This document shows positions 1 to 64,000 of a stretch of 64,000 bases of DNA, in pieces; positions within the stretch are counted from its first letter, which is position 1, and every line of letters begins with the position of its first letter. Location of the stretch: assembly GCA_023053545.1 (NCBI GenBank), contig JAKZAN010000004.1:5952001-6016000 (forward strand). The letters are read 5' to 3'. A model generated the notes under the pieces. It was not told the origin of the DNA. It ran no database searches and saw only the letters and a program-made list of their open reading frames with translations. The stretch comes from Lepidurus packardi (lineage: Eukaryota; Arthropoda; Branchiopoda; Notostraca; Triopsidae). Made by a program: the position numbers and the translations under genes.

Positions 1-2332
1 GCGGCTGTGTGGATTTCCAGGAGTACCTGACAAGGGCTATGTAATTCCAAGAAAAAATCTGTATAATGAAGACGAGCAAGTAACGTACAGCTGCAAAAGT
101 CCTTATGCCACCTTGATATCCGAGTCCAGTGAACAAATGCGAAGGACTTGCAAATGCAGTAGGATGTGGAATGGCACCCTTCCGACTTGCAGTAATCAAC
201 AATTTATTGGATTGTACACACATAATTCCTTTTTAATTTCTTAGACTATTATGATTTACTTTGGAACAATCCTTTAACGGGTAGTGGCATAGCTGATTTT
301 TCCAACATGGTAGATGACGACAAAACTACCTGTTCGCGGTTGTTTCTTCCAAATGGGGAAATCTCTACTGAAATAACCATATTTAACTCTAGTATTGAGA
401 GTACCCATAGTGTTCAATTACAAGTCCAGTTTGGGAAAATAGGTAAATGACATACTTCAAAGATAACTAATAATTAAAAATGTATTTGAAATCTGAGATT
501 CTAAGATTTGAAGGCTCCTGTGTAGATTAGTTTTAAATAACATAATAGCACGGATAACGCAGAAGCACTCCAGAAATGCCTCCATGACTTTTATAAAAAG
601 CTCTTGACAGTAATGTAGGTAATAATAACGCAAAGGGCATGATTATCTGTACTTTCTAATTTTCGTGTTTATCAATTGGACAAACGCACACTAATTCTTC
701 GCTTAAAGCAAAAAAAGCAAAATTGCAAATTGAGAAATCCATCTTGCAATATATATTATTTTAGTGTATTTTGAAGAAAAAGTCATGCAAGTAGAACGTG
801 GTTATAGAGTTACCCTGCTTGCAGTTTTATGCGCAGAAGTAATGCGCGTTCCTATAGACCCATATTTAAAGCACTGCACGCCACCTGGCGTTAGCTTGGG
901 TTTAACAAGCTCAGCTATACGGGAGCTTTAAGATCAGACATTCTAATGTTTTAATATTTATGATAACTGTTCTTTTCTTCATGTTAGAGGGACTTTCAAG
1001 TCAAACAACTATGATGATAAAAATAGAAGATCATAGTATAGCGGATACGTTTTCGTGTAGCCATAAGGGTGGGTTTGTACCAATTCCAGTATTCGAATTT
1101 ACCGAGCTTTCTATTAATTGTACGAGAGGACAACATGTACCGATGTCCGATACCCGGTTGACCATAAAACTGCATTTTTCAAGACCTAACGGACAAAAAA
1201 ACTTGGACATATCAGTCTGTTCTCTGAGATTACTTGCGCTCATAAGTATAAGATAAAAGGATTTTGTTATAAAATGAGTTTAAAATATGCTAACAGAAGG
1301 GGCGAGTTGCGGAGAACCAGAACATCCAATCAATGGAAATGTAACAGTCGCCTTAGGCATTAGTGCTCTTTACTCTTGCGATACTGGATACGAACTTTTT
1401 GGTCAGGCTCACAGAGAGTGTACATTGAGCAAAGGAGAAATGGCTTGGACACACAAGATGCCAATATGTATCACACCTTCGGAGAAAAGTATGTAAACAA
1501 TGTATGATAATTTTCCATTGACGTGCTTTTATGTAGAGTGTCACACATTGCCCAAAGTCCAGAACGGATATTTAGTAGATACCGGATGCCTTGCACTTCT
1601 AATATGTTTTCCCGGATACATTCGTGGTTCTACACACAGTCAAGCCTACTGTAGCGAGTCTACTAGTTGGACATGGAAGTGGAATATTACTGATCAGGGA
1701 TTTGTCTGTAAGTACGGTACCCAAACTAGTCATCGCTGAATGGACTATGCATATTGACATAGTTTTTCCGTTGTTTCGAGCCATCCTGTCGTAACTAGAC
1801 TACTGCTATACGTTTGGGTAGCAGGATTGGGCTCTCAAGACGATATCCCTTCTAAAATCACCAATCAATTAAGGGAGCTGGTCATTCAATTACATGACTT
1901 GCTCCTTTAATTGACTGGGGAGTTTAGAAGGAATATTAAGTATAACAGTAGGCTGGATGACAGGATTGAAACAACGGAAAAATAGTGTCATAGGTCAATT
2001 TGCAAAGGTCCAAGTAGCGGTCAGTAATTTGAGTACATGAGTAGACTTTACAAAATAAAACTTTAATGTTTCCTCGTTTCAATAGCTCACGGGAAAGAAT
2101 GCGTTGAAAGAAAGGACGATTTAATTACATTAATTCTTAATATATTATATGCTCTTGTCTTCATAATCTTGGTTCTTTCAATCTTACGGGCGTGCTGTAT
2201 CTACAGAAGGTAAGAGTAATATAAAACAAGGTCAACACATAAGATCAGCTCATCATCACTCTTTGCAGACGAAACACGGTTTCAGACGAAACTCGCTCCC
2301 CACTTTTGCGAGTTTTCTTCCGGAGAAAATGA
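1..2332 (+). CDS. Sushi (CCP) membrane protein with galactose-binding-like region, 5' partial
   Basis: The gene runs in from the left edge, so its start and signal peptide are missing. Exons that keep phase: 2-191, 245-442, 765-838, 990-1245, 1297-1488, 1537-1707, 2086-2209, 2269-2332. Domains in order are a sushi module (CGFPGVP start, four Cys, closing at PTC); a region of about 170 residues resembling F5/8C or fucolectin domains (VDDDKTTC motif); a second sushi module (ASCGEPEHPINGN); a third (CHTLPKVQNGYL, WTWKW); one hydrophobic membrane segment of about 22 residues; and a short basic tail ending RVFFRRK. It is inferred to be a type I cell-surface protein for recognition or adhesion. Sushi modules are certain by motif; the lectin-like call is tentative. 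No orthologue is recognised. Confidence 0.72.
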
Positions 2333-2709
2333 AAACTCCTTGGAACCTTAATACAACCTCAATTCTAGCAACGAATTAGAATTACAAGCCCTATCTTGAT
2401 AACATATTGTAATATCGAGCATGCAGATTTGCATTTTTATAAAATTCGTATAAAATCACTTACAATAACTATAGCGTGACAGTTTCCGAAGTCACAATTT
2501 TGCTTTTTTCGCCAAGGTGACAAATTAATTTGCTTTTTCATTGTTTAAGGCATACATAGAATAAAGAGAATTGTTGTATCAACCGTATTATAGTTACATA
2601 ATTTACTGCCAAGAAGTTTTATTTAAAAATCTCGTGTAATTTTATTTTTACGTAAGGTATTGCTTCTCCTTGTCTTAAAAAAGGCGAAACAGGCCAATCT
2701 TATTCCAAA

Positions 2710-3519
2710 ATGGCGTCCGATTGTGGGAAACCAGAACTTCAGCTTTATAACGGAAACGCAACTTTCTCATCAGGTATTGCTAACTCTGCTTATAATACTT
2801 GGTATGAGCTAATTGGAGACAAGGCTCACAGATTTTTTTTGGCGAACAAAGGGGGGGAATGACCTCGTTATATCCGGCGCGAATTTGCATTGCAGGTAGG
2901 GAGAAATGTATGACAAACATTAGGCATTGTAAATTGATCTTTCTTTCTTTATATTATTTATTAATTTATTTGTGATTGTGAAAATCTAGAATGGTTATCT
3001 GACCGTTTCGAGACATGCGATTGCAAGTTTGCGTTGTAACTCCAGTTATAATCTTGGGTCCACAAATTGTATCGCTTCTTGTAAGGTCTTGACTAACTGG
3101 ACTTGGAAATGGAACATCGAAGATGCAAATCCTATCCCTAAGTGATACATTCGTGCAAACATAGTAAATAATCTGCTTCGTTGCAAAACAGCCCATAGAG
3201 ACGAATGTGTCATCAGTAGCAATATTCGTTAACGTCTTTTATCCTTGAGTACACAGTAAATACTCTGTACAAATTAAACGTTATCTTTCCCTACATCCCA
3301 GCAGCCCATGGATGTGTGTCTTGCAGAACCTTTGGAAGTTCTCCTTCATTGCTATAGTCTTTACTTTGGCTTGCGTATACCCATCGTTATTGCTGCCCGG
3401 GCCGTGTTGCAAAACTACTGCAAAGGGTATCGAAGTACAACAACAGCAGACCATTCAAAATACGTCAATATTGTATCTGTATCGCAAGTAGACTTGCGAT
3501 ACAAATACAATATTGACTA
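2710..3519 (+). pseudogene. Decayed partial copy of the sushi/TM exons
   Basis: Three blocks repeat the 3' exons of the gene just upstream, in the same order. 2710-2860 starts SDCGKPELQLYNGN, matching ASCGEPEHPINGN, but lacks Cys residues of the module and reaches a stop. 2991-3143 reads NGYLTVS then NWTWKWNIED, matching NGYLVDT and SWTWKWNITDQ of the third sushi module. 3303-3489 encodes a hydrophobic stretch (FIAIVFTLACVYPSLLL) like the membrane exon. The blocks do not join cleanly into one frame, so I call it a decayed tandem duplicate. A diverged functional paralogue with different splicing cannot be excluded. Confidence 0.5.
3464..3517. repeat. 54-bp near-perfect palindrome
   Basis: Two 26-base arms (3464-3489 and 3492-3517) are inverted copies with one mismatch, separated by only two bases. 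The left arm begins GTCAATATTG and the right arm ends CAATATTGAC. It lies at the end of the decayed sushi/TM copy and would form a long hairpin. Confidence 0.9.
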
Positions 3520-4131
3520 ATCAGTATAACAACAATTAGAATAGATGGTATGCACAAGAACATAACAAAAAAAGCGACCGAATTTACCAGATTAGCACGC
3601 ACATTAAGTGCACTTTTATTTGGGTGAAGGAGAAGAAAAAATCCCAACATTCTGACTGAACGGCATTCGTTGTTTCTAAATATACATAGTAAAGAAATTA
3701 ATGTGTCCTGATGCAAAATAAAGCTGAAACTATAAGCAAAAGACTTCCCATATTACAGTTGCATCACAGGGCATTTGGATTGAACTTCATCGCAGAATCT
3801 TCGAACAATTCAAACATAGGTTATATATATATCCCGTGCTGTGCTTACCAAATATGAACTGATCAAACGAAACTGAAACTCGAATCTCCAACTTTTGACA
3901 CTCAACTAAAACTTGTACGATTCTTTATATCTCATCTTTTATCACAGCACATTATAAAATATTTGGGCATATCGTTTCTAATAACAATTGTTTAGGTATA
4001 AACTTTCGTCATAATAAGATAATGCGCGTTATTTGTGTAGTAAAGCCTCGAAATAGCCCTTGTCGAATTACAGGAAAGTATAAACAGAGGAACGTGAAAC
4101 ACGATAGAATGAATGGTCTCTTCACGTGCAG

Positions 4132-4325
4132 GTTTAAGTTTAGCGTTTCTTCGTCTATATGTACCCTTACTTAAACGACAGCAAAAAGAATCCAGTCACG
4201 TACCTACTATATCTACTCCGATTTCAAAGACCCATTCTGTAGCGGAAAATACAGTTTATATAGTACAGTTATTTCCCTTGCTCCACGGAGTTAACATCTC
4301 TCGACCAACTGCATCCCTGTATTAG
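4132..4325 (+). other. Possible terminal exon (unrecognised)
   Basis: An open stretch follows a good acceptor (TGCAG) and ends in TAG at 4323-4325. It encodes a basic, Ser/Thr-rich peptide that would suit a cytoplasmic tail (LLKRQQKESSHVPTIST). It could be the last exon of the second sushi copy, but no clean donor links them. Nothing else is seen between 3520 and 4773. Confidence 0.18.
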
Positions 4326-4773
4326 TCCTGGCTTTTTCCTTTCTTGTTTATTTATTCCAAGTATTAGTTTTTGCAGTGCGTTACTGCATGTTTTGTGGTG
4401 AAAGATTTCTTATAGGATCTCCAACAATATTATGGGGAGGGCCTCCATAGCCCGACCACATGTTTTTACGGCAATGTAAAAGAATAAGTACATTCTCCTA
4501 GCATAAGTGCATTCTCCTTCATTAAGTGCGTGGTATGTTCGTATATTACTTTTAAAGAAAATTATTGTTGTAATATGTACGAATATAATTCCATGGTTTC
4601 AAAGTTAACATATGCTAGTGAGGAAGTGATTTTATTTTGGTGACGTATTTCATATAAAGACATGGTCTGATACAAGCAATTCATATTTTGCATATTATGT
4701 AATTTGACTTTAAAAACAAAAGAAGGCACTGTACACAATCTCTTATATAACTCCTGGTTTCGGTTCTTTTAAT

Positions 4774-7700
4774 CTAAAGAACATGAGGATACTGCATGTA
4801 TTGGGGACTTCGTTGGAAATAGTCACCTTGGGCCGGAGTATCCGGGGGTGATCTTCGCTTGCTGCTGTTCATAAGCGGCTCTGCGTTGCCTTCGTACAAA
4901 TCCAAGTCCCTGCTGTTACTTATTGCTGGATGCACCTCATTCCTGTCACGCTGGCGTTCTCGAGAGCGTCGTTTGAGGATACGTAACCAGCACACAAGGG
5001 CCGCCAAGAAAGCCAGTGCTAAAGTAAGCGGCAAACCGATGGTGACAGACAAGGGGAAAGGTGTCACGACGCTTTCAGCCTCCCGTACTTCCAAATACGC
5101 TTGTCGGAAGCTATAACCCATGGCATTGGCACCCAAACAGATGTAATGGCCCTCATCGGACCAGTCAACGTTGGGCAAGACCAACTGATGTAAGTAAATG
5201 CCGTCTTCCGTTTTTGCATATTTATCCCCTCGCAAAACACGAAATTGGTAGTCACCAAGACGTATTGTATCATTGAGTGAAAAGGTTTCATCTCGCTCGA
5301 TTTTCTTGAGCCACTGTATCGTGGGAGGCATGTCACTCTTCACGTGACATTGAAGCGTGGCTCCATTGCCCACGCGAACCGTAGTATTCAGTGGATGAAA
5401 CCCACTTATTTCAGGCTTTTTACGCGAAGGATCCCCTGCGGAGCCACCATACAATACTATTCTTTTGTGCTTCACTCTTTTTCCTTTCTTTTCAACAAAA
5501 CAAAAACTTACCGCTGATCTCCAGTGTAAATGTAATGTTCGATACGCCATTCAAATTGCGAGCTAAACAGGTGTAGATACCAGCATCGGAAATCCCCAAT
5601 TGGCTAATTTCCAAGTTTTTTCGCGAGACCCGTACATCTTGGATCAAACGCTCATTAGCGGCTACCACTTCTTTGTCCTGACATAAACAAAATTGGCAAT
5701 TAAGGTTGTTTTTTAACTAGTTAAGGGGTTTGAAAGGCATTTGCTGATTCTTTATTTTTTTAATTACTTTTAACCATATTATGTCCGGTAATGGTTGACC
5801 TCGAGCTTCACAGCTGAGTTTTAATGGAACGCCTAACTGCGTGTGGATAAGTCGGGGTTGGGCCCAAGTCAGTTCGGTAAATTCGGGTCGTACGAAGTCT
5901 AATTTAGAGTCGCTATACGTGTCTTGGCCTCGATGTTGCTTCTCAAGAGACAATTCCCATTCGGCTCCGGGACCCACTCCTGTAAAAAAAAAAAACGTAC
6001 CGTTTGAAATAAGCCAAGAAAAGAAGCAAAAGAGCCGAGAAAAAGACTTATTCTTAGTTATATCTTGTGAGGAAAAGTTTCTTAATATCGCAGACTTACT
6101 GTAGACCATATTCATATGGAAATCAAAAGCTAAGAACCAAAAGAGAAGCTCTGGACACGCTTCGTTAGTAATCCTAAACGTTCCAGAGGCTCTGTCATCA
6201 TATTTCATGCAAATCTCTCCTTAAGGTTATATACATATCCACGTCTATACAGAACCCCCCAAAACCTTGTAAATGCCTCGCAAAGCAACGTCTTTTATTT
6301 CTGTGGGTACTAAAAAGGAAGAAACTTGATCTGCGGTTCCCCATATCGTATTTCTCGTCTTTTCCTCAAGTCTTTCGTGCTCAGCAGTATCGGGCACAAT
6401 GATCAACGTCGTTTCTTGTTTCATTTTGTCGCCCATTGTCTATGCGTACATTGCACCTCTAAAAGCCCCCTCGAAAAACCTGGACTTCCACTTTTACCGG
6501 TCGTCTAAAGCCGTAAAAAGGACGAGCCAAAGAAGAAGAATGGAGTTTAGGAATGTTGAGCTTCAAACTGTGCCAACATTTCTGCGCAGTTTGACACAAA
6601 TGTGACGACGCAGTTTTCCCCGGTTAAAGTTGAAGATAAATAAATGCAAAATTTTCGTACGGCTCAAGCAACCATTATAAATTTGTAGGTGTACCTAGCT
6701 GGAAAAGAAAACTTGTAAGGTCAGGAGGATTCTTTATAGTGGACATGGGCAAACGTCGTAAATCGTTCGAATCCTTTCTGGAAAGGGTTACGCGAGGAGC
6801 TCGGGGTTGGAAAGCGGCATTGAAAAGAAAAAAGCTTGCAGGTATACCCTAGCAATGTTACTTCTTTCTTTTGTGTCTTAGCTTTAGACAAAATAAACTT
6901 GGACCTGACCCGCATTAATAATGAGAGGAATATAGAAAAAGAAAGAGAATCAAAGATGGCAAGAAAAGGCACTCGCAGTGTGAAGCTAGTTATGGTTATG
7001 ACTAGCCAACTAAAAAAAAGCCATCCATAGTTATTCACTTTTCATTAGCGAGAGCCCTAAACTAGAAGAAGTTTTGTATGGTACGTTACCCGTTGGGGGC
7101 GAAAAATAAATGATAAATATTTTGCCTAGAAAGGGCTAACTGCTGTGTTCGTTTCGGTTTTTGGTGTTGTTTTGACGTTGTCCGGTGTTTAGACAGGCCT
7201 TCGAACGCCTAAATGGCTCCACTAACGAGGAACATTGACAGGCCAACCACAGGAGTGTAACATTGAAATTCAAATTGGAAAACATGTCCCACGTTTTTCT
7301 GCCTCTCGCTAACATCTCTCACAACATGAAGCAACTTGAATAAGGCGTTAGGATTTAACAGTTATGAGAATATAGAGTTGGAAAGGTATGCGAATAATTA
7401 GCATACTCACCGAGAATCACTACACGAAACGTGACAGTTTCAGACCCAAATCCGTTGGTGGCCCGGCACGTGAAATATCCGGCATCCGAATCCGTGACAT
7501 TCTTGATTTTTAAAGTCAAGCCTGTGAGTCGATACCTGTCCCATTCGTTTGTAATAGGATCGTTATCCTACAAAATCAACACACCCCCAAAAATTATCCA
7601 TTGTAGTCACGCTTTTGGAATTGTTGAATGTTTGAATTCTTCATTACTTTTAACCAGGTTAGCAATGGCTCAGGGTCTGCTTTAATGGGACAAGTCAATT

Positions 7701-7962
7701 TCAGTTCCACGCCGGGTTTCACTCGATAGTCAGTCTCGAAGTGCTCCAAAATAGTAGGCGGTCCTGTTAGATGGACAAAAATATTGAAAGTGTTTTGCAT
7801 GACGTCTTGGTTCACTGTATATAGTAAAGAATCTAAGACGAAAATCAATGGAGAAGGAAAAGGTATAAGATTGCAACTAAACCGACCTTTGCTTTGAATT
7901 AGTCCACAATGTAAACCGAAGAAGAGGATCAACAGCAGGCTGCTTCCTCTCATGTTTGACAT
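4774..7962 (-). CDS. FGFRL1: Fibroblast growth factor receptor-like 1 homologue
   Basis: Six phase-consistent exons, in coding order: 7962-7887, 7763-7648, 7567-7411, 5979-5768, 5677-5512, 5435-4774, giving 462 residues. Seen: a signal peptide (residues 1 to about 23), Ig domain 1 (about 27-116), Ig 2 (about 140-240), Ig 3 (about 250-358), one membrane segment (about 367-392) and a 70-residue tail with no kinase. Ig 3 carries YICLGANAMGYSFR and HPLNTTV, near-identical to vertebrate FGFRL1 (YICLGANTMGYSFR, HPVNTTV); human FGFRL1 has 504 residues. The family binds FGF and heparin and acts as a decoy or adhesion receptor. The tail is basic then tyrosine-rich (YFQRSPQYMQYPHVL) and lacks the histidine repeat of the human protein. 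Intron 3 is unusually long at 1.4 kb. Confidence 0.9.
6745..7030 (+). CDS. Possible small nested gene, unknown function
   Basis: It lies inside intron 3 of the FGFRL1-like gene on the other strand. Exons 6745-6841 and 6882-7030 join in frame to 81 residues: a very basic N-terminus (MGKRRKSFESFLERV, LKRKK), then a charged helical stretch (NLDLTRINNERNIEKERES) and a basic C-terminus ending KKSHP. The intron would be only 40 bp, shorter than others in the window, which weakens the call. No family is recognised. Confidence 0.3.
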
Positions 7963-9823
7963 AGAACAGGTCTCTTGCTATATCCGGAAGGAAATCTGCT
8001 GGTAGTGGACTATGACGAGTTGTTTTTTCTCGTATGATGATTTTCTTACACCATGAATATTAATTTTCCATTACGGTGATCTGCAAAGTGAGGGAAGAAG
8101 CATTTGTAAGACGGTGTTTTTGGAGGCTGCGGAGTCGCTTCTGGTTTTGCGCTTTGTTTATTCAGGGAGGGCGCACGAGCCCCGGCTAGCTTTTAGAGAA
8201 CTTGAAGATATAAACGTTTATCTTTTGCTAATTTTAGGCCACCGCAAGTACGTGCAATTTCCGGTCGTTTATCCCCACCCCTCAACATGTTCGAGCTGTG
8301 CTTAGTAGTTAATGTGGGTTAAAGTGACTGCGAAATTGCTAAGTAGATAGAAAAGGAAAAACTCTCTAATTAATTAAAAAAGGAGAAGAATGCTTCAGCA
8401 GAAGAGACTTTTTATGGCCGACAAGATTATACCTCCATGGGGCGGTTAGTTACGAGCACCGTATGGAAATCGTCCGTAAATTCCGCCAAAGCACTGAAAC
8501 TGTTCTTGCTTCTTGTTGTTTCTCTACGTTGACGATCTTTGATGTCGGTAATCAACTACCTTTTTTAGCACTTGTCCGTGCGCCTTTCTTGGTGGATGGT
8601 TACTCGATTCTTTTCACACGTCCAACGATGTCCTCCGCTGCTTGCTTACTAAAACCGTCAAACGTGTACAACCCACGCTATAATTTACGGTTTACGGTTT
8701 TTCGTCTTGTCTCTTGTGTGTGTGCACCGGCACTCTTCGGGTTTCGTTTTTCGCTTGCGAAGGCGCAGACAGGGGGCCAATCCGGGAATGCCCGAGCTGC
8801 CAAACGCCCGAAGGGCATACTAATTGACGATTTTTCGGTTTTCAATATGTATATAAATGCGGCGCCTAGTCGGCCTCTTCTTGTTTTTAGCCCAACAGCT
8901 CCAACAAGCAACTCAGCACCCCGGTGTCCTTATATGGCTACAAACAAAAAAGTCGACAAGGTGTCTTCTCACACATGCATAAATTCAATCTTGCTGGGCG
9001 AGCACGCACCATACAATGCAAAATGTGCTTAGACGTGTCTTCTCCATGTCCACTCAACAAGGACTGTGGGGAGAGGCTCATAATTTGTCAATGTAACTCC
9101 TATGCCAGAGATAGCATCGGTCTGGAAAATGGATGATCTTCGTTGTGGACAGCTTTAAAGCTTTTGACATCCGATATTTCGCGCTGCAGTGATGAATAGA
9201 ATTGGAAGCTGCGACACGTTTTGCAACTTCCTTATGACAAAGCTTTTATCAACAAGTCCAAGAAACAGTGCTTATTCGTCCGGAGACCATGACACATTCT
9301 TATCAAGATGCCTTACCAAGATGTGTTATAAAATGTTTCAGTTCGAAACTCGCGCCATAACTTGCTTACCTGTATGCTCCCTGTGGTTACCATTTGAAGC
9401 ATTCTAATAAACAAATGTGGTTGTTGTCTTGCCTAAGTCAAAAGTGGAAAATTAATCGTAGAAACCTGCTTAGAGATTCGTTTCTTTTAAGGTAACTAAA
9501 ATATTTCTTTATCACAAGCCCGTCTTTAATCACTGTTAAACATGTACGGTATATAAGTCCCAGCAAATTTCAATATTTGGAATTAAAACTGCGTCAGTGT
9601 TCAAATAAACATGCCAGCGAGCCTCTTGCTATTCCGAAGAAACAAAAAGATATAGAACGTCAAGCTTTTTGTCTTTTGTTGTGTGTCTGAACTCTGTATT
9701 GTTGCTGTGCCTTCTTGAAAAACGGGATTATTATCACTTACAAACACATTTGTGCTTAGCATAGGACTTCTTTTGATTCTAGAATAACAGACGGAGACAT
9801 ATCTACTAACACTGATACTTAAT
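7963..9823. other. Intergenic stretch with a TATA-like site
   Basis: It separates the divergent FGFRL1-like and TMEM230 genes. A TATATAAA site occurs at about 8849 on the + strand and an AATAAA signal near 9405, so an unrecognised or noncoding transcript is possible. The largest frame here (8463-9032, 189 codons) has no recognisable domain and is probably chance. Confidence 0.4.
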
Positions 9824-10307
9824 ATGATGCGTAAAAACGGGACACCCACAAATGGCTTTCCCAAATCCAATGCCCAATATCACCGTATGACAGCCCATAA
9901 CGATGGCTTCGTTGACACCCAGGTACATCTCATTAGCTAGGATTTTCCCCCGATTATCTTCCTCCGCTATTATTTTCTTTCAGTTTGAGCAGCCTCCTCC
10001 GCCCATTCCTTGGAAAGCTATCACTCTGGCCGTTCTTTTGGCGATTGGAGGGTCAATTTTAGTAGTCATAGGTTCGTTGCTGGTTTCAGGACACATTGAC
10101 TCGAAGGTTAGAACAGTTTTTGAAGTTCTTTCCAGATTTATTCATTTCCCGTCTCTCTTCTTTTTATAGTACGGAGACCGAACATGGCCCTTGATCATTA
10201 TGGGTATCCTCATGCTCATTCCTGGCGTTTACCACGTTCGCTTAGCGTGTTTAGCTTTTAAAGGTTGTGCCGGATATTCTTTCGAGGACATTCCAGAGTT
10301 TGAATGA
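9824..10307 (+). CDS. TMEM230: Transmembrane protein 230
   Basis: Exons 9824-9922, 9984-10106 and 10170-10307 give 119 residues, against about 120 in the human short isoform. The start was chosen because MMRKN...GFPKSNAQYHRM...NDGFVDTQF lines up with the human N-terminus (MMPSR...IDLQF). Two membrane segments are seen (AITLAVLLAIGGSILVVIGS and WPLIIMGILMLIPGVYHV), then the family's C-terminal motif GYSFEDIPEFE (human GYSYDDIPDFDD). TMEM230 is a membrane protein of secretory, recycling and synaptic vesicles that acts in vesicle trafficking. The gene is complete and ordinary; introns are 61 and 63 bp. Confidence 0.93.
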
Positions 10308-11048
10308 GTGCGCATTTTGCTGTACATGAAATACGGATTTCACATATTGGAGGCTTTAATTTTGTAACTCGATCTCCCCTATATATCTCGCCAATCGCAG
10401 TAGTCCCTAATAAAAAGCTACACGAATCCAGGCCAAGTGGCTATTTTTTTCTTCTTCACCAGATGTTGCTGGCTCGGTTCATTTGGCATGCTATAAGGGC
10501 TTAAATCAGTCTGGCATTTACTTAGCGGCCCTTTATTGCTGTTTACCTCGCCAAAGCCTTGGTTTATGCAGCTAAGTTGGCAGTGTGGGAAAGCATTGTC
10601 TCATTCATGCTGTATGTGGTCTCGGTTTCACGCCACGTACACTTCATTTGCCACTCCCAAACAACGGATCGACTCCCTATGGGATCACGACTACCAAGAA
10701 AAGCCAAGTGCTTTTTAATGTCCTATACCCTACTGTGTAAGCTCAGACTCGTTTGCCTTTGTAGTGGGAGCTACTTATTGACACTTGAGTTCGGCAAGCT
10801 GAATGAGACCAAAAATCCCCTGTTCCAAAATTTTGGGGTAGTTCGAATAACAGAAGACGAGCTTGCAAATAAAAATTTCATTGACATGGGTAATGTTTTG
10901 GCCAACGCTTGTCTTGCCGGGTATTCTGTCGCTCCCACTTAGTAAAAAACAGGAGAGAGAGGAATACTTAATTAGACCAGATCAATTCAGGAGGCTACGG
11001 CACATGGCCGTACCGCCTGGTGATGAGGGGCGGGACTTGGTGAACGCC
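10308..11048. other. Intergenic, nothing recognised
   Basis: Between TMEM230 and the CCAP promoter. Open frames here (for example 10559-10942) have no recognisable domain and no clear splice context. Confidence 0.4.
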
Positions 11049-11054
11049 TATATA
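11049..11054 (+). promoter_or_regulatory. TATA box of CCAP gene
   Basis: TATATA within GCCTATATAGGC, 122 bases upstream of the CCAP start codon. This would place transcription start near 11078 and leave a 5' UTR of about 90 bases. TATA promoters are usual for tightly regulated neuropeptide genes; assignment is by position only. Confidence 0.5.
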
Positions 11055-11170
11055 GGCGGGCTACTTGTTGCAAGTACAGACAATACCTCAATTGGGGAGA
11101 CTTTCCGACATACGTGGTACCGTGTCTTGTTTGAGTGTTAGCCACAGTATTTACTTCCGTTAGCTCCGCA

Positions 11171-11635
11171 ATGGCGTCCAATACAATTACGGCTCTACTG
11201 GTAGTTAGTTTGATCGTGGGTTTGATTGCCGCCAGTCATGGCGCCCCTTTAGATGTGAGTTTGTCGAAGGTTAGCTAAATATTTCCATTTACCTAATTAT
11301 CTCATTTATGGTTCCTTACCACAAATTTCCTACGATAGGAGGAAGACTTGGAGACAAAAGCCAAACGCCCGTTTTGCAACGCATTTACTGGTAGTCACAA
11401 AAAATTATGTTAGTTTCAGGTGTTTTCTTAACAAATTTTCGCCCCGTAATTAGGTTGTGGCAAAAAGAGAGCGAGCAATGAAAATGGGAATACTCTGTAT
11501 TCTCAAAATGGCGATAATAGCTTGGTAGAAGACTTGAATAAATTCCCTCGACTCATGCTGGCACAAGCAGCACTTTGGGAAAGACTGTTGGCCAAGTACA
11601 ATCGGAACCGGGACAATACCAACACGAATTATTAA
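11171..11635 (+). CDS. CCAP: Crustacean cardioactive peptide precursor
   Basis: Exons 11171-11254, 11339-11390 and 11454-11635 encode 105 residues. Order: signal peptide (about 1-24, hydrophobic LLVVSLIVGLIAA), short acidic spacer, then KR-PFCNAFTGC-G-KKR, and a C-terminal spacer peptide ending NRDNTNTNY. PFCNAFTGC is the canonical arthropod CCAP: the two Cys form a ring, the following Gly supplies the amide, and KR and KKR are convertase sites. CCAP acts through a G-protein-coupled receptor on heart, gut and ecdysis circuits. There is one peptide copy. The second intron falls inside the mature peptide, between Thr and Gly. The precursor is short compared with the fly one (about 155 residues). 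Confidence 0.96.
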
Positions 11636-11839
11636 CCAATTTTTTCTCACTTCTGTAATTATCGTTCCGATATAAATTATTTCCCAGTAGTTCCAATATA
11701 GCTTATGGGGCTAGCCACGTGTGTAAAAGGCCCACAATCCTGTATGCGTGTTGGTCTAAAATATCCTATATTTGTGCCAAATCCTAAAACCACATCACAT
11801 TGTAAAAGAAAATCTTACGCTATATATACATATCACATC

Positions 11840-12424
11840 CTACCCGTTTTCGATCTCAGTGTCGCCTTGGTATTTTTCAATTAATAGAGGGATGATATCG
11901 GGTGGGTTTAACTGCATCTTAGAAGCTTTTATCCATCGTTCCATTCGAGTTAGACCAGTGCATGGCCCGTATTCACGAGAATGGTCGAAGTGTATCAGAA
12001 CTTCTAAAGCCTTATCCCTATTCCTGCTTCTAACCACGCTTCCCTCGGTATTACCTATACATGGAAAAGCACAGGTTTAGTTCCATGCAGACAACTAACC
12101 ACTTTCACGTATGGGAAATTAATTGAATTTGTAATTACGGTCTTCAACTGCTGGCTTTCGTTCGAAGTTGGGGTATGAATTGTGAATACGATTTCCGTTT
12201 TCTAATGCAGTAATCTTCTTTTTATACAGTCTATTGCTGTCAGGCTTAACATAACGAAAACGTTTCGTTAGTGAAGCTTGGTTTGGGTTCTCTGAGCTTT
12301 TTGTTTGTCTTTCGAAACTCGTGTTTGGCTGCTCAGTTTTGTCAGATGACAAGTAATGTTTCACTCCGACTTGCAAATTGGTTTGCTGGCTTTGTCTGGC
12401 TGGCATTCCACGCTTCCCTGGCAT
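11840..12424 (-). CDS. POLD4: DNA polymerase delta subunit 4 (p12)
   Basis: Two exons, 12424-12139 and 12054-11840, join in phase across an 84-bp intron to give 166 residues. The second exon holds the POLD4 core: LEVLIHFDHSREYGPCTGLT then RMERWIKASKMQLNPP, matching human LELLRQFDLAWQYGPCTGIT and RLQRWCRAKQMGLEPP. The first exon is long, basic and low-complexity; the family's N-terminus is normally short and holds a PCNA-binding motif that I cannot see clearly, so the start is less sure. The protein stops soon after the core and lacks the WHLYP end of human POLD4. It is the small accessory subunit of replicative polymerase delta. Convergent with CCAP and divergent from the polyamine oxidase gene 310 bp away. 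Confidence 0.78.
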
Positions 12425-12734
12425 TATATATTATTGCTCACAATATCTTTTTCTGCAACTTCATCGATCTAAACAAAGTTGGTTTGCTCAACTGCACTGT
12501 TTACGCTGCCTAACGTTTATCCGACGTTGTCAAGGATGATCGTTAGCCTGTTGGCAAGTAATGCGAATACATAGATAAGTGGGGGATTCCCTAACTACGC
12601 CGTTTCGCCCTGCCCTCAGGAACACTATGCTCCTTTTCTTTTGAAACGGTCACCTCGTTAGAAATAGCGTGATCCACGCTCGTTATTTGTGACGGGCTCT
12701 TAACTCAACGCCCATTACTTTCGTCCATTAGAGA
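12425..12734. promoter_or_regulatory. Divergent intergenic region POLD4 / polyamine oxidase
   Basis: 310 bases between two start codons on opposite strands, so it probably holds both promoters and 5' UTRs. No TATA box is evident. Confidence 0.45.
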
Positions 12735-15026
12735 ATGCGAGTGATAATCATCGGTGCGGGGGCTGCTGGTTTGGCCTGCGTAACTAAATTGTTAGAAGCA
12801 AAATTCCCTCCCGGGAATGTCATAATCCTCGAAGCTGAAAATCGTATCGGAGGCAGGATTTATACTCAGCGTTTTGGTAAAGCTGCGAAGTGAATCGGTG
12901 AAGTTATGACACAAGATTAATTAAACTTTTTTGGTATTTCCTTCCGCTTCCTCATGACATAAAATTTAGGCGACAGCATAATTGAGATAGGCGCTCAATG
13001 GGTACATGGCGAAAAAGATAATTGCGTATTTAGTATGGGTATGGGAGCTGGGGAATTGTTATCCGAGAATAGTTACCAGAGTAGCGGCATCAGCGACGAC
13101 GTCGAAGTTGTTGATTGGAATGGAAAAGTTGTGGATTCCTCGCTTTGCCAGCGCTTTCGCAAAGTTATGAGTAGCATTGATGATAAGTCTATGGAAGACT
13201 TGAAAAACTGGGCAAGTTCTTTAGGGGACTATTTCGAACAAGAGTTTGCAGAGCATATGAAGAAGGATTTAGCTAACGATGATCCTGTATTGTGCCGCTC
13301 CTTACTGGAGTGGTATCACAAGTTTGAGAATTGCATTGACGGGGCCGATTCTTGGTTTGAGACAGCCGGAAGAGGCCATACTGAGTATTGGGAGTGTTTC
13401 GGCGATCCTCTGGTGATGTGGAAAAGAGGATTTTGTTCGCTCTTCGACATCTTAACCGTAAGCTTTCCCCCTTTTATTTGAGTGCTAAACAGCATTTATA
13501 TTTAACAATATCCGTAGAAGAACTTGCCGAAATGTGAGAACGGATTAGCGTTTCCTTTGGCGGATCGTATTTTGCTCAACAAAGACGTTTGCTCGTTGAG
13601 ATGGGACAATGGAGTGACCGAAGGTAGGTTTAACATTTATAGTTTTAGGCTTCTAAATCAGCTTGTTTTGTGGTATTTAAGTACTTATCATAGCTAAGCT
13701 TTCCTTTTATAAAATAATAATTGTGCAATACCGAAGCAATTATGTCTGTATGTCAAAGAACGCGTCTAAGCATTCATGTCTAATTACGTACTAAAACAGC
13801 TTTATACGTCAATTAGTACTGGTGGAATTAATACTCCTAGAACGTCATGAATAGGATGAGAATAGAAATATAATTGCTTTGTAATCACCACAGTTTACTT
13901 ATAGGAAAGAAAATTTAAGTCCTTTTTCACAAATTAATAAATTCCAGGAGTGATTGTGAAGTGTGCAGATGGTTCTGTATACGAAGCTGATATGGTGGTA
14001 ATCACCGTATCTTTGGGGGTCCTGAAAGCCAATCAACTTGCTTGGTTCCATCCTCCTTTGCCTATCTCAAAATCCAAAGCAATTGAAGTAATCGTGCTTC
14101 CATCTTTATGCAAAAAAAAATAAAAATCTTTGTTGTGCCTTTTCTCGTCCGCTTATTTTCAACTATTAATATTTTTTGTTTTATTTCATGTATACATGCC
14201 ATACATTCATGTATTATTTCGTTTGTTATTCCATTGTAACTCATCCTTATTCATGCTGCGTTCTTTTATGTTATAATTTGAAAAACTCCTTGTGTCGTTT
14301 CTTCCTTCGTTCCTAATTTTTATTAACTCATTTTTTATGTACAAACTTTTTTGTAGCATTTAGCTTTTGGAACAGTGGACAAGATCTTCTTAGAGTTCGA
14401 AAATCCTTGGTGGAATATAGAATGCGGTGGATTTAGCTTTCTTCAGCTGCCAAGAGAGACTCCGGTAAGTCCGCGAATTTTGCACCGTAGCAAGCTCTGA
14501 CTCTTTTTATGATAACCTCTCCCAGACTCATTGGTCGGACACTATACTGGGGTTCTATACTGTACGTAACCAACCGAATTTGCTTATTGCCTGGATTACA
14601 GGCGACGCTGCCCGAGCTATGGAAAAGGAAAGCGAAGAAATTGTGCTGAAATCCTGTTATACTCTCCTGCAAGCTAAACTGGGACAAAGATTTCACATTG
14701 CTCTACCGGTCAAGATGTATCGTTCAACCTGGCATCAGAATAAGAACTTTTCCGGCTCCTATAGTTTCCGGTCTATGGATTCGGATCATTACGGCGTTAC
14801 CGCAGCAGACTTAGCCCAGCCGGTCTGGGACTCGTTGGGCAATAAGGTAGCTGTTACGGTAAAACAAAATCTTATAACATACGAGTTTTCTAAACAGGTC
14901 CTACTTTTCGCTGGCGAAGCCACTCACAATCACTATTACTCAACTGTTCATGGAGCAATCGAGTCCGGTCAGCGCGAAGCTTACCAGATAATTAGTTATT
15001 CGCAGAATAAGCTTGCGAAACTGTAA
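12735..15026 (+). CDS. Flavin-containing polyamine oxidase (PAOX/SMOX family)
   Basis: Seven exons: 12735-12876, 12970-13457, 13518-13623, 13948-14087, 14357-14464, 14526-14846, 14898-15026; 477 residues. The FAD-binding motif VIIIGAGAAGLA (3-14) is followed by LEAENRIGGRI and IEIGAQWVHGE, then TVSLGVLK, GTVDKIFLEFENPWW with the conserved lysine, and the C-terminal FAD motif LLFAGEATHNHYYSTVHGAI. The enzyme oxidises spermine, spermidine or their acetyl forms, releasing an aminoaldehyde and H2O2. The protein ends AKL, a valid peroxisomal targeting signal, favouring a peroxisomal PAOX-like enzyme over cytosolic spermine oxidase. The last intron (51 bp) is a multiple of three with no stop, so retention would add 17 residues. 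Substrate preference cannot be read from sequence. Confidence 0.93.
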
Positions 15027-15217
15027 CTGGCCATCTGCTATAGAACATGTTGTTTAATTCACTTAGAATACAGTGCTAATGCTAGCGTAAAAGAAGTAGA
15101 TTTAATGTATGCTATAGTTTAGTTTTAAAAAGCTACCAAAAACGCTGTAGGGCGCTTCTGCGCGCTGCACGCGGAAGTGCACACGCAAAGCAACTATCGA
15201 CACTAAACTGGTTGATG

Positions 15218-15225
15218 TGACGTCA
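15218..15225. promoter_or_regulatory. CRE-like site upstream of UCKL1
   Basis: Perfect TGACGTCA palindrome 113 bases before the UCKL1 start, in the 311-bp gap after the polyamine oxidase gene; a CACGTG E-box lies about 35 bases downstream. This is a plausible CREB/ATF site by match only. Confidence 0.4.
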
Positions 15226-15337
15226 TATGGCGTTGACCGACGAAATGTCAAGTCTGTGCCCACGTGCTGAATCGTGACTAGATTAGAGATTTAAACGAAG
15301 CAAAGCAGGCGCCCCAGTCCTTTTTAAGTGTTAATTA

Positions 15338-17552
15338 ATGGCTGCACGTATTCATGATCCGCCTAGCTCGGCCAGCTCAGAAAGGTGATTTTTAGTTTCC
15401 TGTTAGCAAAAAAAGCTTCTTGCTTGTCTTGACGTTATATTACAAGCGTAATAATATTAAAACGTGGTCCCTGTACTCCATTTGTGTTGAAATTCGAATA
15501 ACGTCTTCGTTTCCAGTGATCCAGAAGAATGGGCTGCTAAACAAGGATTGTCCGAAGATGATGGAGAAGCTTTTGATTCCAAGTTTACCAATCCTGATGC
15601 TCCATTGTCTCCACCTCCAGTTCGACCACCGTCATCTTGTAAATCATTTTCTTTTAGCCCTTTCTCTTTTGGTTGCCTCACATGAATTTTATCTAAGATC
15701 TTTGTGTATAGCTTCCCAGCGTTCTCCACGTGCTCGTCGTCAGAGAACAACGTCTCATAGTCAGTCGTCGATAACTTCAGTGACAAAAGCATCTCAGGAA
15801 CCAATTTTGAGAAGGCAACAGAGAACCATATACACGGCAGGGCGTCCGCCATGGTATAACAGTGCTGGTCAGCATGTGGAGCCTTTTGTTATTGGTATTT
15901 GCGGAGGAAGTGCCTCTGGTAAAACAACAGTGGCCACCAGCATAATCGAAGCACTTGATATTCCATGGGTCACGCTATTGAGTATGGATTCATTTTACAA
16001 AGTAAGTTGCTCACTTAAAATGAATTGCAGTTTAACTCTTTACTTTCTTTGCCAAGGATCTGTCGGAAAAACAGCATGATAAAGCTGCCCAAAATGAGTA
16101 CAATTTCGATCACCCAGACGCATTTGATTTCGAATTACTGGTCAAAACACTGAAACGCCTTAAACAATCTAAAAGCGTAGAAGTGCCTGTATATAACTTC
16201 CTCAGTCACAGCAGGGAGTCACATACCGTAATGATAGCATTTACCACTTGAGCTTTCGTTTTTACTTACCTTATAATATTATACTTACCTTTATCACACT
16301 GTTGTTTTACCCTCGTTTTACATGGCTGTAGAAAACTATGTATGGTGCCAACGTCATTATTTTTGAAGGAATTTTGGCTTTCTACTGTCCGGACGTTTGC
16401 TCGGTAATCATTCACAACGTTACCGTTCTAAAATTTTTCGAGATTAACAGGATGTTTGTCCCTTTTTTGCATAGTTATTGGACCTGAAAGTGTTTGTAGA
16501 CACAGACTCTGATGTCCGTTTGGCTCGCCGTTTGAGAAGGGACATTACCCTACGTGGACGCGATTTGGAAGGCGTGCTCAAGCAATATGCACGCTTTGTC
16601 AAACCCGCGTTTGACTATTACATTGCTCCTTGCATGGCCCATGCTGACATTATCGTTCCTCGGGGTGGAGATAACAAAGTTGCCATTTCCCTTATCGTCC
16701 AGCATGTTCATACGCAACTTCAGCAACGAGGATTTAAACTGCGTGGGGTGCTGGCCAATGCTCATGTCGGTCAACCATTACCTTCCAGCATTCACATACT
16801 ACCGTCCACGCCTCAAATCCGGGGATTGCATACGTTTATTCGCAACAAGGATACGCCAAGGGACGAGTTTATTTTTTACTCCAAACGACTCATTCGATTG
16901 ACTATTGAATTTGCCCTTTCCCTGCTGCCCTTCAAGGTAAAAACCTTGCATAAATATATTCAAACTGCTAAAGTTTGTATGATCCCACAGGATGTAGTGA
17001 TCGAAACACCTCAAGGTGCACCTTATCATGGCAAGCGTCTTTTGACCCAGAATATCTGTGGTGTCTCTGTACTCCGAGCTGGGGAAACTATGGAACAAGC
17101 CTTATCTGAAGTCTGCAAGGACATTCGCATTGGCAAGATTTTGATTCAGACAAATATGGACACTGGAGAACCGGAGCTGTATTATTTGCGCCTTCCAAAA
17201 GATATCAAGGACTATTTGGTCATCTTGATGGACGCCACTGTAGCCACTGGGGCTGCAGCTATGATGGCAATTCGAGTTTTGTTGGATCATGATGTGCCCG
17301 AAGAGAATATTTTGCTAGTCTCCTTGCTTATTGCTGAATCTGGTAGGCAAAACACCACCTTTCTAATATTGAGTTTTGTTCTAACTATATGTCTCTTTAG
17401 GAGTGCATTCTATTGCGTACGCATTCCCAAGAGTACGAATTGTTTCCTCTGCTGTGGACCCGGAAATTAATGAAAAGTTTTACGTCAAACCCGGTATTGG
17501 GAACTTTGGGGACCGTTATTTTGGCACTGAACCACTTGAAGATTCCTCGTAA
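15338..17552 (+). CDS. UCKL1: Uridine-cytidine kinase-like 1
   Basis: Eight exons: 15338-15384, 15517-15638, 15712-16001, 16057-16227, 16332-16403, 16475-16936, 16991-17342, 17401-17552; 555 residues against 548 in human UCKL1. A Ser/Arg-rich N-terminus leads to [12 protein letters not shown], the kinase P-loop GGSASGKTT (about 121-129), [20 protein letters not shown]-type motif, FVDTDSD and RRLRRDI. The C-terminal half is a uracil phosphoribosyltransferase-like domain with [29 protein letters not shown] and [24 protein letters not shown], ending [10 protein letters not shown]. The family phosphorylates uridine and cytidine in pyrimidine salvage; the UPRT domain of animal members is thought inactive. 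The gene is complete. Confidence 0.97.
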
Positions 17553-17942
17553 CGCTGATATGTAATCAGTTAAGCTCTTTTTAAGCAAAAAGAAAACTTT
17601 TCTGGGTTCTGTTTTTGCTGTTTGCTGCCTTCAACTTTCGGATAACCCCAAGTGATTTTTAATTAATAGCTCATCTTTTTGACTCTCGCCAACTCCTAAA
17701 GTGACCCTCGCTCTTGATCAGTTTAATAGCATGGCTATTTTTTTCATGGGTCGACACTTACCCTTCTGGTTCTTGAATTGACTTAATTTCAAAAATCCAG
17801 TATTAAATAACTGACTATAAAGCGCTGTCTACGGTGTGGTTGTATTGCCAAAAAACTCTTCTTCACGCTGCAGATATAGTACTTGCAGCCGGTAATAGAC
17901 GTATATTGTACGACTACTTGATTCCAGAATCTTCATTCCTTT
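17553..17942. other. Convergent intergenic region
   Basis: 390 bases between the 3' ends of UCKL1 and the xylose isomerase gene, expected to hold both 3' UTRs. No coding signal is seen. Confidence 0.5.
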
Positions 17943-19740
17943 TCACACGTAGTAATTTACAATTGCTTCAAAGTGCTCTTGTTGTCCAGACTTTAGAGTG
18001 GGCTCGCCGTGCTCTTCGATGTACTTTTCGCAATCCTCCAAGCTGCTGGCGCCTTTTGCGATCTTTTCACCAATTCCGGACTCGAACGTCAAGTATCGGT
18101 CCTAGATTCGTAAGTCAAAAGGGAAGCTCGCTATATAAATCGACGCAAAACTTCACAAAAAGAATGAAAAATACTTTTATTTTCTTAGATAGGACGCCAT
18201 CGTTTATCATCCGAACAGCAATTTTCAATCCACGAGCGAACGTATCCATGGCTGCGATATGAGCTATAAACAAGTCTTGGTCTTCGGTAGACTCGCGCCT
18301 CACTTTGGCATCAAAGTTCAAGCCACCGGGCTGCAAGCCTCCCTGTCAACATAATAATAGTTGGATTTTTCTAGGGTTTCGAAGATTTCAAGTCAAATCA
18401 CTTGTTCCAGAACGATTTTCATGACAGCTGTGCATGCTTTGACGTCCATGGGAAATTGGTCCGTGTCCCAGCCTAAGTCGGGAGAGCCCGTATTTGCATC
18501 CACCGATCCAAGCATTCCAAACCTAAGACGGGGCAGAAATAGGCATAAGAAAGAGCAAATAGAGCGGCAAAATAGGAACTCTTTTACGTTGAAGCCATGG
18601 CGATGTCGTGTTCATAAGGATGACCTGCCAGCGTGGTATGATTCGGTTCGATGTTCAGTTTAAATTCATTTTCAAGACCGTATGTACGGAGAAAGCCTAT
18701 TACTGTCATCGCATCATAGTCGTATTGGTGGCGCGAAGGCTCCTTAGGTTTGGGCTCGATGAGCAATTGACCTTGAAATCCGATCTTTTTTTTGTAAGCT
18801 ACAGCCATTTTAAAGAAATTAGCCAAGTTATCCAACTCTTGCTTCAGATTGGTATTGAGCAGCGACTGGTAACCTTCCCGGCCACCCCAGAACACAAAGT
18901 TTTCGGCGCCGAGCTTCTTAGCAACTTGCAAACCTTTCTTCACTTGCGCACCTGCGTACGCTACGACATGAGCGTCTGGATTCGTGGCAGCCCCAGAAGC
19001 ATACCTGTAAAGGAATCGTAAATTTCTATTGTAATTCGCTTTTTATTACGGTATTTTACCGGGAATGTGTGAATAAGTTACAAGTAGCCCAAAGCAACTT
19101 GACCCCGGTCTCATTTTGCAGTTCCAATGCAAGATCGCTTATTTCGTCCAACTGGCGATTTGTCGCTTTTAATGTCGATTCTTCCGGAGAGATATCGCGA
19201 TCATGGAAAGTCCAGTATTTAACCCCTATTTTAAAACGTTTTTATTTAAATAACCCTTACTTTTGGTTCAGGAAGTTTTGCGATTTAAATACCTAGTTTT
19301 GAAAACAGCTCGAACCCTGCTCTCAAGCGGCGTTTATGATTTTCCAGCGAATTTGAGCCATCATCCCAATGCCTGTTGAGCGTCGCTTGACCAAAGGGAT
19401 CCGCTCCTGTAATAAAAGTTAAATTTTGGCAATTCGGCGTGAAGCGAGGGGGGTAACCTTATTGCCTACCAGTTCCTCTAAATGTATGCCAGAAACATAC
19501 GGAAAAGCGAAGCCACTCCTCCATAGTTTTTCCGTGAACGATCTCCTTCGCATTATAATGTTTGAAGGCCAGAGTGTCTTCAGGACCGCTTTCAGGTTTG
19601 TACGGAATCTTGGGTATGTCTAATTTACCAATTTGAGCCTTGAAACTTCTACGTGCATGGATTTATGAGTAATTACTTGGAAAGAAGGCGGCGTCGGGTG
19701 CACTGTCTCGCTTTGGTTTCTTATTCGAAGCGGGCAACAT
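17943..19740 (-). CDS. xylA: Xylose isomerase
   Basis: Eight phase-consistent exons in coding order: 19740-19677, 19619-19470, 19406-19293, 19225-19060, 19004-18588, 18522-18402, 18342-18175, 18101-17943; 452 residues against about 437 for fungal and plant enzymes. It converts D-xylose to D-xylulose (and can act on glucose) with two divalent metals. Seen: catalytic His in TFHDRD; Trp of [22 protein letters not shown]; metal Glu of [10 protein letters not shown]; Glu and His of [12 protein letters not shown]; Asp of LGSVDANTG; two Asp of GWDTDQFP; Asp of LNFDAK. All ligands are present, so it should be active. The small introns and absence of a signal peptide show a genuine nuclear, probably cytosolic, animal gene. 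Few animals have this enzyme. Confidence 0.95.
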
Positions 19741-20636
19741 GATTGAAAGCGACTAACTAGAGCAAGTTGCTACGAAGAAACTGTTCTGGTTTTCTGTCTG
19801 CTTGGGAATGCTGTCTGTAGTGCTCTTGCCCTTGAAAATAATTCAGTATACGCCTTCATTTGACAGGCTACACTTGTCTCTGGGCAAAAAGATAAATGCT
19901 GATAAAAAAGCGCCGTGTGATCGTGCATGTTTTAACTTTCTGCTCGGATAAATAAAAGCGCTGGTGTCAGCGCTGAAAGCTTCCTGGAGATTGGGGGGTA
20001 TTTCGCTTAATGACACCTACAGTAATTACGAGGGAATCTTTTCCTGCCAGGTAACTAGAAGCTTGTTATCTGGTCTTGAACCTCGCATACATCTTTCGTA
20101 TCTCCGCAAGCATAAAAATGCATTTTTTGTTACTGTGGTTGCAGCGTTTTTGTTCAACTTGAAATGTTCTTAAAGGAGAATACAACTCTAAAACTATCTT
20201 TTATTTTATATGGTATAAAATAGATCTTAGTAAGCAACTTGGTACTGCGAAGTAGATACCTAACGTTAATAATAACCGAGATATTAAAGAAAATGCCTCT
20301 AATATAGCCACTACGTCAACGCTGTAAATTCCAAAGCTATTCCGGCCGCCCTAAGAGGAGCATGGACTACAAAATTTTAGACGATGATAGATCTGAGAGT
20401 ATAAATCGCACAAGGGTAACGTAAGCATTCTCGAAATGGCCATAAGATCAATTTTTTTTTAGAGACTATGTTTATATTTTTAGGAGCAGTACATCATAGC
20501 ATGAGCATAAGATGATCTACAATTTTTCGTATAATCCACATGGCTATTCGTACGTTATTTGAAGAGTTTAAAACGAGTATATATAATGCTTTTAAAACCA
20601 CAGTGTAATTGTTTTGAAGGACAAACAGTATGCATA
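19741..20636. other. Intergenic, nothing recognised
   Basis: 5' flank of the xylose isomerase gene up to the hAT insertion. It has scattered AT-rich sequence and no supported gene. Confidence 0.4.
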
Positions 20637-20644
20637 ACTGGATC

Positions 20645-23600
20645 CAGGGCCGCCCAGAGGTTAGACGGGGCCCGGGGCGAACCTAAAATGGAGGCCCCCC
20701 TTTTTTTTTTTTTTTTCTTTTTAAATGCCGTCGTAGGCTGCGCCTATTGACCGCTTCTTTTATTGAGGCCCCTTTCGTGCACATAAGAAACTGTAAAAAA
20801 AAGTATTTAAAAAATTTAAAACCTTATGTAATCTTGATTAAATCAGACTTGTATATAGACAAAACAAAAGAAAAATTCAAAATACAGACTTTCTTGCTCT
20901 TCGCATTGCAAACTCGTCAATTAAATTATCGTAATTAAGATTCTGAGCCAGTTTGTGTTCAATAGATAAAATCAGTAAATGATTTAGTCGTTCCTGGCCC
21001 ATAGTAGAGCGCAAGTGGTTTTTTACGAGGGACATCTTGCTGAAAGATCGCTCAGCAGACGCAACTGACACAGGCAAACAAAGAAACATACGCAACGATA
21101 TACAAATCTGAGGAAACAAGGTCTCTAAGGAATGTTCATATATTTTGTTTAGCAGCTTCAAGGGAGAGCAAAGCTTTGACTGGAGAAAATTTTCACGAGT
21201 CTTGACAAAAAGTCGCATTTCTTCGACTAGATCTTCTTCATTTAAATCACGAGAATAAGCTTGAGCGAGACTTTTGGTTTTCCGATGTATTAAATCCATA
21301 TTTGTGACTTCTTGGTCCCAAAGAAAAGAGAAGAGATCGCAAATGTTATTCGCTGCTTGAAAACGCTCTTTAATTTCCATTGATATTCTGTCTAAAGTGG
21401 CCAAAAAGACTTCTACTTTAAACTTGTCCTCCGCTGTTTCATGCAAGTGCTCCGTATTTTTCGGTTCACCATAAAAAGTCTTCCTTTTATGGAGTGCTTT
21501 GGTTTTTAGCTGGCTTTCCAAGCCCAACTGAGTAGCGACTAGTTTAGCTTCACTTACTAGTTGGTCCCAGTTCGTTCTCAATGTTTCGATGTCTTGAAGA
21601 AGGTTTCTGCATTCTCTAACTTCTCCTTCAATGCTAAGACTCGCTTTTTGTAGCAGCTTGTTCCTGTCATCGATGGCCTGCAGAGTCTTGTACCAAAATG
21701 TACTCAAAAGGACGAAGTGAAAAGATGACATCCAATTATCAAGCGTATCTGCATCCGCGTGCGCTTCAGGCGGCAAATCCAGTTCTTGAAGAAGCTCAAG
21801 AGATTTGAGGATTCCACGATAGTCCTTCAGCAAGGGCTTCACAGCCTCAATTCTGGCGCTCCAACGAGTATCTGAGAGGCTGTGCAGAGATACACTTGCG
21901 TTTTCTCGCAAAACTTTCCAGCGAGCTGGACTGCAGCTGAACAAGTTGTACAATTTTTGGATGTTGCCAAAGTAACTCTTAATTGCAAGGCATGCCTGGG
22001 CAGCATTCACACCACACAAATTCAAACTGTGGGCTCCACAAGGGGAATAAAGAGCGCACGAGTTCACTTTTAAAATTACTGCCTGTACACCCTTGTAGCA
22101 GCCCGACATGTTAGAAGCGTTATCGTATGCTTGGCCTCTGCAAAGCATGATTTCCAAATTGTTTTCCTTCAGAACTTCGAAAATCAGACCTGAAATGTCT
22201 TTCCCCTTCTTTTTTTCAAAATCTGCAAGTTTCAAAAATCTTTCGAAGACTTCCCAATTACCATCTGAACTCTGGTTGACAAAGCGAAAGAGGAATGTAA
22301 CTTGTTCTGTGTGGGATGTATCTGGGGTGCTATCAACAATAATGCTATAGTACTGAGCTTTAATAATTTCATCTACGACAGCCTTTCGAACAGAGTTACC
22401 ACAAAGCTCGAGAAACTCATTCTGAGTTCTCCAGGAGAGATAGTGGGCCTGCATTCTTTCACCTCGCTGCTGGTATTTCACTACCTCATCCAGATGATAC
22501 ATCAGAGTCTGGTTATGCCTGCCAATGAGTTCTAAGACCCCGATAAAATTCCCGTTACCGTGCTCCCCGACATGAGAAGAAGAACCGCGAAAGGCAAGAT
22601 TCCTTCCCGCCAAAAACAAAGCCCCATCGAGACAGCATCTTAGAATTTCTCTCCATTTCTCGGATTCTTTGTTTACTTGCTTCACAACCTCCTTATCAAT
22701 TCCTGTTGCCTTTTTTAAAGAAGTTAAACAGTCCTTCCATGCAAGATAAGCTTCAACGTGTGCAGCGGACTTTTCGTGATTCCTCAATTTTTCGTGAAGC
22801 TTATGCCAGTTCCCTCTAACGCCAACTCCAAATTTGCACAGTTTTGAAGTGGATTCGGATTGCCGGTCACTTTGGAAAAGACAGCAAGAAAAACAAAATA
22901 GCCCTCCTACGCTGTCACTCCAAACTAACCAGTCTCGAGGTACTTTTACGCTGTTAGGCTGCTCCTTGTACAGTACAATCACTGGGAAAGGCCGTCCACA
23001 AGAATCCCTCGGAAAAGCAGTGGGCATTGACGGAACCCCTTGTAGAACAATGAGGTCACGGTTCTTGACGATTTCTTCACGGGTTGTCCATGCGCCAGGA
23101 TCACGTGCAGCTTCAGCTAGATGTTCAATATCATCGTCGTTCTCGACGCGTAATCCTGGTAAGTTGTCTTCCGGTTGCAAAGGTGAACTAGTAGTTTCTT
23201 CTACTGCTTCGCTTCCCTCATGTTGAGCGGGTAATTCTGCTTCACATATTTCGTAGGGGAGGATCTTGGCAACAAAGAGCTCTTCGGAATCTGTTCTTGG
23301 CTGAGGTAGCGCCTCATCTGATAGCAAAGTTAATTGAATAGGTACCATACATTTCGCACTAGGAATTGACAAATTTACCTTCATTCACTTGTTGAGCATT
23401 TTCGAACGAAATTTCTACTGTAGTAAGTGAATGTTCAACGATTTCGTTGCGACTGGAACTGGGCTGCGAAATCCAACCCAAGTCGATCAAAGTTATTTTA
23501 CCAGGCTGGTCTGCAGAATCCCTATCCCGTTTAAGTTTTCTTTTTTGAGCACCAGACGGGTGATTTCTCTTCATTCTAATTAATTCTTAATAGTCAAGTG

Positions 23601-23952
23601 ATAGATAGACTAAGCCATGGACTAAGCTAACCCAAACTCCATCAATTGCCTGATCTCTTAGGAGCTGCTGTCATCTGTGGTGATAATATTTTAGTTGTGC
23701 TCCCTATGGCCCGAAACCGTAACCTTGAAAAAAGAGCGCGGTTTTTTACACTTGTTTATAAGATTTTAGAGCGTGCGCCATACATCAAGATGGCGAGTTT
23801 CACAGGCTTTAAAAAGTGTTGAAAAAATTGAGCAGTTTTGTAAAATATTTTTTAGCAGTATTTTTGTGTACAAAAAATCCAAGTGGGGGCCCCCCAAGCA
23901 GCCGGGGCCCGGGACAAATCGCCCCACCCGCCCCCCCCTCTGGGCGGCCCTG
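20645..23952 (-). mobile_element. Complete hAT-superfamily DNA transposon
   Basis: The ends are 16-base perfect terminal inverted repeats, CAGGGCCGCCCAGAGG at 20645 and its complement ending at 23952. Both sides carry the same 8-bp target duplication ACTGGATC (20637-20644 and 23953-23960), the length typical of hAT. It is 3308 bp long with GC-rich ends, and carries one transposase gene on the - strand. Intact repeats, a perfect duplication and an open reading frame all suggest a recent insertion. Confidence 0.95.
20877..23574 (-). CDS. hAT transposase, ZMYM1/TTF-type
   Basis: Likely two exons, 23574-23379 and 23317-20877, joining in phase over a 61-bp GT-AG intron, for about 878 residues. 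The first exon starts MKRNHPSGAQKRKLKRDRD, the usual opening of this transposase type. A TTF/BED-like zinc-finger region follows (RDWLVWSDSVGGLFCFSCCLF, then NWHKLHEKLRNHEKS..H), then a DUF4371-type RNase-H-like core, and a C-terminal hAT dimerisation domain (LPVSVASAERSFSKMSLVKNHLRSTM, RLNHLLILSIEH). It would bind the element's ends and catalyse cut-and-paste. An alternative start is the ATG at 23384, giving 835 residues without the basic N-terminus. Confidence 0.9.
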
Positions 23953-23960
23953 ACTGGATC

Positions 23961-25409
23961 TGTAGCGAAAGTCGCGCGTCAACCTTGTCGTCGTACGCGT
24001 AACGCCAGTGTGAAGCAAGAAGTTGATATGTCAAAATTCCCTTAAAAATCATCCAGTTTACAGAAAAGTGAAATTTAGGGAGTTAAAGCGTAGGTTACGG
24101 CCGTTCTGATAATGGGAGCTTCGAAAGTGCGGATTTCTTCTCCAAAGAGATATGATCATCGAAAGTTTAGAGATTTAAGCGTTGCCGCTGCGGCTTTTTG
24201 ATCATTTAAGACCTGTGTGAAGAACTCTCCTAAAACAATTGGCTGACCATTTGGACTTATAATTCGATCCAAATGGTCAGCCAATTGTTTTAGGATTGTT
24301 GGAATGTTTGGAATGGAGTTGATCGAAGGAATGAATTGTTTTAGGATTGGTATAGGGATTGTTAATCCCTAATGGATTTGTAATTCCATTAGGAATTACT
24401 CCCGATCTAACCGGAGAATAAAGCTTATCGTCTAATTTGACCCAGATCAACATTTCGGTGACTTATTATACTTAGCTCATATTCAGGCAGCCAAGAACAC
24501 CTAGACCAGTATGCCGAGTGTCAGGTCACACGGCGCCTTTCCTTCTCACTCATGGGGACCATTTGCTTTTGACCGATCATTCCCTTTGTCTAATTGTTTA
24601 GCCTATTCAGCACACTCCAGACCAAGCATGTTTATAAAACGCGCTCCCTGTCCTGCTCGGTTCCTCTCCTCCCTTGGTTTTTAGTCAGATGCTTGCTCGC
24701 GCAGTCTTGATTAGATGCTAGTGACTTACTGACCACACCGCTTTATAAATTGTACCGACGAATAGACTGAATCTTGTACGGGATTTTACTGTTCAACCAA
24801 CCCATACCCTCTGCTCAACCGACCAAATCAATTCCAATAGCCCAAAATGGTTTTCTACGCCTGTACTATAACATATGAGAAGATAGTTTTGTGAGTTTAG
24901 TTCCCATTTAATGGTGTTTAACGATAGTGTATATCACTGAATTTCTGGGTCGAACCACCCTTGTAAATATAACTTTCAAAAAGCAATTCAAGCCCTGTGA
25001 GACGTCTCGTCTTGCTCGCAGTGATAGGTTGATAACGAAGGCCGAGAGTTGGCGTTGCATGTTTTGTCATTCAGCTTCGATAAAAGCGTGTTTTGTTGTC
25101 GGTATCACGTGTTGAATCAAATAAATTTTACGTTAATATTCCTTAGAACAGAACGTGACGACGTCAACTGGTAAGTGTATATGCTAAAGCAAATGGTAAT
25201 CTGAAAAAGTTTCTTAAAAAAAGTTTCTTAAAAAAGGTATATAACTATCTAATAATTTTTGTCTGATTTTCATAATTTTACTTATTTTTATTTTATTTTC
25301 AAGTCTTCCAGTCTATGTTGATAAGAATCAACTAGCGTCTTTTACTAAGCAAACTACAGTTTTGTTTGGTTGTTACAGATTTGCTCTGCCGAGCTGAGGT
25401 GTTTTAACC
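23961..25409. other. Intergenic stretch upstream of EDC4
   Basis: It contains a cluster of stem-loops (24228-24400, listed separately) and a TTTATAAAACGCGC TATA-like site near 24630. It is otherwise noncoding as far as I can see. Confidence 0.4.
24228..24295. repeat. 28-bp perfect inverted repeat, 12-base loop
   Basis: Arm 24228-24255 (TCCTAAAACAATTGG...) is repeated inverted at 24268-24295 with no mismatch. It is followed by two smaller hairpins: AGGGATT/AATCCCT and CCTAATGGA/TCCATTAGG, up to about 24397. The phrase AATTGTTTTAGGATTG also recurs downstream. It could be the end of a foldback or MITE element; no target duplication was found. Confidence 0.85.
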
Positions 25410-28400
25410 ATGGAAGATGTAAATTCCGTTGATCTGTTCCTTGGACTAGGAGGTTCAAATAAGTTACCTCAAACTATGTAAGGCACAGTTAATGAAGTAT
25501 ATACGGTAATATTAATAATTTAATTGATATTCATAGTCAATTAAAAGGCATAGATCCCTATGAGAGCGTGGCACTGAAATCCAGTGAAGTATTTATTCAT
25601 CCCAGTATCCCAAACCACACAGATAGTAGTCCGTCACTTAAAGTTCGTAACATTGTCGACGCTCAATGGGAAAAGACTTACCACAATGGTAACCTGATTG
25701 CCATGGATGATAACGGAATTTTTCTTGCTTATGGCATGAGGGGTAAATTGCTGCTTCTTTTATATCATTCCCCGAATTAGGCCCTAAAAATTATTCTCTT
25801 CTTTTAACACAGTCCCTGGCAAAGCAAATGGAGTTGTCCGCATCATCCATCGTCCTACGAACCAACGCTTTCTCCTGAAAGGATTTAGGGGCGTTATTCG
25901 TGACGTTCAATTTTCGCACACAAAAGACGCACTATTTTCAGCTGCTGTGGATGAATTTGGCATAGCCATGGTTCACGAAATAATTGTCGACAATGGATCA
26001 ATCTCGTAAGTAGTACAGGCTAATATTGCTGAGTTACTACTATATTTGTACGAAATTTTGGAAGGTACCCTCTTTTGTTTCAAATCGAGCGTCCTGTAAC
26101 TGAAGCCACGAGTGAATATCGTCGAGTGGTTTGGTGCCCTTATATCCCAGATCCTGATGCTGTGTCTGGCGTAGATCCAGCCAAACTCTTGCTATTGTTG
26201 TCTGACAACCAGGTAAGACGACTCATCCCTTTTCAAATGTTACGTGTAATTATTTTTCGTGGTTTAGGCTGAAGTGTGGCATATTGGCACAGTTTGTGCA
26301 AACCAAGTTTCATTGCCTGTGGCTTTATCGCCCTATGAAAAGCCTGTGAATGAGGGATTAATTCGCATTCTTGGATTGGGAAATGCAACGCTTGTTGATG
26401 GGTCGTTGTCACCAGATGGGTCGGCAGTAGCTATCGCCTCTATGGATGGCAACGTCTACTTTTTCCAAGTATAGACCTGTGGAACAATGTTCTGAATCTT
26501 TCATAAAAGTCCCACCCGATCCGATCAAACGATCTGATCGGATCGGCTGGATGTTGCGCTGTAAAGTGGCAATGATCGGATTGATTTTTTCGGGATATTT
26601 ATCGATAAAATAAGGCCCTCTAGTGGTAAAATGTTCGATTTTTATTTATAATTTCTAAATTTTTGAAACTGCAGTTGATTGTTATTATTTTTTTTCATAA
26701 AATGATCTAATCTTTGACGTTTGATCGGATATTTGATCGTATCAGATCTTTAACCGATTCAGATCTAAACAATTGTAATTCAGATCTTCTAATATTGGTC
26801 GGATCTTTGATCATATCAAAGATCGTTTTTAAAATTTTATTAGAATTGTTCGAATCGGATCGGCCGAAGTGGACGAATGATTGAAAGTAATCTAAGATCC
26901 GACAAAAAAAAAGAGATCCGGAACACTGCTGTCGATATCATTGGTTTTCTACAATTGTGCATAAGTTACATTTCTGTTTTACAGTTTAACTTAAATGCCT
27001 GGACGGCTATCAATGTGCACGTTTGGGAACCCCACGGCGGTAAGCCCCTGTCTTCTTTGCATTTCCTGGATGATACCAAGAATCCCAAAGCAGAGTATGT
27101 ATTGTTAATCAATCGTGCCTTTCTAAAGTAGTATCGATTCTATTTTTGTCGTTTTTTAGTGAACAGTATTGGAAGTATGCTATCACTGGGGCAAATAACA
27201 ACAGTGAAATTAAAATGTGGTATTGCGATACGTGGAAGTGTTATCAAACCATATATTTACAGTCCAACACTGGTATAAATCAGTTGAAAGCCAAGCTGGA
27301 CCGGAGTGCTTCTTTTCTCTTACTCTCGGACATCCAAAATCGTTTTTTGTTTATCTTCAACTTGAGTAGCGACGAAACCCAGGCGTCTATTTTAGCTATG
27401 ACGCAATTTAATCTAAGGTTCCCCATGATTAGCTATCATGTCTTGGATGCAGGATGGAAGAAACACAAAAGGGGCGGGTATGGTCAAAATGGTGAAGAAA
27501 CAGACGGTAAAGAGATTTGCTTTCAATTCGGATTTGGACTTATTCATATAAATTTTTCTATATAGCTGAGCGAGACGAAGAGGAAGAGTATCAGCAAGTG
27601 GTCGTGATCGACTTGGTATTCATTCAGCCCAATTCCTTGCAAGAATGTCAGGTTGTGTTCCAGCCAGACTTACCTGCAGTTGAGCTTTATAGAAATATGG
27701 ATTCTTTGTCAACCTTATCCACAAGTTTAGATGGTAACTAGAGTCATGTTACCTTTTTAGGTTGAATTTTATGTGTTAATTTCCTACAGTCGGCATCTGC
27801 TTAGACACCAGCAGTTCTAGCGAGCCAGAACTGGCCTTCCAATCCGTCAACGAGGGTACTTTTTCCGCTTCAGCCAATGCATTAGATAACCATTTTGTAA
27901 ATGCGAGCAATTTGAGCTCGATTCTGATGCCACCGGATGCCTTTCATTCACCAAACAGAACCGGTACAGAATCCGTCCAATCGAATAAGGTATGTGATGA
28001 ATTCATATCTATCTTTCTGACTTTTAAGTGAATACCCTTTTGTGCAGACTGTGGTGCCGGAGTGTTCGTCGCCAACTGACCTCTTCGGATCGAATCCTGC
28101 CCAAGCCCAGCAAGATATGCTAGCATTGTCTAGTCCACGCTCGACATCGAAAATGTCGAATATAGCCACAACTACAGCTGTTAGTGGCGGTTCTAGCCCC
28201 TCTAGAGAGGTGGAAGACATCCTTAACCCACAGGCAATGCTGCCGAAACCCCTGGAACCATCCAAACCGCTTGCTAATTACTCACCTGGTATTGACAGAG
28301 GAGCTGCGCTACTTAATGCCATGGCTGGACTTAACCCCAACATGGCATCAGCGCAAGATAACCAAGTAACGTAGAAAATTTCCTTTTGCAGTATCCGAAA

Positions 28401-31226
28401 AGGTTTCCAATCACAATTTGTGTCACTTTCAGACAGCCCCGGCTGCTAGTAATAAACTGGACCAGTTGTTTAGTGCATTGGAAATAAATCGTGATGCTGA
28501 TAACACTGTGAGCTGGTCGCCCAATATAGCAGTGGGCAATACTCACGATTTTGAGCCAGTTCCTACGCCAATGGCGAACCAACAGTTACAGGCCATGGAC
28601 AGGAACGTGAATTTATTAGTCCAGCTGATGCAAAGTCAGCAAGAAACGATAGAAGTAATTTGTATCGTTAAAGCAAGTGATGCATTATTTTTATAAATCT
28701 TTGCGTTTTCACGTAGGGTCTGCGGAAACAAGTACAAGAAAACGTCACAGGAACTCAAGGGCTACGGAAAGAGTTGGAAGAGATGCGCCGCGTTTCAGCT
28801 TCTGTGCCAGCGGATCAGTTTGGACGCTTGGAAACGCTTATTAAAACTAACCAAGAACACAGTCAGCAAGTTTTGCTGAACACGATTTCACAGACTGTTG
28901 TTAACGCCCTGAATTTCAAGGTTGAGAACTTGCTGAAATCGGAGATGGCCGCCATATCTGCTGGTATGTATCAACCTCCTTCAGTTTGGGTTATACAATT
29001 TAACGAAGTTCTCATTGTAGAGTTTGCCCGTTCTTTGGAGCCCATGCGGAAGCAATTTGCTGCAGAACGAGCACAGTTCTTGGGATCGTTGGAAGTAAGC
29101 ATCAAAGACCAAGTGACGCAATTGGTCAAAAGCAAGAGTTTGGTGGACGAATGGAGCCAAACCATGAGTAACACATTGCAGCCTGTTGTTTTACGCAGTG
29201 TGAAAGATACGTTAGCAACTCACGTGGTTCCCAGTTTCGAAAAGCTATGCCAAAACTTGTTTGGACAGCTCAATGATGTGATGAGTAAAGGTCTCAAAGA
29301 ACGTAAGTTATTTATTATTTTATTTTATTATTATTAATATTATTTATTATTATTATTTATTATTATTATTTATTATTATTATTTATTATTATTATTTATT
29401 ATTATTATTATTTATTGTTATTTTATTTATGTACAGTGGGTGGTCGGTTAACGAACACCTAACAGAACCAATAGATTCTCCGGTTAAAACCCGGAGACCA
29501 ACATGACACTATGGTATCATATTGTTGCAAAACGTTCTCTGGAAAAGAATGATAAAAGATGTCATTCGAGTTGAACATTGGTACAGTGGAACCTCTCTTA
29601 ACGAGCACCTCTCATAACGAGTAATTCGCATAACGAGCAAAAAAAAAAAAATTTGAAAAAATTGCTCCCTTAACGAGCGATATTTCGCATAACGAGTGAC
29701 GCAGAAAGGGAAGTCACGTAACGTACGAGTCACTTGTGAGCCGGGACTCATCAGTTTCGCTTAACGAGTGTTTCACATAACGAGCAAGATTCTGGAACGA
29801 ATTATGCTCGTTAAGAGAGGTTCCACTGTAGTTGTATTGTAAATGAATTAGGTTAGCTTAAATTAAAACTTGTACTTTCTTTCACTCCATTAGCTGAAAA
29901 AAAATTAATTGTTCGAAAAATTTGACAGCGGGATACATTACACCCGTCTTGTCGCTAAAGTCCAGAGAACATGTTGCACAGAACAAATACAAGAAGAAGC
30001 GACGTTGTGTGTAAGATTTGTCAACACGTTCTCCGGATTATATGTTATTACATATTGTAGTATTGTATTATTACATATTATTACAAATCATTTGTATTAT
30101 TACATATTGTGTTATTGTTATTACACATAAAAAACGAGAGTGAGAATTTATCTAATTTTTTATTTATTTTTTTGGGTCTACAAAACGAAGTAATCAAATT
30201 CCCATTAAAATCTATGGTAAATCGATCATAGGTTAACGAACATCTTTTTGGAACGGATTATGTTCGTTAACCGATCACCCACTGTATTTATGTTCATTTT
30301 TATAATGCAAATTACTATTAACTCTTTTCCTATCTATCTTTTTTACTAGTGTTCCAAGCCGTTGAAAATCAAATGGATAAAAGTCGTCGGATACAGGACA
30401 AGTCCAAGGATCAAGGCCGGGAACAGATCACAGCAGCAACAGAGAAGCTTTCCAGTGTAGGAGAACAGATGAAGGCCCTGATTAACGTAGAAATGGGCAC
30501 GATCAACCAAGCCATTAATAAGTATACATTTCTGCATGTAGTGAAACTACGCAAATGCTAAATTCTCTGACCTTTAGGTTGCCAGAGCAAATTAATGGAC
30601 GCGTTACTGCAAGTTTACGCGATGAAATGACACGCCTTACTAAAGAACACAGGCATAGTTTGGAAGGAGCGATAGCAGCGGTACAAGAAGCTGTAGTCCG
30701 CGCTGGCACGCCAGCTCCTGTACCGTCGTCACCAGCAACTCCTGCTGTGCCAAGTATTGCCACTTTGAAGCAAATGCTGGCTACGGGGCGTACGGTTGAA
30801 GCTTTCCAAGCTGTAAACAAATGCATAGTATTTTACCTTGCTGGAATCCTCTAATATTTCTTGTTCTTAATACAGGCCTTGTCAGCAATTGATCTGAAGA
30901 TATTGACGTCAGTGTGCGAACTGGTTGACCCGCAAACTTTGTTTTCCTCGCAAGTTACGCCTTTGCCACAGTATGTGCTATTATCGCTGATTCAACAATT
31001 GTCTTCGGATTTGAGCACTGGAACGGACTTGAAGTTGAAGTATCTAAAGGAAGCGTTGATGGTGTTGGACCCAGAAGATCCCCAGTTGCGTGGGCACGTT
31101 CATGGTGTGGTCTCGTCTCTAATACAGCAGCTCGAATGTCAAGTGTCCTTGCACGCTAGGAGCCCGAAAGTAAAAGAATTGCGAATGCTGCAAATGATGG
31201 CTCAATCAGTTTTGTCTAAGCTGTAA
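25410..31226 (+). CDS. EDC4: Enhancer of mRNA-decapping protein 4
   Basis: Sixteen phase-consistent exons starting at 25410, 25537, 25813, 26065, 26268, 26985, 27160, 27566, 27790, 28048, 28433, 28717, 29021, 30350, 30578 and 30876; 1155 residues (human 1401). EDC4 is the P-body scaffold that couples DCP1 and DCP2 for mRNA decapping. Seen: an N-terminal WD40 region (GKANGVVRIIH, LLKGFRGVIRDVQFSH, GSLSPDGSAVAIASMDGNV, WEPHGGKPLSSLHF, ITGANNNSEIKMW), a Ser/Pro-rich linker with LMPPDAFHSP, a helical coiled-coil region (EFARSLEPM..) and the C-terminal EDC4 domain (LSAIDLKILTSVCELVDP, LLSLIQQLSSDLSTGTDLKL). Start ATG is in context AACCATGG. The 1-kb intron 29303-30349 holds nested transposons; intron 26469-26984 holds a GATC-rich repeat. 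Confidence 0.97.
26512..26880. repeat. GATC-rich repeat in EDC4 intron
   Basis: This intronic segment is dense in GATC and GGATCGG words, with inverted similarity between its start (CCCGATCCGATC) and its end (ATCGGATCGGCCG). It could be a decayed MITE or a local repeat; the ends are not sharp. Confidence 0.45.
29310..29418. repeat. (ATT)n microsatellite
   Basis: About 110 bases of TTATTA-type repeat inside the EDC4 intron, directly before the outer Tigger-like element. Confidence 0.9.
29434..30284. mobile_element. Tigger/pogo-like inverted-repeat element (outer)
   Basis: The ends are inverted repeats beginning CAGTGGGTGGTCGGTTAACG at the left and complementary CGTTAACCGATCACCCACTG at the right (two mismatches). 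Both are flanked by TA, the target duplication of the Tc1/mariner-pogo class. It is 851 bp long with no transposase frame and lies in an EDC4 intron. Another element has inserted into it at 29584-29828. Confidence 0.88.
29584..29828. mobile_element. Tigger/pogo-like MITE (inner, nested)
   Basis: A 245-bp element with near-perfect ends, CAGTGGAACCTCTCTTAACG and its inverted copy (CGTTAAGAGAGGTTCCACTG), flanked by TA on both sides. Internal motifs TAACGAG recur several times. It has no coding capacity, so it needs a transposase from elsewhere. It lies wholly inside the outer element and so inserted later. Confidence 0.92.
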
Positions 31227-32300
31227 GCTTCCTCCATTTCCTTTTGCGTTTCGCTTTTTTGGGGGTTTTTAGTTGTTATATCGGCTGAAACGTCTTTCCA
31301 TTATCAGTTACTCAGAAATTTCTAATGCTGTCATTTACTCGTTTTACGATACAACTGGAGTAATAGTTGTAAAGCCGCGCTTTGTTGAATTGGCCAAACA
31401 TTTTCCATCCAAGAAGAATACAGAGATAACAAAAAAATAGAGACGCTTAAATGACTTTTTTGATAGATTTTTTGGACTGGTCTTTGCCTTTCAAAGTTAA
31501 TCTAGAACCTGCATTCGATGATTTTCAAAGTGCGTCCCGAGACTTATCAACTGCGATATAAGCAGTTCACAGGACTACACTTGAAATTGTACTTAGTAGT
31601 TTCATTTCTTAGTGAAATTTTGTCTTAGAGCAGTTTTTGGAATGCGGTTCATGAGTCAAGTTTTAAGAAAAATACATGTAATTTTCTTCAAAACAAGTTT
31701 TTGTGATATGGTGCGTGTCCCGCAATATTTTTTTGTATTCACTACGAGAGCATTATTTGGCTTTCAGTACGATAAAAGTAAAAGAGGTCGGTGTTCAAGG
31801 CGGACAAAAGCTGTATGCTACCACACTATGTAGAGTACAGCATACATTAGCTTTGTTCACATGTTGTATTTATAGAAGTTTCAACACAACTTTTACGTAA
31901 GCTTATGACCAAGTGGATAAGGCGCAAACCTTTAGTACGAGAGGTCCTCAGATCGAAACCTGGTCTAAGCACTTTATTTCGTCGAATAAACGAAATATTA
32001 AATAGTCCCTTTCTCTGTACCTTTTGCTTCCCGGCTAGGTTCCTATACCCATATTTGAAATTGTGATTCTGAAGCATCACGAGAGCGAATATCGGAAACA
32101 GGAAAGGAGCAGGGGTGTTCGGAACAGGGAAGGGGCGAGGCTCTCAATTTTTGACGATTTTTGAAGGGGACCCCCTTGATCGTGCAGGAATCCTTATGGA
32201 AAAAAGCCCAGAAAACGCTTTTCCAGATTGAAAAGAGACCACGCCTCCTTTTTTGTCCAATCACCAATAGGATTCGCCCTTTTTGTACAGGCCACACCTC
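31227..32300. other. Intergenic, repeats only
   Basis: 3' flank of EDC4. Apart from a tRNA-like fragment at 31901-31970, I see no supported gene; several frames in it are chance. Confidence 0.4.
31901..31970 (+). repeat. tRNA-like / tRNA-derived fragment
   Basis: An A-box-like TGACCAAGTGG and B-box-like AGATCGAAACC are spaced as in a tRNA, and the ends can pair as GCTTA/TAAGC. The anticodon stem-loop and T stem do not fold canonically, so this is more likely a degenerate tRNA or SINE remnant than a working gene. Confidence 0.3.
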
Positions 32301-32305
32301 CTTCC

Positions 32306-32460
32306 GCGGATTTTTTGAGCAATCACGGAAACCATTTCCCGAATTTTCGCTTTATAAAAACAAATTACAAATCGTACACCCCTTTTAGCGGATTTTTTGA
32401 AAAATCATGGAAACATTTAACACATTTTCGCTTTTATTAAAGAAAAAATACAAATCGTAA
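32306..32460. repeat. Diverged two-copy tandem repeat, period about 82 bp
   Basis: GCGGATTTTTTGA...ATCACGGAAAC...TTTTCGCTTT...TACAAATCGTA occurs from 32306 and again, diverged, from 32388. Confidence 0.6.
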
Positions 32461-33010
32461 AACAAGGACATTTTTGAAAACTAGATTTTACGGGGAACGT
32501 TTTGGTGTAACAAATAACCAAATGAGGGATTCCGGAGGAAGCAAAACATCTCATTTCCATAATTTTAGAATTTTTAGCCAACACCCACACTTGAATCCCT
32601 TCGGGCTCTTCCAGCTGCCGACCCAATTGGTCAAAACGTAGCTGTGGTTGTTTTTGTTGCTCCGTTTGCCGTTTCACATTCTCTGCCAGTGACTAAAAAA
32701 ATACTACGGAAAATATAGAGTAACACCCATGAAACATACAATGGCAATTAAGAAAATAAAACAAGACACTCACCTCCAACTTCCGTGGAATTGCTTCCTC
32801 TTCACGCTTCCTTAAAAACGAGAACGTGTCCGTTTCGATACGGGCCGTTTCCATACAGTCCCAAAGGTCAACTGACAGCTTGGCTAACCCTTGTGCGCGC
32901 GCTTGGTAGCCGGCAGTGAGTGTCTGTAAGCTTTTCCCATCTCAGCTTCACAGACTCCAAATGATCCATTTTGGACGCCAATGACGCTCGAATACATCAG
33001 TTCTAGCGTT
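32417..33010 (-). pseudogene. Decayed coding fragment, coiled-coil, unrecognised
   Basis: Two protein-like blocks on the minus strand sit between good splice sites. 32935-32774 reads AKLSVDLWDCMETARIETDT then FLRKREEEAIPRKLE before a GTGAGT donor; about 32693 onward reads SLAENVKRQTEQQKQPQLRF then DQLGRQLEEPEGIQVW. Farther upstream a third block (KMDHLESVKLRWEKL) is in a different frame. Charged helical composition suggests a coiled coil. The frame break and lack of a start point to a gene fragment or pseudogene. I do not recognise the family. Confidence 0.4.
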
Positions 33011-33527
33011 AAAAAAATACCGTCCTTCAATCGCTTCCATCAATAAAAAAACATCTTAAAGATACCTGCGACGGCAAATAGTAGACTTGCATCTCACTGA
33101 CTTGCATCCCACATTTGACAGTAAGACTCCAGGCTCAGGTCTTAATGACCCATTCCAACTTTCACAAGGTACAGTACGTTTTAAAGATAAAAGACCCAAA
33201 CAAAACGTACTGTCCTAATGGCCCGCAACTTGCGCGTCTGGAAACAGTGCTGCGAATAGCCGTCCATTCGGAACGGTAAGTAATTGATGTAACATGGAAT
33301 TAATGGATGAATTGAAATATGTGAATAGACAGTAACACGCAATATTATCCGAAGCAAATTGTTTAAATTGAATAAACTGTTTCTTTCTCTTTACGCAGAC
33401 GAAGGAGAATAAGAGGCTTATTATTGTAAATAAACCGTATTGAATGCCATAAAGCGGAAGGTTTTTAAAACACCTTGCGCGTTTACTAATGGCCGTTAAG
33501 CTTATTCTCAACAGTGGCAGTTTAAAT

Positions 33528-34951
33528 CAGGCCCGTACCCAGGATTTTTTTTCGGGGGGGTTTTTAACCCGAGAACTTGAAATCCTATTTTTTTTTTTTT
33601 CAATTTAATATGGGCTTGAGCATAGCTCGTTGCCTCTTCTTTATTGACTATTTAATCCTATTTTTTTTTTTTTCGTATACCATCTTAATCTATCAAGTTT
33701 TCCATATAGAATGTAGAGAGTTAGACGATAACTATATACACATAAAGTTAATTTTCAAATTCAAACTAGCGAGAGTTTTTTTGACGTTTAGCCTGCCGCT
33801 GTGACGTTGGTTCATGTTACACCTTACGGAGGTAATATCCGGTTTCTGATGCGAACCCTTACCCCCTGTTTCTGCCGCGAAGAACAGACAGGGCATACAG
33901 AATGCTCCGTCTTCAGACGGAGAATAGGAAAGCCACGAGAAACGACTAAGCCAGGCAATTTGAAATTTTAGGTTTCTTGGTCCCGTAACGGGGAAACGGG
34001 AAGAAAAATCAGGTACCCATGTAGATTTAAGTAAGTTAAGTTTCATAGTGGAGTCTAGCTAAGAGGACATGCTAACAAATTTTCCTATGTCGTTTGGAAA
34101 AGCGGAAACCCGAGAAGTGGACGAGCTACCTGACGTGCAATCCTGCTTTTTTACTTCTTCAGAAGTATTTGCTAGCAAAGTCTCTATGGACACGAAAGAA
34201 ATAGGTGAAACACTAATATTATTCTCTGCGGGCAGCAGAGAAGTACCTGGTTGCGATCCATTGGAATCGCCTGTGGCCTCTTGCTGGGTAGCTGCCAAGT
34301 CCTCTCGAGTAGTTGAACACCCAGGTCCAGGTGTTACAGAATTTTCCACCTTTACTGCCTTAGGTAGGAAGTAAGATTTGAAGTCTACTTTGCGCTTCAT
34401 AACTCAACCTGTGAAATGATCACAGACCTAAACTGAGGTAACGAATTGAGAAACTAGCGAATACGACCTAACACGCTAAGCTTGTTGTCTGGGAAGTCTC
34501 AGATATGAAACTGAGCTAGCTTGACTTCGACCACGTTTAAAAACTCCCGTGTTTTCCTTTCCACTCCTTTCTGCAAGACAGGAAGGGGATAACACGGGGG
34601 AAAGAAAAAGTTACAAAAATGATACTTGTGGGGGAGAAACAGCGAAGGCCCGAAGGAACGCAACGCAGGAAGAACATATGAAGGTTTCTACAGCTCGCCT
34701 TCCTTGCACAGCTTTCCGGTAAGGAAAGGGCAAAGGGGGATACGAAAAAGGAGAAAAGTTATCGCGTTGTTCGAGCTTCAAAACAGTCAAACAAAACCAA
34801 AGCTCCATTCGAAATAAACTTCTCAAGTACCATATGCTAGAAAAACGTATATTTTCGTATACGAAATACGAATACGAAAACGTATACGAAAAACGTATAT
34901 CACGGGAAACATTTCGGGGGGGGGGGGGGGGTTAAACCGCCCCCCTGGCTG
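33528..34951 (-). mobile_element. Internally deleted hAT element
   Basis: The left end CAGGCCCGTACCCAGGATTT is typical of a hAT family; the right end reads CCCCCCTGGCTG. Both sides carry TTTAAAT (33521-33527 and 34952-34958; the shared G would make eight). The right terminal repeat looks shortened. Inside, on the minus strand, is only the N-terminal part of a TTF-type transposase (34400-33732): basic MKRKVDFKSYFLPKA, acidic linker, NDIGKFV, then TWVPDFSSRFPVTG, AFCMPCLFFA and a basic HSGRLNVKK. The RNase-H-like core and dimerisation domain are absent, so it is non-autonomous. Different family from the 20.6-kb element. Confidence 0.8.
34840..34901. repeat. CGTATACG-type subterminal repeats of hAT element
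   Basis: Several copies of ACGTATA, CGTATACGAAA and CGAATACG in both orientations within 60 bases of the element's right end. hAT transposases are known to bind subterminal repeats, so this could be such a cluster. A G-tract of about 14 bases follows. Confidence 0.6.
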
Positions 34952-34958
34952 TTTAAAT

Positions 34959-37085
34959 TATAAAAAAATATTATTATTAAATTCAAGAAATATTAAAAAT
35001 TCAAGAAATTTTTGGGCCTCAATAAAATATCTACACTAAATAGTGTTTCACTTTGGAGGACTTTGGGTAGCTTACTACGCCACTGGAAGTAAAACCATTT
35101 GACTTTAATGACGCAATGATGCATAAATTAACGTCTTAAATCTAAAAAATTAGGTCTCGGGCACGAAACTTGGCGAGGAAATTAAGTAAGTAATAGTCAT
35201 ACCTCCTTTTAAACACTTCTGGTAACCCCTTTGTGAGATTTAATGTGAAATTGACAAAATATAGGAACACTGACTATGCACGTCCGTCCTCTCCAGCTTG
35301 CCGCTTGATACAAAGGATTCTCACGGCTTAAGGCTACGGTGCACGTAAGGCTCTTATGGGCGAATATCACAGGAAACGGCGTAGGTGATTCCACCAGAAC
35401 CATTAGAGATTTTTAAATAACTTTTTGACAGTAATGTAAGTGTTACTGATATCTACCACAAATTGAAGAGACTTTTCAAAAATCGTTCTTCTTAGATGTG
35501 CAAAACAGAAATGAAATTTTAAATTTATTTTTAAAAACAAATGTTAAAAATCGGGCTTCGATGTGCAGAAGATTATTTTTCAATTGAATTTTTAGAGGAA
35601 ACATAATTGAAATCTGGTTTTTAGTTTTGAGTAATCGCCTACGTTATTTCGCGAAATGTTTGTGTTGCCGGGACTGAGAAAGTCGGTCCAAAACCCTCAC
35701 GTGGGAAAACACCCGTGTTATCCTATTGTGAAACCTATACAGTGAAAACCGCTTAACACGGAAATCCTGTTAACACAAAATGGAATTCCGGTCCGGACAA
35801 ACGCTATGTAACTCCATTTTTATCTTTTAACATGAACTAGCCGGTCCCTTCGTGTTAAGTGGTTTTCGACAAAAAAAAAATACGCCTAGAAAACAAATTA
35901 GTTTCTTTTAACTCATTTACATCGTTTTTCTTGTTCACGTTGACATACTTAAAAGTTTAAAATGTGTTAAAAGTTTGCTATGATTTGTTAATAATCTTAC
36001 CTGCCATAATTGAAGGCACTATGTAATTACCACCTGGTTTGTAAGCGCACTTGAGCTGCATTGAACTGACCAACTTGCAAAACAGCTCACCATCACGAGC
36101 TGTCAAATTAAGCGTCTAAGAGGACTAGAAAATCCGGACTATAAACTACCCGTAAGCAAGATCTTTGCTATATAGTTCACTTTGAAGAAAGACAGTAGAC
36201 GTAAAATAGTTTATATTACGTAAATGTACCTTTATTTAGCACATAGATAACCTATGATAACGGAACAGGTCCGACCGACTGCCAAGGACAGCCATCTCGA
36301 ATGCATTATTGCCTAACGCGCGCCGAGACGACAATTTCTTTTCTGGGTATTAAAATAGCGGGATCATGTCCTGTACGAAGCTTTTTTAGACAGATTCTTC
36401 TGGTATGTAAACTCTGGAATACGCCTCATATTAAAAGACTGGAAGTCTAACTTAAGAGAACAGCTGGGGGGAAAATTCGATTACACGGGTACGCGGTACA
36501 GAAAAGGGCGCTGCGACACCCAGAACGGTCACACAAACTTACCACAATTCTGGTCAACTTTCGTTTTTCAAAGGAATAAGAAATGTAAGAAATCAAAAGC
36601 TACCAAGATTAAACCTCACAGAAATACCTCAACCCCAGACAAACTAAATACAAAACAAGTCATAAAAAGAAGCTTAAAAATTTTTAAGTTTAAAAAGAAG
36701 TCTAAAAATAATTGTGCTAATTTTTGAAAGGAGACTTCTGAATGGAGCAACGCTGGGAAGCAGCGATGTTACTAAATTAAAGTGACCGGTAACTTGCGGG
36801 ATATTTATTTCCGAAAGGATTTGAGCTGACCAACTGAGCCAGAAAAATGGGAAAAATGAAAACAAAGACGGAGAAACGGAAAACCAAGGATTTGCATCCG
36901 GACACTCACAGGATACGAAGCAAAGCTTAAATTTTTGGTCAGTGCCTGCCAAGACGCTAAACCCGTAACCCCCGAAACCAAAAAAATAAAAATAAATGAA
37001 ACTTAAAAGAAGGCCGACACGTCAGATTGGGAAAGGCTAAGAAAGCTTAGAATTCCTTTATGAAGGCGTCTGTATTCAGACCCTC
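34959..37085. other. Intergenic stretch
   Basis: No gene supported. It contains the short Tigger-like sequence at 35740-35870; the remaining sequence shows no recognisable coding. Confidence 0.4.
35740..35870. mobile_element. Decayed Tigger-like MITE
   Basis: Left end CAGTGAAAACCGCTTAACACG follows TA; the right end carries the inverted form CGTGTTAAGTGGTTTTCGACA. The repeats differ at a few bases and the right tip is worn, so no clear TA duplication remains there. Confidence 0.6.
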
Positions 37086-39790
37086 TCACATAACGGCGGC
37101 GAAATTGCTCAAGAAGATGTCAGAATCCAAAGGGAACACGTCGCAGTTCTCCGCATCCGAACAGGAAGTCATATCCGAGTGCGAATCCAGAGAGGTCAAC
37201 GAGGCTGCCGAAAGAGACGTCGTCATTCCCATACCGAGGTCCAAAGCTTCCAAACAAGCAGTTGCTTGTTGAAGTCCGCAGGATTTTGTCAGTAGTTCAG
37301 TCAAGCGAGCTTGCCTACCCCCCTCCACGAAGCGAGACTCGTGCATTGGGAATACTTCCTTTAAATACAACCTTCAAACAAAAAAAGACGATTAATCAAA
37401 TGTTAATATTTTGCTAATGTTTATATAAAGGCTCGAGATTTCTTACGAGGTATGTTTTTGTGCCACGACAACGACTTCAGGAACGGGGAAGCCATTGAAG
37501 CAGCCCGCCGCAGCTAAGGTGTACGCTCCCATATCTTCCCATACAAGCCAATCACCTACTTCCAAGAGTGGCAAGGAAATCTTTTCAGCAACTTGATCCA
37601 TGCTATCGCAAGTAGGTCCCCAGATGGAGGACACGAACTTGGGTGCATCAGCGGGTGGGGGTTCAAGGAATTGAGGGGTCACAATGGCGTGGTCATAGAG
37701 GAGGCAATTGAAAGATCCGTAAACTCCATCATTAATGTAGTAAAAGTACGATGGGTCAGCTTCATCATCAGTGGTAACGATCCGGCGGCCATAAACACGG
37801 GTCACCAATGTGAACGCAGAAGCCACGTAGTAACGGCCAGGTTCGGCAATCACATCGACGCCGCAGTTTTCCGGGAAATGAACGTCCAAGGCAGTATTGA
37901 TATAAGAGGCCGTCTATGTGAACGTAAAAAAGGGTAAAAAGAAACAACAAATAAGTAAAACGAACACTTTTAGTATCAAAAGAATGAATTGAGCCACAAT
38001 GTACTGCAAGTGGTCGATCTTGTCAAAAAATGGCACTGTTGTTATACTCGTATTATGAGAATTATGCAACTTGAAGAAAAACTTCAAACGAAAATCTGAA
38101 AATAAATTTAAAGATATAATTAAAAAAAAAATTTTTTGCAAGAATATCTTAATTAAAGTATATTTGAAACGCTGTTTCGAAGATTTAGATAAACTTGTTC
38201 AAGTGTTAAAAAATTGTAAATAAATCATATTTGACCCAGCGTTTTAAGATATCTTAAAATAAAGAGTTTTTCAATTATATCGTTAAATCCCTTTTGTTTT
38301 TTGTTAAAGTTGCATAATTCTTATGACAGGGCTATGACACCAGTGCCATCTTTTGACAAAAAAACTTTTGCAATATACCGTGGCCTTTACGGTTAAAAGC
38401 TAACCTCGGTGATAGAAGAACCTTTGTTGCCTGGGTAGCCACCTCCCAAATCCAGCAAGTTCATATGGAAGCCCAATTCAGTGCCCAGATCGAAGAGCGA
38501 GCGTGCAGTCAAGACGCAGCGACGGAAAACGTCCGGCTCCTCGCATCCAGAGCCTACGTGGAAGCTGACGCCGATCAGATCCAAATTGAGCTCTCTGGCC
38601 AGTTGCATGAGCCTAGGTGCATCTTTGGGAAAAGCCCCGAACTTGAGTCCCAAAGGACATTGGGCTTTCTTGGCATCGCAGCGGACGCGGAGGACGAGAC
38701 GGGCATTGGGATGTGCTTCTTTAACTTTGTAGAGTTCCGTTTCGTTATCAAAGGTCATCGTGCGGACGCCTACTTGAGCTGCATAGCGTATATGAGCCAT
38801 TTGCTTGGCAGGGTTAGCAAAAATGATGCGTTCCGGATCCACCCCCATGGCCAGAACTTTGTCAATTTCCGCCTGTAAATTTATCATGCAAAAAACCAAG
38901 ACATTGAAATGAGTAAAATCTTTCCTCCCGAGAGTACTTAAAAAAGTTAAAAAAGGTGATGGTGAGACGAAACACCTGAACAAACCCATTAAGCCCACTA
39001 CGTGTGCACACAAGATGGAAGAGTCCACTCTTAATGGGGTAGCTGCTCATATAGGTTGCATATCCCTGTCCCTTTTTGCCCGTCCCGTCCCGTTCCCCGC
39101 GAGGTTGACACAGCTCTCTCACAAGACTGGCCTCAAATAAGGGAGCAGACTCGCACAGTGGGCGTGTTCTCTGAGTTGCAAAAGCCATCTACGTACGGAC
39201 CACCGGGCAGCTCAGCTTCCTCTCTCATCAAAATCATTGGAACACGTTTGGAATGGGCAAGAAGAAAGCCTTCATACGTGGGGGTTGGTTGGTAGCAAAC
39301 ACCCCTGCATGGCATATAGAGGTCTATTGTAGGCCAAAACAATTGGCAGGCCAGAAACAAAGCACACAAACGTTAAACGTCGCCCAGTTGGAAAAAAGAA
39401 ACTGCGCAAACGCTACTTGCCGTCTTTTGGATTCTTTTTTTTTAAGATTAGAAAAGAAAAGGCAATGCTTTACCTTAGAAGCACAATCGAAGTTGGCACC
39501 TAGGCTGTTCAGGACTTCCAAAATAAGATGGTAATCGTTACATTTCACGGCTAGAAACAAACGCCTCAGATTAGACCATGTTTAAAATTTAAAACACACT
39601 TACCATAAAATGGTTGGACACGAGGGAGTTGGAGCTTCCAATCTTTATGTTTGCGGACGATATCTCCTACGTCAAGGACGTAGAAAGCTTCTTCTTGCAT
39701 CCCAGATTGAGCCACATCTTGAATGACTGTCTTCACATCGCAGTCAGCCTCCAGGACGTGAATGGTATCAGGGCGTAGTTGCGGTTTCAT
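37086..39790 (-). CDS. ODC1: Ornithine decarboxylase
   Basis: Five phase-consistent exons: 39790-39604, 39550-39474, 38872-38405, 37913-37447, 37371-37086; 494 residues (human 461). It makes putrescine from ornithine, the first step of polyamine synthesis, as a PLP-dependent cytosolic homodimer. Seen: PLP lysine in FYAVKCN; FDCASK; RIIFANP; SFHVGSG; glycine loop [27 protein letters not shown]; catalytic Cys-Asp in WGPTCDS; GAYT. All key residues are present, so it is the enzyme and not an antizyme inhibitor. The last exon adds about 95 residues with a Ser/Asp-rich end ([20 protein letters not shown]) that looks like a degradation (PEST) tail. If its splice (donor at 37446) were not used, the protein would end at once (HTS-stop). 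Confidence 0.95.
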
Positions 39791-42700
39791 GGCGGAAATG
39801 TTGTGTGTATTGACGAACGTAAACGTAAGCAAGCACACAACCAACGGAGTAGTTGATTGAGTGACGGGAATCACCAGGCAATAGCGCAAAGTCGGGATTC
39901 AAAGCTGTCCAGGCAGTCGGTAGCAGTTAACAAGAGAAATGTCAGGCGGATGGGCACGGACCGGGCCAAGGTGGTTCCCGATTTAATTCAATTCGCCAAT
40001 TTGGTTTGGCAAAGCGGAAGCCTATATGGCTTCTGCTTTTATGCCCCGAGCTGCAACCCTGTTAAGAAAAGAATATACAAAAATAAATATACAATTCCTA
40101 CGGGTTGAAGGTGCTTATCAATAATCAATAAGAAATCCGCCAGCCCGTTCAAGATACGACCCATATGAAGGCCAAGCACAGGGCCAAGGCCTTGTTGGAA
40201 GCCTTATTCCAGTTTCTGGATGCTTACGTGATGTTACGTTCCTAGTACCCGACGACCGGTTCGCTCTCTTATATTCCCATCTTTCCTTTCCCTTGTCCTG
40301 GAGTCGAACTACTCCCCCTACTCTAAAGCACCATGTAAGGACTGTCTGTCTGTCTTAAGTCTGGCAATCTTGAGACACAAATGTTGCTTAGGCGGGCTAA
40401 AAGTTAGCTTAGCTCCAGGTCATGGAGGTCAAGATAGCAAACTACAAGCGTATCTTGCAGGTCATCGTACGATTGGCTCGCTTTCGCATAAGCAAAAGCC
40501 CCCGGTGTCTGGAATAAGTGACTACAGCCCAAATTTTGCCTGTGCCACCTTTGGGCATTCCATTATATGATCCCAAAACCCCGTTAGCATGGTGTCAAAA
40601 TCACGTTGTGGCTGAATGACCGGACAACTAGTTCCCAACGATTCACGCAGCCTTGCGTAACGTTTTACACAGGCAACAGAGTGCGGTATAGGCGCGATAC
40701 AGCCCAGACCAGATCAATAACAATATGAGGAGTATATCCCTGTATCTTATGCCGGCAATCGCCATGCTGTTTTGATCGGCTTGTGTCCTTGGCTCCTACT
40801 ATCCGGTCACAATTGCCGCAAAGCGCAGCTGTGAATGAATCTCAAGTCCAAAAAAAATTTACTGCTAGCCAGCTGACTCAAATTTGCAACCAACTTCTGC
40901 TTCCGAAACCCCCATCTCTACAATTTAGCGCGAGCCATAACTTCTACGGAGATTGTAATGAGGTCAGTCCCCGAATTTCTGGCCTAGATACGCTAAGATG
41001 AAAGACAAAATCGCATATCTCCCGAGTTATCGCTACTTACGCAACCAAATTTGCTATATTTGAAGTTGATAAGAAGCGCTCGAAATTTTTTTTTTTTATA
41101 AACGAATATGCTATTTGAACTGGTTTGGAATGCTAACAACTTTTTTGAACTGCAAAACTGGGAGAAATAACGTCTCGAATCCAGAGTCCGAAAGTAGCTT
41201 ACAATGCCTGTACCACTCCTAAATAGAATTCGCGCATGGCAGAGCTGCGATACTGGGTATCAGCCAGCTATCGATTACAGACATTTTTTTTTTATTAATT
41301 CGATACTTAGAAAGATAACAGAACCCTGGTCTCGCTCTACGCTAACCGGTACGATCCGGATTCGCCTAACATGACAGGCATGGTAACCGAGAGGATCCCC
41401 TCCCTGAACATGAGCAAGAAACATGGCGACCTGGCAGGTTTTACGAATTTAATCAAAAATAAAAATTATTGAAGTCGATCCCAGGAATTCTTGTCAATCA
41501 GTAAAAAGATGACGTCAAAACTTACCCTAGTAGGTGCGCACCCCGGCTTAATCTTCTTCCGCGGAATTCTCAAAATTTTCTACACCAAAAACCACGTACA
41601 TACGTCAACGGCACGGGGGAGGGGGAAGGGCGAAAGAGTGCTGTTACACTAGCAGCGGAGCTGAGCACACCATTCGCTGCGGAACGGAGAAATGTGGATG
41701 TCGAAAAAGCATGCTTTCGTTTTATAGTCACGAAAGCCTAGACTCGTAAGTGGGAGGAGCTAAACTTCCCGCCGGCGGAGCAGTAAGCTACAAGCTCCGC
41801 CTACTCCTAAAATACTTTCCCGTCTTTCCGGACTAGAGAAACCCAAACGCTGAAATAATCTGGAAATGGCAGATAATATCCAATTTCGTTGGGGAATTTT
41901 GTTAATTAGAAGTTTAAAATATGAGCGAACTTCCTCGGCTCGAATTCCTATATTGTAACCCATATCTAACGAATTACGTCCTATTTATTCAGTTTCAAGT
42001 CCATTATCGTTGACAGAAAAACGCCTGTAATATGCCCCCATGATTTAGACGAAGCAGGAAAAAAGGTCCACAAATGATTTACAATCATTCTTCATCCGAA
42101 AAGGAGACACGTCACAAATGAAAGTGTTAACATAATTGATTTATAATAATTATTGTCATTTATTGTTTTTCATCAAGAGAAATTAAAGCAACTCATTTTC
42201 GTCTGGTGTTAATCAAACTTGAAGCTTACATATGAATCTCATTAGCATAGATAATTGCAAACTTAAGATGACATAGCATTTGTTACTGGAGCCGTTACGA
42301 AGCGATGGTGCAACAACACCCATGACCCATAACAATGCTTTTGCGCAAGACTTGACTGCAAATCACACGAAACGGAAATCACGTGCATCCTCGGAAAGCG
42401 GACGCCTCTAAGCGTGTAAAAAATGGCGCTGGTGATACTTGTTATATGATAATAGGGATGCACAAGCTGTCCACTGTTTCTCCGCCTTAACTGTTTTGTT
42501 TTTCAGTCAAAAATTAGCTGGTTTAAACCAGACTTTTCGTAAAGCCTGTCGCAACCCAAACGCCAGAAAAACAAGAACAATAGCCATTGTTGCGAGCGCG
42601 ATACATTCGTATCGTACTCCTGCCCCCCCCCCCCCCCCCCCCCCCCCTCGAGAAGTGGCCTGCCCACATGACCGATTTCTAAACTGTGTGCTTAGGGTCC

Positions 42701-44150
42701 ATTTTGTCATCGGAACTCAAATGGGAAAAAGCTGCGAGGCGATACTATGCAAAACTGGTTCCCTCTGGATCCTAACAATTCAAAGACCCGTAAAACTGTT
42801 CTCCAATATAGCGTTGAAGAAGAGCAAAAGGGAGCAAAAAGGGACTTCTGGACTTTTCCCAAGCCTCGACAAAAATTTCGCTATCGCCGGTTACCACAGC
42901 AACCAAACTGTAGGCTGACGACTTCTCGAGGGAACACGTCGTTGACCTTTTCTTTAATTTCTTCGCTTGATAGATTTTCGCCTCCTAAACCTCCATGTTT
43001 GCCTTTGGTCTTAAGCCCATTGCAGATTTCATAATTGCTGTGCTTTGTGAATCTATCACGATTTTTCTCGAGTAAATATCTGACTTACGTGAAGCCAATC
43101 ACCACTAAAAAGAATAAAGGCTTTTGTTTAAATCCCTGCCACTTGACAGGGTTTTTAAGCTAGCTTTTTAAACATCCTGAAGGTTCAAAATCCAAAACAG
43201 ACAGAAAAAGAATAAGATGGTGAAAGATAAGAATACAGACTCTAAACTCCAGACACTGTAAAAAGAGATGTAGGTGAAGGACAATAGCTGGTTATGGAAG
43301 GATTATAGAGATGTAACAGTAATGCACTTGGCCTCAGAGCAGTTATCCCTTTTTTTTAAAAAAAAGGAAAATTTCAAGGTCCGACCGTTTGCCGTAAAGT
43401 GATAGGTTTGAAACGATCTGGAAGTATCTCTTTCACCTGACAGGTAGCCCAAATGGACAAAGGTTGCTTTCTATTCAGGCTAGCTAAAACTGGCTACAAA
43501 ACGCATCGATTTCCACGAAACGATCGTATACATACAAAAAGCCATGTCTGCAGTTGACAGAAATTTTTATCAAGGGTACAAGGTTGACAAGACGTATTCA
43601 CGGTTTCCCTGGTAAATTCCAAAGGGAATATGCACAGAGCAAAGTAACGTCGTCGGACGTTTGTCGGCCAAAAAACGTGTATTGCAACAGTACAGTAATG
43701 ACAAACTCGTGTCCTTTCGAAGCAAGTTAGGCCATAGGACGACACATTCGTTGGACAGCATAGAAAGGGAAAAAAATCCGTTATAAATACAGGAAAAGGC
43801 TAAAAGATTTGCCCAAACTCCATACTGCCCGTGGTATATGAACTCAGTCCGCTCCTTCCGTTCCTGTCGTTCATTGCGGTGTAGTTTTCGCACAAAATAA
43901 TTTCATACAACGAAAAAGTTGGAAGAATGGACCAAAAAATAAGATGGTTTAAAACACTGGCAATTTGTACAAAAGCCTTCTGCTAAACGCTAAATAACTC
44001 TCCTGTCTTTCTCGCTCAGATTTTCCATCATCCAGTTTACACTTGCCTCATCTGGAATGATAAGACAGATCGCAGTTTTTCTACACAGACGACCTTAAAA
44101 AACGTAACGTGAAAAGCTCGCATAAGTTTGTTCCTCAACGCCTCTCCCCT
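39791..44150. other. Long intergenic stretch
   Basis: 5' flank of the ODC gene and 3' flank of the SMAP gene. It contains a run of 25 C (42623-42647). Frames at 40783-41001 (+) and 41760-41963 (-) look mildly protein-like but match no family known to me. No gene is supported. Confidence 0.4.
42623..42647. repeat. Homopolymer C tract (25)
   Basis: Uninterrupted C run followed by a CTCGAG site. Confidence 0.9.
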
Positions 44151-46183
<2,033 letters not shown>

Positions 46184-46632
46184 TTTTGTAGATTTGGCTT
46201 ACTGCACAAATTGTTATCGCCAAAGAGTAGATGACAGCAGCGTACGGTGTACTGCAGTAGTTGATAACTTTTGTCAGAAGAAGACGCTGATGTCATACCC
46301 ATTCTCAATGTAATTTCTTACATTTTTAAAAAAGAAACAGAAAGAGATATATTTGAAAAATTATTTTTCCAAAAATATCTTTATTATTTATTTTTCCAAA
46401 AAACGACAAATCTACTTCATCTCCTGCTTAAGGTTTTGATAATGATTTATTTTAAAATGTTGAAAAATTTGTGAAACAGATTTTAAAAATGAAAATCAAC
46501 AGGTAAATGGATTTATACATCCCACGATTTACTGTCACAATACAATTTTATTGCATAGAGAATGAGAGTGTTCGAATCAAAATTTGCCATAAAGGGTTCC
46601 AGCATATCGTGGCCATATACCTCTCCCATATA

Positions 46633-46684
46633 CCCATATACCTTTGTTCGGTATAGGCTCCCATATACCTTTGTTCGGTATAGG
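46633..46684. repeat. 27-bp tandem duplication
   Basis: CCCATATACCTTTGTTCGGT... occurs at 46633 and again at 46660, identical over 25 bases. Confidence 0.85.
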
Positions 46685-47065
46685 CGAATAGCATGGGGAG
46701 TTTCAGAAAAACTTTTTGAGAAAACCAGTGCATTTAGTGAAAATATTACTAGTTTAAAAAAGTTCTTATATATTAAAGCTATGTCTAAGTATAAGAATAA
46801 GAATTAATGAGATATTTGGAAACTTTCTGTGAGCATTTCCCATAGCGGCAACCGCGACGGAAGCCATATCGAGAAGCCATCCATCACAAAAAAGAATTGT
46901 GGCAGAATTTTAGGCGGCTCTTTATAAGTCATAAGCTCAAGCGTCAGAATGTTGTCTGTTCTTTATAAGAGTATTTTAGCACACAATAAGCACAATCTGT
47001 CTTTCACGCATCAGATTATGTCTTAAGAATGTAGAATGACATAATCGTTGGAATAAGTTTAGAAT

Positions 47066-47095
47066 GTTAAAGAACTTGTTAAAAAGTTCTTTAAC
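47066..47095. repeat. 12-bp hairpin
   Basis: GTTAAAGAACTT, six-base loop, then its perfect complement. A related half (TTAGTTAAAGAACTT) follows 20 bases downstream. Confidence 0.7.
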
Positions 47096-49336
47096 TTGGG
47101 ATGTTAAAAGACTTAGTTAAAGAACTTGATTTAAAAGGACCAATTTCATCGTACAGGCTGGTAGCTCCATTCTCGTAACCCAATGGATTAATTCTGAATA
47201 TTCCCTTAGAAATAGGAGTCTGTTAGACTATAAATCGGTTTAATATATGTTGTGATCATGTATTTACCATATTATGCATAACCTAAGACTTTACAGAAAA
47301 CCAGTGGCTTGTCGCCAGCGTGAAGTTCTTTTTATTAAAATAGTATCACCCAGGGGTTCAGCCTGGAAAACCTTCGTTGTTTTCTGGTTCTGGGCAATCT
47401 ATGCGTATGTATAAGATCTGCTGTAATTCCTTTATGCGAGCCACAGAGCGTCGATTTGTTACTTATGGGGTATCTATTACTGACGCCTTAACGCTAAAGT
47501 GTGTGTCGCCTATAGAGGGTATGCTTAGTTATACATATGACAATTTCTTTAAAACAGTACTTTGCGAGTAAAGCCCAACCACCCGCACACCAAGTTTCCG
47601 CTCTAAGCCTATGCGTATCCAGCGAATTTTTCCTACTGGCTGCAATTCAAAGCAAGGAGAGATGGAATTGTCTACTATTAAAGACACGTTTTGGGATATT
47701 GCCCGAACTTGGGTAGACTGTTATCGTTTCTCTTTGATAGATGAAATTAGGCACTTTCAAACATAAAAAACATGTGTTCTTAATAGGAAAAGGGGAAGAT
47801 AGATGAAAAATTTTTGGCGCATTACAGACCAGCAAAAACTTACAACATATGGAAGTTAATCCTGTCCATGATCCATTACGGGGACATGTTCTTATCCTCT
47901 GACATTATTTTTAAACAACTAAAATGGTGTTTGACATGCGTAGGTGACAGTCTGGTTCTCGGAGTCAATTACTTCTTCTGGGAAAATGCTTCCATTAGAT
48001 GGTTTCCCAGGGAATCCACATTTCATAATCCTTTTATTTTTATAAGAAAAAGTCGTTAAATATGGAAGAAATGGAATATCGGAGCTTTTAATACGTACTC
48101 AAAGTTCCGTGGGCAAACAAGTACGTGCAGTATGACATCAAAGAACAGAGTGGTCTGTATAGACATTTCACGGTGAAGCACTCTCCTACGTAAAAGTGCG
48201 CAATTTTCGTTTTTTTACAAAAATTTCTTAACAGTAATGAAGGTAATATCAATATGGAAGTCATAAGAGTTTTATTTTTTTTAGTTTTCTTTCACTAGTT
48301 TGAAAAATGGCAAATAACTTTTAACATACGCGGGAAAAAAGGCAAAATTGGGAATTGGCAAACTGAAGCCCAAAACATGATTTCAATGTACTGTACTTAG
48401 ACTTGGATATTTTTTTATATAGAACCTCTCCTGTCCACTTTTAAAAAAATTAAATATTGCGAAAATTCAGCTAAAAGAGTAAGAGCCACGTTCCGAGCGC
48501 AAGCGCTATGTAAAACTTGTTTATATGATAATCATACAATCAACCTATTTCTCAAGAAATATCGTTGCTTGAGACATCTGTATGTGTGTGAATGTGGCTG
48601 ACAAGTTATGCAACAAGCGGGAGATCGTCTTTCTGTGTTAGAGAATTCGATTGGTTATTAACTAAAACCACATCAAAACCTTCCAATTGGAACGTGCCGA
48701 TCAGGAATCTATGAGATTCTCGGGCTCAATGAGCTTGCATGAGTTCATGGCCTCCGTACTCAGCCTCCAGACCAGTACGTGAGCTTGTATGAATGATCAC
48801 AAAAGTAAAAGAATTTTTGTAATATGAAGAGACTAAAGGGGGAGTAAATTTTCAAAATGAAAATGTACGTGCTACAGAACAGACCAAAATGCATATTCTG
48901 GCTAAAGAATAAATAGACACTGCCCTTTCCCCCCAGCTTGACATCCTGCCGGGCCGAGACCCGCGCCTGAGAGTCCTTGTGGCAAGTTTCGATTAGGTTA
49001 GGTTAATTTTTTTTAAATACAGATAAGTAATTTAGTATACTATTTGTCATTTAGATGCACTTAAAACAAATAAAACACTCTTTTGATATCTGGCTACGTC
49101 ATATGGTCATAAAACACTAAATAAAACACATAAAACACCATTTTTGCTCTGTCAATAAAGTACGAAACGGCCGTTTTCGTCAGCCAATGAATGAGCTGTT
49201 TCGCGACCCATCTTGCGTTTTACTATTTTGTATTTTAGCCACACCCCTTTTCTTTACTTGTTTGCAAGTTCCATTTCAAAATGAACAAAGTTTATTCAAA
49301 GCGAGTGTGTTTTACATAGTTATATAGCGAGAAAGA

Positions 49337-52300
49337 TTAAGCTAAAGCCAGGTTATTTGCTTGCAAGTATTTCTGGACATAGTTTTGCGCTTGAGGTGCT
49401 AAACCGGAGCCTATCAATGGCACAAGTTGTCCTGGATGGGCTACAGAAAGCTTATGCAAATTTTGCACCAAATAGCTACGAGGATCAGTTATACTGGCTA
49501 CTGGATCTCTCTGAGCTTTCCCGACAAACACGAGCTGAGCATACGATGCTTGGTAGCCAGGAGTGTCTTCAATCTCTATGAAATGCTCGTCATCTGGAAC
49601 TGAAGCATCTTCAGGCAATTCAAAGAGCCCGATCAAGGCTTGCAGCACAGGCGCCCAGTAGTTGACGTAATCACTTTTCAGGAGATTGCCGTCTTCGCAA
49701 AGGATCTTCGTTAAGCCCACTGCGCAAATTTTCCGCTCAATCTGTCCAGAAACCTTCTGAACTTCCAAAATGACAAGCCTTTCCAAAACCATGCCAAAAA
49801 GCTTGGGCTGAATGTTGTCCACGAGCTGAATTGTTTGAGGCACTCCGTACGTAATAACAAAGAGGTTGATAAAAACTAGGAAGCTTTTGATGAACTTCGT
49901 GGTCTTGGAAGAAGACAAGCGTTGGAACAGCAAAACCCAAACTTGCTTCACGTACGGTGCCATCGCATCCCTAATTAACCAATGTTAATAATTCTCAATT
50001 AAAACAACAATTTTTAAAAACGGTATCTAACGTACTTGGGTAGATGTTCAACCATACTTTCCAAGAGATAAAAGCCCTCGTGATCATTGGATTTGGATGC
50101 AACCAGCTTTTGGAAAATACCCAACAATGCACCCTAAATTAATCGAATATTAATTTTAAATTCAAAGAACATTTTGATTACATGCATTACCAATTTGTTG
50201 GCAGTCACAACTTGCTGCGCACCGATACGAATAAAAGCTTGCAGCAGTCGAACCAAAGGATGGATATTAGCAGGTCTTTCCCAGAGTAGCGGTGATAAAA
50301 GATGAGGGAACAATGCCATGTAAGGCTCAGGGACCGAGGAATCCGTTGTATGCATTTCCAACAGCAAGGACAAAATTTGGAAAGCATAGGGCATGAATTC
50401 CTGTACGTCTTGCTGAAATACGTCTTGGAATACAGGAAATAGAGCTTCTTCAAACGAACTGACGGCTGCTGCCGTTTGTTTGCACACGATCCTAGATTTC
50501 AAACGGTGAAAAGGGTCGGTTTTCAACTTACGAAAAGTTACCTTATAGCTAAAGAAATTGTTTCGAAAAGATAGTGATTGAAGTGGGGCTTGCTGGGATT
50601 CTTGGCGACTTGCCTCAGCTTTTCCGTTAGCACAGGCAAAACAGCAGGTAAATAAGGTAAAACGCGTTCTTGTAAAGCGGAGAAAAATCTCATCACAGCT
50701 GAAACAGTAAAAGATAGAAACGCGTCATTATACACAGAATTCAAGAATACATGTAAGTACCTTTCATAACATATTCGTTTTCTTCCGAACCAGGCATTGT
50801 TAAGACCGCAAACAAGTTGGTTAGCAAACGCTCTTCAAATCCGGTGAAATCATTCGTGTTGATACTAAACATTCCCATGATTTGAGGATTACATAAAAAA
50901 TTAGAGATACAACTATATAAATATATAATAAAAAACTTACACTGCAGCATTATCAGAGCCACGAAGTACCAGCAATTTGTCCAGAGCATTGGCCGCGTAG
51001 GAATGAACTACGTGGCTCCTGGAGCAAACCATAGGCACCAAGAGCCCTAAACTATTGCGCAGGATTTCAGGTGGTAGCTGGCTTCTGAAGGTAATTAGGT
51101 ACTTCAAGGCATCCGCTTTCAGGACCAATCGCTCATTCACTAGAAAAACGATTTTATCGAAGTTACGAGGATTTACAAATAAACGGGAGAATTGTGCACC
51201 ATTTATATCTTCCAACTCGGTCTTGATATGGGAAAGGAAAAAGTCTTGCAGCGATACCAACTGATTGGTTTGTGTCGCTCCATGGCGAGCTGTTTGTCCT
51301 TTGGAGGCTAAGGCCATAACCAAATAGATGGCAGCGTCTTTACGTCTCCAGTGAGCTGTGGGATTTTCTGCGTATTGCACCAACATTGCCTACACAACAG
51401 ACGACAATATTTCTGCGTGGGTTAAATCCTTTTTCTGTTCTGTTTTACTTGAATATATCGGCCAAAAATCTCTGTCATTTGGGCTTCAAAGAACTTAGAC
51501 AAAGAGCGGACCAAATCTGAGGCTGCTCGACGTCGGGTATCTACATCTGAACCTTCGATATCTCGCCGAATGTACTCTTCAGGGTTGTCTTCAAATAACT
51601 CTTCATCAGAAGCTAGAATACAAATGGTGTTAATCAGTCTGGTCACAGCGGAATTGGACGACACTCACCTCTAAACTCCATATTGGGTAAAATCACCTTC
51701 TCGCAAATAGAGCTTAACACGCTTGGATCTTCAAACAAATTCTTGTAGGACGCACGGTCGGCTACGGAGGACAAAAAGCCAATGGCGTTGCTCACCAGCT
51801 GTACATAACGAGTTTTAATTAGGTAGAGGACATAAAGGCTTGTTCAAGGTACTTACAATATCGTATTTCACTGCAGGACCAGTAGCCACCAGCAGGTTCC
51901 AGACGTCAGTAACGAACTGGGGGACAAAAGGAGCAAACTCCTCGTCATACTTCGAAGCGTACAGACCCACAGACTCACACACTACCGACTTCAATTGTTC
52001 CAATATACCGGCTTCTTCATCATCCTGGGAGGCGTAGATTTTAAATTAAAATCTCTGGATAAAAAGGGAGATTGTCTTACTTGTGTTTTCAAAAGAGGGT
52101 TATCCGTAATAAGGAGCGTGTGAAAATGCCCCATCCAAACTGACATGTTGTCTTCAAAAAACTCGGGCAAGTCTTGGCTGTTCAACGAGTAAAAGATCTT
52201 GCCAATCAAGGTAAGGGACGAGTAGAGAACTTTCAAAGCAGCTACGTTTCCAGAATGCTGTTCAACGAGACCCATTGTAGCCACAAACAGATCAGTAAGA

Positions 52301-53041
52301 GGCTGGGCAAAGTTACCCAAGACAAACTTGATTTCTGCCCATAGTTCCTAAATTAAAGCTGCAAGTTTTAGCAAATTCTAGCATATAAGTGCATGAGCTC
52401 TTACGTTGGACTTAAACATATGGCGATAACGCTTGAAAATGGAGTGACCTGTGCGCAGAGCTCCATTGATGATATTGAAATCGCCAGAGCTGAACTTTTC
52501 GACCATTTCTTTCAAAAGTTCTGGCCACTTATCTGGGAAATCTTCTTGCCCAATAATGGTAATAGCATCACTGAGCTGTTTCTGAACAGATGCAGGAGAT
52601 TTCAGCATCAACGAGACAATTAATTGTTTGATAGCTGAGCGATCAGCAGCATGAATTTTGTCAGGTGCGTCTTCCTCCTATGGGAAGAGAAGTCTTACAG
52701 TTTCATGTTTTAATACAATGGGAAAGAACAGAAGCTGACCATACCACTTTCCAGTTGCGTTTTACATAGTTTTTGAACGTGATAGCTCCAGCTATCCTTA
52801 CGGTCATATCCAACTCAGTTTTATCAACCAGATGCAAAAGAAGCAAAGGGTAGTTCTGATTCCCTTCAATTGTCTCCAAGAACTTCTCAGCTACAAGAAT
52901 ACTATGCCAGTTTCGGAACAGAAAGATAAAGGGCATTGCAGCAGTGTTAGGCTTACCAGTTTTGCGTGTTGCTGCATCAGGCAAGAGAGTTTGTTGTAAG
53001 TAGTTGGCCAAGGCTACCAAATTAGCTTCGCTAACCTCCAT
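49337..53041 (-). CDS. CSE1L: Exportin-2 (CSE1L/CAS)
   Basis: Fourteen phase-consistent exons: 53041-52957, 52890-52745, 52677-52405, 52347-52081, 52024-51857, 51798-51669, 51612-51449, 51389-51200, 51139-50941, 50864-50761, 50698-50542, 50491-50191, 50133-50036, 49970-49337. They give 971 residues, the same length as human CSE1L. It is the importin-beta-type HEAT-repeat exporter that returns importin-alpha to the cytoplasm with RanGTP. Conserved blocks: [135 protein letters not shown] and [20 protein letters not shown]. Intron 51140-51199 is 60 bp, in frame and free of stops. Confidence 0.98.
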
Positions 53042-53371
53042 TATCAAAAATAGGGTAAAATTCCACAAATACTATCTTCCAAAACCTCTTAAAATTTCTA
53101 GAACACACCGGCCAAAATTTGAACCACTGCTTGTTGTGGCTGCACACAACGTGAGAAGTAAATGATTCCCATAATAAACACCAGATGTCGCCAGCGTTTT
53201 ATACAGTGTCAAATATCAAATACAAATTCGATGCTATTATTCTTGCGCAATACTTGAGTGTATTTTTAAAAAATGCTTTTATTGCTTTGAACGTCACTTT
53301 TTAATACATGTATTGCAAGCGAGCCTGTTTTTGTTGACTAGATTCCACGGCGAGCTAAAATAATGTCCTCG
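53042..53371. other. Short intergenic gap
   Basis: 330 bases between the CSE1L start and the 3' end of the Beat-like gene (same strand); it should hold the CSE1L promoter. No motif is recognised. Confidence 0.4.
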
Positions 53372-54737
53372 TTACAATAGTTGAAATAAACGTTGATAGG
53401 CCGTCAGGACGAAATAGTATTGAGTGAAACACCAAAAAAGAGTAGTTTCGATGTTGCGCATGTCATGCAGTTGATCTGTAATCAAATTAGTGTAATTTTC
53501 AGTGTAAGTATTAAACGAGGGAGTAAATTTCCTTTAGTGCCGAAGTAATCTTACTTGCTTCTGAATGGGCAATCGAACGTCTTTTCGCTACGGGGTCCGA
53601 CGGTCGTAAAGCCGTGGCGATAGCATCGCGGCTTGCTCGCTCTTCGATTTTTAAAGTGGTAGATCTGCGGTATACTGTTCCAACTGAAGCTGTGCAAATC
53701 AACGAAATGATGCCTTTTTTGAAATGCTCCTCGTTGAGCCTCATTTCCAGACCCAACGTGGATGTTTCTAATGGTTTTTCTCCCATAGACAGCCGAACAG
53801 GATATCTTCTCAAGAACTGTTCTGAGACCTACAAACAAGACAGAAAAAATGTCCGTTTTCATACAATTCCATAGTCCAATTTAGCCATTCCCTTACGTTT
53901 TCGCCATTCATAAACCACTGAAGCTGAGCAGCTGGACGGGCTTCAAAAGACGTGCAATTGACTCGGAAAAAATCCCCAACTGCGTACTGGAGCAATACAT
54001 TTTCTATAACGGGATCTCCCAAGGGTGTATCTGAAAGCATACCATCATTCCAACATTTAAAGATTGGTTGATCTAAACCAGAAAAAAAGACTATAAAAAC
54101 TTATAACCTAGGACGGTAAGGTTGAATTCGCGGTAATCAGTGGCGAACGAGGGACCTATAGACATGTATATATATAAGAAAAAAAGTACTTAAGAGTGCT
54201 CCACGGAGCAGTCAACACACGACTCCTTGACGAACCTTCCGCTGACACTTCACAACGATAGAGTCCGGATGCTTTGGGTTGCACTTTTCGCAAGACTACT
54301 CGATTCACATTAGACACGGCCACCTAGAACGTACACTCCATAAAACACGGGGCTCACTTCGGAAAGCCACGGGTAAGGTTTTACTTACATCCACAGCAAT
54401 AAAAGGAACTGGGAATTTACGACAGGAAGGCACATTGTTGGGCACAAATTGAAAAAACTCTCGCTGACCCTTGAACCATTTGACAGCATAAAGGACATCA
54501 CCCTCCAGATCAAAAACGCAGTGCAAAACCACATCACTGCCACGTGCAGCTTGGTTCGGACCTTCCAGCGATAGAATCGACAACGCTCCACTCCCTATGG
54601 TATAGTAAATAAATTTCACCGTAGAAGTAAATAAAAAAAACTCGATAATCTTTCCACATGCAAATAACCACAGCTGATATAGACATACTAGCTACGCCTA
54701 ACCAGGCCAACAGAGCGATCATCCACCAGCACGTCAT
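53372..54737 (-). CDS. beat: Beaten path (Beat)-like Ig protein
   Basis: Seven phase-consistent exons: 54737-54689, 54594-54389, 54323-54236, 54155-54108, 54030-53897, 53828-53555, 53475-53372; 300 residues. A signal peptide (MTCWWMIALLAWLGVA) precedes Ig domain 1 with the Beat signature VLYAVKWFKGQREFFQFVPN and SGLYRCEVSAEGPSF, then Ig domain 2 (NCTSFEARPAAQLQWFMNGE, HFKKGIISLICTASVGTVY). Drosophila Beat reads LYSVKWYKGRREFYRY and WYINGE at these places. The family binds Side receptors during motor-axon guidance. The last exon gives a hydrophobic C-terminus (about LFWCFTQYYFVLTAY), possibly a membrane or GPI anchor. If the last intron is retained, the protein ends differently (TSALKEIYSLV). 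Exon 1 splice is the least certain. Confidence 0.88.
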
Positions 54738-56614
54738 TTGGAAACAACTCTTCCCTAAGGAAGCAGCACATCCAATGCTGACTTTATTCCAAGAACTCCT
54801 CCAGCGTTCAGCTCGAAGTCCTCCCTATGTTTTCTTCAATCAGGTTTTTGTGAGGAAAACCTCAGTTTTCTTTGGGCTTTTTTGGGAAGACCACTGATAA
54901 CGAAGGATAAAATATCTAATTACCACACTTTTTTCCCGTCTACACGTGATGAGGGTTACCGGTGGCCCAAGCCGTTTTTTGTCCCAAGTTTCACCGCGGA
55001 TGGTCGGAGCCTGTGTGACAGGCGAAGCGTGCTCAGGGGGAGACTATATTCCAAGCGAAGAATAGAATCCCCAAAATCGGAGCTAAGATATTGACGAACT
55101 TTTCCTCCGTGGGTATCTTTTACAACAGCTTGTCGACTTCAGGCACTCGTCCAGCAAAGCTCGGAAGCGTACTAAGCAAAGGAAAAACTATGAAGGCCAA
55201 TGTTTCCTTCACTCTTTAAACAACTTTTTCTTGCAGCAATTTATCCCCTCAAAAAAGACTAAAAAGATCTTTCTTGGAGGTTTCTTTTGGGCCCTTTTGC
55301 TCGCCACCATTCAAGTCCCATCGCGGAGCGAAGTTTTCCGCGAGTCTTAAGATCGTGAGCATAAAAAGGGACCCATACTCCTAACTCTTTCTTAACTCGC
55401 GCCGGACTTCTTCCCTCCTTAGCGTTTTACACTTCCAGCACGATGGCTGCTCGAAAAGCTGCTACCAACTGGCGCGGGACATATACATACATTCCGGCGC
55501 ATGTTGTACATGATGGATGCAGATGGGCTGGGCCGCAACGCTATAGAAAATACTTCTTTTTTCAGGGTTCGGGACCTGAGACATACGGCAAAAGCTAAAC
55601 AGTCAAGCAGAACATCCCCAACTCAAATTTCACACCCCCAAACCTCTCTTTCTCTCCTCAAACAAGAAAACTTGGAGGCAGCATGTTTTAACCTAAAGAT
55701 GTATGCACCTGAAAATATCTCTTCCATGAAAGTTTTCGACTTATTGGCCTATAGCTCCTTGTCCTTAGATAAAAAACTGCCCTATTGTGTTTGAGCATGC
55801 AAGGGATCAACCGCATCGAGCGTAAAGAGAGAAAGCTTGAAAACTATATACGGATTTAATGGGACGGAACTCATCGCGGATAGTTTTCCTTCTTCCGCAA
55901 AGCGCCGCGTCAACTCCATAAGAAAAGCTTTTCCCTTGCTCCAAACAAAGTCTCTAGCTCCTTGACTTGGCTGTTTCAACATTCTTTTTCGTATGCGGAA
56001 CCGGAGCTTTTCTTCTTTCATGACCTCCGACCATTAAAATTGTCAGAGACGTTGCCGTATAAATTACATCCGGGAACTGGATCTGCACACATATGGAAGT
56101 GAGTTACTTGCTAGTCTTCCTATCGCATCGATTTCCCCATGGATTTCCAGTTTCCATAAGAGCACAAAAAACGGTCTTTAAACGAAAAAAAAATATTAGG
56201 GTATCATCAGTAGACTATGGAACATTCACCCCAACCTTACCCTCTCCACGAAAACAAACACAAAAAAGCGAAAAAAGGAAAACTCGGATGTTATAACACA
56301 TAATTCGTTTTTTATTTCTCAAAATACGTCTTTCGTACATTGCAAAGGCATTAAGGTTATGGTCAATTACAACTTAAATACGATATAGGCAATGGAATAT
56401 GACGTTATAATAAAAGGTTATTAGCTGTAATATATACAAGAACGATGTGGACAAAACAAACAGGATAAGATCTTGGGAAGAAAGGGAAGGAAAAAAAAGA
56501 TTATAAGAGCCATGCAAATGGACGGCTACAGGAAGGCAAGAGTGCCAACGGCTTTACTGAAGAAAAAACGAACAATCAAAAAACGAGAGTACGAGAAAAT
56601 AGCTTGCCATGAGA
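54738..56614. other. Intergenic, nothing recognised
   Basis: 5' flank of the Beat-like gene and 3' flank of the FAS1 gene. Open frames at 55501-55794 (+) and 55782-56021 (-) match nothing known to me. Confidence 0.4.
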
Positions 56615-59600
56615 TTACAGTGCGCTAAGTCGTTTGGGTCCAACAGGGATCGCTCCAGAGGCATGAGAAGAGGCCGGGGCGACCGCTGAGGATATCACTG
56701 GGGATACGGGCTTGATGTTGACACTTCTCTCAACTTCGCTATCTGGCTCTAGTAAAAACGGCGGTGGGGCAGAAGGCGGAGTTACAGCATCAAAATGTCC
56801 TGCGTTTAATAAAGCCACCAAATCCACGACTTCCGTGGCCGGATTTTCGTGTGCTGAGGCTCCTAATTCTGGTGAGTTTACGTTATTCCCGAATTCTCCG
56901 CCAGAAAAAGGTTGGATCTTGTCGGCGTGCTTGGTAAAAACTTTGTTAATAAGATCTTGGGTCACGTACAAAACCCGGTCGATGGCAAAAACGTTGCCTA
57001 GGTTATAAATGTAAGTACCAGCGTCTTGTAAAATAGCGTCGTTCACAAACGTCATATCTATACCACAAAGAAAAAGAGAAGTAAAATGAAGACAAACTGT
57101 CCAAGTTGTCAAGCCAATGGAATAGGCGAGACTTATTTGCTATTCACTTACTGCCTTGCTTGGTAATGCGGATCATTCGATTGTTGACGGATTGAAAGGT
57201 TGCGCCATCTACCAACTCGTGGGCGTAAATACGTCTGGCCACGAAATGTGAGAGAAGAGTATCACGACGAAATTCCGCATCGAGGTAAAAAGGATCGGGT
57301 ACATCTTGAGGAATTACGCTGTAGAAAGCCCCATCTTGAGGTACAAACATGGTATACTGGATCATATTATGATCTGTAAAATGAAACCATATGTGAAAGA
57401 ATGCTAACAACTTCTGAATTTGAATTTGAGCCTTACGTGCGTCATGGCTTGGTAAATCGTCAATCAGCTCGTTGGTCATGTTAAGATAGTCCAGGACGTG
57501 GGAAAACCTTTCCTTGTCCGTCAAGGTATTATATGTATGTGAAAGAAATTGGGAGCGATACCAAGGAAACGCAATTAGAGGAGCAGACTCTTTATCACGG
57601 TGTCTTTCGTTCCAATCTTGCACGACACCAGAGTCCACAAAGAGCAAGTCGGCAATGAACATGATGTTGCCACGGGAAACAGGCGTATCGCCATCAAAAA
57701 TTTCAACCTTGTTCACCATAAGTTTGGCTGCAACACAGAAAGAACAAAAAATAAATAGCAATAAACACACGTTAATCACGTGATTACTAGAAGCTATTTT
57801 AAAAAGCTTACGTTTATTATGAACGGAGAGCTGCTTGCCCCCCAAGGTGTTCAAAACCTGTCCGTTGACCAAAGAAGCTTGCCTCACTTTCCCTTTTACG
57901 ATGTGATTAATCATTGTCTCTCGAACAAAATCGTCCACGTCAAACGGCTGGAACCCCCAATCCACTGGGTAGTACTGCGCGAAAGAGTCATCCAAGGGTA
58001 TAAACACAGTGTATTCCTCATCTGTACACAAATTTAACATTAGTTAGCTGTAATCCTGTGTATATTAAACTATTTTCTCCAACATTTAGCTTACCGTCTT
58101 CAAGTGCATCCCATATGTGAGCACTCTGCAGGTACTTAAGGAACTCGGAGGTGCCAGACCGCAGGAAGCTGAGGACTTCAATTAATTCCTTGTAAAAGGG
58201 TTGGCTTACGGTGGATATCTTCCTGTTGGCCAAAGGCATCCCTATGACCTCTAGTCTAACTGGTTTGTTAGCCAGTTCAAACATCGCATCGTTCGCATTG
58301 TGTGTCCCCAGTTCAATCATAGGGAAATTGGAGCTTCCGGCGGCCGATTCATCCCCTTCTCCAACAATATACTCTTCCATGACCAAAATGCTGCCGCGTG
58401 GCACCGAAGCATTAGCCTGGATCCGAATGCCATTGATCAATACATCACCACCTGGACAATTTACGGATTATTATCACAAATGGTGTAAGGGAGAAGGACA
58501 GGAAACACGTACTGGGCGTGGGTTGGAACTGGATCTTTGTCCCGCCCATCGAGGTAACAGTAAAAGGTTGGTGAAGCTGTCGATCAGTCAGAGCCACCCC
58601 TAGAATCAAATGATTGAGGACAAGCTGTCGTAACTCGGCCGCTTCCATGGTTCGGGGGTTAAACTTGGATTGATTCAATGGCGCCAAAACGGTGAATTCC
58701 TTCTCTGCAAATAGAAAACAAAATAAAAATTAAAACAGACAAAAAGCAAAGGAGACAAAAGAGAATTGTTTAGCTCACAAGATCTTTTCCCGCTTAAACA
58801 GTACACAATAAAATAAAACAAAATAAATAAATAAGAAATAATAAACAAAATGAAACACACAAATAGAAAAGCAGAAATACACAAATAGAAAAAAAGAAGA
58901 AATATTGGACATATTCGGCATGAAAAGGGAAAGGAAACGTAAACATCACGTCGTTGTCTGCGCCAATTTCAAGGTCCTCGCTTTCTATTACCCTCGAAGT
59001 CTTATGTTTTTTGGCGTTCGGCTTGGGCAAGTTTGCATAAGTTACTAGAACAGGAAAAAGTCCCTCTTTCGCTTTCTCAGTGTGTGTGCATGCAAGGCAT
59101 CATGCACCGCACCCCCCCCCCCCCCCCCCAAAAAAAAAAAAGCTGTCGCTTTCGCTTAGCTAAATCACGTTTTCTTTTTTACTGAGACGTATAAGGATCA
59201 CATGCACAACCACGGTATTTCTTTTTCTTCGTTTCGTTTTTTTAAAGGAAAAAGTTAGAAAGACAGTATGACAAATGGCCGGATGTGCCTTTCCTTATCA
59301 CCTGCAAAGTTCGCGAAAGATTTTCATTCATAAAAATGCCTTCACAATAAAAAGTCCTGTGCCGTACAAGGCGGGGACGTGCACTTGTGAATGGAGATAT
59401 ATGCTTCCTGCGTACCGTACCAGTAGCTTCTCAAGGTGCGGTAATCGGTAGGATAGCGTGTATGTGTGTGAAATGCTACTGACTAATGCATGAGCAGGGA
59501 TAGAAACAATCAACTCGTCGTAGCAAAAATATTACGCATAGCACTCCCAACGCATACAAATCACAGGATTAAGCCCCCTCCCGCCAAAAGAAGCTACAGT

Positions 59601-59900
59601 TTTTAAAAAAGTAAAAGACCAATACTCATAACCTTTCTCCCGGAATGAATCAAAGAAATAGGTAAACTTACCCGAAGTGACGATGTCATCGTTGAGGAAG
59701 ACGAACCACAGAGAAAAAAAGACGTCGACGCCCAACTGTTCTGTCAAATCTCCAGGAATGTACGCCGTGTTAGGGAATTCCAAGGGAATAAGTTTCGCAT
59801 TCACGCCGTTGCTGGTTGATGTGCTGAGCAGTAATGATGTCGCAGAGGTGGTAACCACTAGGGCTAATCCCGCAACGAAGGTAATTGCTTTCCAAGCCAT
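56615..59900 (-). CDS. Secreted multi-fasciclin (FAS1) domain protein, TGFBI/midline fasciclin-like
   Basis: Eight phase-consistent exons: 59900-59672, 59044-58950, 58702-58513, 58451-58095, 58021-57812, 57727-57437, 57373-57152, 57057-56615; 678 residues, close to human TGFBI (683). A signal peptide (MAWKAITFVAGLALVV) is followed by repeated FAS1 hallmarks: FTVLAPLNQSKF..LRQLVLNHLILG..INGIRIQANASVPRGSILV; YTVFIPLDDSFAQ..MINHIVKG..LGGKQLSV; a third copy with YTMFVPQDGAFY..LLSHFVARR; and ALLNAGH near the Pro-rich C-terminus (TPPSAPPPFLL). FAS1 domains act in cell adhesion and matrix binding. The N-terminal part before the first FAS1 motif is unusual, and the exon 2 boundaries (59044-58950) are uncertain. 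No GPI or membrane tail is seen, so it should be secreted. Confidence 0.85.
59112..59141. repeat. C18-A12 homopolymer tracts
   Basis: A run of 18 C directly followed by 12 A, inside the first intron of the FAS1 gene. Confidence 0.9.
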
Positions 59901-62123
59901 AGTCGTTAGGAAAGCTAACCTTCCAATAAAGGTGTATTTTTGTTGAATGCAATAAAGCTTTTGCTATAATATGCTCGAATGTTTGGGGAAACTCTTCGGT
60001 TGTCGGAGCAACACTGACTCTCACCAAGCTCGTGGCTCCCGCTTTTATCAGCTTCACTATACCACGACGACTTGGGACTTGGTTATGTCCAACGTATAAC
60101 AGCAGCCCCATCAGCCCGCCCGTATTTTTCGATTCGGCATCAATAATCCGTCTCCTTTTTTGTTCTTTCAGGGCCAAATCCAGTACTCGTTAAAAATATT
60201 CTTCGACTCTTCCATCTGAAAAAGGTAAAGTATATTAACGTTCCAGGATGCAGCGCATTTCACATTCTCCACATTCTTTTCTTTTCCTGGCCTTTAACAT
60301 CAAATCTGTTTTCTCCGAGAAACATGCAACGTTCTCGAGGTTCGTTAAAGTCACCATGGAACTTCATACAGAGTTAGTGTTTTATACCAAGTGAATCAGG
60401 TTGTTGGAATGCACTCATGCTCGATTATCTTGTCAACACGTCGTTTAGCTGTCAGGTAAAAAGGAGGTAATTTACAGAACAACCAGTTGTAAAGACCACT
60501 TACCAGTTTCTCTTAAACAGTGTTTGGATGGCACCAAGGCGACAAGACGTCCGCAATCGTAGCAACTACCATCGAACATACCATCCCCACCTAAAAGTCA
60601 CGTGACATCGCCCCCAAACAAACAAAAAAACGGATTTCGCCTTGCTGGTTTTTCGTATTGTAGTCCTTCAGAATATTTCCTTTCCGGTTAAGGAATTTCC
60701 ACAGTTGTTCCGAGGACAGAATCTACATTTGCATCCACGTCGTTTCTATAACCTATACAGTACCTTAGGACGCCCCCATGCTTTAAGGCGTATATATCCT
60801 ATGAGCTTTTCCGACCTGCTATTGCTAAGAAGATGCTGGCCAAAGATATGGCGTCGTCAACATTTTCTAAAAGGATAACCCCCTCTCTCTTTCGCGTCAC
60901 CCAAGTAGAAAAGAATCCAACAACAAAAGTATGTCAAGGAAGTTCTACCAGCACGCTTCTACCCCTATACCTACTTTAGTCCTTATTGATAAAGCTGAAA
61001 GCTACAATACGTAGTAATCAAACATTAACCTAGGACATGCTTAGAATATATTCTAAACAAAATCTTGTAATTTCAAATATAAGCGCCATGGCAACTTTAC
61101 TTGTTCCATATAACCATTAGCTAATGTATAGCTAAAGGAACAACTACACATACGGGACAAGTACACTTGCGTTGTACCTAGTGCATATTGTACTGTACCT
61201 TACACGTCTCTATTTCGCAGTAAGTTGGCGCAGGTTGTTGCCTTTGCTAAGTTTTGCACATTCATCGAAGATTCCTACAATGTTCGTGGAAGGATGTTGC
61301 ACATATATGTACACATGTTACGAAAGTTTTATTTTTATTATTACTTCTTATTTTTTGCATAGGCAAGAATCAGATTTAAGATAAGGCAAACTGTATTTCC
61401 TTTCGTGGATGGGCAGCATTTGTACTCCACTTTATACGAAAGTTCAATTGACTTTCAGAGTGAGCAGCAACGCACGTTGAGCTTTTGCAGCTTAGCAATG
61501 GAGCAAAAGTCAAGATGCTTGAAGACTAATTTGAAGAGGAATCCCTGCAAGCAAGGAAACGCATAAAGATGTGGAACAAAAAAAAAGGTTTGACCTTACT
61601 AAATGGCAACTGCACGAGCCAAACAGCAGGTGGAAATAAATGTGAAGCGTTGTTTTGATTCAACGAAGAAGGCAAAGGGGTGTACGCTAAAGCTTGTAGA
61701 GTTGTCAGCTAATATGTCAGTTTAATTACGAAGCGAGAGAAGTTGGACCTAACTCATCAGACTTGTAGAAGGGTTCGTCACGACGTTCCCATTAGCGGGC
61801 CAAGATTTGGACCGTCGATTGCGTCAATTTGACGTAGCTCGTCCATCTTAGAGCCCTGTTCGCGTATTCCGAATTAGTTGCATGGGGCTGTTACAGGAAA
61901 GGTTACATCCGGCTACAGGACGAGGACTCTACGATTAACAGCATCAAAAGTTGGGTCGGTTCCTACCAAGATGACCCATTGCCAAAACACCCATGCAGCA
62001 GGCATCAAGGCAACGGCCTTGCGAAGGTCTTTCTAACAGTTAATGACCGGTTTCTCAGCAACTTTTTTTCCTCTTCTTTTTGCTGCAAAAACTTTTTGCT
62101 TGATTGTCCTCCCACCTGTATGC

Positions 62124-62170
<47 letters not shown>

Positions 62171-64000
62171 CACACAAGCGGTGTGAAATATCGCAAATTC
62201 CTAGATAAGTGTTCAAGTATAGAAGGTCAACAGGGTGGTTATAAGAAGTACCAAGCGAACACTCCACGTATTTGCATATGCATGGCGCCAAGTGTCCTGT
62301 AGGAGGAATACACGGCGCCGAGCAGGTGTCGGGAGAGACTTTACCTATACCGGAGGGGGTTGGGGGGCTTGCTTTAGGATGCGGATGAAACACCTTTATA
62401 CTACAACTATAATCAAAAACCACAAGCTGGATACTTACTACCAAGCAAAAATTTTGCGGACAACGACCTACCAAAAACGAACAAAATAAAATAACCGAGA
62501 AAGATAATAAAGTCGTTTGCTTTAGTACGGCTAGGAGAAGGGGCAAAATAGAGACTCCACCCCCTTCTGAGATAAATAAATCGTCTTTTGAAATGGGTTG
62601 TTCTGTGTTCAACGTAAGATGCTGATGGCTTTACATGTAATTTCTCGTCACCAGCATGGAGCCAGCAAAGTCTCAAACTAAACCGGGACTTCGGCGCCAG
62701 ATACACACATTCCATGTCCGATTCTTTTAGAAAGAAAAAGAATTGGAAAGAAAAAGAACTAGAATCTTGGTAAGAAGGCGTAAATCAATGCATAGCAATA
62801 ATACCACACAAAAGTGGTACAAGTAGAATTACATAGTCCAACCTTGTATTCTGAGCCCAAGGGTGGGTAATAATTAAACGGGAACATGCGGGGATGAGGC
62901 AATACAGTACGGATACCATAATGGGACAGTGTAAAATGAGATGAATACAGCTTAATCGATTTGCGGGGAAATGCAATACCATAACAGGTAATTGGTAAGT
63001 CATTAGAATGCGACACAATAATTGAAATTGCTGTTCGCTGAGGGAAAAATAATAACTTAATATGCACATATAAGAGAAAACCCCTTTTGAGTTTACCAAT
63101 CACGATAAGTAAGGAAGTTTACGCAACATGTCTGTCAAATTTTGGTGCAAATAATTGTGCGTAATATGAACTGGATGCTAAAATTTCACTACAGAATCAA
63201 AGGAGCGAACGTGCCCTTTACTATCGTTTCGAATTGGATGCCAAGCGAGAGTATTCGTTACTCAACCAAAAGACTTTATAATCTGTCAAAAGTGAGATGG
63301 GTTGATGGCATGCAGACACGAGACACGTCTTGAACTGAAAACAGTAGCTTTTCTTTATATATGCTAAGGTAAAAAAAAATTGGGCAGGACCGCGTCCGAA
63401 GATAGAACAAGGATGTAGAAAACGGTTGATTAGGGATGCCTATATGATAGTAAAAAGTGGGGCATAATAATAAAAATGTGTCTCAAGATTGTGTTCCAGA
63501 GAGGTTAAACAGCTCGTTAGTGGCGCCAGGCGTCATTTAAACGGATTGGACTTTCCGAGGTTCTATATACTACATAACGTGGATGAAGGTTCATGCAGAC
63601 CGTTCGCCCAGTCCAGGCACATAAATACGAGACATCATTAAAGCCACTTTTATAGAGACTCTCTTTCTCTTTACTTCCAGGTAAAAGCTATGGAAAAATA
63701 ATTCCTGTTTTTATTTCTTTTTGCCTATAAAGAGTCACTGAGACGCTTGCTTTCTTTTTATTTATTTTTTTAGAAAACAAGAGAGATGAGCAACACACTG
63801 GATAGCTAAAGGGAACATATGACTCACTCTGGACAAAAGTAGGAAAAATTCCTGACAAGACTTTTTTTCCCCCTTCCTCCAACATTCACGTCCAAGCCTA
63901 ACAGCCAAGAGCAACGAGTAGAAACTCTTTGAAACCTATCTTGATTGAATATAAATTAGTTACTTATATGAACATTTACATGGAACTTATTCTTGTAAAG
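59901..64000. other. Terminal 4.1 kb without a recognised gene
   Basis: It includes the 5' flank of the FAS1 gene and a CT/AT/AC microsatellite (62122-62176). Frames present are short and without family features. I see no supported coding or RNA gene. Confidence 0.4.
62122..62176. repeat. Compound (CT)n(AT)n(AC)n microsatellite
   Basis: About 34 bases of CT with one interruption, then about 14 of AT, then ACACACA. Confidence 0.9.

What the first reader, a model, noticed from the sequence alone, without database searches (positions are those of the whole stretch)
17943..19740. Xylose isomerase as a genuine nuclear gene in an arthropod
Seen: eight exons with short GT-AG introns, full length, and the metal-ligand and catalytic residues in place, flanked by ordinary animal genes. 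Known: the enzyme is typical of bacteria, plants and some fungi and is patchy in animals. Inference: an active sugar isomerase, kept from an old ancestor or gained long ago, perhaps for plant or algal pentoses.
Basis: partly seen in the sequence, partly recalled or inferred. Interest (0 to 1): 0.7.

Follow-up and report, generated by a model that had tools for sequence, protein, structure and literature searches.

The report
Ordinary animal xylose isomerase gene
An animal that looks like an arthropod carries its own intact, intron-containing gene for an enzyme that turns the sugar xylose into xylulose; genes of the same name are already reported from molluscs and a crab, so it is real but not surprising.

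Summary
On the minus strand, 19740-17943, eight exons with seven GT-AG introns of 55-73 nt give one open 452-residue protein. It is a full-length class II xylose isomerase: TIGR02630, 657 bits, cut-off 533, with all ten catalytic and metal positions checked intact. It lies on a 12.87-Mb contig among animal-type genes, and all six TIGR02630 matches in the 108.6-Mb assembly belong to it. The best prokaryote relative is 57% identical, so recent transfer or contamination is very unlikely. Two octopus ink peptides assigned to oyster "xylose isomerase-like" are identical here (a third is not) and absent from 80 of 80 bacterial relatives; one carries a Tyr-to-Phe change at a column uniform in the other rows. 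Scallop, apple snail and crab products of that name are in print. The genome also has a xylulokinase gene, so xylose entry into the pentose phosphate pathway is the likely function. Expression and activity are untested. Old inheritance and ancient transfer are not separated: seven of eight bacterial placements tried are not rejected.

The parts
19677..19740 (-). exon 1 of the xylose isomerase gene, start codon at 19740 (residues 1-22)
19470..19619 (-). exon 2 (residues 22-72)
19293..19406 (-). exon 3 (residues 72-110)
19060..19225 (-). exon 4 (residues 110-165; His117, Asp120)
18588..19004 (-). exon 5 (residues 165-304; Trp204, Glu248, Lys250, Glu284, His287)
   Evidence: this exon alone gives one match in the whole genome
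18402..18522 (-). exon 6 (residues 304-344; metal ligands Asp312, Asp323, Asp325)
18175..18342 (-). exon 7 (residues 345-400; metal ligand Asp355)
17943..18101 (-). exon 8 with stop codon (residues 401-452)
16475..17552 (+). 3' part of a uridine kinase/uracil phosphoribosyltransferase-like gene (UCKL type, name recalled), convergent neighbour, ends 390 nt from the XI stop (flank only)
   Evidence: Pfam PRK and UPRTase; ORFs 16475-17470 and 17385-17552
20880..23384 (-). hAT-type transposase ORF, 835 aa, next feature on the 5' side (flank only)
   Evidence: Pfam DUF4371 and Dimer_Tnp_hAT

Best explanation
This is the animal's own single-copy gene for a class II D-xylose isomerase (EC 5.3.1.5), inherited from an invertebrate ancestor that also gave rise to the mollusc and crab copies. 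Shown: gene structure, single copy in the assembly, family membership, intact active site, animal-type surroundings, a xylulokinase gene elsewhere in the genome. Inferred: common descent with the mollusc and crab proteins; that the protein forms the usual metal-dependent TIM-barrel tetramer in the cytosol, opens the ring of D-xylose with the His117/Asp120 pair, and moves a hydride between C2 and C1 at the two-metal site (Glu248, Glu284, His287, Asp312, Asp323, Asp325, Asp355) to give D-xylulose, which xylulokinase turns into xylulose 5-phosphate for the pentose phosphate pathway. Residue roles and mechanism are recalled from the bacterial enzymes. It may also interconvert glucose and fructose weakly, as bacterial relatives do (recalled).
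For: Gene model with seven GT-AG introns. NCBIfam equivalog TIGR02630 above cut-off. Matches over 433-442 query residues to solved xylose isomerases 1a0d, 1a0e, 1a0c, 6int and 4xkm. Ten of ten catalytic/metal positions checked (numbered by the E. coli-type row L083) are identical in the query and in 84 of 84 other rows (80 bacterial, 4 PDB); of 98 columns conserved at 97% or more, the query differs at 5. Six of six TIGR02630 matches in 108,557,554 bases and 344 contigs are this gene's exons, on C3 of 12,866,234 bases. Animal-type neighbours: Ig, amine oxidase, uridine kinase/UPRT, Ge-1, decarboxylase, CSE1, fasciclin. Two of three octopus/oyster peptides identical, each in 0 of 80 bacterial proteins, and the Tyr201Phe change. 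'Xylose isomerase-like' in scallop (51.1 kDa in print, 50.7 kDa computed here), apple snail and a crab transcript. Xylulokinase gene at G000:C4 near 9604773: three of three exon pieces tested match only the solved xylulose kinase 4bc2 (E 9e-33, 2.5e-23, 8e-22).
Against: No transcript, protein or activity was seen for this gene. No full animal XI sequence was available for a tree; the animal link rests on two short peptides and on product names, and the third octopus peptide (FCCLYIFNK) is not in this protein. The scallop authors thought their xylose isomerase hit might come from a neighbouring band. The row is a long branch (0.86-1.24), so its deep place is unsure; a tree holding it next to Opitutaceae was 0.45 log units better than the free tree. 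The assembly holds bacterial-looking contigs elsewhere.
Confidence: 0.85

Rival explanations
1. A lineage-specific, fairly recent transfer from a bacterium or anaerobic fungus into this arthropod, with introns gained later.
For: The family is mainly bacterial. A PDB row that I recall as the Piromyces enzyme (5nh4) groups with Bacteroides-type 4xkm, a case of transfer into a eukaryote. Placements next to Bacteroidota (p-AU 0.50) or Opitutaceae (p-AU 0.55) are not rejected.
Against: A clade with 4xkm and 5nh4 alone is rejected (p-AU 0.0012). Two peptides are shared with a mollusc hit and with 0 of 80 bacteria. Seven introns.
Confidence: 0.05
2. Bacterial or other contamination in the assembly.
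For: The assembly holds bacterial-looking contigs (C52, C214, C43, C197).
Against: It sits inside C3 (12.87 Mb), with GT-AG introns and animal-type genes on both sides.
Confidence: 0.01
3. A decayed or moonlighting relic: the protein is made but no longer isomerises xylose.
For: No expression or assay data. Five departures from near-invariant columns, one of them (Ala288Thr) next to the metal ligand His287.
Against: Ten of ten catalytic and metal positions kept, no stop or frameshift, full length. Products of this name are seen in proteomes or transcripts of molluscs and a crab.
Confidence: 0.09

Closest known systems
Class II xylose isomerase, NCBIfam TIGR02630 (xylose_isom_A); solved relatives 1a0d, 1a0e, 1a0c
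   Same: Full-length match above the cut-off; 54 and 52% identity to 1a0d and 1a0e; ten of ten checked active-site positions identical
   Different: Split by seven introns; an N-terminal extension of about 17 residues; five unusual residues at conserved columns
Mollusc and crustacean 'xylose isomerase-like' proteins (oyster, scallop XP_021350524.1, apple snail XP_025110989.1, Scylla transcript)
   Same: Same product name; similar size for scallop (51.1 kDa); two identical peptides, one with the Phe of ENFVFWGG
Bacteroides- and Piromyces-type xylose isomerases (PDB 4xkm, 5nh4; organism names recalled)
   Same: Same family and catalytic set
   Different: 47 and 46% identity; a clade of the query with these two alone is rejected
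   Same: Groups with the query, support 95/88 in the 48-row tree and 87 in the 86-row quick tree
   Different: Recalled, unverified sequence; both are long branches, so attraction is possible

Membership tests
Class II xylose isomerase (TIGR02630) | full-length match above curated cut-off | tested here: met
   657 bits against 533.25, profile 1-435 of 435
Class II xylose isomerase (TIGR02630) | catalytic His/Asp pair, Lys, and the metal ligands | tested here: met
   His117, Asp120, Glu248, Lys250, Glu284, His287, Asp312, Asp323, Asp325, Asp355; identical in 84 of 84 other rows; roles recalled
Class II xylose isomerase (TIGR02630) | TIM-barrel fold | not tested
Class II xylose isomerase (TIGR02630) | metal-dependent xylose to xylulose activity, tetramer | not testable with these tools
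   needs recombinant protein
Animal xylose isomerase-like proteins | nuclear gene with spliceosomal introns among animal genes | tested here: met
   splicing inferred from sequence, no transcripts
Animal xylose isomerase-like proteins | sequence marks shared with other animals and not with bacteria | tested here: met
   two of the three octopus/oyster peptides in the passages seen are identical; 0 of 80 bacterial proteins hold either; the third peptide is absent from the query
Animal xylose isomerase-like proteins | clade with full-length animal sequences | not testable with these tools
   no animal sequence collection on hand
Recent transfer from anaerobic fungi/Bacteroides | nests with the Piromyces/Bacteroides rows | tested here: inconclusive
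   p-AU 0.0012 for the query with 4xkm and 5nh4 alone, but p-AU 0.50 when a Saprospiraceae row is added to the set

The most novel reading that the evidence does not exclude
Xylose isomerase is an ancestral animal (perhaps ancestral eukaryote) enzyme. It gives many aquatic invertebrates a one-step, cofactor-free route from xylose to xylulose, and it was lost repeatedly in other animals (vertebrates, insects, nematodes, by recall); this gene is a representative from a crustacean-like lineage. The pairing with a recalled plant sequence hints at a single eukaryotic origin.
Probability: 0.4. Interest if true: 0.4.

Novelty: new member of a known kind. Interest (0 to 1): 0.2.

Why it matters
It adds a clean, chromosome-anchored example, probably from an arthropod, to the little-studied animal xylose isomerases, and shows that the same genome encodes a xylulokinase. 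The common view (recalled) that animals lack xylose isomerase would not hold for this lineage. It is a data point for tracing gain and loss of the gene across animals; by itself it changes no concept.

Tried and rejected
Recent transfer and contamination were considered and judged very unlikely (see rivals). Viral collections: two scans found no xylose isomerase (no pattern match; 64 stretches matched, 0 relatives).

Placement among bacteria (47 rows: the query, 4 PDB rows and 42 of the 80 bacterial loci, no plant row). With the query held next to a group the AU p-values were 0.50 (Bacteroidota with 4xkm and 5nh4), 0.075 (Bacillota), 0.094 (main Planctomycetota/Verrucomicrobiota clade) and 0.31 (Phycisphaerae/Armatimonadota clade); then 0.55 (Opitutaceae, 0.45 log units better than the free tree), 0.23 (Lentisphaerota), 0.44 (one gammaproteobacterium) and 0.0012 (4xkm and 5nh4 alone). 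The groups were named after I had seen trees. The bacterial origin point is unresolved.

Xylan-digesting enzymes: GH10, 0 matches; GH43, 1 match on contig C53 of 222,798 bases, open over 604 residues and so perhaps bacterial (not followed up). The search reads exon by exon and can miss split genes.

Xylulokinase: the family searches FGGY_N (8 matches) and TIGR01312 (14 matches) did not list the C4:9604773 locus. They gave glycerol-kinase-like hits and a xylulokinase-like hit at C4:11026260 with weak similarity to bacterial xylulokinases. The locus came from a motif search with a motif from memory (1 match, 0 for the reversed control) and was then confirmed by three of three exon pieces matching PDB 4bc2.

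Papers: ten searches; lists were capped in two (20 of 24 shown; 12 of 815). In what was listed no paper is about animal xylose isomerase as such. Seen as passages only: PMC6798089, PMC9312322, PMC10142993, PMC7700177, PMC12357810, PMC8533556, PMC4772301, PMC11492255, PMC7910561; none read whole. The isopod paper PMC6798089 names a xylose isomerase in proteomics, but its two printed peptides are not in this protein and look like phosphoglucomutase (my recall), so I do not count it.

Full report
Observation. The minus strand from 19740 to 17943 holds eight exons whose joins follow seven GT...AG introns of 55-73 nt. The spliced frame is open for 452 residues and ends at a stop at 17943. An in-frame TAG is separated from the ATG by four codons (sequence printed). 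No transcript was available, so splicing is inferred from the sequence and from the family alignment, in which no gap falls at an exon join.

Identity. NCBIfam TIGR02630 (xylose isomerase) matches over all 435 profile positions with 657 bits; the cut-off is 533.25. The other xylose isomerase model, TIGR02631, gives 117 bits, far below its cut-off of 447. The best solved relatives are 1a0d, 1a0e and 1a0c; 1a0d and 1a0e share 54 and 52% of residues with the query. Positions equivalent to E. coli His101, Asp104, Glu232, Lys234, Glu268, His271, Asp296, Asp307, Asp309 and Asp339 (roles recalled) are identical in the query and in 84 of 84 other rows (80 bacterial loci and 4 PDB rows). The query departs from the consensus at 5 of 98 columns that are conserved at 97% or more. 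Computed mass is 50.7 kDa.

Surroundings. The window is G000:C3:5952001-6016000 in an assembly of 108,557,554 bases and 344 contigs; C3 is 12,866,234 bases. Of 20 ORFs scanned around the gene, 13 match a Pfam family: an Ig-domain protein, an amine oxidase, a uridine kinase/UPRT protein (convergent, ending 390 nt away), a hAT transposase, Ge-1, a pyridoxal-dependent decarboxylase, CSE1 and a fasciclin protein. Six of six matches to TIGR02630 in the genome are exons of this one locus.

Organism. COX1-like stretches with stops under the standard code lie on C1, C2, C4, C5, C6, C21 and C38. One of them (L005) reads as COX1 under the invertebrate mitochondrial code, with two stops, the second in a scrambled end, which fits a nuclear copy; that it looks like an arthropod's is my recall. 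The assembly size and the contigs of 10.7-13.5 Mb (C2-C6) fit my memory of the tadpole shrimp Lepidurus packardi. No call confirms this, and a paper search for it found nothing.

Origin. In a careful 48-row tree the same pair has support 95/88. Without the plant row, AU tests left seven placements next to bacterial groups open (p 0.075-0.55) and rejected one, with the Bacteroides- and Piromyces-type PDB rows alone (p 0.0012). A tree with the query next to Opitutaceae was 0.45 log units better than the free tree. So a recent donor is very unlikely, and the deep origin, old inheritance or ancient transfer, is open.

Link to other animals. An octopus ink proteome paper (PMC10142993, passages seen) lists three peptides assigned to oyster 'xylose isomerase-like'. 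Two of them, [10 protein letters not shown] and [12 protein letters not shown], are identical in this protein; the third, FCCLYIFNK, is not in it. Neither of the two occurs in any of 80 bacterial proteins. The second holds Phe at residue 201, where the other rows have Tyr (fraction 1.0). 'Xylose isomerase-like' is also named in scallop (PMC12357810, passages seen: XP_021350524.1, 51.1 kDa; the authors suspected carry-over from a neighbouring band), apple snail (PMC8533556, passage seen: XP_025110989.1) and a Scylla crab transcript (PMC9312322, passage seen). Animal xylose isomerases are therefore already named and detected, although none of the papers listed in my ten searches is about them as such (two lists were capped).

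Function. A motif search found one locus, G000:C4:9604773. Its ORFs read YYLGFDFSTQQ, FTGDNPASLAG and EGDIAVSLGTSDT, and three of three exon pieces tested match only the solved xylulose kinase 4bc2, with E 9e-33, 2.5e-23 and 8e-22. The family searches with FGGY_N and TIGR01312 had not listed it. Xylose isomerase plus xylulokinase would feed D-xylose into the pentose phosphate pathway without redox cofactors. Whether the xylose comes from algae and detritus, from gut microbes or from the animal's own proteoglycan linkers is not known. GH10 gave no match and GH43 one match, on contig C53 of 222,798 bases, so a dedicated xylan-digesting set was not seen on the large contigs for these two families.

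Verdict. A real, intact, ordinary animal gene; correct observation, modest novelty.

Noticed in passing
window 20880-23384, minus strand: An uninterrupted 835-residue hAT-type transposase frame (DUF4371, hAT dimerisation domain), the next feature seen on the 5' side of the gene; possibly a young or domesticated element.
   Followed up: no
G000 contigs C1, C2, C4, C5, C6, C21, C38 (loci L005-L009): Many COX1 stretches with TGA/TAA/TAG stops, several on chromosome-sized contigs (41 matches listed in all, three of them uninterrupted bacterial-type ones on other contigs): probably a heavy load of nuclear mitochondrial copies.
   Followed up: partly
G000 contigs C52, C43, C214, C197, C53: Uninterrupted bacterial-type genes (COX1 family, glycerol kinase, GH43): probably bacterial contigs in the assembly.
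   Followed up: partly
window 42623-42647: A run of 25 C.
   Followed up: no
G000:C4:11026260-11026970 (L098): An FGGY kinase frame with weak similarity to bacterial xylulokinases; by recall perhaps a sedoheptulokinase.
   Followed up: partly
PMC6798089 (isopod proteomics, passages seen): The two peptides printed for xylose isomerase look like phosphoglucomutase peptides (by recall) and are not in this protein; the labels may be shifted.
   Followed up: partly
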